NCBI GenBank assembly: GCA_024434115.1
Contig: QMIT01000006.1
Location: 266,211 to 330,210 of the forward strand
Direction: 5' to 3'
Source of the DNA: Chloroflexota bacterium
GTDB lineage: Bacteria; Chloroflexota; Anaerolineae; Aggregatilineales; J027
DNA: 64,000 bases
Notes under the pieces: model-generated
The model's database searches: none
Seen by the model: only the letters and a program-made list of their open reading frames with translations
Told to the model about the DNA's origin: nothing
Program-made: the position numbers and the translations under genes
Part shown: piece after piece, positions 1-64,000 of the stretch
Numbering within the stretch: position 1 is the stretch's first letter
Layout of the letters: each line of letters starts with the position of its first letter

Positions 1-389
1 GGTATCAATTGTCGCTGGTCTATGAACCCTTCGAGCGGGGCAGCATGTTCTGGCGCGATTCCAAAGAAATCTATGCCCTGCAAACCCAAGACCGCCGTTA
101 TTATCGAGTGGCGGATACATGGGCCGATGGTCAACCCGAAAGCGATCCCGCCCTTGTACCTCCCGCCGAAAATCTGCGCCAACCGATTCGTGGCTTTGGG
201 TTGGCATGGCGCTCCAATGAACCCCTCCGCACGTCTATCGGCTGGGCCACGCAGGGCGAAACGGCCTATTCCAGTTATTGGCAGGATTTTGAACGCGGCT
301 TCATGATTGTCGGCGGCGATGGTCAGGTCTATGCCTTTGTGCCTACTGATGGCAATGGCGGCACTTTCGACGGCCCATTAGCCCCATAA
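1..389 (+). CDS. C-terminal part of a secreted-type protein (5' truncated)
   Basis: The reading frame is open from the left edge (codons in phase from base 3) to the TAA at 387-389, so only the last 129 or so residues are visible. The segment has two similar motifs, FERGSMFWR near its start and FERGFMIVG near its end, each followed by an aromatic-rich strand (IYAL, VYAFV). This suggests repeated beta-rich modules of about 90 residues. I recognise the FERG..MIW pattern from C-termini of secreted Chloroflexota proteins, but cannot name a domain. No signal peptide or catalytic motif lies in the visible part. It converges on the M23 peptidase gene at 530, with two short repeat elements between them. 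Confidence 0.75.
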   Translation, partial: YQLSLVYEPFERGSMFWRDSKEIYALQTQDRRYYRVADTWADGQPESDPALVPPAENLRQPIRGFGLAWRSNEPLRTSIGWATQGETAYSSYWQDFERGFMIVGGDGQVYAFVPTDGNGGTFDGPLAP

Positions 390-393
390 AAAA

Positions 394-426
394 GCCCCTC
401 GCCAAGAATTGGGGTGGGGTTGGGGA
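394..426. repeat. G-rich dispersed repeat, copy 1 (degenerate)
   Basis: This short element begins GCCCCTCGCCA and continues TTGGGGTGGGGTTGGGG. It resembles the elements at 8679, 10027 and 11824: a C-rich arm, a spacer with TTGG, then a run of G clusters. The two arms can pair. It lies five bases after the stop codon of the upstream gene, so it may also act in transcript 3'-end formation. Confidence 0.6.
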
Positions 427-474
427 TTCTGAATTGACGCACCTGATTTTTCGTGGAATGTTTGCAATATCCCC

Positions 475-525
475 GTCCACATTTCGTGGACATTGGTTTC
501 GTAGCCGGGGAATTCTATTCCTCGG
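475..525. repeat. 51-bp double-hairpin dispersed repeat, copy 1
   Basis: Two consecutive inverted repeats lie here. The first is GTCCAC-N5-GTGGAC (475-491). The second is CCGGGGAAT-TCT-ATTCCTCGG (505-525). The same 51-bp unit recurs at 16029-16079 with 47 of 51 positions identical and both stems kept. Both copies sit just beyond the stop codon of a minus-strand gene, so a mobile hairpin element serving as a terminator or mRNA 3' end is plausible. Confidence 0.85.
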
Positions 526-529
526 CCTA

Positions 530-1726
530 TCAAAATGGCAGATAATCACGTGGATTCTGTGGCACGCCAGCGGCATCCCTAATCTCAAAATGCAAGTGTG
601 GGCCGGATGAATTGCCACTGCTTCCCACATTCCCAATATGCTGTCCTGCCTCCACCACCTGACCACAGTAGACAAAATCAGCCGTCAGATGGGCATAGAG
701 ACTCATGACCGCCCCGTGTGAAATGACCACGCTCCAGCCATAACCCCAATCACTCCATCCGGCAAAAATGACCACCCCACCGCCAACCGCTTTGACGGGT
801 GTGCCTGTCACAGCGGAGAGATCAAGCCCGCGATGTGCCCACGAAAAATCGGTGGTTAGCACATAACCAGCGACGGGCTTAAAGAGTGGGGCTGTGCCAT
901 TGTAAACTTCCTGCACTCCGCACGATCCCGACTGCCCCACGCCAAATTTTGCCGTCCCCATATAGACCCCACCCGCCGTCAATTCGCCACTGGTCGAAGC
1001 CCCACCCATCGGTGTCCAGTAAATCGGCTCTTTAGAACCAATGCCTCCCGGAATGGCGACTTCTAATCCTTCTGGCAGCACATTTTCAGGCAATGACCCA
1101 CGTAGCTGGTTATAGTCGGAGTGAATGATGGCATACGGGTCAACTTGGTATTTTTCAGCGAGGTCTTGAATGCTAATCGGCTCTTGAATTCGTTCAATCG
1201 CGCCCTCGACAGGCAAAATATTCAACACCAAACCCGGCTGCATGGCATTCACAAAAAATCGGTCATTCGACCAGATAATCGTTTCAATGCTGACATGATA
1301 TTGATCGGCAATGGCCTGTAAGCTATCACCGCGCTGCACCACGTATTGGATAATCCCGGCGCGCTCAAGGTCACGGTTGATGGTATAGGCTTCTGGTTCA
1401 AGCCCAATGCCGCCATTCCCCACATTCGCATTGACCGATATATCCACCCCCTGTGCCACCGAGGTCGCTACCAATTCCGAATCGGCGGTGGGCAACTGCG
1501 TCAGTGTCGGCGATGGGGTAATTGAAGGTGTTGGTGAGGGTGTTGCGGTGGGCAATTCCAGTGTCATCGTTGCCGTAGCCGTACTTGTTGGACGATCCCC
1601 AATCTGCTGCGGGTCGTTTTTGCCCATTTGGGTGATGACCATAAAGGCGGCAACCACCATTACCGCCGCTGCCATCAACAGGATGCCCCCACTCAATTTA
1701 TTTCTTGCAGTGTTGTTTGTATTCAT
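530..1726 (-). CDS. Membrane-anchored LysM/M23 metallopeptidase
   Basis: A 398-residue zinc endopeptidase of the M23 (lysostaphin/LytM-type) family, predicted to cut peptidoglycan cross-bridges outside the membrane. Residues 12-33 form one membrane anchor. A Thr/Pro-rich linker follows (48-80), then a LysM domain (about 127-172, YVVQRGDSLQAIA) and a degenerate second LysM-like unit (about 183-228). The M23 domain (about 290-395) keeps H298 and D302 (HRGLDLS), H346 (YAH) and H379 (HLHFEIR), so it looks catalytically intact. It follows its paralogue at 1730-3058 by 3 bp and is probably co-transcribed with it. The 51-bp repeat at 475-525 lies immediately past its stop. Substrate cross-link type is unknown. 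Confidence 0.93.
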   Translation of the reverse strand: MNTNNTARNKLSGGILLMAAAVMVVAAFMVITQMGKNDPQQIGDRPTSTATATMTLELPTATPSPTPSITPSPTLTQLPTADSELVATSVAQGVDISVNANVGNGGIGLEPEAYTINRDLERAGIIQYVVQRGDSLQAIADQYHVSIETIIWSNDRFFVNAMQPGLVLNILPVEGAIERIQEPISIQDLAEKYQVDPYAIIHSDYNQLRGSLPENVLPEGLEVAIPGGIGSKEPIYWTPMGGASTSGELTAGGVYMGTAKFGVGQSGSCGVQEVYNGTAPLFKPVAGYVLTTDFSWAHRGLDLSAVTGTPVKAVGGGVVIFAGWSDWGYGWSVVISHGAVMSLYAHLTADFVYCGQVVEAGQHIGNVGSSGNSSGPHLHFEIRDAAGVPQNPRDYLPF

Positions 1727-1729
1727 GGT

Positions 1730-3058
1730 CTACAGACTAATCGTATACACCGGATCCATCGCTTGGAAATTGCTATCACGGATTTCAAAGTGCAGATGTG
1801 GCCCGCTGGTACGTCCGGTCATGCCAATGGTGCCAATGGCTTGCCCTTGAGAAACCGATTGTCCACAGCTTACCGCGATGCTGTCCATGTGAGCATACAG
1901 GCTGTAACTGCTGCCATGTGCGATGACCACGACTTTGCCATAACCATACTGATTCCACCCTGCATAGATGACAGTACCATTACCCGCTGCGACAATCGTC
2001 GTTCCAACCGGAGCAGCAAGGTCAACCGCCGTATGAGAGCCTGAGAAGCCCTGCCAAAAGTCGTAATTTGCCACAGGTTTCTGAACCGGGAAGCCTGTCG
2101 TGGTGACTTGGGTATTACATCCCCACAGGCCGCTGTTGGCGACACCACCGGAGACCGAACTCCCTGTGCTGCCATCACCTGCCACGATTGGGGCGGGTTG
2201 CCATACATTGCAATCCCCTCCATTGCCACCGGGGACCAGCACACTAACTCCCTCAATCAACATGCTGTCCGCCGTCGCTCCCAACAATTGGGTGTTATAG
2301 GCCGAATCAATAATGACCGAAGGGTCTACTTGGGTAGCCTCCGCCAATTCTTTAATCGTGATGGGTTCGCGTACCTTAGCAAATACCCCGTCGGTGGGCG
2401 GGATGAGGATTTCTGCATTCACACGCGGCGGGCTGACCTTGTTGCGGTCATTTGACCAGATAATCGTGCAAACATCCTCCAGATTAAATTTTTTGGTAAT
2501 GCTGTCTAGCGTATCGCCCTGTTGAATCACGTAGCTGGTAAAACCCCGTTCGCTTGATCCCACTCGGATGGTAAACGGGTCATTATCCCGTCCAATCGCT
2601 GGCCCGGAATCTGCCGAACTGGGCACAGGGGTCAACAGTGAAACCGCCTGCTCGTCAGGTGCAGCGGTCGAGCGAATCCCACCTGTTGGGTTGCCCACAT
2701 TTTGCGCCGGTGGATTTTCAACATCGGGATCGGGGGTCAGCGAGGGCCGAATAATCACCAGCGGCGCATCTTTGGTCGAATTTTGGTGGACTTCATCGGT
2801 AGGGTTGTTCTCGTCTTGATTACCGAGGAAGATAATTAATCCGGCGGCCATCGTCAACAGTAGCGCCGCCAGCAAAAGAGACCCACCCAGATACCGCTGC
2901 CAACCCGCATCATACTGGTTTGTTGGATGCGGTGCGGTTGCAGAAGGTGAGGTATCCCCCAAATTCACGGGCGGTTCTTCGGAGGCCAATTGTTGAAACA
3001 GACGTTGCGAGTCTGAGTCCTGATTTGGATCTTCGGGCAGACGATTTTGTTCGGTCAT
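1730..3058 (-). CDS. Membrane-anchored LysM/M23 metallopeptidase (paralogue)
   Basis: This 442-residue protein has the same architecture as its downstream neighbour. It has an acidic cytoplasmic N-terminus (1-55), one transmembrane helix (57-79), a low-complexity linker, a LysM domain (about 175-221, YVIQQGDTLDSI), a degenerate LysM-like unit (about 230-278) and a C-terminal M23 domain. Zinc ligands H342, D346 and H423, plus H390 in YAH, are present. Two cysteines in the linker before the catalytic domain (near 283 and 314) could form an extracytoplasmic disulphide. It is the first gene of a two-gene operon. The pair presumably arose by tandem duplication, since order and spacing of modules match although the linkers differ. 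Role: cell-wall remodelling, inferred from family. Confidence 0.93.
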   Translation of the reverse strand: MTEQNRLPEDPNQDSDSQRLFQQLASEEPPVNLGDTSPSATAPHPTNQYDAGWQRYLGGSLLLAALLLTMAAGLIIFLGNQDENNPTDEVHQNSTKDAPLVIIRPSLTPDPDVENPPAQNVGNPTGGIRSTAAPDEQAVSLLTPVPSSADSGPAIGRDNDPFTIRVGSSERGFTSYVIQQGDTLDSITKKFNLEDVCTIIWSNDRNKVSPPRVNAEILIPPTDGVFAKVREPITIKELAEATQVDPSVIIDSAYNTQLLGATADSMLIEGVSVLVPGGNGGDCNVWQPAPIVAGDGSTGSSVSGGVANSGLWGCNTQVTTTGFPVQKPVANYDFWQGFSGSHTAVDLAAPVGTTIVAAGNGTVIYAGWNQYGYGKVVVIAHGSSYSLYAHMDSIAVSCGQSVSQGQAIGTIGMTGRTSGPHLHFEIRDSNFQAMDPVYTISL

Positions 3059-3146
3059 AACAATAAGATTTCCTTACACCAAATTCGAGTGGCTGATGAT
3101 GCTTAACCTACTCCCTGCGCCAATGGTGTCTAGGCCTATTTCGTAG

Positions 3147-3166
3147 GGGCGCAACATGTTGCGTCC
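3147..3166. repeat. 20-bp near-perfect palindrome
   Basis: GGGCGCAACATGTTGCGTCC is self-complementary over its whole length, with one G·T pair on each side. It follows a GTAG tetranucleotide, so it begins with GTAGGGGC, as do sequences near 14984 and 28139. It sits in the 262-bp gap between two minus-strand genes, upstream of the LysM/M23 operon. I see nothing else convincing in that gap. It may be a dispersed repeat or a cruciform/operator. Confidence 0.55.
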
Positions 3167-3320
3167 AAACCCAGAGCTTATGCTCATGCGGTTTCCTAAA
3201 AATCACCCCCGTAGACGGTCTTCGTGGGGGGAGGTCGTCATTAGTAAAGCAACATCAAACCGTTTTGAAGTCGGGGCGAAGTCTAGCGCGGGGCAAGGTC
3301 GCTTTCCAGCGCCGTCTCAC

Positions 3321-3809
3321 CTACGCTTGCCACACAGCCCACGTGGATGCAGACTGGTTTAACAGGTCACGTGCTGTTTGTAAAGCGTCTTCTGCCTGCC
3401 GCACCACATCCAGCGGCACAATTTCACGCTCAAGCGAGCATTCTTGTTCCCACAAATCTGCCGCAATGGTCAGTTCCGCAAGGGCATTATTGAGTGAATC
3501 CCGGATAGCGACACTTTGCGGATATTGGTCGGCTTCTTTTTTCGTCAGGAAAAAAGGCTCCGGCACGGTGATGATTTCCCCACAGTTGACCGTCTCGCCA
3601 AATAACACCCGATCCCACACATCGGCGGCGTGCTGTTGGGCCTGTTGCGCTTGGTTAATCTGTCCTCCCATGCGATCCCGCAGATCAGTTTCCTCTTCGG
3701 AATCTAGGAAGCCGCACGCGAAAGTTGCTATCAGCAGCAGACCGCACCAAAATAGCATGATGGGCATGGGCTTTCTGCGATTCTCTGACAGACTGTATAG
3801 GCGCTTCAT
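3321..3809 (-). CDS. Small secreted or lipid-anchored protein of unknown function
   Basis: A 162-residue protein with a basic N-terminus, a hydrophobic stretch (residues 16-31) and a Cys at 32 in ATFACG. This resembles a lipobox, but Phe at -2 is unusual, so lipidation is uncertain. The mature part is acidic to mixed, rich in Gln, Asp and Glu, and probably mostly helical. Two further Cys residues (in VNCGE and EQECSLE) could form a disulphide. An alternative start lies 14 codons downstream (MPIMLFW), which would still include the hydrophobic segment. The gene is divergent from clpB. I do not recognise the family. Confidence 0.6.
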
Positions 3810-3815
3810 ATATAT

Positions 3816-3844
3816 TTCCGACGAATTCCTATTAAACTGATAAT
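3816..3844 (+). promoter_or_regulatory. Candidate clpB promoter
   Basis: TTCCGA (3816-3821) and GATAAT (3839-3844) are separated by 17 bp and lie about 35 bp before the clpB start at 3879. The -10 box matches the consensus at 5 of 6 positions; the -35 box is weak. I found no CIRCE-type inverted repeat here, so HrcA control of clpB is not supported by this sequence. Confidence 0.45.
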
Positions 3845-3878
3845 GGTCGGGTCATTTGAGTCTTGGAGTTTACTAAAT

Positions 3879-6476
3879 ATGAATCTAAGCCGATTTACCA
3901 CCAAAGCGCAAGAGGCCGTCATTGCTGCCCAGCGCCTTGCCGAACAAGAAAACCATGCTGAAATGGATGTGCCCCATCTACTGGCGGCTCTGTTGCAGCA
4001 GTCCGACGGGGTCGTCCCCCAACTCATCAGTAAAGTGGGCGCACGGCCTACGGTTGTTCTGAATGATGTCAAAAATCTGCTCGCCAGCAAGCCCAAAGTC
4101 TATGGCACAACCGAAGTCCATTTGAGCAAAGCCGCCGTCGAAAGCCTGCGCGAAGCCGAAAAACAAGCGGGCAAGCTGCGCGATGATTATGTCAGCACCG
4201 AACACCTCTTGCTGGCATTAATGACCAACAAAGTCATCGGTGATCTGCTTTCACGGCACGGCATTGATGAAAAGGCCACCCTCAAGGCCCTTAGCGAAAT
4301 TCGCGGCGGTCAGCGGGTCACGTCCCAAGACCCCGAAAGCACCTATGCCAGTCTGGAAAAATATGGCCGTGATCTGACCAAAGACGCCGCACAGGGCAAA
4401 CTGGACCCTGTAATTGGGCGTGACGATGAAATCCGCCGCGTGGTACATGTCCTCTCCCGCCGCACCAAAAACAATCCCGTGCTGATCGGCGAGGCCGGGG
4501 TTGGCAAGACCGCGATTGTCGAAGGCTTGGCCCAGCGCATCATCAAAGGTGATGTGCCAGAGGGCCTCAAAGACAAACGGGTCATTCAACTCGATATGGC
4601 GGCACTGCTGGCGGGGGCAAAGTATCGTGGCGAATTTGAAGAACGCCTCAAGGCCGTGTTGAAAGAGGTCAGCGAATCCGACGGCGCAATTATCCTATTT
4701 TTGGACGAACTGCACACGATTGTTGGCGCAGGTGCAGCCGAAGGTGCGATGGACGCAGGCAACATCCTCAAGCCGATGTTGGCACGCGGCGAACTACGGG
4801 CGATTGGTGCAACCACCCTTGACGAATATCGCAAATATATCGAAAAAGACGCCGCCCTCGAACGTCGTTTCCAGCCCGTCTATGTAGATCAGCCCTCTGT
4901 TGAGGATACCATTAGCATTTTGCGTGGTCTGAAAGAACGTTATGAAGTCCATCATGGGGTACGCATCCAAGATAATGCAGTGATCGCAGCGGCAGTCTTA
5001 AGCAATCGCTACATCCCGGATCGCCAATTACCTGACAAGGCGATTGACCTGATTGACGAAGCGGCCTCGCGTCTGCGGATGGAAATTGATTCCCGTCCCG
5101 CCCCCCTCGACGCCATTGAACGCGCCGTCATGCAGTTGGAAATTGAGCGCGAGGCCCTCCGCAAAGAACGCGATAAGGCCAGTAAAGAACGCCTCGGCAA
5201 AATCGAGGAGGAACTTGCCAACGCCAAAGAGGAAGCCCGTGCCCTGCAAGCCCGTTGGCAGCTCGAAAAAGATGCCATTGCCGCCATCCGCCAAGCCAAG
5301 AGCCAACTCGATGAATCGCGCATTGCCCTCGAAAAAGCCGAACGGCGTGGCGAATTAGAAGCGGCAGCCCGTCTACAATATGGCGATATTCCCCGTTTCG
5401 AGCAGCAGTTGGCCGATGCCGAAGCCGACCTCCAACAGTTGCAGCATGACGGCGGCGCGATGCTCAAAGAAGAAGTAGACGCCGATGAAATTGCCGCAGT
5501 GGTTGGTCAATGGACGGGTATCCCGGTCAGCAAACTGCTCGAAGGTGAAGTCGAAAAGTTGCTTCGTATGGAAGACCGTCTGCGTGAACGGGTGGTTGGA
5601 CAGGCAGAAGCCCTGCGCAGTGTCAGCAATGCTGTGCGCCGCAGTCGGGCGGGTCTCCAAGACCCCAATCGCCCCATCGGGACATTTTTGTTCTTGGGGC
5701 CAACCGGCGTGGGTAAAACCGAATTGGCACGGGCACTGGCGGAATTTCTCTTTGATACCGAAGAAGCCGTCGTGCGCATTGATATGAGCGAGTATCAAGA
5801 AAAACACAGTACCGCCCGTCTCATTGGTGCTCCCCCCGGCTACATCGGTTATGACGAAGGCGGTCAGCTAACCGAGGCCGTGCGTCGTCGTCCCTATGCC
5901 GTCGTGCTGTTTGATGAAATCGAGAAGGCCCACCATGAAGTATTTGATATTCTGCTGCAAGTGCTGGATGATGGCCGCCTCACCGATGGGCAGGGCCGCA
6001 CGGTCAATTTCAAAAACACCGTAATTATCATGACCAGCAATGTCGGCAGCCCGATTATCAAACAAATGGCCGGACGTGACGAAGAAGAAATTCGCCATGC
6101 CATCATGAGTGAACTAGATCGCACCCTGCGGCCTGAATTTTTGAACCGCATAGACGAAGTGATCCTGTTCCACAGCTTGGAGCGTGAACACATCAAGCAA
6201 ATTGTGGACATTCAACTGCGCCACCTACAAAAATTGCTGGCTGAACGTCGCATTACCATTGCCCTTAGCGAAAATGCCAAAGAATATCTGGCCGAGATTG
6301 GTTATGACCCGGTGTTTGGGGCGCGACCCCTCAAGCGTGTCATTCAACGTGAAATCCAAGACCCTCTGGCCCGTGCCATCTTGGAAGGCCGCGTGCGAGA
6401 AGGTGAGCATGTCATGGTCGAGGCCGATGAGCAGGGCATTTTGTTTGACGCCGTGATCGAAGGCGATACCCTCTAA
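3879..6476 (+). CDS. clpB: ATP-dependent disaggregase ClpB
   Basis: An 865-residue Hsp100 chaperone that, with DnaK/DnaJ/GrpE, extracts polypeptides from aggregates in the cytoplasm. An ATG is also present at 3843, but the one at 3879 gives the family N-terminus [13 protein letters not shown] and has GGAG ten bases upstream. Clp N domain: about 1-145. First AAA+ module: Walker A GEAGVGKT at 204-211, Walker B ILFLDE. A charged coiled-coil middle domain (about 395-525) separates ClpB from ClpA. Second AAA+ module: Walker A GPTGVGKT at 607-614, [11 protein letters not shown]. The end of the protein is the ClpB D2-small domain. Length and domains are standard. It appears to be a single-gene transcript. 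Confidence 0.97.
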
Positions 6477-6553
6477 TAAACCATCGTAAGGTCAGGTTGT
6501 CCAAGCAGCCTGCCCTATACAAACCAAACCCCTACACCAATTAACCCTAAAAA

Positions 6554-6592
6554 TAGAGTATGCTCTAAATTAGTATTTCAATTTGATACTAA
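6554..6592 (+). promoter_or_regulatory. Two adjacent inverted repeats before the histidine kinase
   Basis: TAGAG-TATG-CTCTA (6554-6567) is followed at once by TTAGTAT-N9-ATACTAA (6570-6592). The right arm of the second repeat abuts and overlaps the AAAGG ribosome-binding site at 6591-6595. They could be an operator for a dimeric repressor or an mRNA fold that hides the ribosome-binding site. Both arms are exact. Function is not shown by the sequence. Confidence 0.5.
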
Positions 6593-6605
6593 AGGTTTGT
6601 TTCGC

Positions 6606-8648
6606 GTGCCCTTATCTGATGATTTAGAACGCGAACGTCGTCTAAGACAGCAACTTGAGGCGGAATTACAAGAAAATGAGACTCGTTATCGGGCGCTAGT
6701 CGAAAAATCCCAGCGTCAAGTATTGGAATTATTGCTCCTAGATCGCGTTCGGACGGCCCTCGCCTTAGAACTGGATTTATCCCTCATCTTTCGTAAGGTA
6801 GTTGAGGCGATTGCCGATACCTTTGGCTATACCCATGTGAGCATCTACCTCCTCGAAGGTGATGTTTTAGTCCTCCAACATCAAGTCGGCTACGACAGCG
6901 TAATTTCCCATATCTCCATCCATGTGGGGGTTTCAGGGCGTGTGGTACGCACAGGCCAGCCCCTTTTGGTAGAAGATGTCTCACAAGACCCCGAATTTCT
7001 CGCTGCTGTCGAAGGCCTCGTGTCCAATCTAGTTGTCCCCTTGTTTAATCAAGGTCAAGTAGTCGGCACACTGTCTATCGAAAGCACCACCACCCACCTA
7101 TCGGAAGACGACCTCAAAATCACGATGGCCCTAAGCGATCATGTCAGCATGGCGATCTATCGGGCACGGTTGTACACCATCGTAGAGGAAAACGAAAAAC
7201 GCCTCAGCGCCCTCCTCGAAAACAGCCTCGATCTGATTGTCTTGTTGGATATCAAGGGCAAAATCATCTATCAAAATCAGGCCATCACTCGGACACTTGG
7301 TTATCAACCTGCCGAAGTCATTGGTACTAGTGTTTTTGACTACCTGCATCCAGAAGATGTCGAATCTTCCAAGCAGTTGTTCCGAGATTTATTAAATTCG
7401 CCCGATTTTATTGCCCGGACGGAAATACGTTTTCGTCATAAAGAGGGTAGCTATCGGTGGGTGGAAGCAACCGGCAGCAACGCGCTGCATATCCCCGGTG
7501 TCAAGGCCATCGTAGGCAATTACCGGGACATCACCGAGCGCAAACAAAATGAAGACATCCTACGTCAGCGCGAAGAGCTTTTTCGCTTATTATTTGAATA
7601 TGCGCCCATCGGCATGGCATTATTGACCCCCGCAGGCCGTTTTGTGCGGATCAATCAAGCATTTTGTGATGCAGTGGGCTACAGCCAAAACGAAATGCTG
7701 CACATGACCTTTCAAGAAATTACCCACCCCGATGATCTTAAGCCCAATGTCGAACTCGATGACCAGCTACTGCGCGGTGAAATCCCCCATTTTCAAATGG
7801 AAAAACGCTATATTCATAAATCGGGTCATGTCGTTCACGTTTTGTTGGATGTGGGTTTGATCCGCGATGCCGACAATCGTCCCCAGCATTTTATCAGCCA
7901 AATTATAGACATTACCGAACGCAAAAAAGCCGAAACGCTGTCCTTTGAAATCGCGGTGGAAAAACTGCGGATTCAATTATTGGCGGAGTTTATCCGCAAC
8001 GTCTCGCACGACTTCCGCACCCCACTCTCCGTGATCAACACCCATCTCTATCTGCTGCGCCATAACGACGTCCCCAGCAAACGCCTTGACCGACTGAACA
8101 TGGTTGAAAAACAGGTTGCACGGCTGGGCCGACTCATTGAGGGTTTATTGAAGATGACCCGCTTGGATACCGATGTCGCGTTTGATTTTCATCTTGTGAA
8201 TTTCAATCAAATCGTCACCCAAGCGCTTGATCGGGTGAAATCTCAACTTGAAAAGATAGAGCACAACGTCAATTTAAACCTACAATCAACGCTACCTATG
8301 ATTTGGGCTGACCCTATTGAACTGAGCAACGCACTGACCGAGGTACTTGAAAATGCCATTCAATTCACCCCGCCAGAGGGAATGATTACCGTCCGCACTT
8401 CCCTTTGGCAAGAGTCAGTCGTTTTGGAGATTGAGGATACCGGGGTCGGTATCCCCCCTGACGAAATCCCCTTCATTTTTGAACGCTTCTATCGCGTAGA
8501 CAAAGAACGTCCAACCGACCGAGGGGGCATCGGGTTGGGGCTATCCATCGCTCAAAAAATTATTCAAGCCCACAAAGGCTTTATTGAGGTGGAAAGCACC
8601 GTCAGCAAAGGCAGTATTTTTAGAATTCTACTCCCTATGCGTATGTAG
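6606..8648 (+). CDS. GAF–PAS–PAS sensor histidine kinase
   Basis: A soluble, 680-residue hybrid-free histidine kinase. GTG at 6606 is preferred, because AAAGG (6592-6595) lies ten bases upstream, whereas TTG at 6597 is only one base away. Order: a short coiled coil (about 1-40), a GAF domain (about 50-190), two PAS/PAC modules (about 200-320 and 325-450, each ending in a DITERK-type motif), HisKA with the phosphoacceptor H468 in SHDFRTPL, and HATPase with LENAIQF (N box), EIEDTGVGI (G1) and GIGLGLSI (G2). There is no membrane segment, so it senses a cytoplasmic signal. No response regulator is adjacent; the partner is unknown (the FHA–receiver protein at 38.3 kb is one possibility). Confidence 0.93.
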   Translation: MPLSDDLERERRLRQQLEAELQENETRYRALVEKSQRQVLELLLLDRVRTALALELDLSLIFRKVVEAIADTFGYTHVSIYLLEGDVLVLQHQVGYDSVISHISIHVGVSGRVVRTGQPLLVEDVSQDPEFLAAVEGLVSNLVVPLFNQGQVVGTLSIESTTTHLSEDDLKITMALSDHVSMAIYRARLYTIVEENEKRLSALLENSLDLIVLLDIKGKIIYQNQAITRTLGYQPAEVIGTSVFDYLHPEDVESSKQLFRDLLNSPDFIARTEIRFRHKEGSYRWVEATGSNALHIPGVKAIVGNYRDITERKQNEDILRQREELFRLLFEYAPIGMALLTPAGRFVRINQAFCDAVGYSQNEMLHMTFQEITHPDDLKPNVELDDQLLRGEIPHFQMEKRYIHKSGHVVHVLLDVGLIRDADNRPQHFISQIIDITERKKAETLSFEIAVEKLRIQLLAEFIRNVSHDFRTPLSVINTHLYLLRHNDVPSKRLDRLNMVEKQVARLGRLIEGLLKMTRLDTDVAFDFHLVNFNQIVTQALDRVKSQLEKIEHNVNLNLQSTLPMIWADPIELSNALTEVLENAIQFTPPEGMITVRTSLWQESVVLEIEDTGVGIPPDEIPFIFERFYRVDKERPTDRGGIGLGLSIAQKIIQAHKGFIEVESTVSKGSIFRILLPMRM

Positions 8649-8678
8649 TTTTTTGCAATATGGCTTATCCCTGCTCCC

Positions 8679-8720
8679 GCTCCCCTCTCCATGTAATGGG
8701 GAGGGGTTGGGGGTGGGGAT
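8679..8720. repeat. G-rich dispersed repeat, copy 2
   Basis: GCTCCCCTCTCC followed by a short spacer and GGGGAGGGGTTGGGGGTGGGG. The C-rich and G-rich arms are complementary. It lies between two convergent genes (stop codons at 8648 and 8724), where a bidirectional terminator would be useful. It belongs with the copies at 394, 10027 and 11824. Confidence 0.7.
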
Positions 8721-8723
8721 GAT

Positions 8724-9971
8724 TTATCTCGCCTTTAAAATGTTGATCTGTTCGCGGGCCTGCGTAAATTGCCCACTGGCGATGTTCGCCGGGGCTACCC
8801 CTTGTTGCAAGGCCGTTTGCGGATTGCGGGTGCAGTTGTTATTAAATATATCAACCGACTGTTTTAATGAACCTAGAGCACTGTTGACCATCAAAACCGC
8901 CTGATTCAAAAGTGGGTCGCCGCTTTGGTCGGGGGGTAAGGCATAGGGCGCATCTACTCCCGGCGGATTGGTACAATCCGCAAACCCCGTTGTCTGGATA
9001 TTGCTATAACGTGCCAGCAGATCATTCAGCCTAAATTCACCGTTCGTGAGCAAGGCCTCCAAAGCCGCGATATGGGTCGCATAGTCTATATTTGGCAATG
9101 GTGTCGCGTTGATGTCCGGTGTCGTAGTGACCAGTGGTTGCGACGGCGTATTACCGGATGAGCCAGCCTCTCCATTTTGCCCATCTGTTGGAATGGTGCA
9201 GCAAAATTCCGGGTCACGGGTCGGCACAGGATTATTGGTAACGGTATTCATCGAATCTTGCAGTGCATCTAAACTCGCAAGAATCGTGTTGAGGCGTTCG
9301 GAATTGGTAATCGAATCGCTCACACCGGGCGGCAGCGGGTTGTTAGGGCGGCAGAATTCATCCCATTGGTTAAAGCTAATATCCAAAATACTCAACGCAA
9401 ACTGATACCGTTCGCCCAATAGGGTCGCAATATCAGGATAGGTATAGTGGTCAACGGTGCTTAACGTCATTGCTTTAGGCCGATTGAAGGTGCGGTTGCA
9501 ATCTAATCTGCCCCCTTCCGAGCCGATCTTGCCCCATTCTTCCTTAAGGGCATCGGCGTCTTGGCGAATTTCAAAAAAGCTGGCTGTCACCTGTTGAATG
9601 AGGGCTTGGCGATTGGAAGGCGTATAGACGGTTTTTTCTTCATCGCCGCCTAGAATCCCAGCTTGTAGGGCCACATTTCCTGCGATCAATCCAATCAACG
9701 AGATAATCAGAAGGAGACGAACAGTTTTGAGCGGACTGCTGCCACTGGCTGGAGCGGCCTTTGCCGTCATCTCATAAGCCCGAAATTGGGTGAGCGCCTT
9801 CTTCGCCTCTTCTTTAACCCGCTTGTCCTTATCAATCTCATAGACTTTCGCTAGGGTTGGAATAGCCGCTGGGTTGCCAAGTTGCGCCAACCCTTGAACG
9901 GCCTTTTGACGATTCTTGGCCTTTTCGTCTTTTAGTTGATTGAGCAGTTCTTGTAAAGAAGGATTCGCCAT
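8724..9971 (-). CDS. HEAT-repeat membrane protein, function unknown
   Basis: A 415-residue protein. ATG at 9971 is chosen over the one at 9989, because AGGA precedes it and no ribosome-binding site precedes the other. Residues 3-64 are helical and fit one HEAT-like pair (ALTQF, AAIPTLAKVY). A single transmembrane helix follows (83-103). The remaining 310 residues should be outside the cell and contain helical segments and a low-complexity linker near 245-275. Several Cys (SDFCRP-type positions, CCTIP, DCTNP, NNCTR) suggest disulphides. It is the last gene of a minus-strand series and is separated from the upstream SH3b lipoprotein by the repeat at 10027. Role unknown; cytoplasmic HEAT plus external domain suggests signalling or scaffolding. 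Confidence 0.8.
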   Translation of the reverse strand: MANPSLQELLNQLKDEKAKNRQKAVQGLAQLGNPAAIPTLAKVYEIDKDKRVKEEAKKALTQFRAYEMTAKAAPASGSSPLKTVRLLLIISLIGLIAGNVALQAGILGGDEEKTVYTPSNRQALIQQVTASFFEIRQDADALKEEWGKIGSEGGRLDCNRTFNRPKAMTLSTVDHYTYPDIATLLGERYQFALSILDISFNQWDEFCRPNNPLPPGVSDSITNSERLNTILASLDALQDSMNTVTNNPVPTRDPEFCCTIPTDGQNGEAGSSGNTPSQPLVTTTPDINATPLPNIDYATHIAALEALLTNGEFRLNDLLARYSNIQTTGFADCTNPPGVDAPYALPPDQSGDPLLNQAVLMVNSALGSLKQSVDIFNNNCTRNPQTALQQGVAPANIASGQFTQAREQINILKAR

Positions 9972-10026
9972 CGCCCCCGTATCCTGCAAATGAAAATAGC
10001 TTCAATGGAAGTTAGCCTCGTATGCC

Positions 10027-10066
10027 GCCCCCTCGCCAAATTGGAGAGGGGGTTGGGGGGTGAGGT
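10027..10066. repeat. G-rich dispersed repeat, copy 3
   Basis: GCCCCCTCGCCAAATTGG then AGAGGGGGTTGGGGGGTGAGG. It is nearly the same as the copy inside the flippase gene at 11824. It lies in the 132-bp gap between the HEAT-repeat gene and the SH3b lipoprotein gene, both on the minus strand. The rest of the gap shows nothing I can name. Confidence 0.8.
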
Positions 10067-10103
10067 CGCATTATCGCGTTAAATCCCCCCAAGTTATGGT
10101 GTG

Positions 10104-11147
10104 TTACTCCGTCACCGTCACCGTAAACGTACAAGTCCCAACATCTTCCGTGTTGGTGGTATCCGGCCCATAATCGGTCAGGCCATCATTCACGACCTTT
10201 GACCATGTGGCCCGGTAGTCCACCGTATACTCACCGGGTTCAAGTTGACCTAGTGGTATATACCAATAGACCGTCCAATTGTTATTATTGCGGGCATCAC
10301 GCCGCATTTGGGTGGCATATTGCTGCCAATTTTGCAGCTCTGACCCATTGACTGTCACATTATAATCCACCGCCGCGATGTGGTCTGCCATCAATTCGGG
10401 CCGTGTGACAAACCAACTCCAATAAATGCTGACGGTTTGGTCGCTTCGAGCCGTGCGTGGCGATAGGTTCATCACCTTGCCGTTGTATTCTTCGCAGTAG
10501 GCCCAAATATTGACCTCACTAATTTCGGCAGGCGGTGTCCCGGTATTAAACACAATCGGTGTGCCGGAAACTTCCGCAGTCGTCAGCGGCGGCGGGCTTC
10601 CAATGGTGACACCGACGGTAGGCGTTGGGCCAGCGGTAGGAATCGCCGCATCGGTTTGAATCAGCCGACCCAATATCCAGCCCTCTTGAATCGTGCCATC
10701 TTCTTCCACCAGCCGCACGCGATACCATTCTTCCCGCGCTGCGCTTTGATCAGATTCGAGAACATCTACTAGGGTGCCAGAATCTACCCGCGTCACTTCA
10801 GGATACTCGCGTCCCGGCCCTTCACGCACAATCACCCGCGATTCGCTAGACGAAACAGTGCCTTTGGGTGGCGTGGTGGGTATGCTAGTGACGGTTGCGG
10901 TGGGCGTCGTCGGTGTCGGGGTATCACTGGCGGTTGGGGTAGTGCTCGACGTAAACGTCATACTCGGCGTCAAAGTGGCCGTGTATTGAGGGGTCTGTGT
11001 AATAAAGGGGGGCTGTAAGGTGTTTTCAACCACTTCGGGAACGGTGGGGGGTGCTTCTTCCGGTTCAGGGTCACAGGCAGCCAAAATCAGCCCGATAACG
11101 ACAATCAGTCCTGTTACCAACACCCAACGAAGTTGCTTGAACGGCAT
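10104..11147 (-). CDS. SH3b-domain lipoprotein
   Basis: A 347-residue lipoprotein. The N-terminus MPFKQLRWVL leads into a hydrophobic helix and the lipobox LAAC (Cys25), so the protein should be tethered to the outer face of the membrane. An in-frame ATG four codons upstream is less likely. A Thr/Ser/Pro-rich linker spans about 40-95. An SH3b domain follows (about 103-165, with VREGPGREYPEVTRV and GWILGR), a fold used to bind wall peptides or peptide ligands. The C-terminal part (about 215-347) is beta-rich with YCEEY, YWSWFV and YRATWS and ends with a Cys-containing strand. I do not recognise this last domain. It is transcribed after the flippase gene with a 32-bp gap. Confidence 0.85.
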   Translation of the reverse strand: MPFKQLRWVLVTGLIVVIGLILAACDPEPEEAPPTVPEVVENTLQPPFITQTPQYTATLTPSMTFTSSTTPTASDTPTPTTPTATVTSIPTTPPKGTVSSSESRVIVREGPGREYPEVTRVDSGTLVDVLESDQSAAREEWYRVRLVEEDGTIQEGWILGRLIQTDAAIPTAGPTPTVGVTIGSPPPLTTAEVSGTPIVFNTGTPPAEISEVNIWAYCEEYNGKVMNLSPRTARSDQTVSIYWSWFVTRPELMADHIAAVDYNVTVNGSELQNWQQYATQMRRDARNNNNWTVYWYIPLGQLEPGEYTVDYRATWSKVVNDGLTDYGPDTTNTEDVGTCTFTVTVTE

Positions 11148-11179
11148 TTTTTCTTCCAAAACCTCTTCTAATCAAAAAT

Positions 11180-12481
11180 TTAATGCCCCCGCAACATTGT
11201 ATCACCACTCCGCCATGCAGTGCCAAATAGTAACCCTGCCAACACAATTTCCGCTAAAACAATCGTCCACGCCGCACCTGTAAGCCCATATTCCCCAATC
11301 AGCCACACCCCCACGATCAACTGGATGATGAGTGCCACACCCGTGATCGCATTCACCCACCATTCGCGGTGATAGGCATACAGCCGCAGCGTGATGAGTC
11401 CGCGCAATCCCCCCGGCAAAATCGCCCACGCCAAGATGACCAGCGCCGCACCTGCCTGCTCAAAATGCTCACCGAATACAAACCGGACAAACGGCCTGCC
11501 TGCGATAAACGCCATTCCCCCAACTCCCACCCCATACACCACCAAAAACAACGCCGCCTGTCGAAATACCCGCCGCATTTTTGGGGGATTATCCACCAGC
11601 GCCACCAACATCGGAAACAATGCCCCGAACGCCGCATTGGGCAGCATCCGACCCGCCTCCACCACACGATTCGCCGCCGCGTACCATCCCACCGCCTCAT
11701 TTCCGACCTGCCCCTGCAAAATCAAAATCACCATCCGCAGTTGCAATGTTGCCAGCACCCCCGCCACCATAAACGGCCACGCCTGTTTAAGCAGATTCCC
11801 CATGTTAATGTCTTGGGCTTGCCGCTCCCCCTCGCCACGTTGGAGAGGGGGCTGGGGGGTGAGGTTAATCTTTTTCCATAGCCCCCACGTCGCCGCCAAT
11901 TGCACCCCATCCGCCGCGACGATCACCGCCAGCAACCCCACCACCGAGCCATCCATCAGCACGACGACCACCGCCCCAACCACCTGCAACGCCAAATAGC
12001 CCGTATTCAAAATCAAAATCGGCCACATCATTTCCCATGCCCGAAAAACTGCCGTATAGCTGGCGAATAGGGCATCAATCAGCGCCAAAAATATTCCGAT
12101 GCGTAACCCCGCGATAATTTGGGCATCATCACTCAACAAGGGTGCAAAAATCCACACCGCCACGATCACCCCTCCGCCAATCATCCAGCGTAACGGATGG
12201 GTCATGCTCAGATAGTGCTGTGCTTCATCCCGCTGTCGTGCCACATTCCGCGTAATCAATGTCCCGATGCCAAATTCGGTCAGCAGCGACAAAGGCAGCA
12301 CCCACGCCATAATCGCCGCGTATCGCCCCAACGCCGCATCACCCAATCCGCGTGCGATCAGGACAGTTAGGCTAAATGCCAATAGGGCAGTCAGGCCATT
12401 GTTGGCGAACAAAATGAGGGTATTATGTGAAAAATTATTTCTCAACGATGGGTTCAATATCGTATAAATCCAGCCAATCAA
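11180..12481 (-). CDS. Polysaccharide flippase (Wzx/MATE-like) with an in-frame repeat insertion
   Basis: A membrane protein of about 430 residues with 11-12 predicted transmembrane helices. It belongs to the polysaccharide/oligosaccharide exporter group of the MOP superfamily (FANNGLTALLAFSLTVLIARGLGDAALGRYA at the start is typical, here over several short matches). It would flip lipid-linked glycans across the membrane. The start is uncertain: TTG codons at 12481, 12457 and 12445 are in frame, no ATG is suitable, and the first overlaps the upstream gene by 47 bp. Around residues 206-220 a cytoplasmic loop carries LTPQPPLQRGEGE, encoded by the G-rich repeat at 11824-11866, which keeps the frame. 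It lies between the UPF0158 and SH3b lipoprotein genes. Confidence 0.85.
   Translation of the reverse strand: MIGWIYTILNPSLRNNFSHNTLILFANNGLTALLAFSLTVLIARGLGDAALGRYAAIMAWVLPLSLLTEFGIGTLITRNVARQRDEAQHYLSMTHPLRWMIGGGVIVAVWIFAPLLSDDAQIIAGLRIGIFLALIDALFASYTAVFRAWEMMWPILILNTGYLALQVVGAVVVVLMDGSVVGLLAVIVAADGVQLAATWGLWKKINLTPQPPLQRGEGERQAQDINMGNLLKQAWPFMVAGVLATLQLRMVILILQGQVGNEAVGWYAAANRVVEAGRMLPNAAFGALFPMLVALVDNPPKMRRVFRQAALFLVVYGVGVGGMAFIAGRPFVRFVFGEHFEQAGAALVILAWAILPGGLRGLITLRLYAYHREWWVNAITGVALIIQLIVGVWLIGEYGLTGAAWTIVLAEIVLAGLLFGTAWRSGDTMLRGH
11824..11866. repeat. G-rich dispersed repeat, copy 4, inside the flippase gene
   Basis: GCTCCCCCTCGCCACGTTGG then AGAGGGGGCTGGGGGGTGAGG. It aligns with the intergenic copy at 10027-10066. 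Read on the minus strand, it adds about 14 codons (LTPQPPLQRGEGE) to the flippase without a frameshift. An in-frame insertion of a palindromic element in a loop between membrane helices explains it best. Confidence 0.85.
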
Positions 12482-12875
12482 AGATGTATTCTCGCAAGCG
12501 TGATGCCTTATAATCGAACCATGCTTGTCGTTCTTCAGGATAATTCAGTAAGACATCTTTGAAACGGCGAAATGCTCCCGACCCATCAATGGCGACGGAG
12601 AGCAATTCTTGTAAATGTGGGTCTTCTACGAGGTCAATATAGGCTTGCATATGCCGATAGCTTTCGCGGGATTGAACTCTAGGCACTTCGACAAAACGAT
12701 CTGGGTCGTTCTCGACCTTCTGAGTTTCCTCTGGCATATCGTCAGTAAAAAACAGGACGTCGCCCGTCTCCAAATCAAAAAACAACTCTGTGCCATAGGA
12801 AGAATCCTCGACTACAGATACGAACTCGTCGAGGTCTATGGTGAGGGGGCGTTTTGGGCTATCATCATTTCTCAT
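12435..12875 (-). CDS. UPF0158 family protein
   Basis: A 146-residue soluble acidic protein of the UPF0158 family, whose function is not established. Visible family features are the N-terminal strand pair with FFDLETGDVLFF, the segment DRFVEVPRVQSRESYRHM, and the Trp/Tyr-rich end DWLDLYDIEP. It is the first gene of the minus-strand series that continues into the flippase, whose possible first codon lies within this gene's last 47 bases. It is divergent from the radical SAM gene at 12948; the 72-bp space must hold both promoters. No catalytic residues can be assigned. Confidence 0.8.
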   Translation of the reverse strand: MRNDDSPKRPLTIDLDEFVSVVEDSSYGTELFFDLETGDVLFFTDDMPEETQKVENDPDRFVEVPRVQSRESYRHMQAYIDLVEDPHLQELLSVAIDGSGAFRRFKDVLLNYPEERQAWFDYKASRLREYIFDWLDLYDIEPIVEK

Positions 12876-12947
12876 TATAGATTCACTTTCGTATCATCGA
12901 AATTTTGCTACCATTAGGATATAAACGATATTGAGGCTGCACAAATC

Positions 12948-14450
12948 ATGACAGACATTCTTTTTGGGCAAAGTTATTATCTCCGATTCGACCCCAAATT
13001 ATACGCGGCGATGCAGCCCTATCCGCCGTTGGGCACATTATTCGCTGCCAGCTACATGCGTGACGCGGGCTATCAAGTCGCCCTATTTGATGCGATGCTG
13101 GCCGAATCCGAAAATGAATGGGCCGCTGCCTTAGATCGTTATCATCCACGTTTCGCCGTCTTGTTTGAGGATAATTTTAACTATCTCAGCAAAATGTGCC
13201 TGCTGAATATGCGCGAAGCCGCCTTTACCATGACCCGTATGGCAAAAGAACGCGGCATTCCCGTCATCGTCTGCGGCGCGGATGCCACCGACCACTATGA
13301 AAAATATTTGCAACACGGCGCGGATTACGTCATTCGTGGTGAGGGCGAACTCACCCTGCATGAATTGATGGACATGCTGATAGGCAAAAAATCACTTACC
13401 CCCGCCGATATTCAAGGCTTGGCCTATTTGGATGCTGAGGGTAAACCTGTAACAACTCTCCCGCGTGCCGTCATCAAAAATCTGGACGAACTCCCCATGC
13501 CCGCGTGGGAACTGGTGGATGTCGAAAAATACCGCCGCATCTGGCTGGAACGACACGGCTATTACAGCATCAACATGGTCACGACACGCGGCTGCCCCTA
13601 TCACTGCAATTGGTGTGCCAAGCCGATTTGGGGTCAGCGCTACAACGTCCGTTCCCCGCAAAATGTCGCTCAGGAATTGCAGTGGCTAAAAACCAACTTC
13701 CACCCTGACCACATCTGGTTTGCCGATGACATCATGGGTCTCAAACCGCGCTGGATTCAAGAATTTGCCGACGAAATTGAACGTCTCAACATCCGCACCC
13801 CCTTTAAATGCCTATCCCGTGCCGACCTACTGTTGGTCGAAGACACCATTCAGGCCATGCACCGCGCTGGCTGCAAAACGATTTGGATGGGGGCGGAAAG
13901 TGGCTCACAAAAAATCTTGGATGCAATGGACAAGGGCACTGCCGTCGCGCAAATTTATGAAAGCCGCCGCAAATTGGCCCACGAAGGCATTGAGGTTGGT
14001 TTCTTTCTGCAATTTGGTTACCCCGGCGAAACCCGCGAGGATATTGAACTGACCCTAAAAATGGTGCGCGAACTGATGCCCGACGATATTGGCATCTCGG
14101 TCAGCTACCCCCTCCCCGGCACAAAGTTTTATGAGCGTGTCCGTCAGGAACTCGATGAGAAAACGAATTGGACAGATTCGCAAGACCTTGCCATGCTCTA
14201 TCAGGGGCCGTTTCCAACCGAGTTCTATCGTCAACTGCACACCGTCGTGCATAAGGAATATCGTGCCCGCAAGACATGGCGTGCCCTAAAATCGGGTAAA
14301 ATCAACCCGATCAACCCCCAAAACCTGCGCCGAATTGGTGCGATGGGGTATCATAGATTGACATTGGGGGCCGCCCGCCGCAAATTGGATACATTGGCGA
14401 GCCAACCCCACCGTTCAACGACGATTCCACTGACGCCCATCAGTCAATAG
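12948..14450 (+). CDS. B12-binding-type radical SAM protein
   Basis: A 500-residue enzyme with an N-terminal cobalamin-binding-like Rossmann domain (about 15-150; PPLGTLFAASYMRDAG, YVIRGEGE) and a radical SAM barrel (about 200-420). The CxxxCxxC cluster is C216-C220-C223 in TTRGCPYHCNWC. This class includes BchE-like cyclases and methyltransferases acting on unactivated carbon. The substrate cannot be deduced. I see no canonical DxHxxG motif in the N-terminal domain, so cobalamin binding may be base-off/His-off or lost. The gene leads a three-gene unit: the next start is 11 bp downstream behind a GGAGG, followed by a 4-bp overlap. The downstream products are small membrane proteins, so a membrane substrate is possible. 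Confidence 0.9.
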   Translation: MTDILFGQSYYLRFDPKLYAAMQPYPPLGTLFAASYMRDAGYQVALFDAMLAESENEWAAALDRYHPRFAVLFEDNFNYLSKMCLLNMREAAFTMTRMAKERGIPVIVCGADATDHYEKYLQHGADYVIRGEGELTLHELMDMLIGKKSLTPADIQGLAYLDAEGKPVTTLPRAVIKNLDELPMPAWELVDVEKYRRIWLERHGYYSINMVTTRGCPYHCNWCAKPIWGQRYNVRSPQNVAQELQWLKTNFHPDHIWFADDIMGLKPRWIQEFADEIERLNIRTPFKCLSRADLLLVEDTIQAMHRAGCKTIWMGAESGSQKILDAMDKGTAVAQIYESRRKLAHEGIEVGFFLQFGYPGETREDIELTLKMVRELMPDDIGISVSYPLPGTKFYERVRQELDEKTNWTDSQDLAMLYQGPFPTEFYRQLHTVVHKEYRARKTWRALKSGKINPINPQNLRRIGAMGYHRLTLGAARRKLDTLASQPHRSTTIPLTPISQ

Positions 14451-14460
14451 GAGGTCGAGA

Positions 14461-14694
14461 ATGGCCTACACAACCAATGAAATATTGGAGCAGCCCTATA
14501 CGATGAATGAAAAGCCTGCATCCAGCCAAGAAAACAGTATAGAAGTTGAAGACACCGTTGGGGTGATTGTGCTGGGGTTTGTGTGCATCGTTTTACTCTT
14601 TGCCCTGCTCCGTGCCCAAAAACGCACCCGCCAATTGTTGGAACACCAACTGAAAGAATTACAGAAGGCCACTCTAAAGGAGGCTAACACATGA
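14461..14694 (+). CDS. Small single-pass membrane protein (paralogue A)
   Basis: A 77-residue protein with a polar N-terminus (1-31), one hydrophobic helix (about 32-50, GVIVLGFVCIVLLFALL) and a basic amphipathic tail (RAQKRTRQLLEHQLKELQKA) that can form a coiled coil. A GGAGG six bases before the ATG at 14461 supports this start over the ATG 14 codons later. Its stop overlaps the start of the next gene in ATGA, which implies translational coupling. The helix and tail share the pattern IVLGx…ALLRxQKRxRxLLE with the next protein, so they are paralogues. I know no named family. The tail should be cytoplasmic by the positive-inside rule. Confidence 0.75.
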   Translation: MAYTTNEILEQPYTMNEKPASSQENSIEVEDTVGVIVLGFVCIVLLFALLRAQKRTRQLLEHQLKELQKATLKEANT

Positions 14695-14945
14695 ACAGCC
14701 CAATTCTCAAAGAGGAAACCCAGACCGAAAACGCCAATCAACGCCCCGCCAGCCCGCCAATTGATAACGATGTGGATGTAGATGTGGATGTGCGCGAGGC
14801 CATCGGCATTATCGTCTTGGGGGTGATGTTTTTTATCGTGCTGATGGCCCTGCTGCGTACCCAAAAACGCGAACGCAAACTGCTCGAAGAAGTGGCGGAT
14901 TTGCGGGTCAAACTGCAAAAATCATCGTCCGAAGCAAAATCCTAG
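14691..14945 (+). CDS. Small single-pass membrane protein (paralogue B)
   Basis: An 84-residue protein with a polar N-terminus containing an Asp-Val repeat (about 26-34), one transmembrane helix (about 37-55, IGIIVLGVMFFIVLMALL) and a charged tail (RTQKRERKLLEEVADLRVKL) with heptad spacing. A strong AGGAGG lies just upstream of the ATG, which overlaps the stop of paralogue A by four bases. Together the two could form a heterodimer through their helices and coiled-coil tails. Their position directly after the radical SAM gene suggests they are its partners, perhaps to place it at the membrane. The transcript appears to end at the hairpin at 14988-15016. Confidence 0.75.
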   Translation: MNSPILKEETQTENANQRPASPPIDNDVDVDVDVREAIGIIVLGVMFFIVLMALLRTQKRERKLLEEVADLRVKLQKSSSEAKS

Positions 14946-14987
14946 AATAATAACGTTTCCGGTGCTTTCCCAAATCTGACACTTGTA

Positions 14988-15016
14988 GGGGCAGGTCTTA
15001 GCCCTGCCCTGTTTTT
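14988..15016 (+). terminator. Terminator after the radical SAM operon
   Basis: GGGCAGG (14989-14995) pairs with CCTGCCC (15003-15009) across a 7-base loop, followed by TGTTTTT. This is a standard intrinsic terminator shape. It is preceded by TTGTA and so begins GTAGGGGC like other short repeats in this window. Confidence 0.75.
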
Positions 15017-15107
15017 GATATTGTCCCTCTAATTATCATCCCCGTTTTGCCTAATCTCTCATCCTCAGCGACAATGGAAACGTCGAACTCAATTGAGGAG
15101 GGAAATC

Positions 15108-15470
15108 ATGCCAAACGGTGGTGTAATGCCTTGTTGTGCGGTCTGTCAATATGCTTCAAACCCGCCGGAGGATTTTGCAATCGAGTGCCAAAAACACAAA
15201 ATGAAAGTGACTTTTGCTTATTCGATGTTTTGTGCTGACCTATCTGACCCCCGTACCCCGGGATTAGCCAGCTTTATCGCAAAAAGTGAAATCCCCGCTG
15301 GCACGATGTACATGTGGGCCGGAATGTATACTCACCAAGAATATTCCTTCGCCCCCATCGAAACCTATGCCACTTGGTCGGACGAAGAAAAAGAAAAACA
15401 CTTCCGCGAAAAACAAGCTGATTGGGAAAGCAAATATCGCTCGATCTATGGCGATGATGCGTGGTTTTAG
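15108..15470 (+). CDS. Small Cys-rich protein, MPNGG type (intact copy)
   Basis: A 120-residue cytoplasmic protein. ATG at 15108 is preceded by GAGGAGGG and gives the start MPNGGVMPCC shared with the next copy. Residues 9-42 hold a CC-x2-C-x13-C-x2-H-x11-C pattern (C9, C10, C13, C27, H30, C42), which looks like a metal or iron–sulphur site. The C-terminal half has GTMYMWAGMYTH and a charged end (EEKEKHFREKQADWESKYRS) finishing in GDDAWF. I do not recognise the family and can only call it a probable metal-binding protein. It is followed 29 bp later by a frameshifted paralogue. Confidence 0.75.
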   Translation: MPNGGVMPCCAVCQYASNPPEDFAIECQKHKMKVTFAYSMFCADLSDPRTPGLASFIAKSEIPAGTMYMWAGMYTHQEYSFAPIETYATWSDEEKEKHFREKQADWESKYRSIYGDDAWF

Positions 15471-15499
15471 ATCTATCCTCGATAGTTAGGAGAAATATC

Positions 15500-15858
15500 A
15501 TGCCGAACGGTGGCGATGTACCTTGCTGTGGCGTCTGCCAATATGCCAGTAAATTGGCTGACTCAAGCGGTATCGTATGCTCAAAACACGACATCAGGGT
15601 GACTCGTGATGGAAGCATGTTTTGCGCTGATTTATCGCATCCTCACTATCCGGGATTATCGCATTTTGTCGCACCAGCGGCATTCAAAAAGGGATCATGT
15701 ATATGTGGGCAGGGGTATATAGCCATCAAGAATTCCCCCTTGCTCCTATTGAGACGTTTGCCGCTTGGACTGAAGAAGAACGAAGCCAGCATTTTCGTGC
15801 CAAATGGAAAGAGTGGAAAGATGAATATCGCTCTAAACATGGCGACGATTGGTTCTAG
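15500..15858 (+). pseudogene. Small Cys-rich protein, MPNGG type (frameshifted copy)
   Basis: This is a tandem paralogue of the gene at 15108. ATG at 15500 follows AGGAG. The first part keeps MPNGG, PCCGVCQYA, CSKHD and MFCADL. Near 15686-15690 (five A before GGG) the frame is lost: the original frame runs on to a meaningless tail ending at 15877. From 15697, the frame one base back reads MYMWAGVYSHQEFPLAP and ends KHGDDWF at 15858, matching the intact copy. One extra A in the run would restore a product of about 119 residues. A homopolymer sequencing error, a recent pseudogene, or -1 slippage at CAAAAAG are all possible. Confidence 0.8.
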
Positions 15859-16028
15859 ACACTATCTTCCGGCCTAATCTTGATTGACCGTTTAACCCAA
15901 CTTCAGCGTGGCGGATTTATCCCCGCGTGTGAAAAACATGAACCCTCCGCATTCGGCCCTAAGCCGAATTTGCCACGAGCCGCCCGAATTTATTCAGCGG
16001 GGCTTATATATACCCAACACCAAAACCC

Positions 16029-16079
16029 GTCCACATCTCGTGGACATTGATCTAGTAGCCGGGGAATTCTATTCCTCGG
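16029..16079. repeat. 51-bp double-hairpin dispersed repeat, copy 2
   Basis: GTCCAC-N5-GTGGAC (16029-16045) followed by CCGGGGAAT-TCT-ATTCCTCGG (16059-16079). Here the second stem extends outward to GTAG/CTAC. It matches 475-525 at 47 of 51 positions, with all four differences outside the stems. It lies 20 bases past the stop of the minus-strand propeller gene. The rest of 15859-16098 shows no gene. Confidence 0.85.
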
Positions 16080-16098
16080 CTACCTCAGCGACCTCCAA

Positions 16099-17064
16099 TT
16101 ATTCGACCTCAAGCGTAACCAATATCAAGCTATCCGCGCCCGATTCTGCACCCCAAACCTCGCCTTCCCGCCCCAAGATTTGCCGCACCGCCGCCCCCGG
16201 ATTCGGGATAGCATACGTCTCAAAGGTTTCGGTTTCCGGGTCAAAACGTACAAGGCTGTTGTTGCCAAAATCGCTCAACCACACATCATCCCGCTCATCC
16301 ACATACACCGCGTAGGGCATGGGATTGTCACCGGGCAAACGCCATTCCTGCCATGAGCCATCCGCCGGATCATACATCCCAAGCTGGCCCGCGTTCCATT
16401 CGCTGATCCACAACCGTCCCTCGGAATCCGACCAGATGCGGCGTGCCCCTTGATTGGGGGTCGGCGGTTCAATCACCGTTACCTCACCTGTCTCAATATC
16501 AATTTTGGCGATATGGCTGCCCGCCAGCGACGCATAATACACATCCCCGTCCGGCGTGGTGGCAATCCCATAGGGTCCACGACCACGCGGCGCATCAAAC
16601 ACCTCAACTTCGCCCGTCTCAGGGTCAACCCGCCCATACACGCCATTTTGCCCGGTAAACCAGAGGATGCCATTGCCATCAAAAGACGCGGTGTTTAAAT
16701 TGGCATTCGGCGCGTCATCGGGCAGGGGAAATATTTCGACTGCTTCCGTTTCGGGGTCTACCCGCACAATCGCATTTAGACCACTATCCGTCACCCAAGC
16801 GGCATCATCTGGCCCGATAATAACGCCGTGAGGCTGCGAGCCTCTGCCCAACGCGATATGATGAAATTCGCCTGTTTCGGGATCAAGCCGCCCCAATGCC
16901 CCCGTGCGTTGGGCTGTAAACCAGACTGTGCCATCAGGAGCGGGCGCGACATCGTGGGGATGCGAACCACTTTGTACGGGAAATTCTGTGATTTCGGATT
17001 TGGCCTGCGCCATTGGTACAAAAATCAGCAGCGCCAGTATCGTGACGATGAGACAACGTTGCAT
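16099..17064 (-). CDS. Secreted Vgb-like beta-propeller protein
   Basis: A 321-residue protein. ATG at 17064 is chosen because AAAGGTGA precedes it; GTG at 17082 overlaps that site. A signal peptide (about 1-21, ending AQA) is followed by six or seven blades of about 42 residues. Each blade has the signature DPETGE/DPETEAVE plus WFT, WVTD or WISEWN. This is the repeat of the virginiamycin B lyase/NHL-type propellers. True Vgb lyases are cytoplasmic and linearise streptogramins, so an exported member is more likely a binding protein or an enzyme of different activity. A 15-bp palindrome at 17178 lies in its upstream region. Confidence 0.85.
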   Translation of the reverse strand: MQRCLIVTILALLIFVPMAQAKSEITEFPVQSGSHPHDVAPAPDGTVWFTAQRTGALGRLDPETGEFHHIALGRGSQPHGVIIGPDDAAWVTDSGLNAIVRVDPETEAVEIFPLPDDAPNANLNTASFDGNGILWFTGQNGVYGRVDPETGEVEVFDAPRGRGPYGIATTPDGDVYYASLAGSHIAKIDIETGEVTVIEPPTPNQGARRIWSDSEGRLWISEWNAGQLGMYDPADGSWQEWRLPGDNPMPYAVYVDERDDVWLSDFGNNSLVRFDPETETFETYAIPNPGAAVRQILGREGEVWGAESGADSLILVTLEVE

Positions 17065-17177
17065 AACGACTTCACCTTTCACCGTTTTTCTTTAAAACTA
17101 TACCCCGAAGCCCCCCCCTGAGTTCCCTATCACAAATCCTAACGGTCAATTATGACCCTAAACCATATCAAATGCTG

Positions 17178-17192
17178 GCACTTGACAAGTGC
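17178..17192. promoter_or_regulatory. Perfect palindrome upstream of the Vgb-like gene
   Basis: GCACTTGACAAGTGC consists of two exact 7-base arms around one A. It lies about 115 bp upstream of the propeller gene start and 65 bp beyond the stop of the ABC permease gene. Its size fits an operator for a dimeric regulator; a hairpin with a one-base loop would not form well in RNA. Confidence 0.4.
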
Positions 17193-17256
17193 ATCCCGTT
17201 TAACTGCCCCTACTAACGCTATTTTTCGCACTATCCACATAAAACCGAATAGGCGA

Positions 17257-19845
17257 TTATTCTGATCGTATCGCCTCCACTGGCTGAATCCGCCCGATGC
17301 GCCACGCCGGATATAGCCCCGCCAACAGTGCCGCTAGAATGGCTACCGCAAAGGCCTGCGCGAAAAACTGCCATCGGATAAAAATCTCCATAGACCAGCC
17401 AAAACTCCGCAGATTAATGACCTTAATTAGCGCCATTGCCAGCGCCAAACCCACTGGCATCGCCATAATCCCCGCCACCGTGCCCATAATCCCCGTTTCC
17501 CACAGGGTCAGCCGCAGCATTTGTTTTTGCGTCAGCCCGTTGGAGCGCATAATCCCAATCTCCCGCCGCCGCTCCAATTGCAGGGCCATCAACGCGCTCA
17601 AAATGCCGATAAACGCCACCACCGTCGCCAGCAAATTTAGCGCCCCCGTAATGGCAAACGTCCGGTCAAACACTTCCATCGCACTCTGGCGCAGTTCCCG
17701 GTTGGATTGAATCAACAGTTGCGATCCCGAAAGTTCATCTTGCAGTCGCGCCACCACCGCATCAATATCTGCTCCCGGCTCAACATATGCCCCAATTGCC
17801 GTGATGCTGTCATCATTCCACAAGCGGCGATAGGTCTCTAGTCCCATCGTGATATGCCCCTGACTGGTGGTGTAATCTTGATAAATCCCCAATACCGCGA
17901 ATTCATGCGGCCCTTGTTCGGTTAGCAGGGTAATGGTCAAATCGTCCCGCCATTCAATGCCCCGGCTGTTGGCAAAAGGCTCCGTCAGCAGGACAGCATC
18001 GCCATTCACCACCCGCTCATAGATTTCGGCGTTGCTCAAATCCACCTTATGGACAAAATGACGCCGATCCTCTGAAATATCGCTCATAATCGCGCTCAGG
18101 GGCACGGGCCGATCATCGCCGACCTCTGCCACTTGTGTCTGACGGGTATAGACGACGTGGCGAACCCCCTCAACTTGGGCAACCCGTTCAATCAAATCGC
18201 GGCTGATAGGCGTTCCACTTTGACTCGCTGTGCCATTTGGCGGACTAATAAATACATCGGCTCGCAAGGTTTGACCCAGCCAATCTTCCACAGTAATACG
18301 AAACGACCCCACCATAATCGTGACGCCAACGATCACACTGACTGCCAGCATCAACGCCGCAATCGCCACACTCGTCCGGCTCAGGTTGCGTAAAATGCTG
18401 CGGGGAGCTATCCGTCCCACCAATCCCCCCAATAGCCCGGTCAGCAGTGGCAAAATGGGCATTATCCACAGGACGACCAGTGCCGTCAGCAGTGCCAAGC
18501 CGTTGATGATGGAAAATATCCCGGCGAAGTTAATCATCAAGGCTTTAAATCGCAGCAACCCCACCCCGACAATCGCCATGACGATGCCCGCAATCGTGAT
18601 ATAGGGGATGATTTTGAGGGTGCGCTGTTCAAGGTCACTCCGACGGTTGGCACTAATGGGCGGAGTATTGGTCGCTTCATAGGCAGGCAAAAAGGCCGCA
18701 AATAAGGCCGCCCCTACCCCCATCACGAAGCCTTTAATCAGCGTAAACGCCGAGACATAGAGCGACTGCACGGTCACGGTAAAAAACACATCATTGATAC
18801 TCTGCGTGACGACCTCAACTGTCGCCCGCCCCAAAATGATGCCTAATCCTAAGCCGAACGCCGCCCCGATACTGCTTAATAAAAGGGCTTCGCTAATCAC
18901 CAGAGCAAAAATTTGGCGACGTGTCACCCCGATGCTGCGTAAAATGCCAATGACCGGGCGGCGCTGTACCACGCTGAACATGACCGTGTTGTAGACCAAA
19001 AACATGCCCACCACCAGCGCCAATAAACTAAGGGCAGTCAGGTTTAATTCGAAGGCATCTGTCAACTGCCCCACCGCTTCACTTCGTGCACGGGCTGTCA
19101 TCAACGATGCCCCCGGTGGCAAAATGGCTTTAATGTCAGTGATTACGGAACGACCTTCCGGCGTTTCGGGGTCAACAATCAGGTCAATTCGGCTCAATTT
19201 GCCCTGCATCCCCAACAGTTCTTGGGCGGTGCTGATGTCGGCGATCACCATGCCTTGCAGCGCTTGACGGGCCAGTGAATCCGAGGTTCGCAGCAGGCCA
19301 ATCACCGTGACCGTATAGGTTTTATCCCCATATTGCAGGGTCAGGGTGTCATTGGGCCGAATGTCGTACTGTCTGGCTAAATCCTCCCCCATCAAAATCG
19401 TGTTGGGCTGGATAAAAAATCGCCCCAACGCCAGCATATCCGGTTCATCCGTGCCTGTATCAATCGCATTTTGGGTATTGATGTAATTGCGAAACGGTGG
19501 CTCGGCAAATGGGTCTATTCCAAACAGGCGTAAGGGCTGTTTATCTAATTCCAATGCGACTACGTAATCCGTCACTACGGGGGCGGAATTCTGCCAGCCA
19601 ATCTCGGTGCGGATTTGGGTATAGAGGCTCTCGGCCACTCCATTTGGCCCGCCTGTAATTTCATGGGTAGTTTTCCCGGTGATGGACTCGGTGCTGAGTT
19701 CAAAGGCTTTGCTGGCGCTGTTGTTGGCGATGTCAATGGCGACCATCATGGCGACGCCAATCATCACTCCGATAATCAGCAGCACGCTTTGAATGGAGCG
19801 CCGCCGGATGTATTGCAGCATAATGCGAAGCAACGTGGCGGACAT
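17257..19845 (-). CDS. ABC transporter permease with two FtsX domains
   Basis: An 862-residue integral membrane protein of the MacB/LolC/FtsX type. Residues 17-42 form the first helix, followed by a large periplasm-type domain (about 45-270) and three further helices with the FtsX signature (VYNTVMFSVVQRRPVIGILRS). A middle block of helices (about 405-500) leads to a second external domain (about 515-730) and a second FtsX domain (LERRREIGIMRSNGLT). This ten-helix, duplicated layout is typical of exporters for lipids, peptides or lipoproteins. It follows its ATPase with a 3-bp gap. The substrate is not evident. Confidence 0.93.
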   Translation of the reverse strand: MSATLLRIMLQYIRRRSIQSVLLIIGVMIGVAMMVAIDIANNSASKAFELSTESITGKTTHEITGGPNGVAESLYTQIRTEIGWQNSAPVVTDYVVALELDKQPLRLFGIDPFAEPPFRNYINTQNAIDTGTDEPDMLALGRFFIQPNTILMGEDLARQYDIRPNDTLTLQYGDKTYTVTVIGLLRTSDSLARQALQGMVIADISTAQELLGMQGKLSRIDLIVDPETPEGRSVITDIKAILPPGASLMTARARSEAVGQLTDAFELNLTALSLLALVVGMFLVYNTVMFSVVQRRPVIGILRSIGVTRRQIFALVISEALLLSSIGAAFGLGLGIILGRATVEVVTQSINDVFFTVTVQSLYVSAFTLIKGFVMGVGAALFAAFLPAYEATNTPPISANRRSDLEQRTLKIIPYITIAGIVMAIVGVGLLRFKALMINFAGIFSIINGLALLTALVVLWIMPILPLLTGLLGGLVGRIAPRSILRNLSRTSVAIAALMLAVSVIVGVTIMVGSFRITVEDWLGQTLRADVFISPPNGTASQSGTPISRDLIERVAQVEGVRHVVYTRQTQVAEVGDDRPVPLSAIMSDISEDRRHFVHKVDLSNAEIYERVVNGDAVLLTEPFANSRGIEWRDDLTITLLTEQGPHEFAVLGIYQDYTTSQGHITMGLETYRRLWNDDSITAIGAYVEPGADIDAVVARLQDELSGSQLLIQSNRELRQSAMEVFDRTFAITGALNLLATVVAFIGILSALMALQLERRREIGIMRSNGLTQKQMLRLTLWETGIMGTVAGIMAMPVGLALAMALIKVINLRSFGWSMEIFIRWQFFAQAFAVAILAALLAGLYPAWRIGRIQPVEAIRSE

Positions 19846-19848
19846 TTT

Positions 19849-20643
19849 TTACAGGCCGCTCCCATTATTTTCGAGTTGGGCCATTGAATGTGCCAATTCA
19901 GCGTGCATTTTCTTTTCGAGTTCGGCTTTGATTTCCGCCCCGACCCGCAATCGTTCGGTATCCTCAGTCAATTTGCCATCTTCGATCCGAAACACCCGAT
20001 CCGCATAGGGGATAATGTCCATACTGTGGGTCGCCATAATCAGCGTTTTTCCGGCATTGCGCGTCATATCGAGCAGCAATTTCAGGATGGTTTCGCCCGT
20101 GTGATGGTCGAGATTGCCTGTCGGTTCATCGGCCACAATCAAATCCGGCTGATGCACAATGGCCCGTGCGATAGCGACCCGCTGCTGCTGCCCACCCGAA
20201 AGCCTGTCGGGATAGCTTTTTTCGCGCCCCGCCAATCCAACTTTTGCCAAAACATCAATAGCGCGTGCTTGGGCCTGTTTGCGTGAATTTCCTTGCAATT
20301 CATACGGCAGGGTTACATTTTCCAAGACGGTTAGCGTCGGGATGAGATTAAAGGACTGGAAAATGATGCCGATGTGATTGCGCCGAAAGATGGTGCGGGC
20401 ATGTTCGCTGAGGGCCGTGATGGCGGTGTCATTGACGCTGACACGTCCACTGTCGGGGGCATCAATCCCACTTATCAGATTGAGCATGGTGCTTTTGCCG
20501 CTGCCGGATGGCCCAAGCAAAACGGCAAACTCACCTTCATAAAAGTTGACGGTCACCTCATCAAGGATGACTCGTCTGTTATCGGTTTCGGTATAGCTTT
20601 TGGAGAGGGCATGGAGTTGGACAATTGGTTTTTGGGATAGCAC
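19849..20643 (-). CDS. ABC transporter ATPase, LolD/MacB type
   Basis: A 264-residue ATPase that powers the permease encoded next to it. Walker A is GPSGSGKS (44-51), the signature is [14 protein letters not shown], and Walker B is [12 protein letters not shown]. The D-loop and H-loop (ATHSMD) are present. The [14 protein letters not shown] and EPTGNLD combination is characteristic of the FtsE/LolD/MacB group. The C-terminal extension (about 235-264) is charged and helical. It is the first gene of the two-gene operon; the hairpin at 20692-20720 separates it from ada. Confidence 0.95.
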
Positions 20644-20691
20644 GGCGAACCTTGTAGTGTTTTTTGCTATGAGGTATACGCCGATTGTACA

Positions 20692-20720
20692 AGGTGGGTT
20701 CTTAGCGGGTCAACCCACCT
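20692..20720 (-). terminator. Inverted repeat between ada and the ABC operon
   Basis: AGGTGGGTT (20692-20700) pairs exactly with AACCCACCT (20712-20720) across 11 bases. It lies 24 bases beyond the ada stop. On the minus strand it is followed by TTGTAC rather than a long T-run, so it is a terminator or 3'-end stabiliser of moderate likelihood. Confidence 0.5.
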
Positions 20721-20744
20721 GTGCAATTTCTCACAATGGCCTCA

Positions 20745-21842
20745 TTAAAACAAAGGGAGTTGGCCTTGCTGGTTCGGGTCATCAATCGCTGTTGGATGTT
20801 GACCATTTTCGAGGGCCAGCAGCCATTGTTTACGCCACAACCCCCCGCCATATCCCCCTAGTTTGCCATCTTTGTTGACGACGCGATGGCAGGGAATGAC
20901 AATCGAAATCCGGTTGAGGCCATTGGCGTGACCCACCGCCCGCTGGCCTTTTTCCGCGCCGATATGATTTGCCAGTGCCTCATATGACCATGTTTTGCCA
21001 TAGGGGATTTCCAGCAGTGCCGACCAGACTTTTTGTTGAAAGGGCGTGCCGGGGTAGACCAACGGAACGGTAAACTGGCGCAATGTACCCTCAAAATAGG
21101 CGGTCAGTTCCTCCTGCAACTTGGTCAGATGTTCATTTGAGCCGGGGACAAGCGCTTGTTTAAAAATCCGTTGGAGGGTCTCAAACTGTGTTTCCAACAT
21201 CCGGCGGTCAGTGAATTCTAACAAGCAGATTCCCTCATCGGATGACCCTGCAATCAATGGCCCGATAGGGCTTTCCAGCCATGCTGTGTAGATACATTGA
21301 CCCTCTCGACTTTGCCCCGGTGCTTGTCCAAACATGCGCTTAAATGCCTCCCTAAACCCGCTGTGTGATTCGTAGCCATGCTCAAAGACGACATGATCTA
21401 ATGTCGCCCCTTCGCGGATGGCCTCAAATGCTACCCCCAACCGCCGCGCCCGACAATACGCTTGGAAGGTCATGCCATAGCGTTTGATAAAAAATCGCCG
21501 TACCCGTACTGGGTCAACGCCCCTTGCCCGCAAATCCCCATCTTGAATTCTAAGTGAAGGATTACATTCAATTTCGTTAACCAGCGGCGCGACCCACTCC
21601 GGTAGCTGCCCTTTGATTTCAAGGGGGTGGCAGCGTTTACATGGCCGATACCCTGCAAAAAGCGCCTCCCGCACAGTGGCAAAAAACTCAACATTCTGAG
21701 GATAGGGCTTGCGGGCGGGACATGAGGGCCGACACACAATGCCCGTCGTCCGCACCGCGACAAAAAAGATGCCATCATAGGACTCATCACCATTCTGATA
21801 AGCCCGTATCATTTCTTCAACCGGAGGCAATAGGCTAATCAT
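20745..21842 (-). CDS. ada: Ada: methyl-DNA repair protein and transcription activator
   Basis: A 365-residue protein with all three Ada parts. The N-terminal zinc domain carries C37, C41, C68 and C71 (GIVCRPSC, YRPCKRC); the cysteine corresponding to C37 accepts methyl groups from phosphotriesters and turns Ada into an activator. An AraC-type helix-turn-helix follows (about 80-180, FQAYCRARRLGVAFEAI). The C-terminal O6-methylguanine transferase has the active-site PCHRVV. ATG at 21842 has GGAG nine bases upstream; GTG at 21857 is a poorer start. The last 20 residues after LLALE are an unremarkable tail. No alkA, alkB or ogt gene is adjacent. Confidence 0.95.
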   Translation of the reverse strand: MISLLPPVEEMIRAYQNGDESYDGIFFVAVRTTGIVCRPSCPARKPYPQNVEFFATVREALFAGYRPCKRCHPLEIKGQLPEWVAPLVNEIECNPSLRIQDGDLRARGVDPVRVRRFFIKRYGMTFQAYCRARRLGVAFEAIREGATLDHVVFEHGYESHSGFREAFKRMFGQAPGQSREGQCIYTAWLESPIGPLIAGSSDEGICLLEFTDRRMLETQFETLQRIFKQALVPGSNEHLTKLQEELTAYFEGTLRQFTVPLVYPGTPFQQKVWSALLEIPYGKTWSYEALANHIGAEKGQRAVGHANGLNRISIVIPCHRVVNKDGKLGGYGGGLWRKQWLLALENGQHPTAIDDPNQQGQLPLF

Positions 21843-21978
21843 CGGGAATTTCTCCACACAGCGCGCTTGCTTGCATGGACTAAATTGTAAGGTTAACCCA
21901 CCGTCGCTTCCACCGAAAAATGAACATGGATATTGGGTCAGGGATGCCGTATCCGTGCCGATTTCTCAAACCGAGGTT

Positions 21979-22830
21979 TTAGCCCAGCCTCAGGAGAAAT
22001 TTCAACGCATCGGGGAACCGTCGTGCCCAATCCACTTCACTGTGCGCCCCACCGTCTTCTTCAAAATACAGCAGATCATCCCCCAATGAATAACCTTTGC
22101 TGACCAGCGATTCAACGACCTGACGCGCATGATACATCAGATAGCTAATGCTCATGTTGGTTTTGCGACGACTGCCTTCATTTGTACCCACATCCAAATA
22201 AATCTTGCCGGGCACATACGAGAGGCCATTGATAAAATCTTGGATGCGTGGCATTCCTGCCCACAATGCTGGACTAAAGACAGCCGTCGAACCGAAAACA
22301 TCAGGACGATGGAAAAATCCGTATAGACTAATCAGGCCACCCATTGATGATCCTGCAATACCCGTGTTTGCGCGATCTGGCAGGGTACGAAATTGGCGAT
22401 CAATCTCTGGTTTGACAGTTTCCACGACAAACCGCAGATAATCATTACCCCGCCCTTTACCAAAACGCGGGTGGTCAAAGGGATTGTATTCTTGCTGCCG
22501 CTGTTCGTTGTTGGGGATACCAACCACAATGAGTTCGGCGTCTGGGCTATACTCGGCAGCCAACATCTCAATAGATTCATCTACCTGCCACTCGCCCGCA
22601 TAGCTGGTGGCAGCGTCAAACAGATTTTGCCCATCCTGCATGTAGAGGACGGGGTAGCGCCGCTGGGCCGTTTCGGGCCAGTTGTACGAAGGGGGTAGAT
22701 AAACAAAAATATCCCGCGTATTTTGCAACTGCGGGCTGTAGATGTTTGTCTTGATTTGGAGATTGCCCGAAACCGTATGCTGTTGCGGGTCTTTATCCAG
22801 CAGATAATCTTGCCAGTGTGTCATTGTCAC
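21979..22830 (-). CDS. Putative esterase (enterochelin esterase-like fold)
   Basis: A 283-residue alpha/beta hydrolase of the esterase D/Fes-like group. The strand YPVLYMQDGQNLFD (about 59-72) is a hallmark. The nucleophile is S162 in GIAGSSMGG. The acid is probably the Asp in YLDVGTNEG, and the His is that of GGAHSEVDWARRF. No signal peptide is visible, so it should act in the cytoplasm. The natural ester cannot be deduced; no siderophore genes surround it. It stands alone between ada and the cytochrome gene. Confidence 0.88.
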   Translation of the reverse strand: MTMTHWQDYLLDKDPQQHTVSGNLQIKTNIYSPQLQNTRDIFVYLPPSYNWPETAQRRYPVLYMQDGQNLFDAATSYAGEWQVDESIEMLAAEYSPDAELIVVGIPNNEQRQQEYNPFDHPRFGKGRGNDYLRFVVETVKPEIDRQFRTLPDRANTGIAGSSMGGLISLYGFFHRPDVFGSTAVFSPALWAGMPRIQDFINGLSYVPGKIYLDVGTNEGSRRKTNMSISYLMYHARQVVESLVSKGYSLGDDLLYFEEDGGAHSEVDWARRFPDALKFLLRLG

Positions 22831-22915
22831 CCCATGCCGATAATAGAGAATGATAAAAGGAAGTGTTCCTGCAATAAATTCCCTATAACCCTAGAGTGAT
22901 GTTCCTAATTCTACA

Positions 22916-23335
22916 CTAGTTCAAGGTTAGCAGATACGCGATTAAATCTGCAATCTGTTGTTTCGACAGCTTGTCGTCATATTTGGAAAACATATTATTG
23001 CGATAGCCTTCCACCACATGCTTGCCGGGAGCGATAATGCTGTTTAGCAAATATTCCTCAGCCGATTTGCCATCTACACGCTCCCCGGCCTCACTGCCAA
23101 TGCCACCCAACCCCGGCCCTGTTGCGCCATCTTCACTGCCTATATTATGGCAGGATTTACAAGCTGGGGCGTCGCCATCGCCTTTTTCAAAAAGTTGCTG
23201 ACCCGCATCGGCATCACGTTCAGCAGGTAAATCGGCAACGGTAAAAGCCGCTTCTTTGCTGTCATCTTCGCAGGCGGTTAGCCCTAAAGTGAAGACCATC
23301 AAGATCAGAACAGGCCATCTATAGCGCATCTTCAT
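22916..23335 (-). CDS. Cytochrome c lipoprotein
   Basis: A 139-residue mono-haem class I cytochrome c anchored by lipid. The N-terminus (MKMRYRWPVL, then a hydrophobic helix) ends in the lipobox LTAC with Cys22. The haem motif CKSCH is at 59-63 and the probable axial Met is M115 in RNNMFS. Its size and sequence resemble the small cytochrome subunits of respiratory oxidases, but no oxidase gene is nearby. TTG at 23344 is in frame but has no advantage over ATG at 23335. It overlaps the end of the DUF4864-like gene by 17 bp, so the two are likely expressed together. Confidence 0.92.
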   Translation of the reverse strand: MKMRYRWPVLILMVFTLGLTACEDDSKEAAFTVADLPAERDADAGQQLFEKGDGDAPACKSCHNIGSEDGATGPGLGGIGSEAGERVDGKSAEEYLLNSIIAPGKHVVEGYRNNMFSKYDDKLSKQQIADLIAYLLTLN

Positions 23336-23738
23336 CAAGGTCAATCCTCAAGACATTATCCGTCATCCAACAGCCCATGTAGGGAGGCAGTTTTTGGCGG
23401 GACAGGGTAAAAACATAGTGGATGGTTTCGCCTTCCGCGCTCATAATTGCCACGATCTGCTGTGCTTCGGCATCCATCACATTGATTGGCCCATACTCCA
23501 CCCCTACCCAGTTGAGCATGGGGGCATAGATTGGGTTTCGGACGAGTTGAATAAAACGATCAATCGGGCCAGTCACGGCGCGGTTGGCAGGTGAGGCGAA
23601 TTGAAAGGCGACCCGAATGCCGTAATCCGGTTCGGGGTCATCATTTTTCTGTAATGCCTCTAGCTGAATTTTGACCACCATCTGGGGAGGTAATTCGGGG
23701 ATGGGCTGCGGCAGCAGATCATCAGCGTTGAAATTCAT
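23319..23738 (-). CDS. DUF4864-like protein
   Basis: A 139-residue protein. ATG at 23738 follows GGTGGTGA and is preferred to ATG at 23753. It resembles DUF4864 proteins in the central block AFQFASPANRAVTGPIDRF…YAPMLNWVGVEYGP and in the strand YVFTLSRQ…GCWMTDNVLRI. DUF4864 members are small, NTF2-like and of unknown function. No signal peptide is visible here. It is the first gene of the pair with the cytochrome c lipoprotein and is divergent from the propeller lipoprotein at 23867. Confidence 0.7.
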   Translation of the reverse strand: MNFNADDLLPQPIPELPPQMVVKIQLEALQKNDDPEPDYGIRVAFQFASPANRAVTGPIDRFIQLVRNPIYAPMLNWVGVEYGPINVMDAEAQQIVAIMSAEGETIHYVFTLSRQKLPPYMGCWMTDNVLRIDLDEDAL

Positions 23739-23760
23739 AGTGTCACCACCCATGTGATTT

Positions 23761-23790
23761 GTGACAAAAATTGCGAACGTAGTTTACACT
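23761..23790 (+). promoter_or_regulatory. Candidate promoter of the propeller lipoprotein gene
   Basis: GTGACA (23761-23766) and TACACT (23785-23790) are 18 bp apart, about 75 bp before the start at 23867. Both boxes match the consensus at 4 or 5 of 6 positions. It lies in the divergent intergenic region. Confidence 0.4.
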
Positions 23791-23866
23791 AATTTGCAAC
23801 GCGCATCTACCGCTTTTAAAATTGCGGAGGCTTTGGCGAAGGAATTTAGAGAGGATAGGCAAGGGT

Positions 23867-26011
23867 ATGCGGTCAAAACGAAATCGGGCCATTTTTATGG
23901 TAGCCCTGCTGATGATCGGGTTAATGGGTATTTTGGCGGCCTGTAAAAAAGACAATGATGTGGAGGTGCTGCCGACGTTGGCAAATGTCAATGAAGTGGC
24001 AGCGACACTTGGTATTCCCCCGCAGCAGATCATTGATGCCACCCTTACCGCCCGCGCCCCGACTGCAACCGATACCCCAACCCCACCAACGATTGTCACC
24101 AATACCCCCACCAACACCCCAACCGTGACAATTACGCCGACCATCACGCCTAACCCGATTGAGTTGACCACAACGGCGGTATATGCCCGTCAAACAGAAA
24201 TCGGCATGACCGCCAGCGCCCCACCCACCGCCACCATCACACCGACCCCGACCAATACCTTTACGGCGACGCCGGAACTGCCTGCCAATCCAGAGCCTAA
24301 TACCATCGTCTTTAGCTCCAATCGGGCCGAGACGAACGATATTTGGGCTATGCCGGAGTTTGATAAAGACGCCAAGCCAATTGTCCTTGCACCCGACAGC
24401 AACGAATATGTGCTGGCGTGTGACCCACAGGGCCAGCGCTATGTTTTTGATTCAGATCAGGGCGGAGACCGAGAACTCTATTTAGGCGAATATGCCACAG
24501 GTGAAATTCGCCCGCTGACCGACACTGAGGGAGAAAACTATCATCCCGTTTGGTCACCCTCCGCAGACCGTATCGCCTTTGTTTCGACACGCAATGGGGA
24601 CGCCGATATTTTGGTAATGGATTCTGGTGGGGGCAATGCCGAGCGCATTACCATTGAGGGCAGTGACGAAATTTTCCCCAATTGGGATGTATTGGGCACA
24701 ACGCTCTATTATAGTTCCAACCGCGACGGCAACTTTGATATTTTCGCCTACGATTTGATTGCGGATTTGGAAACCCGTATCACCGATACCCCTGATGTGG
24801 ATGAACTCTATCCTGCGCCATCCCCAGATTTTGTGACATTGGCTTATGTCGCGGAAACCTTGCCCGGCAGTCCAGAAACGGGGGCAGTTTATCTGTTGAA
24901 CATGACCACCCGTGACACCCGTCCGGTTGTGACAGCAGCAGGTCGCGTCGAGATGCCATTTTGGGTGAGTGCCAATGAATTGCTCGTCTCGGCTGATTTG
25001 AATGAACAAATCGCCATTTTGCAGGTAGATTTGGCCGCGACTCGCCCGACTGTCTTGACTGCATATTCCGAAAATCGCTGGCCGCGCTACTGCTATATCC
25101 CGACCTCTGTGTTTAATGGGTTGGCCGCCGCACCTCCATTGCCCACCTTCACCCCGCTGCCAACCACCCCCGCCCCGAATGCAGCCGGTGGGGATTCGGA
25201 CTATATCGCTGTCGTACAGCCGGAGGATTCGTGGATTATTTCCAGCGAGACATGGATTGCCGATGAATTTGCTTTTGTCGTACCGAGTACCCTGACCACT
25301 GCACCGATTTCTGGTTTCTTGTCGGACAATCTGCTGAGTTTGACATGGGACGATGAGCAGGGGACGCATATTTTGACCATTGCACTAGAGGCGATTCGTG
25401 GTGCCCTTGAAGCGACCATCGTGGGCTATACCATTGATGATTTCCCTGCCCCCGCCGACACGGTAGAAGGTTTTGATGTCATCATTCGGGATCGGATTCT
25501 ACACAACAGCATCCGCCCCGGCCCTTATTATTTGGCGCAGGTGGACATCAGTGACATCAACATCACTTTTACCTATCAAGTTCCGGCTCGGTTGCCTAGT
25601 TCCCCTCCCGGTCAGTATACGGTGGGGCCAGTTTCGGCCCCCGATGGTTGGTTGATCTCGGTGGAACGGTGGACACCCGCCGAACTTTCGATTTTGGCCT
25701 CCGAGTCGGATTTACCAATTGGGGTGGATTTTGTCGAAGGTCGGTTGCGTTATAGCTGGGTCGAACGCGGCGAAAGTGTGGTGCTGCTGGTGCAGATTGA
25801 CGCCGATGAAGGCAACTTGGTGCTGACCCCGATTAGTTACACGATTGGCAGCGATTGGGGCGATATGGACACTATTCGAGACCTGCTATTCCGTCTGCGG
25901 GAAGGGCTGCTGTTAAACAGTGTGCCGCCGGGTGAATTTTTGTTCGCACGGGTCGCCTTTACCGACGTGAATATGGAATTGACGTTCCTAATTCCACCAC
26001 AATCAGAATAG
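23867..26011 (+). CDS. TolB-like beta-propeller lipoprotein
   Basis: A 714-residue lipoprotein; MRSKRNRAIF leads to a hydrophobic helix and the lipobox LAAC (Cys26). ATGs at 23822 and 23761 are unlikely because they put a hydrophilic stretch before the signal. A Thr/Pro-rich linker (about 60-130) separates the anchor from PD40/TolB-type repeats (about 135-430; HPVWSPSADRIAFVSTRNGDADI, YYSSNRDGNFDIFAYD, each about 42 residues). After a second Pro-rich linker (about 435-455), two related modules of about 125 residues follow. Each contains a P-x-DSW/DGWLIS strand, a W-rich line and LLxNSxxPGxxxxAxVxxxDxNxxxTF. Role: surface binding or sensing, inferred only. Its 3' end overlaps dprA by 9 bp, tail to tail. 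Confidence 0.88.
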   Translation: MRSKRNRAIFMVALLMIGLMGILAACKKDNDVEVLPTLANVNEVAATLGIPPQQIIDATLTARAPTATDTPTPPTIVTNTPTNTPTVTITPTITPNPIELTTTAVYARQTEIGMTASAPPTATITPTPTNTFTATPELPANPEPNTIVFSSNRAETNDIWAMPEFDKDAKPIVLAPDSNEYVLACDPQGQRYVFDSDQGGDRELYLGEYATGEIRPLTDTEGENYHPVWSPSADRIAFVSTRNGDADILVMDSGGGNAERITIEGSDEIFPNWDVLGTTLYYSSNRDGNFDIFAYDLIADLETRITDTPDVDELYPAPSPDFVTLAYVAETLPGSPETGAVYLLNMTTRDTRPVVTAAGRVEMPFWVSANELLVSADLNEQIAILQVDLAATRPTVLTAYSENRWPRYCYIPTSVFNGLAAAPPLPTFTPLPTTPAPNAAGGDSDYIAVVQPEDSWIISSETWIADEFAFVVPSTLTTAPISGFLSDNLLSLTWDDEQGTHILTIALEAIRGALEATIVGYTIDDFPAPADTVEGFDVIIRDRILHNSIRPGPYYLAQVDISDINITFTYQVPARLPSSPPGQYTVGPVSAPDGWLISVERWTPAELSILASESDLPIGVDFVEGRLRYSWVERGESVVLLVQIDADEGNLVLTPISYTIGSDWGDMDTIRDLLFRLREGLLLNSVPPGEFLFARVAFTDVNMELTFLIPPQSE

Positions 26012-26866
26012 GGCTAGGAAATTTTCAATACCGGATAGGGTGGGGGTAATCATCCCCGCCCCATCTGTTTTGAGTTGTTGATTGCCACTTGCCGCGAAAT
26101 CTACCCCAAAGACGGGCCTTCCCTGTTCGCGTGCAAAACGAACGGTGTGCATTGCCCCACCATCCACATCGGATTCCACCAAAATGACGGCTTGGCTTAG
26201 GCCGGAGATGATGCGATTGCGGGCCACTAATTGACTGCTGCTAGGGCTGACTTCTGGTGCGACCTCCGAAAATAGTGCCCCTTGTTGGATAATCTGTGTA
26301 GCAAGCGATTTGTTTTCAGGTGGGTAGAGATTGTGGAGTCCACAGCCCAACACCGCGACGGTTGCCCCATTTTTTAATCCGCCGCGATGCGCCTGTGTAT
26401 CTATCCCGACTGCTAGACCACTGACGATTGTCCAGCCGACCTCGCTCAATTTTTCACCGAGCAGATAGGCAAAATCATGGGTGGCAGGGCTGGGTTCGCG
26501 TGTGCCAACAATAGCGATAGTTTGGACTATGGCATTTGACCAATTGCCGCGCTTAAATAACAAGGGTGGGGCATCATGAGTGGCTTTTAACATGGGCGGG
26601 TAGTTGGCGGCATAACGGGGCAAAATTTCAATTCCTGCCATCTGCCACTGCTCGATTTTTGCAGCGACCTCCTCAAGATTAACTTTTTGAATGGATTCAA
26701 CCGTGCGTGAACCAATCCCCGACACGGAACGTAAGTCATCAGGGGAGGCAGCAAGTACATTTTCGGGTGTCTGGAAGTGATCCAGTAGTCGCGCCATTAA
26801 TTTTCCCCCGACTCGTGGCACTAAACAGAGTCCTACCCACGCGACAAATGTTGAATCTTGCGTCAT
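26003..26866 (-). CDS. dprA: DNA-processing protein DprA
   Basis: A 287-residue DprA/Smf protein that loads RecA onto incoming single-stranded DNA in natural transformation. The N-terminal helix-hairpin-helix portion (about 35-60) contains VSGIGSRTVESI. The Rossmann core (about 95-280) has IVGTREPSPATHDFAYLLG, SGLAVGIDTQAHRGGL, AVLGCGLHNLYPPENKSLA and VSPSSSQLVARNRIISGLS, which are the family landmarks. It lacks the C-terminal winged-helix extension found in some species. It is expressed alone and ends convergent with the propeller lipoprotein. No comEC or comF gene lies in this window. Confidence 0.95.
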   Translation of the reverse strand: MTQDSTFVAWVGLCLVPRVGGKLMARLLDHFQTPENVLAASPDDLRSVSGIGSRTVESIQKVNLEEVAAKIEQWQMAGIEILPRYAANYPPMLKATHDAPPLLFKRGNWSNAIVQTIAIVGTREPSPATHDFAYLLGEKLSEVGWTIVSGLAVGIDTQAHRGGLKNGATVAVLGCGLHNLYPPENKSLATQIIQQGALFSEVAPEVSPSSSQLVARNRIISGLSQAVILVESDVDGGAMHTVRFAREQGRPVFGVDFAASGNQQLKTDGAGMITPTLSGIENFLALF

Positions 26867-26917
26867 ACTCTTTACTCAAAGGTGTACTAGATAAATCCTA
26901 TTTGAAAGGTGTTGAAG

Positions 26918-27889
26918 ATGGAGTATACACGTCTTGGCAGAACCGGGCTGAAAGTCAGCCGCCTATGTCTTGGCACGATGAACTTTGGCCCTCTGACCAC
27001 CGAAGCCGACAGCTTTGCCATTATGGACAAGGCGCTTGAACTCGGCATCAACTTTTTTGATACCGCCAATGTTTATGGCTGGAAACGCGGCGAAGGCATT
27101 ACCGAAAATATTATTGGGCGCTGGTTTGCACAGGGCGGCCAGCGACGTGAAAAGGTCGTTCTGGCGACCAAAGTCTATGGCGCGATGGGCGATTGGCCCA
27201 ACGAAAATAAACTCTCCGCTCTGCATATCCGTCGGGCAGTGGATGAAAGCCTGCGCCGGATGCAGACCGATTACATTGACATGTACCAGATGCACCACAT
27301 TGACCGCGATACCCCGTGGGAAGAAATTTGGCAGGCAATGGAGGTTTTGGTACAGCAAGGCAAAATCTTGTATGTCGGCAGTAGCAATTTTGCCGGGTGG
27401 CATATTGCGCAAGCCAATGAAGCCGCCAAAGCGCGTCATTTTATGGGCTTAGTCTCCGAGCAAAGCCTCTATAACCTCAAAGACCGCATGATTGAACTCG
27501 AAGTGATCCCCGCCTGTCAGCATTATGGTCTGGGCCTGATTCCTTGGAGTCCATTGGCAGGTGGTTTGCTCGGTGGCGTCTTGGAAAAAGAGCAGCAGGG
27601 CCGCCGCGCTTCTGAGAATATCCAAAAGGATATCGAGAAGCACCGCCCTCAACTCGAAAAATATGAGCAGTTTTGCAAGAGCATTGGGGAGAAACCTGCC
27701 GATGTCGCGCTGACATGGCTGCTGAAAAATCCAGTCGTGACCGCCCCCATCATCGGCCCACGCACGATGGAGCAGTTGGATGGCAGCCTGCGGGCGTTGG
27801 AAATCAAATTGACCGATGAACAACTAACCACATTGGATGAAATTTGGCCGGGGCCGGGTGGCGCTGCACCCGAAGCCTATGCTTGGTAG
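26918..27889 (+). CDS. Aldo/keto reductase
   Basis: A 323-residue NADPH-dependent oxidoreductase with a TIM-barrel fold. ATG at 26918 gives the family start MEYTRLGRTGLKVS and has GAAAGGTG upstream. The catalytic tetrad is D48, Y53, K85 and a His in QMHHID (H126 by alignment of the motif). NADP contacts include SNFAGW and the end IIGPRTMEQL. It resembles the YajO/general stress GS69-like group. The natural substrate cannot be told. A hairpin at 27905-27936 ends the transcript. Confidence 0.94.
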   Translation: MEYTRLGRTGLKVSRLCLGTMNFGPLTTEADSFAIMDKALELGINFFDTANVYGWKRGEGITENIIGRWFAQGGQRREKVVLATKVYGAMGDWPNENKLSALHIRRAVDESLRRMQTDYIDMYQMHHIDRDTPWEEIWQAMEVLVQQGKILYVGSSNFAGWHIAQANEAAKARHFMGLVSEQSLYNLKDRMIELEVIPACQHYGLGLIPWSPLAGGLLGGVLEKEQQGRRASENIQKDIEKHRPQLEKYEQFCKSIGEKPADVALTWLLKNPVVTAPIIGPRTMEQLDGSLRALEIKLTDEQLTTLDEIWPGPGGAAPEAYAW

Positions 27890-27904
27890 GTATGAGGATC
27901 GAGA

Positions 27905-27936
27905 AAACGGGGTATGGAATTTTCCATGCCTCGTTT
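27905..27936 (+). terminator. Terminator hairpin after the aldo/keto reductase
   Basis: A 15-bp stem (27905-27919 with 27922-27936), counting two G·U pairs in the RNA, closes over TT at the apex. Arms begin AAACGGGGTATGG and end CCATGCCTCGTTT. The 3' arm ends in TTT and the reverse strand has TTTTCTC, so it could work both ways. Confidence 0.75.
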
Positions 27937-27940
27937 GATA

Positions 27941-27970
27941 TTGACAGCTTGCAACATAAAAGTGTATTAT
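27941..27970 (+). promoter_or_regulatory. Strong consensus promoter
   Basis: TTGACA (27941-27946), an 18-bp spacer, and TATTAT (27965-27970). A perfect TATAAT also occurs at 27975-27980, but its spacing is too long. Transcription should start near 27977-27978 and read through the small ORF at 28010 into the methyltransferase at 28242, giving an unusually long 5' leader of about 260 bases. Confidence 0.65.
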
Positions 27971-28009
27971 GAGCTATAATGCAGTGATATAAGCTCATAA
28001 AGGTTCACT

Positions 28010-28141
28010 ATGTTCTTGATTCGTTTTATGGACTTCATGGCAACTGCATACCTCACCCTTTCTCAACACTATCGGTGCTTGATTCTTCCTCATTTCAAAA
28101 CTGCCGCCCCACCCGTCTTGACCGCCGTATCTGGTCGGTAG
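28010..28141 (+). CDS. Possible 43-residue leader peptide ORF
   Basis: ATG at 28010 has AAAGG seven bases upstream and opens 43 codons ending in TAG at 28139-28141. It lies about 30 bases after the predicted transcription start of the promoter at 27941. The product is hydrophobic at the N-terminus (MFLIRFMDFMATAYLTL), then Pro/Ala-rich. Its stop lies inside the left arm of the inverted repeat at 28136. It could be a leader peptide, but nothing beyond position and ribosome-binding site supports translation. Confidence 0.25.
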   Translation: MFLIRFMDFMATAYLTLSQHYRCLILPHFKTAAPPVLTAVSGR

Positions 28142-28189
28142 GGGCAATTCAATTATCTCTGATAACCCATCTGTGAAATTCCCCTACCG
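28136..28189. repeat. Inverted repeat in the leader of the methyltransferase gene
   Basis: CGGTAGGGG (28136-28144) and CCCCTACCG (28181-28189) are exact inverse complements 36 bases apart. The AATT sequences next to the arms extend the pairing. The outer sequence GGTAGGGGCAATTCA belongs to the GTAGGGGC-type short repeats also seen near 3144 and 14985. Together with the promoter and small ORF, this accounts for the 352-bp gene-poor stretch 27890-28241. Confidence 0.6.
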
Positions 28190-28241
28190 AGTCGTGCGTC
28201 AATCTGGCTCTGGTCAAATCTTTATAAGGGGAAATTCAATC

Positions 28242-28694
28242 ATGGCAAATGAAAAGCAGTTCAAACTTAAAACGCTATTCGTCGCAACACGCGGCGTTCA
28301 AGAATATCGGGCGACCATTCCACACTTTGTAAAACCAACGGATATAGTATTGGAACTAGGGTGTGAATGGGGAACAACTACTGAGGTTTTGGCAGCGTAC
28401 TCCGCTGAAGTGATCGGAACGGATGTTAGCCCTGAGTGTATTCAACGGGCACGCCAAATACACCCCCATTTATGTTTTGAGGTGCTAGATGCGTTTGATG
28501 CCCGTGCCGCTTTAGAGCTGGGCAAACCCTTCACAAAAATCTATATGGATTTGTCGGGGTTTTCCAGCTATCGAGCTTTACTAGATGTGATTTCGCTCAT
28601 GAACATGTACGCCACTATTTTCCAACCAGAAGCCATTGTGATTAAAAGCGGCGCACTCAAGCAATTTGCAAGCCATTGTATCGCGTGGCGCTAA
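28242..28694 (+). CDS. Class I SAM-dependent methyltransferase
   Basis: A 150-residue protein. ATG at 28242 follows AAGGGGAAA and begins MANEKQFKLKTLF; longer forms have no ribosome-binding site. The Rossmann core has motif I VLELGCEWGTTT, motif II VIGTDVSPEC, and strands MDLSG and VIKSG. The Asp and Lys in the last two recall the FtsJ-type K-D-K-E rRNA methyltransferases, but this is only suggestive. The protein is short, lacking any substrate domain. Its base composition is lower in GC than most neighbours. Confidence 0.8.
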   Translation: MANEKQFKLKTLFVATRGVQEYRATIPHFVKPTDIVLELGCEWGTTTEVLAAYSAEVIGTDVSPECIQRARQIHPHLCFEVLDAFDARAALELGKPFTKIYMDLSGFSSYRALLDVISLMNMYATIFQPEAIVIKSGALKQFASHCIAWR

Positions 28695-28795
28695 TGGAAT
28701 GCGATGTTAATCCATAACCAGTGTAAAGCTTGTTATGTATAAGGAATGGGGGATGTTTGTTTGTCCCCTACTCTTTTTGGAAAAGGCCTATAAAA

Positions 28796-29443
28796 ATGAG
28801 CTATATCGATACTTTTGACCATGAACTGGTTGGCTTCTTCGGGCGAATACCTGTTTATCATCCATTGGTTGAGCATGAGGGATCAGGGGATGACGAATTT
28901 TCCTGTACCCCAACGCAATTGGTCATTGGGGGTGGGAGCGGCGAGCATCCGGGATTGGTTATTCTGAAACCTGAAGCCGCTGTTGAATGGTTTATTTCAG
29001 AATGGATTGATTACGTCAAAGAGGGTTCAAAATTCCCAGAGGGCTGTTCTAAAGACCTATTAGAGCAATGGGAGAAGCATTTTCATGAAATCCTGCTTCT
29101 TCCCAAATCCATCGTCCATTACGCAGGATGGGGTATTGAGACGTATCATCGTTTTTACGAAATATGCACATCTCGTGTGTTTCATCGGCCTTTTATACCA
29201 GAACAAGATCGTGTTTTAGAAAACTGGCTGATTGCCAGTGTGGGTGAATTTGTGTTTTACGCAATGCCGGAGTTAGCCCCCAATATTGAAACGAACTACC
29301 CCAGCATTCGGCAGTATGTCAAAGATTTTTTCTATATGAATATCCTGCCGCCACCACCGGGTTACTTTTTGCCGTATGGGCGAAAACTTGTAGACGGCAA
29401 AATCGTTTGGGGCAATACCCGATGGTGGCCTCAAAATCGTTAA
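28796..29443 (+). CDS. Protein of unknown function
   Basis: A 215-residue soluble protein. ATG at 28796 follows AAAAGG; the upstream extension to 28730 has no support. It is rich in Trp, Phe, Tyr and Pro. Notable segments are FFGRIPVYHPLVEHEG, CTPTQLVIGGGSGEHPGLVILKP, EWFISEWIDYV and the Pro-rich end ILPPPPGYFLPYGRK. No catalytic motif or signal peptide is visible. Like the methyltransferase before it, it is AT-richer than the flanking genes. It converges with trpA, three bases apart. I do not recognise a family. Confidence 0.6.
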   Translation: MSYIDTFDHELVGFFGRIPVYHPLVEHEGSGDDEFSCTPTQLVIGGGSGEHPGLVILKPEAAVEWFISEWIDYVKEGSKFPEGCSKDLLEQWEKHFHEILLLPKSIVHYAGWGIETYHRFYEICTSRVFHRPFIPEQDRVLENWLIASVGEFVFYAMPELAPNIETNYPSIRQYVKDFFYMNILPPPPGYFLPYGRKLVDGKIVWGNTRWWPQNR

Positions 29444-29446
29444 AAA

Positions 29447-30250
29447 CTAAAGCGCATTCCGCAGTGCCGCTGCCAAATTTCGCGCCTCATCTACGCTTTT
29501 ACCACCCGCTTTGACCAACGCAGTCCCCACAATTACCCCGTCCACCAATTGACCCAGTTGTTTGGCTTGCTCAGGTGTATTGACCCCAAACCCGACGGCA
29601 ATGGGGTGCTGAGTAACGGTGCGAATCGCCGCTACATTTTGTGTCAGTTCTTCAGGCAAGGCTTCTTTTGCGCCTGTTGTGCCCGTGATGGATACCAGAT
29701 AAATGTAGCCGCGTGATCTCTGCGCCGCCAAACGAATTCGACTTGGGCTGCTGGTGGGAGCAATAAAATAGGACAAGCCGAGTTTGTACCCATCTACCAA
29801 TTTCTGAAAATCATCCGCTTCATCGGCGGGCAAATCAGGGATGATAAATCCATCAATGCCGAATTTTCTGGCATCGGCGGTCAATTTTTCATAACCATAC
29901 GCCATAAACGGATTGACATAGCCCATCAACACCATTGGGGTGTGAACTCCGCGCTGGCGCAAATCGGCAATCGCTTTGACACACAATTTCGGCGTCGTGC
30001 CATTTTTTAGGGCGATTTGGGTAGCAGCTTGGATAGCTGGGCCATCCGCTAGGGGGTCAGAAAACGGCACTCCAACTTCGATAATATCCGCGCCGACTTC
30101 CGCAAAGGCTGTAATGATCTCTAATGATGTGGCGTAATCGGGATAGCCAATCGGGAAATACGGGATAAAAGCGGCCCGTTTTTCGGCTTTGGCTTGTGCG
30201 AAGGCTTTTTCGATTGCAGCTAATCCGTGTGTTTGAATCGCAGTTGCCAT
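29447..30250 (-). CDS. trpA: Tryptophan synthase alpha chain
   Basis: A 267-residue TIM-barrel subunit that cleaves indole-3-glycerol phosphate and passes indole to TrpB through a tunnel. The catalytic Glu is in DIIEVGVPFSDP and the catalytic Asp in FIIPDLPADE. The phosphate-binding end has GFGVNTPEQ and DGVIVGTALV. It is the last gene of the trpDCFBA operon and starts 2 bp after the trpB stop. Length is normal. Confidence 0.97.
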   Translation of the reverse strand: MATAIQTHGLAAIEKAFAQAKAEKRAAFIPYFPIGYPDYATSLEIITAFAEVGADIIEVGVPFSDPLADGPAIQAATQIALKNGTTPKLCVKAIADLRQRGVHTPMVLMGYVNPFMAYGYEKLTADARKFGIDGFIIPDLPADEADDFQKLVDGYKLGLSYFIAPTSSPSRIRLAAQRSRGYIYLVSITGTTGAKEALPEELTQNVAAIRTVTQHPIAVGFGVNTPEQAKQLGQLVDGVIVGTALVKAGGKSVDEARNLAAALRNAL

Positions 30251-30252
30251 GT

Positions 30253-31463
<1,211 letters not shown>

Positions 31464-31467
<4 letters not shown>

Positions 31468-32132
31468 GATGCTGCAATTCCTTTCGCTGCTTGAATGAAG
31501 GCGCGAACCTTGTTGGGGTCTTTTTTGCCGGGGCTGGCTTCTGTGCCGCTCGAAACATCTACGGCATAGGGCTTGGCGAGGGCGATAAACTCCGCTACAT
31601 TATCGGGGGTCAATCCGCCTGACAGCATCAGCCGTAGGGTGTGGGCTGCAACGGTGCGAATGACATCCGGTGGGGCGGTTTCGCCTGTGCCCCCATGCTG
31701 ACCGGGGACGAAGGTATCGAGTTGGAGCGAGGGTAGGGGTTCAATCAGGTCGGCGCGGTCAAATTGGGCCACATCCGCGATGGCCTGTGATGGTGTTTCG
31801 GGTCGCACCCCCACATAGGCCGGGAATTCCAATTCCTTAACCAATGCCGCACGCTCCAAACTCACCAATTGCGCGGCATCTACCCCACTGATCTGGCATT
31901 GGCTGAAAATTTCGGCGGCGGTCATTTGCTCTACGACGAACACCCCGATACATAAGGGAGCATTATGGGGTATGGCCTCCCGTATCTGCTGGATAATCTG
32001 GGCAGCTTGGGCGGGTTCGATATACCGTTTGCTGACCGGAGCAAAGATAAATCCTAATAAATCCGCGCCTTGTTCAGCGGCATACAGGGCATCTTCAATA
32101 GTGGTCAATCCGCAAATTTTAACTTTGGTCAT
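31464..32132 (-). CDS. trpF: Phosphoribosylanthranilate isomerase
   Basis: A 222-residue TIM barrel performing the Amadori rearrangement of PRA to CdRP. The catalytic Cys is in [11 protein letters not shown] and the general acid Asp in the [10 protein letters not shown] strand. Phosphate binding is by [10 protein letters not shown]. The sequence is complete and separate from trpC, unlike the fused TrpCF of enterobacteria. It overlaps both neighbours by four bases. Confidence 0.96.
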
Positions 32133-32932
32133 CGGCGTACCCCACTAAGTTCGCGCACTTTGGCGGCGCGGTCATCGGCTAAAATAAGCGACTCGCCCAC
32201 TAAAATTGCATGGACACCCGCACGGGCGAGGATTTCAACATCGGCGGGGAGGTGGATGCCACTTTCCCCAACTAGTGTGATTTCGGGTGGACATAAACGG
32301 GCAAGTTGAACGGTGGTCTGCAAATCCACTTCAAAGTTACGCAGGTCACGATTATTGACCCCGATCAAGCGTGGCTGAAGGGCAAGGGCACGTTCCATTT
32401 CCGCCTCGTCATGGACTTCAATCAAGGCCGCCATGCCCATTTCAATAATTTGGGCTTGCAGGTCGGCTAACTGCGAATCCGAGAGGCAGGCGACAATCAA
32501 TAGTACCGCATCCGCCCCCGCCACCCGCGCCTCGGTCACTTGATAGCCGTCAATCACAAATTCTTTACGCAGCACGGGCAAGTTGACCGACTGTTTGACC
32601 TGTGTCAGATAATCCAAGTGCCCCTGAAAAAACTTCTCATCGGTCAGCACACTCACCGCCGCCGCCCCATTTTGATAATAGGTCGTGGCGATGTCTACGG
32701 GGTCAAAATTTTCAACAAACACCCCTTTGGACGGTGAGGCTTTTTTGACTTCGGCAAGCAAAGCCACCGTGTCGCGGCGCAACGCTTCAATAAAATCACG
32801 CGGAGGGAGGACATCGGCCAATTTCGCCTGCAATTCACGGGCAGGGAGACGCGATTTGGCGGCGGCGACTTCTTCGATCTTGTGGGCCATAATCTGGTCT
32901 AAAATCGTGCCCGTCTTGGTAAAACCACTCAT
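32129..32932 (-). CDS. trpC: Indole-3-glycerol phosphate synthase
   Basis: A 267-residue TIM-barrel lyase that closes the indole ring. Key residues are visible in LAEVKKASPSKG (catalytic Lys), LRKEFVIDGYQV (Lys/Glu region), ALIEVHDEAE (Glu) and VNNRDLRNFEVDL (Asn/Arg). VGESGIH supplies phosphate contacts. It lies between trpD and trpF with 4-bp overlaps. Confidence 0.97.
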   Translation of the reverse strand: MSGFTKTGTILDQIMAHKIEEVAAAKSRLPARELQAKLADVLPPRDFIEALRRDTVALLAEVKKASPSKGVFVENFDPVDIATTYYQNGAAAVSVLTDEKFFQGHLDYLTQVKQSVNLPVLRKEFVIDGYQVTEARVAGADAVLLIVACLSDSQLADLQAQIIEMGMAALIEVHDEAEMERALALQPRLIGVNNRDLRNFEVDLQTTVQLARLCPPEITLVGESGIHLPADVEILARAGVHAILVGESLILADDRAAKVRELSGVRR

Positions 32933-33966
32933 GCTTTAGCCTCCGGGGCGAACTGCTGTGAATAATGCACCAGTGCCTCCAATTTTTCCAAACCCTTGCG
33001 GCTGTCGAGTACCAGTGCTGCTTGGTGTAAACCATCGTCCAGCGTATTGCACACCCCAGCGACCACAAATGCGGCGGCGGCGTTCAACATGACGATTTCG
33101 CGTTGGGCTGTCGTTCCACGCCCTGAGAGCAGTTCGCGGGTGACAATGGCATTTTCTTCCGGCGTACCACCGAGAATTTCATCAAGCGCCGCTTTCTTGA
33201 GGCCTAGTTTACTTGGCTCGATTTCATAGGTCTCAACCCGTCCGTCATAAAGTTGGCTGACGTAGGTTGCGCCGAGGGTGCTCATTTCGTCCAAACCGCC
33301 TGCCCCATGCACGACAAAAACGGCCTCTGAACCGAGTTCTTTGAGAACTTCCGCCAACGTTTGGGTTAAACCGCTGCTGAATACCCCCATCAATTGGCGA
33401 CGTGCCCCGGCAGGATTGGTCAATGGGCCAAGGATGTTAAAAATGGTGCGGACGGCTAATTCACGGCGGGGGCCAATAGCGTGACGCATGGCGGGGTGGA
33501 AAGTGGCAGCAAACAAAAACCCGATGCCGATTTCATCTACACACAGCGCGGCTTGTTCGGGAGTGACGCCGATATTGACTCCCAATGCGGCCAAGACATC
33601 AGCCGATCCGCTTTTGCTGCTGGCGGCGCGGTTGCCATGTTTTGCGACTGGAATCCCACCCCCAGCGGCGACAAAAGCGACGGTGGTCGAGATGTTAAAC
33701 GTATTGCTGGCGTCCCCACCTGTCCCACAAGTGTCAATGACATTCGGCGTCTTGACCGGGGCATGATTGGCGGCTTCACGCATGGCACGAGCACTGCCCG
33801 TAATCTCCTCCACCGTTTCGCCTTTCATACGGAGCGCCATCAAGTAACCGCCGATTTGTGCCGGGGTGGCTGTCCCATTCATGATTTCCCCCATCGCGGC
33901 ATGGGCCTCTTCTTGGGTTAGATGCTCATGTTGGGAGACTTTGCGAATTGCCTTTTGTATGCCCAT
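32929..33966 (-). CDS. trpD: Anthranilate phosphoribosyltransferase
   Basis: A 345-residue enzyme transferring the phosphoribosyl group from PRPP to anthranilate. The PRPP loop is DTCGTGGDASNTFNIST and the anthranilate site includes KHGNRAASSKSGSADVL. The diphosphate-binding DE motif appears later in GGLDEMSTLG. It is the first gene of the operon behind the T-box leader; a GAGAGAGG lies about 11 bases before the ATG. No trpE or trpG is present upstream or nearby, so anthranilate synthase must be encoded elsewhere. Confidence 0.97.
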   Translation of the reverse strand: MGIQKAIRKVSQHEHLTQEEAHAAMGEIMNGTATPAQIGGYLMALRMKGETVEEITGSARAMREAANHAPVKTPNVIDTCGTGGDASNTFNISTTVAFVAAGGGIPVAKHGNRAASSKSGSADVLAALGVNIGVTPEQAALCVDEIGIGFLFAATFHPAMRHAIGPRRELAVRTIFNILGPLTNPAGARRQLMGVFSSGLTQTLAEVLKELGSEAVFVVHGAGGLDEMSTLGATYVSQLYDGRVETYEIEPSKLGLKKAALDEILGGTPEENAIVTRELLSGRGTTAQREIVMLNAAAAFVVAGVCNTLDDGLHQAALVLDSRKGLEKLEALVHYSQQFAPEAKA

Positions 33967-33997
33967 TCACCCATTTCCTCTCTCTAAATCGGGAAAC

Positions 33998-34262
33998 AAA
34001 AAGAGACGCTCCTGTTCTAGGACGAGAAGCGTCTCCCGTGGTGCCACCTAGCTTAGATCGTCTGATCTCACTCTGGCAGGTAGGCCCGCAAATTGCTGTC
34101 GGCCTTACCTATCACCCTGATAACGGTGGTGTTCTCCGTCGGCGGCTACTGCCATTCACCGTCGCGGCTCCCCGGCCCATTTCGTTGTGATGTGCTACAC
34201 CGCCTTTTCAGCGTAGGGGCGGCTCTCTGGGGCAGACCCATCACAACTACTTATCCGGTTCA
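33998..34262 (-). ncRNA. Tryptophan T-box leader of trpDCFBA
   Basis: Read on the minus strand, this leader has the parts of a T-box riboswitch, which senses uncharged tRNA. In stem I, GTTGTGATG pairs with CATCACAAC. Below it, a specifier loop has AAGTA on one side and GAAATGG on the other. The codon UGG (34177-34179) specifies Trp. The stem I arm has GAGAGCC and CTGAAA. The T-box sequence AGGTGGCACCACGG (34036-34049) contains UGGC, whose C fits the G73 discriminator usual in bacterial tRNA-Trp. The terminator pairs GAGACGC (34029-34035) with GCGTCTC (34003-34009) and ends in TTTTT (33998-34002). Binding of uncharged tRNA-Trp should favour the antiterminator and switch the operon on. Confidence 0.92.
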
Positions 34263-34288
34263 ACGCCTGTATTGGTTTAATTCTTCAT

Positions 34289-34317
34289 AGACTAACGTCA
34301 TCATGCCCGACTGTCAA
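34289..34317 (-). promoter_or_regulatory. trp operon promoter
   Basis: On the minus strand, TTGACA (34312-34317) is followed after 17 bases by TAGTCT (34289-34294). The -35 box is perfect. Transcription would start near 34282, about 20 bases before T-box stem I, as expected for this class. Confidence 0.7.
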
Positions 34318-34350
34318 GTTTTTTGTTCATTTGCACTGTAGTGAACTCGG

Positions 34351-34475
34351 GTTACAGCGTTACGGGGCTGTAACTGCGGGTTTATAGTTTCCTTACACTT
34401 GGAGTGCATCATAGAAAACATAAACTCAACAAACGCGCTGGTGATGATTCATGGTAGGGAATTCAAGACCAGCGC
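34351..34475 (+). promoter_or_regulatory. Structured leader before a small secreted-protein gene
   Basis: Two exact inverted repeats lie between the trp promoter and the start at 34514. GTTACAGC-N8-GCTGTAAC covers 34351-34374; GCGCTGGT-N25-ACCAGCGC covers 34435-34475. The second would be in the 5' untranslated region and ends about 25 bases before the AAAAGGAGAAGGA ribosome-binding site. They may stabilise the mRNA or serve as operator sites. Confidence 0.4.
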
Positions 34476-34513
34476 ACGAGCATCAACCCAAAATCTAAAA
34501 GGAGAAGGAACTC

Positions 34514-34942
34514 ATGCTCAAGAAATTCGCGCTACTCAGTATCGTCGCCGTGATGTTGGCAGTCGGTGTTGGTATGGTCTCAGCCGATGGCGGGGGTATC
34601 AACGATGGCCGCATCAACAGCTATGATGTCGCGTCCGGGGTCGCCATCTACTACACCTATGACGATGGGTATGTCACCGACGAAGATGGCAATCAGGTCT
34701 TGACCGAAGTCATCACGGGTATCGAAGTGTGGTATGCCACCGAAACAGGCAATGGGGTGAAGTTGTTCGCGCTCTCCGACAGCCAGATTGACAAGGCCGT
34801 CAGCGCCTCATCATCTAGCACCGTCGTGATTGGCGGCGGGCATGGCTACTATCTGGGCTATGATCGGGTCAACGAAGCATTCTATGTCTACGGCCCCAAC
34901 TACCTGTTCCAATGGGAAGATCACTACGAGGTGGCGGGCTAA
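34514..34942 (+). CDS. Small secreted protein of unknown function
   Basis: A 142-residue exported protein. A strong AAAAGGAGAAGGA precedes the ATG. The signal peptide (about 1-24) ends in VSA followed by DGGG. The mature part is acidic, rich in Tyr, Gly and Val, and appears all beta, with ATETGNGVKLFAL, VIGGGHGYYLGYD and FYVYGPNYLF. No cysteine or catalytic motif is seen. The strong ribosome-binding site and structured leader suggest abundant expression. I cannot assign a family. Confidence 0.75.
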   Translation: MLKKFALLSIVAVMLAVGVGMVSADGGGINDGRINSYDVASGVAIYYTYDDGYVTDEDGNQVLTEVITGIEVWYATETGNGVKLFALSDSQIDKAVSASSSSTVVIGGGHGYYLGYDRVNEAFYVYGPNYLFQWEDHYEVAG

Positions 34943-35216
34943 ACAGAAAACCCCATCGGATTGCTGCGGGGCAATGACGGGGACTGTACACCACTCTGCT
35001 AAAAAGATAGTGTCAATCCAGTATAACATGGATGTCAGGCAGGCATCCGTGTTTGTATTTTCTTTAGATGGTGAATTTGTTTCTTGACCGACGCTGAATA
35101 ACCGACTGACCACCTCTCAACCTATGATACTTTATAATGGGAACGTAACTCCCTCTATCATCGTCTTATGCTAGAATTTTTCTCGAACGGATATGCGAAA
35201 ATCGAGGAGGCGTTTT

Positions 35217-36260
35217 ATGTCCCGATTGATGCCTACTAAACTATTGCACAGCACTCTTTTGGTCATTCTCATAGCCGCTGTTGCTCCATCACTGGTGACG
35301 GCTGCCCCGCGTCATCAATCTACTGAATTCGCCGCCACACTGGAAGTCTATGCTGAAGGGGTTGAGGTCAAGCGTGCCGAAACCGAGCAGTGGATTGCGG
35401 TTACAGGTCGGGCAGTGGTGGCTGCTGGCGACAGCATCCGCACTGATGCGACGGGCGAGGCGATGATTATCTGGTTTGATGATGGGACGCTGGTCGAGTT
35501 GCGCCCCAATACCGAGATTGTGATTAATGCCTTCAATGGCGACCCTGACGGTGATCAATTTATCATCGAAACGCAGGTATTGTTGGGGCAGGTATTTAAC
35601 AATGTGGCCCATCTTATCAATCAAGACTCGCGCTATACCGTTGTGACCCCAACTATGCAGGCGGCAGTACGTGGTACGACGTTTGGCATTGACGTACAGG
35701 CCGATGCTCAGTCTACCATCGCGGTAGGGGCTGGTATTGTGGCGGTGTCGCAGGGTGAAAATGAACAACACGTCGAGGCGGGGTTCTGGTTGCGTGCTTC
35801 TGTGCCCGCCCAGACTGCTCTTGCGCCTTCGGCCCCCCCAACAGGCTCAGAAAACGCTTCGGACAGCCCGCCTGATGATGGCGGTGAGGTGGAATCTTTG
35901 GTTGTCGTTGACCTATCTGATCCACTACCCTTTAGCGAAGCTGGTGACGATCCGATTCTAAATGATTTGATTGCGGGGGTAGCCCAGACTTGCGCCGGAA
36001 CAATAGATAGCCCTAGCTCTAGCCCAGTTCGGGTTTATAATTTCCCGGTAGAGTCAGCGGGACTCGTTGGCACAGCGGCGCTTGACCAGCCTATCGAAAT
36101 ATTGGCCCAATTAGCAGATGGTAGTTGGGTTGAACTGGTGTGGAATGGCGAAATTGGCTGGCTGCCCAATCAAAATGCGCGATTGGACGAAGCCTGTCGT
36201 ACAAATTTGCCGATTGTGACAGGTGAATCCCCGTTGCCGATACCCTTGCGAATGCAATGA
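35217..36260 (+). CDS. Secreted FecR-domain protein with C-terminal SH3b-like domain
   Basis: A 347-residue exported protein. ATG at 35217 is preceded by GAGGAGG; the upstream start at 35193 lacks one. A signal peptide spans about 1-30. A FecR-type beta domain (about 40-195) contains AGDSIRTDATGEAMIIWFDDGTLVELRPNTEI and AAVRGTTFGIDV over several short matches. A Pro/Ser-rich linker follows, then an SH3b-like unit (about 275-335, VRVYNFP, WNGEIGWLPNQNA). FecR domains usually belong to TonB-linked sigma regulators, but here no sigma factor, TonB receptor or membrane helix is present, so the domain is probably used as a surface fold. Just upstream, TATAAT occurs at 35133-35138. The rest of 34943-35216 shows no gene. 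Confidence 0.85.
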   Translation: MSRLMPTKLLHSTLLVILIAAVAPSLVTAAPRHQSTEFAATLEVYAEGVEVKRAETEQWIAVTGRAVVAAGDSIRTDATGEAMIIWFDDGTLVELRPNTEIVINAFNGDPDGDQFIIETQVLLGQVFNNVAHLINQDSRYTVVTPTMQAAVRGTTFGIDVQADAQSTIAVGAGIVAVSQGENEQHVEAGFWLRASVPAQTALAPSAPPTGSENASDSPPDDGGEVESLVVVDLSDPLPFSEAGDDPILNDLIAGVAQTCAGTIDSPSSSPVRVYNFPVESAGLVGTAALDQPIEILAQLADGSWVELVWNGEIGWLPNQNARLDEACRTNLPIVTGESPLPIPLRMQ

Positions 36261-36278
36261 TTTAAGGATGGGAGGCCG

Positions 36279-36668
36279 ATGGGCGAACAGTATTTTGATT
36301 CATATGAAGAAGTTTTGATGCAAGGCAACCAAGTGATGGGGGGACTCGGCGGTAAACACCACGAGTTCCCTTGGTTAATTTATGCCTTTCGCCCATCGCC
36401 CCATTTCGAAGCTATCCGGCATTGGTTTGATGAACAAAATCGCCTGTGGGATGAATTACAAGGCTTTGAAGAGCAGTTGGATGAAGACCCCGATTTGGTA
36501 GAATTGGAAGATATTATAGACTCGCTCGAATCGGAATTGGATACAATCGAGCAACAGATCGAAGCACTAGACTTGTATATCCGCTCCGAGCGGACGGGTC
36601 ACCTTACACCTATTGAAATCATTCATATCCGCGATGGTGCCGCGGAAATTCAACCAAAGCTGGTATAA
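36279..36668 (+). CDS. Acidic coiled-coil protein of unknown function
   Basis: A 129-residue soluble, strongly acidic protein. GGGAGG lies just before the ATG. The first third is aromatic (HHEFPWLIYAFRPSPHFEAIRHWF); the middle is a long Glu/Asp-rich heptad region (about 50-105). It starts 18 bp after the FecR-domain gene and ends 6 bp before treS, so it is probably co-transcribed with both. No known family is apparent. It might bind or regulate the downstream enzyme, but that is only a guess from position. Confidence 0.65.
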   Translation: MGEQYFDSYEEVLMQGNQVMGGLGGKHHEFPWLIYAFRPSPHFEAIRHWFDEQNRLWDELQGFEEQLDEDPDLVELEDIIDSLESELDTIEQQIEALDLYIRSERTGHLTPIEIIHIRDGAAEIQPKLV

Positions 36669-36674
36669 ACACAT

Positions 36675-38303
36675 ATGTCTTCAAATCACTGGTATAAAGA
36701 CGCAGTTTTTTATGAACTCAATCTTCGGGCTTTTGCGGATGGCAATGGCGATGGACACGGCGATTTTATTGGCCTGATCGAGCGCATGGATTATCTGGTC
36801 GAATTGGGGGTTACGGCGGTCTGGTTGATGCCGTTTTATCCCTCGCCACTCAAAGATAATGGCTACGACATCAGCGATTTTTACAACATTGACCCGGCCT
36901 ATGGCACACTGGATGATTTCAAACAGGCACTCGCTGAATTTCATAAGCGCGGGATTCGCGTCACAGTTGATTTGGTGGTGAATCACACCTCCGATCAACA
37001 TCCTTGGTTTATCGAATCACGTTCCTCCAAAGACAACCCCAAACGTGATTGGTATGTGTGGAGCGACACTGACCAAAAGTATCAGGGCACACGTATCATT
37101 TTCGTGGATACTGAACCCTCCAATTGGACACTTGATCCACTCACGGGCGAGTATTTCTGGCATCGCTTCTACAAAGAACAGCCGGATTTGAATTACGATA
37201 ATCCCGAAGTGCAGGCTGAGATGCTCAACATTATGCGCTTCTGGCTCAAGATGGGTATTGATGGCTTCCGCGTGGACGCCGTGCCCTATCTGTTTGAGCG
37301 TGAAGGACAAAATGGCGAAAATCTGCCGGAAACCCATGTCTACATCAAACAGATGCGGGCCATGATGGATAACGAATTCCCCGGTACGATTATGTTAGCC
37401 GAAGCAAATCAGTGGCCCAAAGATTTAATGCCCTATTTGCAGGGAGACGAGTTCCATATGGGTTTTCACTTCCCCCTGATGCCGCGTTTGTTTATGGCGG
37501 TTCGTCAGCACAATCGGCGCGAACTCATCAACATTTTAGATGAAACCCCGATGCTGCCCAAAGATTTACAGTGGTGCATCTTCCTGCGAAATCATGACGA
37601 ATTGACACTGGAAATGGTCACTGAAGAGCAGCGTCAATGGATGTGGAAAGAATATGCCCCTGACCCCCGCATGAAGTTGAATTTGGGTATTCGCCGCCGC
37701 CTTGCTCCCCTCTTGGATAATGACCGCCGCCGGATTGATTTGCTCAACGCGCTTTTGTTCAGCCTGCCGGGAACACCGATCCTCTATTATGGGGACGAAA
37801 TCGGCATGGGCGATGATATTTGGCGTTATGACCGCAACGGTGTGCGCACCCCACTGCAATGGGATACCAGTAAACATGCCGGATTCTCAACCGCCGATAA
37901 GATTGTCGAAGATGTCATTACAGATGATGTTTATGGCTATCATCGGGTGAATGTCGCGGCGGCGCGTCAGGATGCCGGGTCATTATTTAATGCCATCCGC
38001 CATCAAATCAGCGTGCGCAAGCAGCATCAAATTTTTGGCCGGGGCGATTTTCAAATCTTGTACCCTGCCAACGAAGCGATTTTTGCCTTTGAGCGCTTCT
38101 TAGAAAAACCAGCGTTAGGTGCGACACGGGTTTTAGTCGCTGCCAATCTTGCCGATTCGGAACAAGAGGTGATTTTGGATACCAGCACCTATGGCAATGT
38201 CACCCCGATTGATCTGCTGACCGGACAGGTGTATCCAAATCTCGGTAGTGACATTTACACGTTGCGCCTACCTGCTTATGGTTGTATTTGGCTAGGTGTC
38301 TAA
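36675..38303 (+). CDS. treS: Trehalose synthase (maltose glucosylmutase), GH13
   Basis: A 542-residue GH13 enzyme that interconverts maltose and trehalose in the cytoplasm. The start HWYKDAVFYELNLRAFADGNGDG is the TreS type. The nucleophile is D201 (GFRVDAVPY), the acid/base E243 (LAEANQWP), and the third carboxylate D308 (LRNHDEL). QPDLN near 170 places it in the oligo-1,6-glucosidase-related branch. It lacks the fused maltokinase (Pep2-like) domain found in some TreS proteins. Its 3' end overlaps the FHA–receiver gene by 12 bp, tail to tail. A second GH13 gene is at 52.6 kb. Confidence 0.9.
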   Translation: MSSNHWYKDAVFYELNLRAFADGNGDGHGDFIGLIERMDYLVELGVTAVWLMPFYPSPLKDNGYDISDFYNIDPAYGTLDDFKQALAEFHKRGIRVTVDLVVNHTSDQHPWFIESRSSKDNPKRDWYVWSDTDQKYQGTRIIFVDTEPSNWTLDPLTGEYFWHRFYKEQPDLNYDNPEVQAEMLNIMRFWLKMGIDGFRVDAVPYLFEREGQNGENLPETHVYIKQMRAMMDNEFPGTIMLAEANQWPKDLMPYLQGDEFHMGFHFPLMPRLFMAVRQHNRRELINILDETPMLPKDLQWCIFLRNHDELTLEMVTEEQRQWMWKEYAPDPRMKLNLGIRRRLAPLLDNDRRRIDLLNALLFSLPGTPILYYGDEIGMGDDIWRYDRNGVRTPLQWDTSKHAGFSTADKIVEDVITDDVYGYHRVNVAAARQDAGSLFNAIRHQISVRKQHQIFGRGDFQILYPANEAIFAFERFLEKPALGATRVLVAANLADSEQEVILDTSTYGNVTPIDLLTGQVYPNLGSDIYTLRLPAYGCIWLGV

Positions 38304-39224
38304 ACTATCTAGATCGGACTGGATACTCGGTGGGGTTGGATCACCGACATAGGTGTTTAGGGCTTCCACAAGCTCATTCATCCCCACTGGCTTGCTCAAA
38401 AACAGCGTCGCCCCAGCCTCCATCGCTCTTTGAATGTCCTCGTTGTTGCTTACTTTGGACAGCATGAAAACGGGCAATTGTTCGCGGGAGAGGTCGCTAC
38501 GGATCATACGACAGATGTCTGTCCCCGGAAAATCAGGCATATTTAAATCCACAAAAACAGCGTGGGGTAACTGACTGGCGATATTCCGCATGGCATCCCC
38601 GGCGCTGGAGGCTACGGTCACACTATAGCCAAGACGATCCAACACTCTATTGAGTGCATCAGCCATTTCCCCATCAGAATCTACTACCAATATGCGGCGT
38701 GGGCCAATTTCCTCGGTCTCTTCTTCTTCCGGAGTCAAGACAGGTGGGACATTGCTTTTGGAAACCTTGACCCCTTCATGAACTGGCTGCATGGTGAAAT
38801 AGACCTTGAGTTCGGCAAGGCCAATACTGAGGGTATCGCCATGTCGCAGGCGGTAGGGTTCATGGGCTAACAGGCGATGTCCATTCAGCCGCGTGCCGTT
38901 GGTACTCCCCAAATCCACAATCAAGAGATGCTGCTCATTGGCTTGAATTTCGGCATGACGGCGTGACACCCCGCTTTCAATCCCCCGAAATGGCCCAAGA
39001 TCAACCTCTACCACCATATTCGCGTCGGGGTCGGTGCGACCAATGACGATTTTGCTGGGTACAGCCAATTGAATCGCCAATGCTTGCCCCATAATTTCAA
39101 ACCGCACCATCCATGGCAAGGCAGGCAAATCTTTGGTATGCCCTGTCGCAGGCTGTAAATGCCCTGATGGAGGACGCTGCCGGGGGGGCAATGGGCGAGT
39201 TGTACGGCGACTGTCGTCAGTCAT
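38292..39224 (-). CDS. FHA–receiver fusion protein
   Basis: A 310-residue cytoplasmic protein. ATG at 39224 is five bases from GGAG; the adjacent ATG at 39227 is too close. An FHA domain (about 50-150) has the phosphothreonine-binding landmarks IGRTDP, SRRHAEI and LGSTNGTRLNG. A response-regulator receiver domain follows (about 180-300) with VVDSDG, the phosphoacceptor Asp in FVDLNMPD, LSK and FLSKPVG. No output domain is attached. FHA reads phosphothreonine from Ser/Thr kinases and the receiver takes phosphate from a histidine kinase, so this protein could link the two systems. The gene stands alone. Confidence 0.93.
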   Translation of the reverse strand: MTDDSRRTTRPLPPRQRPPSGHLQPATGHTKDLPALPWMVRFEIMGQALAIQLAVPSKIVIGRTDPDANMVVEVDLGPFRGIESGVSRRHAEIQANEQHLLIVDLGSTNGTRLNGHRLLAHEPYRLRHGDTLSIGLAELKVYFTMQPVHEGVKVSKSNVPPVLTPEEEETEEIGPRRILVVDSDGEMADALNRVLDRLGYSVTVASSAGDAMRNIASQLPHAVFVDLNMPDFPGTDICRMIRSDLSREQLPVFMLSKVSNNEDIQRAMEAGATLFLSKPVGMNELVEALNTYVGDPTPPSIQSDLDSLDT

Positions 39225-39328
39225 CATCGCTCCTTAACGATTTGAGATCATCCCACCCTTCAAATTATAAGGCCGGATACCAAAAAGGTGTAGCTGAGTT
39301 TTGCCTATGTCTCAAGACTAAATTCATC

Positions 39329-39562
39329 ATGGTGACTCCATTTTGCCTCCGCTGGCCCCGCTTCAAAAAGCTGCAAACCCGCATTGAAAGCTGGAGCCTG
39401 CGTCGTATTGCGCTGTGGGAGCATTTCTATCTACATCCGCGCCCAACGGTAATCAATCGTGTTCTGGAACGCTCTGGTGAGGAATTAGGGACGCTGTGGC
39501 AAGACCTGTGGATATTAACCAAAACCTGCTGTCAACCCATTAATCTGGATTGCGTACATTAG
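39329..39562 (+). CDS. Possible small basic protein
   Basis: A 77-residue ORF starting MVTPFCLRWPRFKKLQTRIESW and ending in TAG before a strong hairpin at 39578. It is basic, rich in Arg, Leu and Trp, with two Cys near the end. No good ribosome-binding site is visible before ATG at 39329. The reading frame extends upstream across the start of the FHA gene, but that part overlaps a real gene. Existence is supported mainly by the following terminator. Confidence 0.35.
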   Translation: MVTPFCLRWPRFKKLQTRIESWSLRRIALWEHFYLHPRPTVINRVLERSGEELGTLWQDLWILTKTCCQPINLDCVH

Positions 39563-39577
39563 ATGGAAACGAAACTC

Positions 39578-39606
39578 GAGGGGTGATCTAGAAGCACTCA
39601 CCCCTC
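39578..39606. terminator. Bidirectional terminator hairpin
   Basis: GAGGGGTGA (39578-39586) pairs exactly with TCACCCCTC (39598-39606) over 11 bases. It lies between a plus-strand ORF and the minus-strand peroxiredoxin gene, whose stop is 11 bases away. Confidence 0.7.
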
Positions 39607-39616
39607 CTTCACACTC

Positions 39617-40078
39617 TTATTCCCCGACAACCACCTTGATCGCTGATTCGACGCTATTCTCTGGTTTGACGTTCAACTGCACATCTACGATTTTGCCATC
39701 TGGCCCAATCACCCAATGCGAACGAATCACACCCATATATTTTTTGCCATACATGGATTTTTCACCCCATGCCCCCCACTGCTCCAATACTTGGTGTTCG
39801 GGGTCAGAGACGAGGGTGTAGGGCAAATTTTGCTTGGCGATCCATTTTTTCAAATCGGCGGGTTCATCGGGGCTGATGCCGATGACGGTGGCGTTTTTAT
39901 CCTGAAAACGCGGGAAGGCATCCCGTAGACCACACGCCTGAGTGGTGCATCCGGGGGTATCCGCTTTGGGATAGGCAAACAAAATCACCGTCTTGCCACG
40001 AAAATCCGACAGTTTGGTTTTCTGTCCATCTTGATTCAACAATTCAAAATCCGGGGCCATCTCCCCAATGTTTGGCAT
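39617..40078 (-). CDS. bcp: Bcp-type peroxiredoxin
   Basis: A 153-residue thiol peroxidase that reduces hydroperoxides. ATG at 40078 follows GGAGGCGAGG and gives MPNIGEMAPDF; the longer form from 40135 is not supported. The peroxidatic Cys is C44 in the PxxxTxxC motif KADTPGCTTQAC, and C49, five residues on, can be the resolving Cys, as in E. coli Bcp. The rest (SPDEP, LVSDPEHQVLEQWGAWGEKSMYGK) is standard. It is the last gene of a minus-strand series and lies 31 bp after the Fic gene. Confidence 0.95.
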   Translation of the reverse strand: MPNIGEMAPDFELLNQDGQKTKLSDFRGKTVILFAYPKADTPGCTTQACGLRDAFPRFQDKNATVIGISPDEPADLKKWIAKQNLPYTLVSDPEHQVLEQWGAWGEKSMYGKKYMGVIRSHWVIGPDGKIVDVQLNVKPENSVESAIKVVVGE

Positions 40079-40109
40079 TTCCTCGCCTCCAATACTTTTT
40101 GCAGGGTAA

Positions 40110-41465
40110 TTATCCACTGAAGTGCATTTTAACAACTTCCTCCAAAAATCCTCGTCCTAAGTCTTCAACTCTACCTTCCTTTAATCGTGTTGATGTTGTC
40201 CCAACGAAAACTGCCCTTTGAATATCGAAACCAATCTGATGAATTGAAGGAACATTGGACGCACTCAAGTATTCCAACCTTTCATAGTCCCCTGTTTCTA
40301 ATTCACGTGCGATAATTAGGACGACAGGTGCTCGACTTTTGATTAGGGCATTACCGTATCCGAAGAAAAATAAGTATCTAGCTCTAATTCCACCACTTTC
40401 AAAATCCATTCGAAAGAACCAAGTCTTTTTCGCCGTTTCACCATTTAGCAAACTTACATATTTTTCAAAACTTAACATGCCGAAGTCTCGAAAAGAAACA
40501 TGAGCGACTTGGGTTTGTTCATTCCATGCCTGAGCCATTCTTTTGAAATAACCCAAGAGCAATTCCATTGCATTTGTCCAAAGTTCATATTCGTTCCGCA
40601 GTTTGATTTCTGCTGGGCGGGCAAATCGCCTAGTAATATCTGAAAGCCACTCTTGCTCTCTCGTCTGTTCAGCGGCAGCCTGTTCCCACTCCTCAAGGCT
40701 TTCTTCGACATTTTCGTAAATCAATTCAATCAGTGACGATAGATCCCCTCCACCCTGGCCTTCTTCAAGAGCATCGTAATAACGAGAGCGATCATCTCGG
40801 GAGATAATACATATAGGATAACCTGAACGCATTAGAAGCAAATTCATTAAAATCCGGGCTGTCCGTCCATTCCCATCAATGAATGGATGAATGGTAACGA
40901 ACCAAAGATGCGCTGCTGAAGCAATAACTATAGGATCAAAGGAGGGATTTTTAGAAATTTGCTGTAACCATTCGTCAAATTTGTTCATTTCAATCGGAAT
41001 AGTTTCGGGCGCTGGTGGCTTATATTGAGACCCTGAAATAATAACTTCCGAGGTTCTGTATCGTCCAGCATTATCATCATCAATATTCTTTAAAATAATT
41101 TGATGAACACTGCGAATGTTATGCACAGTCAAGGGATGTGATCCCGATGCTAATTCTTCCATAAAATCAAGAGCATGAGAAAGGTTGGCTGCCTCTGCTT
41201 GATCTCTTAAGGATTTACCCGATAGAGTCAATCCCATTTCAACTACCATCCGAGTTTCACCAATGGTGAGTGAGTTCCCTTCGATGGCGTTAGAATGATA
41301 TATACCTTTTATCCTGAAAAACTTGCTGATTCTTTGCAAAACTTGGGGGGATAAACTGCCCGATAACCGCATTTCTTTAACCCGTCTCTGCAAATCCTTT
41401 AGATTGCTATCGACATACTGTCTATAGATGTAAGGTGTATTTGGCACTTCAAAATATTCGCTCAT
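40110..41465 (-). CDS. Fic-domain protein with built-in inhibitory motif
   Basis: A 451-residue Fic protein, predicted to transfer AMP (or another nucleotide part) to hydroxyl groups of target proteins. The Fic motif HPFIDGNGRTAR is at 193-204 and complete. The N-terminal SNAIEG (58-63) fits the (S/T)xxxE(G/N) inhibitory motif of class II Fic proteins, so no separate antitoxin is needed. Residues about 300-451 form an extra C-terminal domain I do not recognise. ATG codons at 41465 and 41477 are both possible; the promoter at 41513 excludes the start at 41555. Codons are AT-rich compared with neighbours, which suggests horizontal transfer. Confidence 0.92.
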   Translation of the reverse strand: MSEYFEVPNTPYIYRQYVDSNLKDLQRRVKEMRLSGSLSPQVLQRISKFFRIKGIYHSNAIEGNSLTIGETRMVVEMGLTLSGKSLRDQAEAANLSHALDFMEELASGSHPLTVHNIRSVHQIILKNIDDDNAGRYRTSEVIISGSQYKPPAPETIPIEMNKFDEWLQQISKNPSFDPIVIASAAHLWFVTIHPFIDGNGRTARILMNLLLMRSGYPICIISRDDRSRYYDALEEGQGGGDLSSLIELIYENVEESLEEWEQAAAEQTREQEWLSDITRRFARPAEIKLRNEYELWTNAMELLLGYFKRMAQAWNEQTQVAHVSFRDFGMLSFEKYVSLLNGETAKKTWFFRMDFESGGIRARYLFFFGYGNALIKSRAPVVLIIARELETGDYERLEYLSASNVPSIHQIGFDIQRAVFVGTTSTRLKEGRVEDLGRGFLEEVVKMHFSG

Positions 41466-41512
41466 CTCAAGTCCCATATCATCTGAAAATCGAATTTTGT
41501 TAACCAATATGT

Positions 41513-41542
41513 ATGATACAGAATTTCTAATTATCCTTGCAA
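41513..41542 (-). promoter_or_regulatory. Candidate promoter of the Fic gene
   Basis: On the minus strand, TTGCAA (41537-41542), an 18-bp spacer and TATCAT (41513-41518). The -10 box matches 5 of 6 positions. It lies at the end of the preceding propeller gene, so the Fic gene can be expressed on its own. Confidence 0.5.
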
Positions 41543-42652
41543 GCTGCCTAGCCAAATCAAATTTGCTACTTGCTCTAATTCTCCGGTGTCGAGACTCATT
41601 TTGTAGGTGGTCTGGCTGCTCAAATCTACGACAATCGCGGCGGTATTGCGGTCAATAAAGGCCATTGGTCGCAATCGCTGTTCGGATGAACTGCTGACCA
41701 CGCGCTGCTCTCCTGTTGCAAAATCCGCCATCACCAATGCGAAGGTTGGTGCGTCGTCTGGCAATGCCCCCTGCACCCCGCCCATGGCATACAGCAGCAT
41801 CGAACCCCCCGGGCTTAACAAAATATCCCCCGCCTGTGTAAACAACACATCCGGTGCGGCCTCGATACGGCGTTCCCGATTATTTTCCAAGTTGACCAAG
41901 CGTAATTCATAGCCGACTCCGCTCGTGGTGCGCTCCAAACGAATTAGGGTGCGACCATCGTCGGCAATTGAGGCGGGGCAGAAGCAGTTGGGTTCGCCGG
42001 GGAGGTGAAAATAGCTTTGGCGCTGCTCAATATAGGCTTCAATCAATTGGTAATCGAGGAACAAATCTTCGGGGCGGCGCGGTTCGGTGGGGTGTTCCAA
42101 ATCGAAAAATACGCGGCTGCCATCATTCGAGACGGCAACCATCGCCACCCGCGAATAGGAACGTGCATCGGTCAATGGGATGGTGGGCAGGGTACGTAAT
42201 TCTGTGCCATCCAAATGCGCGACATACAGCGAAGCCTGCCAACCATTTTCAAAATACATCTCAGCCCATGCAAGCGTGCGGCCATTGGGGGAAATAACCC
42301 ATTCAATCCGCAGCAGGGTTTGGTCAATGCGCTGCGGGATAAAACTGAGGTCGAAGATACTGCCGTTGGGGGTAATAAGGCGTGGCACAATGCCCGCTGG
42401 CTCACGATAAATGACCCCGTTGGCAGTCAAGGTGAATTCCTCCAACAAATTGAGCGTGGGTGGGAAATTATCAATGGTCGTGATGGCACTCAATCCGGTG
42501 ACCGCATTGGCAAAATACACCGTAACCGACTGCGCCTCACTGTCATAGCCCAAAAATACGTCCAATGGGGCTGCTCCTTGCGCATGAGTGGCGGAGGGGG
42601 GCACTTGTCCAATCAACAGCACCAGCATGAAGGCCAGCAAGATTTTTTTCAT
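41531..42652 (-). CDS. Secreted propeller-like protein
   Basis: A 373-residue exported protein. The signal peptide (about 1-25) ends in THAQ. The body shows WD40/TolB-like repeats with weak signatures: ISPNGRTLAWAEMYFENGWQ, VSNDGSRVFFD, IADDGRTLIRLE and LSPGGSMLLYAMG, each about 45-60 residues. A CFC motif lies in the fourth blade. Similar proteins are common in Chloroflexota genomes, and the ligand is unknown. Its first codon overlaps the stop of the sirtuin gene by four bases, so the two are probably translated together, which is odd for a secreted protein and a cytoplasmic deacylase. Confidence 0.78.
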   Translation of the reverse strand: MKKILLAFMLVLLIGQVPPSATHAQGAAPLDVFLGYDSEAQSVTVYFANAVTGLSAITTIDNFPPTLNLLEEFTLTANGVIYREPAGIVPRLITPNGSIFDLSFIPQRIDQTLLRIEWVISPNGRTLAWAEMYFENGWQASLYVAHLDGTELRTLPTIPLTDARSYSRVAMVAVSNDGSRVFFDLEHPTEPRRPEDLFLDYQLIEAYIEQRQSYFHLPGEPNCFCPASIADDGRTLIRLERTTSGVGYELRLVNLENNRERRIEAAPDVLFTQAGDILLSPGGSMLLYAMGGVQGALPDDAPTFALVMADFATGEQRVVSSSSEQRLRPMAFIDRNTAAIVVDLSSQTTYKMSLDTGELEQVANLIWLGSLQG

Positions 42653-43425
42653 GCCATTTTTGCCTTGCGGATGAGATCGAGTATTTGGGGAAGGGCTTCA
42701 CCGGAGGGCATCGGCAGCCAATGGGTAGCCAGATAATTGATGTCGCTTCGCTGCGGGTTAATTTCCATCACCGTCGCGCCCGCTTCTACAGCATAGCGGG
42801 GGAGTTGTGCCGCTGGATAGACTGCGCCTTTTGTGCCAATCACCAGCATCACATCAGCCTGCTGACTTAAATCTACCGCACGGTACAAGGCGTCCTGCGG
42901 TAGGGCTTCTTCAAACCACACCACGTCGGGTCGCAGATAGGCCGTTTTGCAGTGGGGGCAGAGGGGCGGGCCGCTCTCTTTATCCCAAGTCAATTGCGCG
43001 ACATCGGCATAGGTTGGGTTGCCCTGACAATTGGCGAAACATTTATCCTTGCGAACATCACCATGTAAACAAATCACATCGGTGCTGCCCGCCATCTGAT
43101 GAAAACCATCCACATTTTGGGTAACGATGATGACCTGCGGCAGCAAATTCTCTAATTGAGCAAGGGCATAATGACCGGGGTTGGGTTCACATTTGCCGAC
43201 CAGTTCACGCCGATATTGATACCAATCCCAGACCAGCTTGGGATTGGCTTGAAAAGCACGTGGCGTCGCCAATTGGGTCGGGTCATATTTGGCCCATAAT
43301 CCATCAAGGGCATCCCGAAAGGTGGGAATGCCGCTTTCTTTGCTCACACCTGCCCCGGTCAAAACGACCAATCGCTGCGAACCGCCAATCACTTCGGCCA
43401 GTTGTTGAATGGTTGCCTCTGTCAT
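42649..43425 (-). CDS. Sir2-family NAD-dependent protein deacylase (class III-like)
   Basis: A 258-residue sirtuin. ATG at 43425 follows GAAGGTGA. NAD-binding motifs are GAGVSKESGIPTFR (24-37) and TQNVDGFH (102-109). The catalytic His is H121 (LHGDV). Zinc Cys are C129, C133, C156 and C159. Y69 and R72 in WYQYRRE match the Tyr/Arg pair that lets SIRT5 and CobB remove succinyl and malonyl groups, so desuccinylase activity is likely. It has its own candidate promoter (43463-43491) and is followed with a 4-bp overlap by the propeller gene. Not fused to any effector domain. Confidence 0.94.
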   Translation of the reverse strand: MTEATIQQLAEVIGGSQRLVVLTGAGVSKESGIPTFRDALDGLWAKYDPTQLATPRAFQANPKLVWDWYQYRRELVGKCEPNPGHYALAQLENLLPQVIIVTQNVDGFHQMAGSTDVICLHGDVRKDKCFANCQGNPTYADVAQLTWDKESGPPLCPHCKTAYLRPDVVWFEEALPQDALYRAVDLSQQADVMLVIGTKGAVYPAAQLPRYAVEAGATVMEINPQRSDINYLATHWLPMPSGEALPQILDLIRKAKMA

Positions 43426-43462
43426 ATCACCTTCGGCCCTATCAAACAAAAATCACAAGGAA

Positions 43463-43491
43463 TATAAAAGTAAAGGATCAGTGTGGGTAAA
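43463..43491 (-). promoter_or_regulatory. Candidate promoter of the sirtuin gene
   Basis: On the minus strand, TTTACC (43486-43491), a 17-bp spacer and TTTATA (43463-43468), about 40 bases before the sirtuin start. It suggests the sirtuin and propeller genes form their own unit, apart from the WD40 gene upstream. Confidence 0.45.
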
Positions 43492-43509
43492 TACCCCGAT
43501 ATAAAAGTG

Positions 43510-45414
43510 CTATTCAATGGCCCAAATTCGTATTGTGCCATCCAAACTCGCCGTTGCGAACATATTGTCAACTGGCGACCAAGAAACTGAAGTTACGTCA
43601 TCTCCAAATGAGTCAATTGTTCCCAACAATTTACCAGTCTGTGAATCCCAAATTTCAACCTTGTCTTCGGTTGCGGAGGCGATAAAAGTACCCTCTGGAC
43701 TCCATGCTAAGGATTCAATTCCTTCCTCTGAAATACCTTGAAAAGGTGTCGAAAGCTCGTCAGTTGAGATGTTCCATATCCATAAATAGCATTCACGCAA
43801 TGGCTGATTACAACTGACACCCGCAAGATTCCGCCCGTCTGGACTCCATATGAAGCGGTCTGTGGGATAAAAGTGATTCTTTTCATGGGGAAGCGAAGTT
43901 GGCAAGGGTTCATAGCTCTTAGCATCCCAAATTTGGATATCGCCTTCATAGGTGGCTGTGGCTATCCTTTCTCCGGTGGGACTCCAAAGTGCGGTTGAAA
44001 CCCTTGTGGTATCTCCCTGTAGTGAGGTTAAAAGCTGCCCTCCTTCGACTTCCCAGATAAATACAGTTCTAGAGGTGTCAACCCCACCAACTTCCATTAA
44101 TCTCTGGTTATCTGGACTCCAAGATACGAACAGGATTCTTGGACTGGGTTGGTTTATTGTGCTTAAAATGGAGGGCTTCGCCTCGGAAAAATCCCAAATC
44201 TCTATTACACCATCTGTACTACTCGCTGATAACTTCCTATTGAGACTCCAAGCTAACATTTCTACGTATAGTACATTTGCCGACTCAAGGGTGTGTATAA
44301 GCTCTCCAGTTGATGAATTCCAAATCCTTACAATATTTTCATAAAGGTTTATTGATGCCAAGAATTCTCCATCCGGACTCCAAACAACCTCGACAGGCGG
44401 GGAATTATTCCCCTCGAAAGTTTTCAATATAATTTTAGAATTAGTGTCGAAAACATCGACTTTATCTTCTTTTGCAATGGCTAAAAATCCAGTTTTTTCG
44501 TTCCATGCGGCTTTCGCCTCTATGTAAACGTAATTCTGATTTTCTAGTTCAAAAATGACTGTTGGTTGATCACCCACTACATCCCATTCGTATACTGCGT
44601 AGTTGTTAGTAATGCTGTTCAAAATTGAGTTAGAGGCCCAAGATAAGAGTATAACCCACGGGGTCTGCAAGTTTTGTTTCGCCGAGATTTCGCCGACTTC
44701 CAAATCCCAAATGTAGGTTCTACCGTTTCCACTGACTGCGATTCGTTGATTATCAGGACTCCATGCTAAAGCATCTACAATACCAGTATCAGATTCCAAG
44801 ATAGAACTAACTTCCCCGCTTAGAGTGTCCCAAATAACTATCCGCCCTTCGCTATCTCCACTTGCGATTTGAGAGCCTATAGGATTCCAAGTAAGAGAAG
44901 AAACACGATAAATTTCTTCGTCTATTTCTAATGTGGATACGATTCCAAAATCTTCAGTATTCCAGATAATGATGTAATCGTGATAAGACCCAAAATAGGA
45001 TACGGCAAGAAATTTGCCATCAGGACTCCAGCTTACCAACTTTACAGCTTCGGTGAGTGGGTTCTCAAAGTCAGCAATCACTTCCAAAGCCGGATAATTC
45101 CAGATGGTTAACGCACCTTTGCTATCACCGACGGCAAGTTTATTTCCTTCTGAATTCCAATAGACGCTGACAGCCCTTCCAGTCGTAGTTAGCTCAACCG
45201 AAATATTATCATCCAGTCCGTATAATCTCACTCCAAGGCCATCCGCTACTGCTAATATCTCACCTGTGGGATTCCAATTGAGACTCTCCACCGAACCCCG
45301 CCCAATCCGCAAAATTTCATGGTAGCGAAAATCGTCAAAAGCGAGATTCTTTGGTACGCTTTGAAATATGAACATCAAGGAAACTGCTGTGACAAAGATT
45401 TGGCGTGTTTTCAT
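43510..45414 (-). CDS. Large secreted WD40-repeat protein
   Basis: A 634-residue protein. A signal peptide (about 1-25, MKTRQIFVTAVSLMFIF) is followed by about 14 WD40 repeats of 40-45 residues, enough for two seven-bladed propellers. Typical repeat signatures are LAWSPDNQRIAVSG, VWSPDGEFLASI and FATASLDGTIRIW. The last repeat ends the protein in a canonical blade. No catalytic domain is attached. It resembles the WD40 parts of cyanobacterial and Chloroflexota scaffold proteins. The gene is distinctly AT-rich relative to HerA upstream, as is the Fic gene, which hints at later acquisition. It lies 32 bp after the HerA-like gene. Confidence 0.88.
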   Translation of the reverse strand: MKTRQIFVTAVSLMFIFQSVPKNLAFDDFRYHEILRIGRGSVESLNWNPTGEILAVADGLGVRLYGLDDNISVELTTTGRAVSVYWNSEGNKLAVGDSKGALTIWNYPALEVIADFENPLTEAVKLVSWSPDGKFLAVSYFGSYHDYIIIWNTEDFGIVSTLEIDEEIYRVSSLTWNPIGSQIASGDSEGRIVIWDTLSGEVSSILESDTGIVDALAWSPDNQRIAVSGNGRTYIWDLEVGEISAKQNLQTPWVILLSWASNSILNSITNNYAVYEWDVVGDQPTVIFELENQNYVYIEAKAAWNEKTGFLAIAKEDKVDVFDTNSKIILKTFEGNNSPPVEVVWSPDGEFLASINLYENIVRIWNSSTGELIHTLESANVLYVEMLAWSLNRKLSASSTDGVIEIWDFSEAKPSILSTINQPSPRILFVSWSPDNQRLMEVGGVDTSRTVFIWEVEGGQLLTSLQGDTTRVSTALWSPTGERIATATYEGDIQIWDAKSYEPLPTSLPHEKNHFYPTDRFIWSPDGRNLAGVSCNQPLRECYLWIWNISTDELSTPFQGISEEGIESLAWSPEGTFIASATEDKVEIWDSQTGKLLGTIDSFGDDVTSVSWSPVDNMFATASLDGTIRIWAIE

Positions 45415-45446
45415 GGTTATTGCCTACCTCGATTGGATAACTGATT

Positions 45447-47150
45447 TTATAACCTCCGTTTGCCGCCATCCGTCCCCAGATTTTTACGGGCTTGTTGGGC
45501 CGCATCCGCCAAATTCTCATCATCTACATACCCCATTGCCGCATAAAAGGCTGAGTCATAGGCGCGGGTCTTGACCACAACAGGCATAGGCACGGCATGA
45601 CCCAACAAAATCGCCTGCTGTTTGGTATCCAGACGGGCCAGCACTTCGCGCAGGGCCGATGCACCGCTAATCCCAGTCAGCACCGCCACAATATCACGCT
45701 CATTATCCAGCAGGGCTGTCACACGGGTTCCGATTTGACTCATGACCTCTTCATCAATCCCGCTGGGCCGCTGATCTACCACCAGCAGCGTTACGTTATA
45801 TTTACGCAATTCGCGGGAGATGATGCCAAAAATCGTTTGACGGGCGATTGTGGGGTCAAGGAATTTATGTGCTTCCTCAATGGTAATCAACAACTGCGGC
45901 GGCTTCATCGAATCATCGCCCAACGCCTTTTCAATGCGCTCCACATAATATTGGTGGATGCGGCGGGTCAGGTAGTTGGCGACTAAGATATAGGCTTCTA
46001 GGATGTTGCCATAGCGCCCAAATTCCAGCACGATGCTTTTGCGCTGCTCAATCAGTTCAACAATTTTGCTCACACTGTCGCCTACCGCCCCATCGGGTTT
46101 TAAAAAGGCCCAGCGTTCAAAGCGACGCAGGCGGCGTTCTAAGGCTTGAATGGATGCCCCGCTGACACTCGACGTTTCCATGAGTTCTTCCATCGCGTCG
46201 GCGTTCAGACGCAAAAAAGTCGAAATCCATTCCTCCCCAAAGCGTTTGCGGAGCATATAGGCCGCGTCAATCATCGAATCGGATAAATCGAGTGTGCCCT
46301 TGAGCATCTCAATATCTTGCGGCTCAATTTCATCATAGCCTAGCGTCACCACATAGTCATATTTGGCTTTACGGCGGCGTGACGATTCTTCATCCAACGT
46401 CAAAATCGCCACTTCGGAGGGGAATAGTTGTTTCAGCCCTTTGGCTTTTGGCCCACGTTCATCGGTCACTTCCCATCCATAATCATTGTGCATGTCGAAA
46501 ATCAGCGAGACCGCCATGCGCCGCTGAATGACACCAGCCAACAAAATACGGGTGAGGAAACTTTTGCCTGTACCGCTCTTGCCAAATACCCCGACTGAAC
46601 GTTCAACCAACCGCCGCAGGTCGAGATTAATCTGGGTTTCCTCAAGTTCCAATGGCGCACCAACATTAAAATGCGTAGCGTCCTCTTGACCAAACACGTC
46701 ATTCACATCTTTGACCGTCGCAATTTCAACCGGCATAAAATGGCTAGGGATGGTTTTGACCGGGCGGGGTTCGCTGGAAAGTTCATCAATCATCAACATT
46801 GGGGCAATATGCAGCGTCCCGAACGCCGCCGTGCCTGCATAAATCGCGCTCAAAAACGGGTCTTGCAGATCGGGTGGATTCGCCATCATCGCGGCATTGG
46901 TGACATCCAATTGAATATCTGTGACCATGCAGAAAAAGCGTTTTTTCAAGCCACGCACCACTACATAGCGCCCGACGGCCAAATCTTCAATTGAGGTTTC
47001 GCGGTCAAGTTTGATTTGGAGGCCCTTGCTCAGTGAGCCGCCAACCACCACCCCCAAGCGTTTGCCGGGGCCATCGGTGATGACTGGTCGTCCACCTGCG
47101 TCGCGTGGAAACCAGTTATCCAACTGACTACGATTATTTTTACTTGCCAT
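45447..47150 (-). CDS. HerA-like ATPase (DUF87)
   Basis: A 567-residue ATPase of the HerA/FtsK superfamily. The N-terminal HAS-barrel-like region (about 30-170) has GSLSKGLQIKLD and VGRYVVVRG. Walker A is GKSGTGKS (190-197), Walker B ends in LLITIEEAHKF, and the arginine-finger region is SQIGTRV. Archaeal HerA works with the nuclease NurA in DNA end resection; bacterial homologues also occur in antiphage systems. No NurA or nuclease gene is next to it, so the partner is unknown. It is the first gene of the minus-strand series down to the peroxiredoxin. ATG at 47150 follows AGGG. Confidence 0.88.
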   Translation of the reverse strand: MASKNNRSQLDNWFPRDAGGRPVITDGPGKRLGVVVGGSLSKGLQIKLDRETSIEDLAVGRYVVVRGLKKRFFCMVTDIQLDVTNAAMMANPPDLQDPFLSAIYAGTAAFGTLHIAPMLMIDELSSEPRPVKTIPSHFMPVEIATVKDVNDVFGQEDATHFNVGAPLELEETQINLDLRRLVERSVGVFGKSGTGKSFLTRILLAGVIQRRMAVSLIFDMHNDYGWEVTDERGPKAKGLKQLFPSEVAILTLDEESSRRRKAKYDYVVTLGYDEIEPQDIEMLKGTLDLSDSMIDAAYMLRKRFGEEWISTFLRLNADAMEELMETSSVSGASIQALERRLRRFERWAFLKPDGAVGDSVSKIVELIEQRKSIVLEFGRYGNILEAYILVANYLTRRIHQYYVERIEKALGDDSMKPPQLLITIEEAHKFLDPTIARQTIFGIISRELRKYNVTLLVVDQRPSGIDEEVMSQIGTRVTALLDNERDIVAVLTGISGASALREVLARLDTKQQAILLGHAVPMPVVVKTRAYDSAFYAAMGYVDDENLADAAQQARKNLGTDGGKRRL

Positions 47151-47266
47151 AAAGTATCCCTGTGTATTTCAAACATATGTTCTCTGATTATACAAGGTTT
47201 TTCGGGGGATGTGAAAATAGATAGGGCTTCAGAGAACCCTAGCTATGAGGTGCATGAATCGGGCGT

Positions 47267-48247
47267 TTAGGCGTGTTGACGGGCGGAAGCGAGTAATTGG
47301 TCAATCACCCGCATATTCTCCACCGCATCTTGGGCAGGGAAACGTGGTGGACGATGGTTAAGCAGGGCATCGGCGAAATCTTCCGCCATCAATTGATGAT
47401 GATCCACTGCCGGGGTTTTGAATTCTTGATAATCTTCACCCTGCCACAGCTTAATGGTATAGGCGTGACCGGGGCGCATGGTGAAGGCTTCTTCGACCAA
47501 AATCCGACCCGCTGAACCGCGAATTTCATAATAATTGGCACGGTAGCTACGTAAGCCACAGTCAAAATGACCCAATACACCGGATGGGAATTGGAGCAGA
47601 CCGACGAGTGACTCATCTACATCCGATTTTTCGCCAAAATTTGCGAAAGCCTGCACCCGAATGGGTTCTTCGCCCGTCAGCAGGCGCATGACATTGACGC
47701 AGTAACATCCTACATCCATCAATGCCCCACCCGCCAAATCTTTACTCAATCGGATATTGTTTTCTTGGGTAAGGGTGAAGGTGAACGCAGAATTGATAAG
47801 CTGAACGTCACCAATCCGCCCCTCTGCCAGCAGTTCACGTACTTTAATCGTTTGGGGGTGGAAGCGATACATAAACGCTTCGGCAAATGGCACCCCCCGT
47901 TGGGCAAAGGCATCTACCATTTGTTGGGCTTCAGCGGCATCCCGCGCAAGGGGTTTTTCGCAGAGGGTCGGTTTGCCCGCCTCGGCACAGCGGATGCTCC
48001 ATTCGGCATGTTCACTGTTGGGCAGGGGGTTATAAATCGCGTCTATGTTTGGGTCATTCAACAGGGCTTCATAAGAACCATAGGCCGTCGGGATATGGAG
48101 TTCTCCCGCAACGGCCTGTGCTGTTTCAAGATTACGGCTGGCAATGGCAACCACTCGACCATTCGAGGATTGCTGAATGGCAGGAATGACGCGTACCCTG
48201 CCAATACGAGCCGTGCTGATGACCCCCCAGCGAATGTGATTAGCCAT
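47267..48247 (-). CDS. Gfo/Idh/MocA-family oxidoreductase
   Basis: A 326-residue NAD(P)-dependent dehydrogenase. The N-terminal Rossmann fold begins RWGVISTARIGRVRVIPA. The conserved CEKPLARDAAEA holds the catalytic Lys. DVGCYCVNVMRLL and the FDCGLRSYRANYYEIRG strand belong to the C-terminal domain. The probable substrate is a sugar, inositol or dihydrodiol. It overlaps the upstream desaturase gene by 8 bp, which implies co-transcription, though a functional link between sugar oxidation and lipid desaturation is not obvious. Confidence 0.92.
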   Translation of the reverse strand: MANHIRWGVISTARIGRVRVIPAIQQSSNGRVVAIASRNLETAQAVAGELHIPTAYGSYEALLNDPNIDAIYNPLPNSEHAEWSIRCAEAGKPTLCEKPLARDAAEAQQMVDAFAQRGVPFAEAFMYRFHPQTIKVRELLAEGRIGDVQLINSAFTFTLTQENNIRLSKDLAGGALMDVGCYCVNVMRLLTGEEPIRVQAFANFGEKSDVDESLVGLLQFPSGVLGHFDCGLRSYRANYYEIRGSAGRILVEEAFTMRPGHAYTIKLWQGEDYQEFKTPAVDHHQLMAEDFADALLNHRPPRFPAQDAVENMRVIDQLLASARQHA

Positions 48248-49304
48248 TGACGGGTTGTGTCCGGTTTAGCTGACGGGACAACCGTTCATTGCGTTCAAAC
48301 TCACGGAATGTCATCATCTTTTCGGTTTCTTCATCCCACAAGGCTAAATTCTTGGCAACCAGCTTAACACTGCTCCAGATGGTCAAGGTCACGACTTTAT
48401 GGAATTCCGGATTTTCGTCGTGGCATTCTTGCAACAAATAGTTGGGAATGAGAGGGCTAAGGTGGTGAATATGATGCAGGCCGATGTTGCCTGTGAACCA
48501 TTGCAGAACTTTGGGGAGTTTGTAATAGGTGCTGCCTTTGAGGGCGGCGTCTTCATATGTCCAATGCGGGTCTTTTGACCAATAGGCATCTTCAAATTGG
48601 TGTTGGACGTAGAACATCCAAACCCCTGCGCTTGAAGCGAAAAAGATCATCGGGAGGTAGGCCAGTAGGAAATTATCAAACCCAAAGACCAATGACATGA
48701 CGACAATAAATGTTAGAAATTGCACGTCGGTGCGGATGACACTCATCAAACCACGTCGCCCATGCGTGTGTTTGTAGGCAAAGGGCAGACGGAACAACAC
48801 CACGAACATCAAGGGTGCGCCAATGAGGAACAAGAACGCTGGGTTACGATAAATCTTGTACCCCAAACGTTTCCATGTCGGTAATGCACGATACTCACTA
48901 ACCGTCATGGTGTAAATATCACCCGTACCGCGATGGTTGAGGTCGCCATTATGGGCGTGGTGGATAGCATGGTTGGTGCGCCACATATCATAGGGGGTTA
49001 GGGTTACGACACTGCAAATATTGCCAATAATCGTGTTCCATTTTTTGGATTTAAAAAATGACCCGTGTCCTGCATCATGCTGAATAATAAAGACACGCAT
49101 CATAAAGCCCGCCGCCAACAGTGAGCAAGGTAGCGAGAGCAATATCGAAACGTTCACCAAAATGGCACTTAAAATCAGAAAGAACCAGAACGGTATATAA
49201 CTGTTCAAGATTTGGATTACGCTGGTGTTGACAGTCGGCTTTTGATAGGCAGCGACGATTCGAACCCATGCCGGTTTTGCTTTTTTGGTGGTGGTCTCTT
49301 GCAT
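48240..49304 (-). CDS. Membrane fatty acid desaturase
   Basis: A 354-residue di-iron acyl-lipid desaturase in the membrane. The three histidine boxes are HDAGH (76-80), HAIHH (112-116) and HHIHH (277-281), all intact. Four hydrophobic segments are visible (about 37-68, 153-175, 195-225 and 225-235 with adjoining residues). It would introduce double bases in membrane acyl chains to adjust fluidity. It is the first gene of the pair with the oxidoreductase. The 264-bp intergenic region to lepB is AT-rich and holds both divergent promoters; TATAAT at 49515-49520 faces lepB. Confidence 0.93.
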   Translation of the reverse strand: MQETTTKKAKPAWVRIVAAYQKPTVNTSVIQILNSYIPFWFFLILSAILVNVSILLSLPCSLLAAGFMMRVFIIQHDAGHGSFFKSKKWNTIIGNICSVVTLTPYDMWRTNHAIHHAHNGDLNHRGTGDIYTMTVSEYRALPTWKRLGYKIYRNPAFLFLIGAPLMFVVLFRLPFAYKHTHGRRGLMSVIRTDVQFLTFIVVMSLVFGFDNFLLAYLPMIFFASSAGVWMFYVQHQFEDAYWSKDPHWTYEDAALKGSTYYKLPKVLQWFTGNIGLHHIHHLSPLIPNYLLQECHDENPEFHKVVTLTIWSSVKLVAKNLALWDEETEKMMTFREFERNERLSRQLNRTQPVNG

Positions 49305-49568
49305 GTATTGATGTGTCCTTTACTTAAACAATACGGCCTGTGAAATATACCACATAAGTGTTCGCAGAATTAAACACTCGCTTCGGCAAAAAGTCACGAC
49401 CATTTTTTGAATTTGGTGAATTTCATCGAAAATTATTGAACTTATTTCTGCACTCAACCCGACGTTTTACGGATTTTTTGCAAATTCTGCGGCGTATTGA
49501 GCTTCTTGCCAGTGTATAATGAGTTGGTGTGGGTGAATAAAAACTCACAATGCGAAGGAGCTTAATAC

Positions 49569-50198
49569 GTGTACCCGTATCAAAACGATTCTCAACAACT
49601 CCCTATGGATATGACTCCCATGCCTGCGTTATATGAGACTCCTTCACAGGAAGGTCGTAGTCTGCGCCAGCGTGGCAGTGGGCTATTTCGAGAAGTTTTC
49701 CAGACGGCCCTATTGGTGATTATCCTGTATACGGGTCTCAATCTATTCATTCCGCGTTATATCGTTGAAGGCCACAGCATGGAGCCGAGCTTCTATGACC
49801 ATGAGCGGATTGTGGTATCACGCCTCCATTACATCCTCGGTGATCCCCAGCGCGGCGATGTCGTCGTGCTTGATTTGGACAACCAGATTGATTTGCTGAA
49901 GCGTATTGTGGCCCTTCCCGGTGAAACCGTGACGATGGATGAGGGACAAATTTTTATCAATGGGGTGGCGCTGGATGAGCCGTATGTGGCTGAATTGTGC
50001 CAAACCTATTCCTGCCAAGATCGCCAATGGGTCTTGGGTGATGACGAATATTTTGTCTTGGGCGATAATCGCAACCACAGCCGTGATAGCCACGACTTTG
50101 GGCCAATTAAACGCTCACAGATTATTGGCAAAGTTTTGATGAAATATTGGCCGCCGAGCGATTGGTCGTGGATTTCCGGTCAAGACTACACCGATTAG
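49569..50198 (+). CDS. lepB: Signal peptidase I
   Basis: A 209-residue type I signal peptidase that frees exported proteins. GTG start at 49569 is preceded by AAGGAG. A cytoplasmic tail of about 42 residues leads to one membrane helix (about 43-62). The catalytic serine is S70 (EGHSMEP) and the general base is K111 (LLKRIVALPGE). The box GDNRNHSRDSHDFGPI is present. A single N-terminal membrane anchor is the Gram-positive type. It starts an operon with the M23 protein 6 bp downstream. Confidence 0.96.
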   Translation: MYPYQNDSQQLPMDMTPMPALYETPSQEGRSLRQRGSGLFREVFQTALLVIILYTGLNLFIPRYIVEGHSMEPSFYDHERIVVSRLHYILGDPQRGDVVVLDLDNQIDLLKRIVALPGETVTMDEGQIFINGVALDEPYVAELCQTYSCQDRQWVLGDDEYFVLGDNRNHSRDSHDFGPIKRSQIIGKVLMKYWPPSDWSWISGQDYTD

Positions 50199-50204
50199 CC
50201 TCAT

Positions 50205-51842
50205 ATGCGACGGTTTTGGCGTATCCGGGTTGTTTTTATTGCAATAATCTATGGCGGGGCAGTCGTTTCGGCGGATGCCCCACCCGCTCCAACCCAAGCC
50301 TCACCCTATCAACAAGGCTGCGGTGTTGTAGATTCCTCCGATGATTTTGATTACCCGATTGACACCACTCAATTTCAATTGATTAACCCTTTTATGCGTC
50401 CGAATGCCCGTTTTGAAGGCCAACTTCATGCCGGGGATGATTGGGTTAGGCGCGAAGGGTCATCACTTGGGTTGCCTGTGCGAGCCTTTGCGCCGGGGCG
50501 TGTCACCTATTCCAATCCTGAAGGGTGGGGGCGAGATCGCGGCGTCGTGATCGTGCAGCATTCCTTCCCCACTGGCACGGTCTACTCCGTTTACGGGCAT
50601 ATGGAAGAAAGCGGTGGTTATTTGTTTCCGGCGGAGGGAACATGTGTCAACAAAGGCGATATTGTCGGCGCGATTAGTGACCCTCGCCCCGCTCCCCATC
50701 TCCATTTTGAAATCCGCCTTATGTGGCCCAACTATCCGGGGCCGGGCTATTGGGACGTTGACCCCCGACTGCGTGGCTGGCTGAATCCCCGTCAGTTTAT
50801 TGAGAATTGGCGCGGCTGGCTAAATCCTGCCCATCGCTGGCATACCACCCTGATTGATGAAAGCGGCCCACTTTTTGACCCCATTTTCCGCGAAGATGGA
50901 ATACTGCTGTTTGTGGATGATAATCAATATCGTGCCTATAACAATGCGGGGGGGCGGCTTTGGGAATATCGGCTTGCGGATTCGATTGAGGTGGTGGGCT
51001 TGGCGGGCCTGACGGATGCGGATGCACAGGTCGTGTTGATTGGAGCAGCCGACGGTCGGGTGCAAATTTGGAATCAATATGGCGGCTTTTTGGACGAGTG
51101 GTCAACTGGACTGGAGGGCATTACACAAGGGCCATTTGTGTTGGGGCAATCCATTTTGCTGATAGATACCAACGCTACCCTGCATATGTTTGATATGCAG
51201 CGCCAGCCGATTGGCGACTATGCCGAAATCCGTCGAATCACTGCGCAGACTTCCACCCCCCAACTCAATTCGATATTGACCAGCAGTAATGAATTGTTGT
51301 TGTTTTCACCGGATGGTACGTTGCTCGAACGGGCCGACGTACTGCCCAATTCTGACCTTGCCGCCGCGCCGGATGGTAGTATCTACCTGCGCAATCAGGG
51401 TACGCTTGAAATCATTACCTCCGACAGCATCCATACGCTCATCTTAGAAAATCTCGACATCAACCGCACGGATAGCGCTATGCTTGTCACCGATTCCGGC
51501 CTATTGGTGCTGTGGGGTGTGAACGGTAAAGATACCCTTTCGGCGGTTTCATCTGTGGGTGAAGTTGTCTGGACAACGGAGGTCGGTGTCGAAAATCTAA
51601 GCCATGCCCGCCTGCTCCAAGCCGATGCCTGTACCCTCACCTTGGCTGACCAAACAGGGCATATCCTCGCTTTTGATAGCCAAACTGGGAATTTACTAGG
51701 ACAGGTCAGTGTTTGGGGGGATTATCGTAATGAGGTCTGGATCGGCAGCTATCCTAACGAAAATTTGCTGCGTGTGATGCTGTCGAATCAACTGCTCGGT
51801 TTTGACATCGGTGTGCTGTCAGGTCGGGCCTGCGAGTCATAA
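50205..51842 (+). CDS. Secreted M23 metallopeptidase with C-terminal propeller
   Basis: A 545-residue exported protein, the third M23 member of the window. The signal peptide (about 1-23) ends in VSA. The M23 domain (about 55-205) keeps H75, D79, H132 and H167 (HAGDDW, YGHM, HLHFEIR). Then come several beta-propeller blades of PQQ/WD40 type (about 215-540; ADGRVQIWNQYGG, LLLFSPDGTLLERAD, LAFDSQTGNLLGQ), where most M23 proteins end. The fusion of a wall hydrolase to a propeller suggests targeted or regulated cleavage. It follows lepB closely. Confidence 0.9.
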   Translation: MRRFWRIRVVFIAIIYGGAVVSADAPPAPTQASPYQQGCGVVDSSDDFDYPIDTTQFQLINPFMRPNARFEGQLHAGDDWVRREGSSLGLPVRAFAPGRVTYSNPEGWGRDRGVVIVQHSFPTGTVYSVYGHMEESGGYLFPAEGTCVNKGDIVGAISDPRPAPHLHFEIRLMWPNYPGPGYWDVDPRLRGWLNPRQFIENWRGWLNPAHRWHTTLIDESGPLFDPIFREDGILLFVDDNQYRAYNNAGGRLWEYRLADSIEVVGLAGLTDADAQVVLIGAADGRVQIWNQYGGFLDEWSTGLEGITQGPFVLGQSILLIDTNATLHMFDMQRQPIGDYAEIRRITAQTSTPQLNSILTSSNELLLFSPDGTLLERADVLPNSDLAAAPDGSIYLRNQGTLEIITSDSIHTLILENLDINRTDSAMLVTDSGLLVLWGVNGKDTLSAVSSVGEVVWTTEVGVENLSHARLLQADACTLTLADQTGHILAFDSQTGNLLGQVSVWGDYRNEVWIGSYPNENLLRVMLSNQLLGFDIGVLSGRACES

Positions 51843-51850
51843 AAATCGCC

Positions 51851-52519
51851 ATGCGCCGGGCCGAACTTATTACTCAAATCGCCGACTCTATCACGCGATT
51901 AAAACGTCCCCCACCTGTCAAAATTGCGATTGATGGCGTTGATGCATCCGGTAAAACGACCCTTGCTGATGAACTGGCCGTATTCTTGCAGCAGACCGGA
52001 CATCCTATCATTCGCGCTTCGATAGATGGTTTTCATAATCCGCGTGAGGTACGTCATCAAAAAGGCCCGCTTTCGCCTGAAGGTTATTTCTATGATTCAT
52101 TCGATTACCCAGCCCTCAAGAAATTGCTGCTTGACCCCCTCAGTGAAAACGGCGATTTGCATTATCAGGCCGCCCTTTTTGATTTCAGAACCGATGGCGC
52201 TGTGAAAGCTCCTATCGAAATTGCACCCCCCAATGCCATTTTGCTGTTCGATGGGGTATTCCTGCAACGACCTGAGTTAACCGCCTATTGGGATTTCACC
52301 ATTTTTGTAGACGTGTCGTTCGAGGTTGCGTTGGTGCGGGCATTCGAACGTGATTTGCCGCTATTTGGGGATAAAGCAATCGTGTTGGGGCGTTATCAAA
52401 AACGCTACATCCCGGCCCAACGAAACTATATGGACTTATGCCATCCCCGTGACCATGCGAATATCGTGGTTGAAAACGATGATCCGCCCAATGCCCGTCT
52501 CATCTTCAAGCAGCTTTGA
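51851..52519 (+). CDS. Uridine kinase-like P-loop protein
   Basis: A 222-residue nucleotide-binding protein of the uridine kinase/phosphoribulokinase group. Walker A is GVDASGKT (29-36). DGFHNPREVRH is the substrate-side segment, FDGVFLQRPEL holds a second-site motif, and the lid-like part is RYQKRYIPAQRNYMD. This group often occurs in bacteria lacking udk, but its substrate is unsettled. It lies 8 bp after the M23 gene, the last of three genes in this unit. The terminator at 52527 follows. Confidence 0.85.
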   Translation: MRRAELITQIADSITRLKRPPPVKIAIDGVDASGKTTLADELAVFLQQTGHPIIRASIDGFHNPREVRHQKGPLSPEGYFYDSFDYPALKKLLLDPLSENGDLHYQAALFDFRTDGAVKAPIEIAPPNAILLFDGVFLQRPELTAYWDFTIFVDVSFEVALVRAFERDLPLFGDKAIVLGRYQKRYIPAQRNYMDLCHPRDHANIVVENDDPPNARLIFKQL

Positions 52520-52526
52520 AAACAAA

Positions 52527-52568
52527 AATGCCCAACCCCTCGTTTTGGAAGGATTGGGCATTATTTTT
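52527..52568. terminator. Terminator between convergent genes
   Basis: AATGCCCAA (52527-52535) pairs with TTGGGCATT (52554-52562), followed by ATTTTT. The reverse strand has TTTTTGTTTTC after the stem. It serves the kinase-like gene on the plus strand and the glucosidase gene on the minus strand, whose stop codon overlaps it. Confidence 0.85.
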
Positions 52569-54198
52569 ACCCCAATTTGATGAGGCAGCCTTCATTGGCA
52601 CGCAGGTGAAGCGAACCAAGATTGACCGATTCCTCACGATCCAACCCGGTTGAAAGAACAATCTGCCCGCTCTGGTTGAGGGGCAAATTTAAGGTTTGCG
52701 CCGCATCCGAAAAATTGAGTGCTACCAACCAGCGTTCACTCTCGTATTCGCGGATATAGGCAAGGCAGTGCTCGTTGCTTTGTTGGACAGTCCTATAACT
52801 TCCGACATGCAAGGCGGGGGTTGCGCGACGCAGCGTCAGCAATCGGCGGGTCAGGGCCAACATCGAACGGGTATCTTTTAGCTGATTGGCGACATTGACC
52901 TCGGCATAATCATCGGCGATGCGCAGCCATGTTTGAACCCCTGCCGCGCTAAATCCGGCGTTGGCGCTGGCATCCCACTGCATCGGCGTGCGTTCAGGGT
53001 CACGCCCTAAACCGATACCTTTAACGTTTTTACCCCACGGGTCTTGTTCCAATTCAGGTAGGATGTCGACATCGTGCATCCCGATTTCATCTCCATAGTA
53101 GAGGGTAGGCGTACCGCGCAGGGTCAATAGCAGCATCATGGCAGACCGGGCGGCATCGGCCCCAACGCGGCTGGCAATCCGGTGTTCGTCATGGTTGCCG
53201 AGGACATAGTTGGGCCATGCCCCTTGTGGTACGGCGGCTTCAACCCCCTCAATCACTTTTTGGAAAATTTGTGGATTCCAAGCCGTCCCGATAAAGCCAA
53301 AATTGAACGGCATATGTAGCTCGTCCAGTTTTTCGCCATAATATTTGGCCCATTCTGCCCAGTCAAAAATATGGATTTCCCCAACCGAGAAACGTGGACG
53401 GCGGGTGCTGTAGCTGTCGAGCAGGGCGCGGAATTCGCGCATAACGCCGTGAATATCGGGATGACCTTTGTCGTGAATATGCAGTTGGGAATCGTAATCG
53501 CCAAGTGGTTTGAAGTCGGTCTTCATGTCTTCATTCGGCGGATTATCGCTTAGATGGGGGTCTTTCATGATAAAGTGGGCCACATCAATGCGGAAACCGT
53601 CCACGTCGCGTTCTAGCCAGAAGCGCACGGCATTAAGCATGGCCTGTTTCACTTCAGGGTTGCGCCAATTGAGATCGGGTTGTTCTTTGAGAAAGCTGTG
53701 TAGATAGTATTGCTGGGTGGTCTCGTCCCATTCCCAAGCGGAACCACCGAAAACGGACAGCCAATTGTTGGGTGGGCTGCCATCCTCTAAGGGGTCGGCC
53801 CAAAAATACCAGTTTCGCTTAGGATTTTTCCGTGAGGAACGCGACTCGATAAACCAAGGATGCTGATCGGAAGAGTGATTTGGCACAAAATCAATAACGA
53901 CAGATAATCCACGTTGATGGGCGTCTTTCACGAGTGTGTCGAAATCTCCCAACGTGCCGAACATGGGGTTGATGTCGCAATAATCACTGACATCATAACC
54001 AAAGTCGGCCATTGGGGAGGGGTAAATTGGCGAAAGCCAAATGGCCTCTATGCCCAATTCAGCCAAATAATCGAGCTTGCTGATGACTCCTTGCAGATCG
54101 CCAATGCCATCGTTATTGTTGTCTTTAAAGCTGCGCGGGTAGATTTGGTAGATGACACCCCGCTGCCACCACAGCGCCTCACTTGATTTCAATTGCAT
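52567..54198 (-). CDS. GH13 alpha-glucosidase, isomaltase type
   Basis: A 543-residue cytoplasmic glycosidase of the oligo-1,6-glucosidase branch (QPDLN at 173-177). ATG at 54198 follows AAGGAAAAA; the earlier ATG at 54246 adds an unrelated stretch. The nucleophile is D205, the acid/base E274 (SVGEIHIF) and the third carboxylate D337 (GNHDEHR). Val206 follows the nucleophile; in this branch Val here goes with alpha-1,6 preference, while maltases have Thr. It probably turns isomaltose-type sugars to glucose. It lies 6 bp before, and is transcribed after, the NIF3-like gene. Confidence 0.93.
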   Translation of the reverse strand: MQLKSSEALWWQRGVIYQIYPRSFKDNNNDGIGDLQGVISKLDYLAELGIEAIWLSPIYPSPMADFGYDVSDYCDINPMFGTLGDFDTLVKDAHQRGLSVVIDFVPNHSSDQHPWFIESRSSRKNPKRNWYFWADPLEDGSPPNNWLSVFGGSAWEWDETTQQYYLHSFLKEQPDLNWRNPEVKQAMLNAVRFWLERDVDGFRIDVAHFIMKDPHLSDNPPNEDMKTDFKPLGDYDSQLHIHDKGHPDIHGVMREFRALLDSYSTRRPRFSVGEIHIFDWAEWAKYYGEKLDELHMPFNFGFIGTAWNPQIFQKVIEGVEAAVPQGAWPNYVLGNHDEHRIASRVGADAARSAMMLLLTLRGTPTLYYGDEIGMHDVDILPELEQDPWGKNVKGIGLGRDPERTPMQWDASANAGFSAAGVQTWLRIADDYAEVNVANQLKDTRSMLALTRRLLTLRRATPALHVGSYRTVQQSNEHCLAYIREYESERWLVALNFSDAAQTLNLPLNQSGQIVLSTGLDREESVNLGSLHLRANEGCLIKLG

Positions 54199-54252
54199 GA
54201 GTTTTTCCTTCGGGCTTAAATTGGCCGCCAGATGAATACACAACAATCCGGG

Positions 54253-55173
54253 CTAACTGCCCCACGCATCCTGCTGGCGGATGACCGTTGCTTCAAGATT
54301 GTGTTCCCTAAACCACCCCACCATCTGATCACGCATTACTAAAAGTTCGCTGCTGTAATGGGACGCCCCGAGCATATTGATGTCGAGGCCAGCGATGTAG
54401 GCGGGAAATTCTTCGCGGCTCTTGCGGGCATATTCACTTGTCCCAAACAACCACCAATGTCCGGTGATATAGGTATCTGCACCCAATTGGCGAGCTTCAT
54501 CAATGAATTGCGGATCACCGCCGCCTCCGGGGGTAATCGCAATATGATGAACAGGCTTTCCATTGTTCAAACATTGGTCATATCGCAGCATCGGCAGTTC
54601 ACATATTTCGGCTAATTTCTGGGCGATTTCTTGGAAGGTGGTTGATTTAACCGTGCCGTGCATCCCGGCATAGCCCGCGACGTAATAGCCAAAGCGCTGT
54701 TGATCTTCTAATCCCAACGCATCGGCAAAAGCGTTGGCAGTGCTGATTTCGACATGGCAGTCCAGCGGGGCATGGCAGCTATACAGGCTGATGTTATGTT
54801 CTTTGAGTTCCTCAAGTTGTTCAACTTTGATGGGGGTGAATTCAGCGTTTTTTTCGCTGTAGGCCGTAGGGTGATGTACAAAAATAAGCGACCCCTTAGC
54901 GCCCCGTTCAACTTCTTTAGCGATGATTTTGTCAATGATGCCTTGGGTGGGAAAAACAGCGAGGTAGACCCGATCAATGGCTGCTTCAGGTTCGGGATTT
55001 TCCAGCATCAGGCCATTCCATGCCCCTTGAGCGAAAGTGGGACGATAGAACCGCTGGACGACTCCCTTATAGCTGTCGGGTAAAAATTCCTCCCAATCCT
55101 TCTCAACAAACGCTTCAACATTAAAAAACGTGTCGAGTTCGGTACAAATCTCAGGCAGGCTGACTTCGGTCAT
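54253..55173 (-). CDS. NIF3/YbgI-family dinuclear-metal protein
   Basis: A 306-residue protein of the NIF3 family. The metal ligands are visible in FVHHPTAYS, SCHAPLDCH, ITGHWWLFG and GASHYSSELL. Members bind two metal ions and form toroidal hexamers. Their biochemical role is unsettled; GTP cyclohydrolase type 2 annotations exist but are not well supported. The N-terminal 80 residues (VEKDWEEFLPDSYKG) look unlike the usual short start. It overlaps the preceding gene by 4 bp (ATGA). Confidence 0.85.
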   Translation of the reverse strand: MTEVSLPEICTELDTFFNVEAFVEKDWEEFLPDSYKGVVQRFYRPTFAQGAWNGLMLENPEPEAAIDRVYLAVFPTQGIIDKIIAKEVERGAKGSLIFVHHPTAYSEKNAEFTPIKVEQLEELKEHNISLYSCHAPLDCHVEISTANAFADALGLEDQQRFGYYVAGYAGMHGTVKSTTFQEIAQKLAEICELPMLRYDQCLNNGKPVHHIAITPGGGGDPQFIDEARQLGADTYITGHWWLFGTSEYARKSREEFPAYIAGLDINMLGASHYSSELLVMRDQMVGWFREHNLEATVIRQQDAWGS

Positions 55174-55832
55174 TCGTCGGCATCCTCATCATGTTGCGAG
55201 CGAGCAGTGCGCCCGGCATAGGCTTTGGCTTCGCGTTGGACAAATTCGACACAAGCCACAATACTGGGGTCGGGGCGGATGTCCCAGCTAAACGCGATTG
55301 TCTTGGCTTGCACGATTTCGAGTGAGGGCCATGCGGCTTCTACAAATCCCAATGCCCCCGCTTGCGGATAGAGCATTAGGCAACCTTCTACGCTTGTCGC
55401 AATTGCCCCGTCAGTAGCAGAATCATCAACGGCCCATGTCACCGATGGCAAGGTTGCGTTCGGCCCCAGATTGACCACCATCTCCCGCCATTTCCAACTT
55501 GCGGGCCGGACATTGTCCATCAGACGCAGTTCCACTGTCTCTTGCATTCCCCAAATATCTTCATCCTGTAGGCCATCGGCATGGACGGCGGCGTAGCCCA
55601 TCGCGTCCAACACCAGATACGGGGCACGATTTTCGGTAACTTGACATTCCCATGAGTCCGCATCCCAAGCACCGCCTAAGTCCAAAAGCAAAATAGGGCG
55701 TGGATTTTCGGCAAGCAGGGCCGAGCGCATCCGTTGAATCATGGCGGATACGTGCGGCATCAATTCAAAATTGGCCCGCAGATTTGCTGTGAACAGAACA
55801 ATCAAAGAAGGAAATTCGGAATGGTCACTCAT
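55170..55832 (-). CDS. Protein resembling a degenerate metallophosphoesterase
   Basis: A 220-residue protein. Its start LIVLFTANLRANFELMPHVSAMIQ, then ILLLDLGGAWDADSWE over short matches, resembles the beginning of 5'-nucleotidase-type phosphoesterases. However, the D-x-H and GD metal motifs are changed (TANLRAN, LGGAWD), so activity is unlikely. The C-terminal 100 residues resemble no family I know. It is translationally coupled to the NIF3-like gene, so it may be its partner. The assignment is weak. Confidence 0.5.
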   Translation of the reverse strand: MSDHSEFPSLIVLFTANLRANFELMPHVSAMIQRMRSALLAENPRPILLLDLGGAWDADSWECQVTENRAPYLVLDAMGYAAVHADGLQDEDIWGMQETVELRLMDNVRPASWKWREMVVNLGPNATLPSVTWAVDDSATDGAIATSVEGCLMLYPQAGALGFVEAAWPSLEIVQAKTIAFSWDIRPDPSIVACVEFVQREAKAYAGRTARSQHDEDADE

Positions 55833-55841
55833 AAACCCCGG

Positions 55842-56228
55842 CTATTCACGGATTTGGGCCAGCATATTGCCCAAATGCCAATAGGCGTCTAATCGTGAAA
55901 TTTTCTCGCCTGTAAATTGAAAGACGGATATGCCACTAAACTCAGCGGTTTTGGCATTTTTGGCTGTCCCACTGACTGACCACCGCACGGCCAGTCGGTC
56001 ATTGCCACCGGGATAAACACTATCGGTTCGCATCTCAAAAAAATGCCATGTCTCAGTCATGCCCATGAAGAATTTCCGCAGTCCATTTTCGCCCCGAAAT
56101 TCCGCCGAACCATAGGGATCGTTTACCACACAATCAGGGGTAAATAAGTGCTGGTATTGATCGAGGTCGAAGTTGTTAAGGGATTTTAGGTAATCCTCGA
56201 CCATATTCACTTGTTGCAGATAATCCAT
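55842..56228 (-). CDS. SnoaL-like/NTF2-fold protein
   Basis: A 128-residue protein. ATG at 56228 follows AGGAG at the right distance; the longer frame to 56345 overlaps the upstream gene and lacks support. It has the SnoaL-like layout: a helical start (VEDYLKSLNNFDLDQYQHLFTPDCVVNDPYG, with short motifs) and strands (RLAVRWSVSG, ISVFQFTGEKISRLDAYWH). Such proteins bind small ligands or act as hydrolases or isomerases. Substrate unknown. It follows the SRPBCC gene by 31 bp. Confidence 0.82.
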   Translation of the reverse strand: MDYLQQVNMVEDYLKSLNNFDLDQYQHLFTPDCVVNDPYGSAEFRGENGLRKFFMGMTETWHFFEMRTDSVYPGGNDRLAVRWSVSGTAKNAKTAEFSGISVFQFTGEKISRLDAYWHLGNMLAQIRE

Positions 56229-56259
56229 GTAGGATGCTCCTAATAAATTAGCTGATCGC

Positions 56260-56706
56260 TCACTCTTGTTCGAGAATGCGTTTGAGATTATTGAGACCGA
56301 CCTCCAGATTTTGGAGATTTTCCCGTTCGACCAATGTCTTGTCAAGAATGCGCCCCAAAACCGAAGCGGGCAGCATATACTCCATGCGGACGGTTAACTG
56401 GGTCTGATTGGCATCAGGGACTTCAAATTGAAAGTCAAAGGCGCAGTCTAATCCAGTCAGGGTTTTGATGTAGAGGCGCTGGTTGGCGACACACTGCATC
56501 ACCTCATGTTCCCCCCGCACTTTGATACCCATCATGTTATATTGATAGCGAGATCGAGAACCTACTTGGGTGGGAGGCGGGGTTAGGCGTTCTTGCAATT
56601 CAATTGGCGGCCACCATTCCACCATGCGTTCAGGCTGTTCGGCAATAAAGGCAAAGACCTTTTCAACTGGGGCATCAATTTTGATACTTTGTTGGACTTG
56701 AGGCAC
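56260..56706 (-). CDS. SRPBCC-family protein (polyketide cyclase-like)
   Basis: A 148-residue START/Bet v 1-fold protein with a GTG start at 56706 preceded by AGGAG. Typical elements are the start QQSIKIDAPVEKVFAFIA, the mid strand RGEHEVMQ, and the long C-terminal helix NLQNLEVGLNNLKRIL. This fold encloses a hydrophobic pocket. Together with the SnoaL-like protein it may form a small two-gene unit. The ligand is unknown. The gap to the divergent lipoprotein gene (193 bp) shows no other feature. Confidence 0.88.
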   Translation of the reverse strand: MPQVQQSIKIDAPVEKVFAFIAEQPERMVEWWPPIELQERLTPPPTQVGSRSRYQYNMMGIKVRGEHEVMQCVANQRLYIKTLTGLDCAFDFQFEVPDANQTQLTVRMEYMLPASVLGRILDKTLVERENLQNLEVGLNNLKRILEQE

Positions 56707-56899
56707 GCATCCGTCTCCTGACTCATACGAATCTCATTGGGATTTGATTATAAATGGGTTTAACGGATGTTTCAAAGGGTGGAATAACAGAGGAGGCGTA
56801 GGGCAAGGGTGACACATACGTGATGAGGCAACCGTGTAGCCAATTTCGGATGGCTTGATAATAAATTTAGACACACCTGCGATGAAAGAGGCACATTAT

Positions 56900-58945
56900 A
56901 TGACCAGACGACTATTTTGCTTATTTATGATGTTATTTGTATTGCCGATATTGGCCTGCAACTTGTCGAATAGCGATGACAACAAAAATGCCGTTCCCAC
57001 GACTGGGCCAGTCGTTGGGCCGATTCAATTGACGGCGACAGCGATTGTGTCACAGGGCGGCGATGATGTCCCCGGCGTACCAACTGCTACTCTCTTTCCA
57101 AGCGTCACTCCTACACGGCAGGCCGTTGCGAACAATCCGACTCCACAGCCATCCGGCCCACCTTCATTTAGCAATATATCGTTTAGCACGACAGCGGGCG
57201 GCGCGGATATGACGATTTTTCCACCCGGCACGAAAGAGATTTATGTGCGCTGGAACTATGCCAATGTGCCGATTGGAACCAATATGACCCGTCAATGGTA
57301 TCGGGACGGGATTTTGGTGACATCACGAGATGAGGCATGGAGCAGCAATTGGGGTATTTCGGGCCGCCTGACCCATATCAAATATTCTGATACGCAGGCT
57401 GGGCTTCCCGCAGGCAGCTATTACGTGGTCATTCGCCTGTCCAGTTTTGGTACAGAAATTTCGGGCACCTTTACGATTAGCGGGGTCGCGCCAACCTTTA
57501 GTAACCTGACATTCAGCAGCACCAGTGGCGGCACGGCGACGACTGTTTTCCCGTATGGTACACAAGAGGTCTATGCCCGTTGGCAGTTTGCCAATGTCCC
57601 CAGTGGCGCGGTGATGCGGCGCGAGTGGTATCGCAATGGGGCGCAGTTCATCAGTCGGGATGAAGCGTGGAAACCAGAGTGGGGTACGAGTGGCACACTT
57701 ACCCATATTCGTACCTACAACTTTGATTCGGGCTATGGTCTTGAACCCGGTGATTATCGTGTCCTGATTTACCTACGCGATTTTCCAACGGTGCGTGTCG
57801 AAGGTACTTTCAAGGTTGAGTCGAATTTAGGGCCACGCCTTACCAATCTGCGTTTTGCGACCAGCGGCAATGGCACAGCAGCGACCAATTTTCCCAATGG
57901 AACAAAGGCCGTCTTTGCTATCTGGGATTATGCCAATATGCCCAACGCCGCGCAGGTACGTCGTATCTGGATACGCGATGGGGTGACGGTGGCAGATCGC
58001 ACCGAAGCATGGGATTTCAGTAAATATGGCACTAGCGGCACGGTACGTGATGTCTCGCTGTTTGATAATGTGGCAGGGTTGACCCCCGGTACATATCAGG
58101 TGCGGATTTTGGTGGTCGGACAGGCAGGGGTAGAGGTGAATAGCACATTTACCATTTCGGGCAGCACTACAACCCCGGCCTTTTCCAGTTTAACCTTTTC
58201 CACAACGGCGAATGGGGCTACCCAATCGAGTTTCCCCACCAATACCAAGCAGGTATTTGCCCGTTGGAATTATGCCAATGTGCCCAATGGGTCACAGTTG
58301 ATTGTGGAATGGTATCTGAATGGTGTTATTCAATTTACCCGCCCGCAAACATGGAACACTGCCACCACCAGCGGTACATTTACCGACACCCCCTTTGATG
58401 GCAGCACCAATGTCGCGCCGGGGACATGGCAAGTCAAAGTTCAATTGTCGGGCTACCCAAGCACCGCCTTGAATGCCAGTTTCAGTGTCACCGCTCAAAC
58501 CGTCCCACCGAGCATTGGTAATTTAGGGGTCAGTGCCACCGCCAACGGCTCGCTTGCCACCGAATTTCCCTATAATCAAGGCGCGGTCTATGCGGCGTTT
58601 GATTTTGCCAATGTTTCCCCCGCCACCGAAATTCGCTCTCAACTGCAATCTATTGATGGTGGCAGTTTTAATATTGAACTCGTGGGGACATGGGTCTATG
58701 CGACCAATGGACGAGTCACCGACCTGTGGATCGGCAATCCTGTGCAGGCTCTATCGGCAGGACTCTATCGCATGACTATCCGCCTGCCTGCATCGGGGGT
58801 CTCGGTCAGCGCCGAATTCAAGATCAACCCGCCGAATGATCCGGTGGTAGACCCCAATTTCCCCTACTACATCCCACCACAGCTTGACCCGAAGGCAACA
58901 CCCCCTGTTACCCCTGTGGGAGCATGGGTGCGTGTTGGGCCGTGA
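56900..58945 (+). CDS. Lipoprotein with five internal repeats
   Basis: A 681-residue lipoprotein. MTRRLFCLFMMLFVLPILAC ends in the lipobox (Cys20); ATG at 56900 has AGAGG upstream. After a Pro/Thr-rich linker (about 30-90) come five repeats of about 110 residues. Each starts FSNxxFSTTxxG, has FPxGTKxVxxRWxYANVP, then WYRDG, and ends with PGxYxVxIxLxxxxxExxGTFTIS. The fifth is most diverged. They appear to be Ig-like beta domains. The final part is Pro-rich. It is probably a surface adhesin or stalk protein; no enzymatic motif is present. Confidence 0.88.
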   Translation: MTRRLFCLFMMLFVLPILACNLSNSDDNKNAVPTTGPVVGPIQLTATAIVSQGGDDVPGVPTATLFPSVTPTRQAVANNPTPQPSGPPSFSNISFSTTAGGADMTIFPPGTKEIYVRWNYANVPIGTNMTRQWYRDGILVTSRDEAWSSNWGISGRLTHIKYSDTQAGLPAGSYYVVIRLSSFGTEISGTFTISGVAPTFSNLTFSSTSGGTATTVFPYGTQEVYARWQFANVPSGAVMRREWYRNGAQFISRDEAWKPEWGTSGTLTHIRTYNFDSGYGLEPGDYRVLIYLRDFPTVRVEGTFKVESNLGPRLTNLRFATSGNGTAATNFPNGTKAVFAIWDYANMPNAAQVRRIWIRDGVTVADRTEAWDFSKYGTSGTVRDVSLFDNVAGLTPGTYQVRILVVGQAGVEVNSTFTISGSTTTPAFSSLTFSTTANGATQSSFPTNTKQVFARWNYANVPNGSQLIVEWYLNGVIQFTRPQTWNTATTSGTFTDTPFDGSTNVAPGTWQVKVQLSGYPSTALNASFSVTAQTVPPSIGNLGVSATANGSLATEFPYNQGAVYAAFDFANVSPATEIRSQLQSIDGGSFNIELVGTWVYATNGRVTDLWIGNPVQALSAGLYRMTIRLPASGVSVSAEFKINPPNDPVVDPNFPYYIPPQLDPKATPPVTPVGAWVRVGP

Positions 58946-58962
58946 GAATTTGAATTTTTGAC

Positions 58963-58995
58963 AAAGTGGGTTGGTCGCACCGATCAGCCCACTTT
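58963..58995 (+). terminator. Terminator after the repeat lipoprotein gene
   Basis: AAAGTGGG (58963-58970) pairs with CCCACTTT (58988-58995), with a second stem GGTCG/CGATC inside. The arm ends in TTTT. It lies 17 bases past the stop codon. Confidence 0.7.
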
Positions 58996-59047
58996 TCCCA
59001 CACGAATCTACACGCTCCCCCTGCGATAGATAGACCCCGCCTCATAA

Positions 59048-59076
59048 TTGAGTTAGGATAGAACTGTTGATACATA
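59048..59076 (+). promoter_or_regulatory. Candidate promoter of the PBP gene
   Basis: TTGAGT (59048-59053), a 17-bp spacer and TACATA (59071-59076) lie 22 bases before the start at 59099. Confidence 0.45.
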
Positions 59077-59098
59077 ACTAAGTCAAGGCAATTTCCCC

Positions 59099-62000
59099 AT
59101 GACGAATCATGCACCCAATGAACCTACTGAACCTAACATGCCGGGATATGGCCCAACTCGACCCCATGACCCGCATTCGATTCCCACCCAAATCCCCCCC
59201 GAAGGTCGGCCTCAGTTTGTACAGCAATCCCCGCAATATCCGGGTAATCCCCCCGCCCGCCCCTCGCGTGTTTCCGCTGCCCGTAATTGGCGCAGGCAAA
59301 ATGGCAAACAGCGTAAGGGCTGTCTAAACCCGAACTGCTTATTAGGTTGTTTTGGGGTTGTCGGGGTATTTGCGATCACCAGTGTCATCGGCCTGTTTTT
59401 TGTCTACAGCGCCTATTCCAGCCGTGTCGAAGATCGTATTGGTGATCTGGAGCGTGAACTCAATAATCTTGATGACCCAACCAATCCGACCAATTTTGAG
59501 ACTACCTACATCTATGACCGTGATGGCAACCAGATTTACGAGGTGTTTGGTCAAGGACGCCGCAAGCGTATTGACCTTGATGAAATTCCCGATTATATGA
59601 TTTGGGCAACGGTCTCAGTCGAAGACGACACCTTTTATGACAACATCGGGGTGGATGTGCCTAGTATTTTGCGCTCCATGCGCGACTATCTACGCGAGGG
59701 GCAGGTCGTTTCGGGGGCGAGTACCATCAGCCAACAATTGGTGCGGAATGTCGTCTTTGACCCCGAATATCGCCAAGAACAAACCATCAGCCGCAAAATG
59801 GATGAGGCGATGCTGGCGATTGTCCTCAACCGGAAACTCTCCAAAGACGAGATTATGGAACTCTACCTCAACCAAATATATTACGGCAATCTGGCCTATG
59901 GGGTGGAGGCGGCGTCACAGGTGTATTTTGGTAAGTCGGCCAAAGAATTAAATCTCAACGAGGCAGCATTGTTGGCGGCACTGCCCCAATCCCCAAGCCT
60001 ACTCGACCCACTCAACCCCGACCCCCTTGTGCAGCAGCGTGTGATGGAACGCCAGCAGTTGGTCTTGGACTTGATGGTGCAGGAGGGCTACATCACCCAA
60101 CAAGAAGCCGATGACGCCAAGCAGCAGACCTTAGTTTTTGCCAGCCCCGAAATTCCGCTGGACACCGCCCCTCATTTTGTAATTTATGCTCAGGACGAAC
60201 TTGAAACGCTCCTGACCGATTTGGGTTACTCGCCTGACCTGATTAACAATGGCGGTTTACGTGTCTATACCACCCTGAATCAGCAGTTCCAACAGATCGC
60301 CCAAGACTCGGTAACACGCCGTGTCGCCGAAGTACGGGACGCCCATGATTTGACCAATTCAGCAGTGGTGGTCATTCATCCTCCCTCTGGCGAAATTATG
60401 GCGATGGTCGGCAGCGTGGACTATAACGACGATTCGATTGATGGCCGGGTGAATGTGGCGATTTCACTGCGTCAGCCGGGGAGTACCATGAAAGCCTTTA
60501 CCTACGCCGCTGCAATGGAACAGGGTTGGACAGCCGGAACGATCATCTGGGATGCGCCTGTGCAATTTGGCATCCCCGGTCAGGCCACTTATGTGCCTGC
60601 GAATTATGATGGTCGTTTTCATGGCCCCCAGCGGGTACGGGATACCCTTGCGAATTCCTATAACATCCCGGCGGTCATGACATTGGAAAAAGTGGGAGTG
60701 GACTATCTGCTCCAATTTATGCACCGCTTTGGGGTTGAAAGCCTCAGCCAAGATGCCTCACAATATGGTTTGTCCCTGACACTTGGCGGGGGGGATATTA
60801 CCTTGATGGAATTAACCAACGGGTACGCCACCTTTGCACGCGGCGGTAAATATGTCAAACCAACCTCGATTCGCTGCGTGTTGGATAAAAAAGGCAACAT
60901 CCTCTACGAATATGAAGAGGGTTGCCCATCTGGTACGGAAACAGGCAATAGCATCCACAATGGCCCCAATCCCCAACCCGTTTTGGATGAACGTATCGCC
61001 TTCATCATCAGCGATATTCTGTCCGACAACAACGCCCGCAGCCCTGCCTTTGGGTCGAACAGCCCACTGAACACAGGTAACTTGCTGACATCCGTCAAAA
61101 CTGGAACGACCAACGACTATAAAGATAACTGGACGGTTGGATATACCCATGATTTAGCGGTTGGGGTCTGGTCGGGTAACAGTGACAGTCGCCCCATGCG
61201 GAATATTTCGGGGATTCAAGGCGCGGCCCCCATCTGGAACGATACCATGCTGGGGATTTATGCCGCCTACTCCTTCCCGCCAAGCAGCCTGCCTGTGCCG
61301 GGGGGGGTGTCGCAGCAGCGCATTTGTGATGTACGTCAGATGCGTGACCCAGCCTTTGATTGCCCCGCCTATCGTACTGAATGGTATATTGACGGCGCAC
61401 CCTATCTGCCGGATGGCAACGGTGGCCTTGTGCCGTATCCGCAAAATGTCACGACCCCGGTTCCGCGCTCGGAATTTGGCCCGCAGTTGGTCGAAATCGA
61501 ACCCGGTATTGTACGGGTGTGGGTGCGTCCCCTCTCGCCCGACCAGCAAAATGTCTTGATGGCCCAACACCCCGATTCACCTGTCGCACCCAAGTATTGT
61601 ATGGTGCCGATTGAAATCGTCGGTCAAGTGCCGGATGCGGTTGAGCAGGCCTTTATCATGCCGCCAAGCAATACGTCTGCCGCACGGGGAGCGCAAACCT
61701 ATGCCGCATCGAGTGGACACCCCATCTTGCCCATGTATGCTTGTATCCCAGAAACGCTGGTGGCTTCTGCTCCCGTAAACAGTGGCGGCCCGTGGACGGC
61801 TACGGGTTATATCACCTCACCTGCGCCGGGAGAAGTGCTTAGTGGCAATATCCCGATTTATGGGGTGGCCTTTACTCCACCCGGAATCAATTTTGTCTAC
61901 TACAAGATTGACGTGATTGGCGGCCCGTTCACCGCTTGGACGACATTGGGCAGCACTCACCCTGAGCAATACACCACGCCGTCCTATCTGGAAACGTTTA

Positions 62001-62110
62001 TGGCGGAGTCTCTACCTCCCGGCGAATATCAACTGCGCTTGGTGGTCTATGGGGATCAGGAATATATCTCTCCGTCCGTGCCCTTTATCTTGACCACCCC
62101 CGGTGGCTAA
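59099..62110 (+). CDS. Class A penicillin-binding protein
   Basis: A 1003-residue bifunctional murein synthase. A Pro-rich cytoplasmic part (1-75) precedes one membrane helix (about 80-103). The GT51 glycosyltransferase domain (about 145-330) has E175 in VSVEDDTFY and ISQQLVRN. The transpeptidase domain (about 400-740) has the SxxK serine S462 and K465 (GSTMK), SYN in NSYNIPAV and K667-TGT. The last 260 residues have a Pro-rich section and a C-terminal Ig/Big-like domain (TGYITSPAPGEVLSGNIPIYG onward, short motifs), beyond the usual length of PBP1a. It may help bind other wall components. Presence shows the organism makes peptidoglycan. Confidence 0.96.
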   Translation: MTNHAPNEPTEPNMPGYGPTRPHDPHSIPTQIPPEGRPQFVQQSPQYPGNPPARPSRVSAARNWRRQNGKQRKGCLNPNCLLGCFGVVGVFAITSVIGLFFVYSAYSSRVEDRIGDLERELNNLDDPTNPTNFETTYIYDRDGNQIYEVFGQGRRKRIDLDEIPDYMIWATVSVEDDTFYDNIGVDVPSILRSMRDYLREGQVVSGASTISQQLVRNVVFDPEYRQEQTISRKMDEAMLAIVLNRKLSKDEIMELYLNQIYYGNLAYGVEAASQVYFGKSAKELNLNEAALLAALPQSPSLLDPLNPDPLVQQRVMERQQLVLDLMVQEGYITQQEADDAKQQTLVFASPEIPLDTAPHFVIYAQDELETLLTDLGYSPDLINNGGLRVYTTLNQQFQQIAQDSVTRRVAEVRDAHDLTNSAVVVIHPPSGEIMAMVGSVDYNDDSIDGRVNVAISLRQPGSTMKAFTYAAAMEQGWTAGTIIWDAPVQFGIPGQATYVPANYDGRFHGPQRVRDTLANSYNIPAVMTLEKVGVDYLLQFMHRFGVESLSQDASQYGLSLTLGGGDITLMELTNGYATFARGGKYVKPTSIRCVLDKKGNILYEYEEGCPSGTETGNSIHNGPNPQPVLDERIAFIISDILSDNNARSPAFGSNSPLNTGNLLTSVKTGTTNDYKDNWTVGYTHDLAVGVWSGNSDSRPMRNISGIQGAAPIWNDTMLGIYAAYSFPPSSLPVPGGVSQQRICDVRQMRDPAFDCPAYRTEWYIDGAPYLPDGNGGLVPYPQNVTTPVPRSEFGPQLVEIEPGIVRVWVRPLSPDQQNVLMAQHPDSPVAPKYCMVPIEIVGQVPDAVEQAFIMPPSNTSAARGAQTYAASSGHPILPMYACIPETLVASAPVNSGGPWTATGYITSPAPGEVLSGNIPIYGVAFTPPGINFVYYKIDVIGGPFTAWTTLGSTHPEQYTTPSYLETFMAESLPPGEYQLRLVVYGDQEYISPSVPFILTTPGG

Positions 62111-62122
62111 AACCGACTTTTT

Positions 62123-62153
62123 AAGCAGGGGATTACCCCAATGCCCCTGCTTT
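62123..62153 (+). terminator. Terminator after the PBP gene
   Basis: AAGCAGGGG (62123-62131) pairs exactly with CCCCTGCTT (62144-62152) over 12 bases, followed by TG. It lies 13 bases past the stop at 62110. Confidence 0.7.
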
Positions 62154-62251
62154 GTAACCCATCCAATCTTTCAAGCGTATAGTGAGTTATGGTATAGTGG
62201 GGTCGCACTAATACATCACCTGCGATCCATGTCTATCGGAGCTTTACTCAC

Positions 62252-63124
62252 ATGCTTCAATACGATCCCCCTGTCCGAACGGTTGAAATAGGGAAGGCAA
62301 CCCTTGGGTATCGGGAATGTGGACGACGTGACGGCCCGCCGTTGGTGCTGCTGCATGGCTTGGCGGAAAACAGCGCCTATTTTTGGCGACCCCTCATCGA
62401 AGAATTTGAAGCCGATTATCGCATCATTGCGATTGACCTATTGGGTTATGGCGAAAGCTCCAAGCCGTGGTGGGGCTATGACCCAACCAAACATATCCAG
62501 CTTTATATGGATTTCATCAATTACCTCAATCTCAAACCCGTTACACTGGTCGGCCATTCACTCGGCGGCATTATTTCAGCACGCTTGGCGGCGACTCACC
62601 CCGACTATGTATCGAAGCTGATTTTGTACGATACGCCTGTGCCCAAAGGTTTGTTGGGGAATACTAGATTAGCCGTAAAGATGCCGAAATCAGCGGTGCT
62701 GCATATCGCACCCCTGACTCTGCCGGGTGTGGGGCTGCTGGCGGATTATTTTCCCAAAGGGTCGGATGTCAAGCGGATTTTTTTGAAGAACATCTTAAAG
62801 TCGTGGAAAGTCCCTTATGACCATTCACAGCTTTCGGATGAACTGATTGATCATCATATGCAAAGCCGTGTGTATGTAATGGAGCAGTCCATCCGGTTTC
62901 TATTTATCTTCCATAATCTGGAGGAGTATTTGCAGCGTATCGCCGCACCCACGCTGATGCTGATAGGCGACAATGATGTGCTGCTGCCCGATTACCGCGT
63001 CAATCAATTGCGGGAGCTAATTCCACAGGCTGAAGTGCATATCATCCCAAATGCGGGGCACTTGTCACTCTTTGATCAGCCAGCACTTTTCTGCCAGCGG
63101 ATGCGCCAGTTTCTGGTGGTGTAA
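62252..63124 (+). CDS. Alpha/beta hydrolase
   Basis: A 290-residue soluble hydrolase. The oxyanion region is LLHGLAENS and the nucleophile is S103 in GHSLGG. The acid is the Asp in LIGDNDVLLPD, and the His is that of NAGHLSLFDQP. Two TATAGT boxes at 62178 and 62193 could be part of its promoter. Its 3' end overlaps the HmuV-like gene for 83 bp, tail to tail, including the GHLSLF codons. The substrate is unknown. Confidence 0.9.
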   Translation: MLQYDPPVRTVEIGKATLGYRECGRRDGPPLVLLHGLAENSAYFWRPLIEEFEADYRIIAIDLLGYGESSKPWWGYDPTKHIQLYMDFINYLNLKPVTLVGHSLGGIISARLAATHPDYVSKLILYDTPVPKGLLGNTRLAVKMPKSAVLHIAPLTLPGVGLLADYFPKGSDVKRIFLKNILKSWKVPYDHSQLSDELIDHHMQSRVYVMEQSIRFLFIFHNLEEYLQRIAAPTLMLIGDNDVLLPDYRVNQLRELIPQAEVHIIPNAGHLSLFDQPALFCQRMRQFLVV

Positions 63125-63908
63125 TGACATGCCCATTAGTGGCTAGGGGCACAATCAGAGGACACTGATGTGTAGGGTGCGATAACACTTCAACTGCCAA
63201 CCCAAACACCGCATGGATATTGGCCGCTGTCAGCACCTCGTCGGGGGTGCCGATAAATTCCAACCGTCCACTGTGAATCATACCGACCCGATCCGCGTAC
63301 ATGGCGGCTAAATTGAGATCATGCAGCACCGCGACCACTGCGACGCCTGTCTTGGCCCGTTCCCGCATAATCTGCATCGTCATATGCTGATGGCGTAGAT
63401 CGAGGGTGCTAGTCGGCTCATCCAGCAGCAAAATTGGCGTCTGTTGGGCTAAGACCCGCGCCAGTGTCACCCGTGCTTTTTCCCCACCGGAGAGGGTCGC
63501 ATAGAGTTGCTCACGTAGATGTAGCACCTCGGTGCGGTGCAGCGCTTCTTCCACAATGCGGTGATCTTCACGGGTCTCCGAACCGCGAATATGCGGATGG
63601 CGCCCCATCAAGGCAACCTCATAGGCGGTAAAATCGAGGCTGACGCTGGCCTGCTGAGGCATGACAGCACGTTGACGGGCCAATTCCAATGGTTTATGAT
63701 GATGCAGCGGTTGACCATTCAGCAGCACCTGACCGGACTGAGGATATAAATCGCCAGCCAATAGTTTCAGCAGGGTCGTTTTGCCTGCGCCGTTTGGCCC
63801 AACGATGGCTAGAATTTCGCCGCCGTTCACTTGCAGGGATATATCCCGCACCAACGTCGCTTTGCCGATGTGATAATGCAGATGTTGGGCATCTAAATGA
63901 TTGACCAT
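63042..63908 (-). CDS. hmuV: Haem/iron-type ABC transporter ATPase (HmuV-like)
   Basis: A 288-residue ATPase of the FecE/BtuD/HmuV group. Walker A is GPNGAGKT (37-44), the signature is LSGGEKARVTLARVL, and Walker B is LLLDEPTSTLD. MGRHPHIRGSETREDH and LHDLNLAAMYADRV are typical of haemin and siderophore importers. Its start overlaps the stop of the permease by one base (TAATG). The C-terminal 30 residues, encoded within the hydrolase overlap, look unstructured. The stop lies inside the last codons of the convergent hydrolase. Confidence 0.92.
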   Translation of the reverse strand: MVNHLDAQHLHYHIGKATLVRDISLQVNGGEILAIVGPNGAGKTTLLKLLAGDLYPQSGQVLLNGQPLHHHKPLELARQRAVMPQQASVSLDFTAYEVALMGRHPHIRGSETREDHRIVEEALHRTEVLHLREQLYATLSGGEKARVTLARVLAQQTPILLLDEPTSTLDLRHQHMTMQIMRERAKTGVAVVAVLHDLNLAAMYADRVGMIHSGRLEFIGTPDEVLTAANIHAVFGLAVEVLSHPTHQCPLIVPLATNGHVITPPETGASAGRKVLADQRVTSAPHLG

Positions 63909-64000
63909 TAACCTCTACCCCGCCGACTCAAAATAATCAACACAAGGAATACCGGCCCCCCAAATAAGGCGGTGACAATACCCACCGGCACTTCGGTTGG
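63908..64000 (-). CDS. FecCD-family ABC permease (C-terminal end)
   Basis: The last 30 codons of a permease enter from the right edge. They read PTEVPVGIVTALFGGPVFLV, then a hydrophobic run and RRGRG before TAA at 63908-63910. The motif E-x-P-V-G-x-V-T-A-x-x-G-x-P-x-F is the C-terminal signature of FecCD/BtuC permeases. Its stop overlaps the HmuV-like start, so both belong to one iron/haem uptake operon, whose binding protein lies outside this window. Confidence 0.85.
   Translation of the reverse strand, partial: PTEVPVGIVTALFGGPVFLVLIILSRRGRG

Follow-up and report, generated by a model that had tools for sequence, protein, structure and literature searches.

Twin one-helix membrane proteins encoded behind a B12-type radical SAM gene in one family of Chloroflexota

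Gene organization at the locus

The window, i.e. the whole stretch of 64,000 nucleotides that was analysed, spans positions 266211–330210 of contig 21 of genome G000 (5.28 Mb, 22 contigs). Three genes on its forward strand, at 12948–14945, are the subject of this study, and their coordinates agree with those given in an earlier, sequence-only reading. The first gene, rSAM1 (12948..14450), encodes a radical SAM protein of 500 residues with a B12-binding domain, as identified from the ORF list, Pfam, its orthologues and a fold model. Its CxxxCxxC motif is intact, as had been claimed, with cysteines C216, C220 and C223 that are invariant in 56 orthologues. The genes P2 (14461..14694) and P3 (14691..14945) follow, encoding one-helix membrane proteins of 77 and 84 residues, respectively; both were delineated by ORF, paralogy, dN/dS and tree, and P3 in addition by a helix model. 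The overlap of P2 and P3 in ATGA was confirmed at 14691–14694, while the gap between rSAM1 and P2 measures 10 nt instead of the reported 11 bp, and about 22 nt elsewhere in the window's genus.

Strong ribosome-binding sites had been attributed to this unit; when read by eye, AGGAGG-type sites are present before P2 and P3, and none before rSAM1. A hairpin scan identified a terminator-like hairpin (14988..15010, forward strand), followed by GTTTTTG, at 43 nt behind P3, a place that suits the shared terminator postulated earlier. Chance alone would give about three such hairpins over the length that was scanned, so a shared terminator is plausible, not demonstrated. The hairpin is not a repeated element of the window, where it occurs in one copy only, and a genome search revealed no second copy of the three genes in G000.

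Two genes on the reverse strand are divergent from rSAM1, i.e. a flippase gene (11180..12481; Polysacc_synt, PF01943, 86 bits) and, between this and rSAM1, a UPF0158 gene (12435..12875; PF03682, 75 bits). The latter is probably not part of the rSAM1 unit, and is absent between flippase and rSAM1 in three other loci (L036, L133 and L209).

The paired small proteins and the radical SAM protein

The proposed paralogy of P2 and P3 is borne out by 40% identity over 52 residues (E = 9e-12), and invariant residues common to both include G39, L43, G44, L55, R56, Q58, R60, R62, L64 and L65 (P3 numbering). The dN/dS values among five genomes of the genus are 0.05–0.07 for rSAM1, 0.06–0.17 for P2 and 0.02–0.08 for P3. 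These sequence comparisons indicate that all three genes are real and that strong purifying selection acts on them within the genus, and the possibility that P2 and P3 are spurious ORFs could be ruled out by dN/dS and conservation. In a tree of the small proteins, P2 clusters with the upstream and P3 with the downstream member of the pair of genome G009 (support 0.83 and 0.93), so that the duplication probably predates the divergence of these genera.

The model of P3 (11 sequences, mean pLDDT 68) consists of a single helix at residues 27–83, preceded by a disordered N-terminus. Both twins have an acidic N-terminus and an Arg/Lys-rich segment directly after the membrane helix. By the well-established positive-inside rule, acidic residues before and Arg/Lys residues after the membrane part suggest an N-out/C-in topology. 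The sequences thereby suggest bitopic proteins of this orientation, in which the helix runs on into a short cytosolic coil. Assignment of the twins to a known family of small membrane proteins was rejected, as no Pfam or NCBIfam model matched above its cut-off and only a weak match to a PHROG of unknown function was obtained. LapA, YajC and FixQ, whose Pfam domains gave weak matches, likewise have a single helix with a basic, coiled cytosolic part behind it, but all these matches are far under cut-off, the best being to the LapA domain (PF06305; 16.1 and 12.4 bits for the twins versus a gathering cut-off of 28), and no genomic link was seen between the twins and the partners of LapA, YajC or FixQ.

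In rSAM1, both the B12-binding domain (PF02310, 39.1 bits versus a cut-off of 32.1) and the Radical_SAM domain (PF04055, 64.2 versus 29.5 bits) were recognized by Pfam; in some relatives the B12-binding domain is degenerate. Orthologues within Chloroflexota are 60–96% identical (94–96% in the genus, 70–76% in most of the remaining family, and about 60–69% in other Chloroflexota), and long runs of invariant residues are found across many Chloroflexota. Orthologues of 64–67% identity also occur on contigs labelled as Bacteroidetes, Pleurocapsa, KSB1 and Terriglobia (L042, L048, L056, L064 and L099), reflecting either transfer or mislabelled or contaminated assemblies.

The best NCBIfam match of rSAM1 is the equivalog model of HpnJ (TIGR03471), with 153.6 bits versus a cut-off of 577.6, followed by BchE (TIGR02026; 150.9 versus 481.35 bits); AprD4 (NF033070) scores 64.2 bits versus a cut-off of 500, and rSAM1 stays far under the cut-off of every NCBIfam equivalog model. 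With HpnJ and BchE it shares the order of a B12-binding and a radical SAM domain and a similar length, but its scores lie between roughly one quarter and one third of the curated cut-offs, and it has other neighbours and its own invariant residues. The confident fold model of rSAM1 (pLDDT 87.6, pTM 0.87), in which no membrane helix is apparent, has as its nearest solved folds AprD4, OxsB, MgmA and TsrM (Z 22–26), all of them cobalamin-type radical SAM enzymes. The top whole-chain VIA-align match, tied with OxsB, is the radical SAM diol dehydratase AprD4 (PDB 6fd2; Z 26.2, 423 residues, 3.5 A), an enzyme acting on an aminoglycoside sugar; this sugar-type substrate may be counted as a likeness to the role proposed below for rSAM1, but sequence identity is 17%. 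OxsB, MgmA and TsrM resemble rSAM1 in fold along its whole chain, but have 16–22% identity, and other substrates and contexts. The rSAM1 family looks uncharacterised, with no described family accounting for the enzyme or for the twins, and would be a new subfamily and arrangement within a well-known superfamily.

Gene order and recurrent neighbours

Searching the genome collection for rSAM1 gave 233 matching loci, of which the best 80 were kept. In the window's family, the pair directly follows rSAM1 in genomes G000–G004 and G009, and in G005 at least one small gene follows before the contig ends, so that the pair or one of its members lies beside rSAM1 in seven genomes; the co-directional unit is kept in three genera of the family, that of the window included. 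In two other genomes of the family, G006 and G008, rSAM1 lacks the adjoining pair (G008 has both, at different loci), and searches of G007 found neither the enzyme nor the twins. Beyond the family, about 70 loci (among the best 80 of 233) were inspected, and at none of them is rSAM1 followed by a homologous small membrane gene; the linkage, and with it the three-gene unit, is thus local and specific to one lineage, the window's family. A dedicated three-gene unit, as read earlier from this sequence alone, holds as a conserved co-directional arrangement in three genera and not as a general layout; the suggested comparison of gene order across Chloroflexota found the pair, or one member of it, beside rSAM1 in seven genomes of the family and at none of the roughly 70 loci outside. 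On these loci, a dedicated three-gene system across the Chloroflexota could be ruled out, the pair being confined at this position to one family. In other families a different, soluble-looking small protein family (c20) takes the twins' place after rSAM1 (L041, L043, L053 and L068); its members have 77–87 residues and are mostly encoded about 60 nt behind rSAM1, and the L068 member has no Pfam match.

Many Chloroflexota have a paralogue, rSAM2, behind rSAM1 and about 35–38% identical to it (among the best 80 of 233 loci). The gene order in G009 is rSAM1, P2-like, P3-like, rSAM2. The contig of G005 ends in ATGGATATTCTCT, which overlaps the small gene's stop codon and shares 11 nt with the start of rSAM2 in G009; on the weak evidence of these 13 nt, rSAM2 is probably the next gene in G005 too. 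It is also present in G006 and G007 and as a fragment in G008, and absent from all five genomes of the window's genus. In the most parsimonious history, an ancestor of the family had the pair between rSAM1 and rSAM2, the latter being lost in the window's genus.

Profiles built from the pair identified relatives of the twins in other families of the order (nine genomes) and elsewhere in the class (four to five further genomes); 13 of these genomes were considered. In these 13 genomes outside the family they are encoded at unrelated loci, next to, for example, phosphomannomutase-like, rRNA-methyltransferase-like and FAD-oxidase-like genes (named by eye), and rSAM1 is absent from eight of the 13. 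Further tandem overlapping pairs lie away from any radical SAM gene (L136, 5419–5797, and L140, 2331–2709). The weak matches L172, L173 and the second gene of L136 may represent chance likeness among one-helix proteins. As the twins occur without the enzyme in eight of 13 genomes and the enzyme mostly without the twins, neither needs the other. The sequence-only reading had named two observations that would speak against it, namely small genes not lying next to radical SAM genes in relatives, and twins occurring widely in unrelated places. Both were made in part, in view of the missing pair at outside rSAM1 loci and beside rSAM1 in G006 and G008, and of the twin homologues at unrelated loci.

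Clustering of the neighbours of the best 80 of 233 loci, which are related so that counts are not independent, revealed recurrent genes around rSAM1. Within 5 kb downstream, loci with enough flank contain a radical SAM paralogue (23 of 51), a methyltransferase (32 of 51) and a flippase-group gene (31 of 51), and upstream a member of family c2 or c4 was found in 48 of 61 loci. Family c2, recurring in 33 of 61 loci, has no Pfam match and appears nucleotidyltransferase-like by eye, and c4, likewise by eye, amidohydrolase-like; glycosyltransferase-like and O-antigen-ligase-like genes (also by eye) are added at some loci. The order rSAM1, (rSAM3), rSAM2, methyltransferase, flippase, with c2 upstream, is seen in L039, L042, L043, L059, L070, L085, L109 and others. 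The flippase of the window belongs to the same group as those following rSAM1 in many Chloroflexota, with 41% identity over 407 residues to that of L042. The remaining cluster partners are present but scattered in the window's family: a methyltransferase gene lies near a c4 gene in contig 6 of G000 and contig 286 of G009, and a c2 gene is located on contig 16 of G000. Given this recurrent linkage, the most fitting place for rSAM1 is in an envelope pathway rather than in a three-gene system of its own. The recurrent cluster, the loss of rSAM2 and the adjacent divergent flippase gene had all been missed in the earlier reading. A literature search on the cluster, and on radical SAM genes with small membrane partners, retrieved nothing relevant in the collection of papers searched, and nothing there on rSAM1 or the twins.

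Possible roles of the enzyme and the twins

In the earlier reading, the small membrane helices were suggested to recruit the enzyme to lipids or to form a receptor complex, either of which would be conceivable. We propose, tentatively, that rSAM1 works in the cytosol and belongs to an envelope pathway of Chloroflexota not yet described, in which it would probably modify a glycan, a polyol or a lipid-linked precursor, and that the neighbouring Wzx-like flippase would then move the modified precursor across the membrane. The twins, having arisen by a duplication that would predate diversification of the window's family, and having lain between rSAM1 and rSAM2, would pair in the membrane, where their cytosolic coils could hold rSAM1 near its membrane substrate. 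Taken as a whole, this reading of rSAM1 in an envelope pathway, with the twins as paired membrane tethers, is possible, with a likelihood somewhat short of even. It is favoured by the linkage of rSAM1 to flippase and methyltransferase genes, the adjacency of pair and enzyme in the family, the dN/dS values well under 1, the single helix of P3 and the AprD4-like fold of rSAM1, and disfavoured by the occurrence of twins elsewhere without the enzyme, of the enzyme mostly without twins, and of both at separate loci in G008, and by NCBIfam scores far under cut-off. The twins offer one family for asking whether dedicated small proteins hold such enzymes at the membrane. A bolder version, in which the twins are a heterodimeric membrane scaffold for both rSAM1 and rSAM2 in an undescribed Chloroflexota envelope-glycolipid pathway, and would be a class of membrane adaptor not described for radical SAM enzymes, we consider unlikely. 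Together with the genes that recur around it, the enzyme indicates a conserved pathway of envelope modification, of which the literature searched gave no description.

The twins may instead be independent small membrane proteins, e.g. membrane-stress or assembly factors, that came to lie behind rSAM1 in a single family by insertion and are co-transcribed with it, without a functional link. Homologues beside unrelated genes in the 13 outside genomes, eight of which lack rSAM1, and tandem pairs without an adjoining enzyme (L136 and L140) are in line with such independence. In addition, the gap between rSAM1 and rSAM2 holds other small genes in other families, e.g. a HicB-like gene, suggesting a site open to insertions, and for this reason we regard independence as about equally likely as tethering. 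Against it, adjacency is kept in three genera whose enzymes are 71–96% identical, and loss of rSAM2 did not separate the pair from rSAM1.

A role of rSAM1 in a hopanoid or other polycyclic lipid pathway, with the twins anchoring it to a membrane substrate, is suggested by HpnJ as top NCBIfam match (153.6 bits), with the BchE and ladderane-lipid models next. It is nevertheless improbable: all these models score far under cut-off, and the recurrent neighbours are flippase, methyltransferase and glycosyltransferase- or ligase-like genes, among which no hopanoid gene was recognised. Very improbable, and rejected here, is the proposal that P2 and P3 are peptide substrates modified by rSAM1 as in radical SAM RiPP systems: small ORFs do lie directly beside a B12-type radical SAM gene, and some relatives of the rSAM1 fold modify peptides or proteins (TIGR03975, MgmA), but the twins have no conserved C-terminal core and no exporter or peptidase gene was seen beside them, their conserved part is the membrane helix with the basic segment behind it, and twins and enzyme mostly occur apart.

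Directly downstream of the three genes, the forward strand contains another set of tandem paralogues (15108–15467 and 15500–15855). The first encodes a cysteine-containing protein of 120 residues outside any Pfam family; the second copy, about 53% identical to the first, is split between two frames and thus apparently frameshifted. The first copy is carried by other genomes of the window's genus as well.
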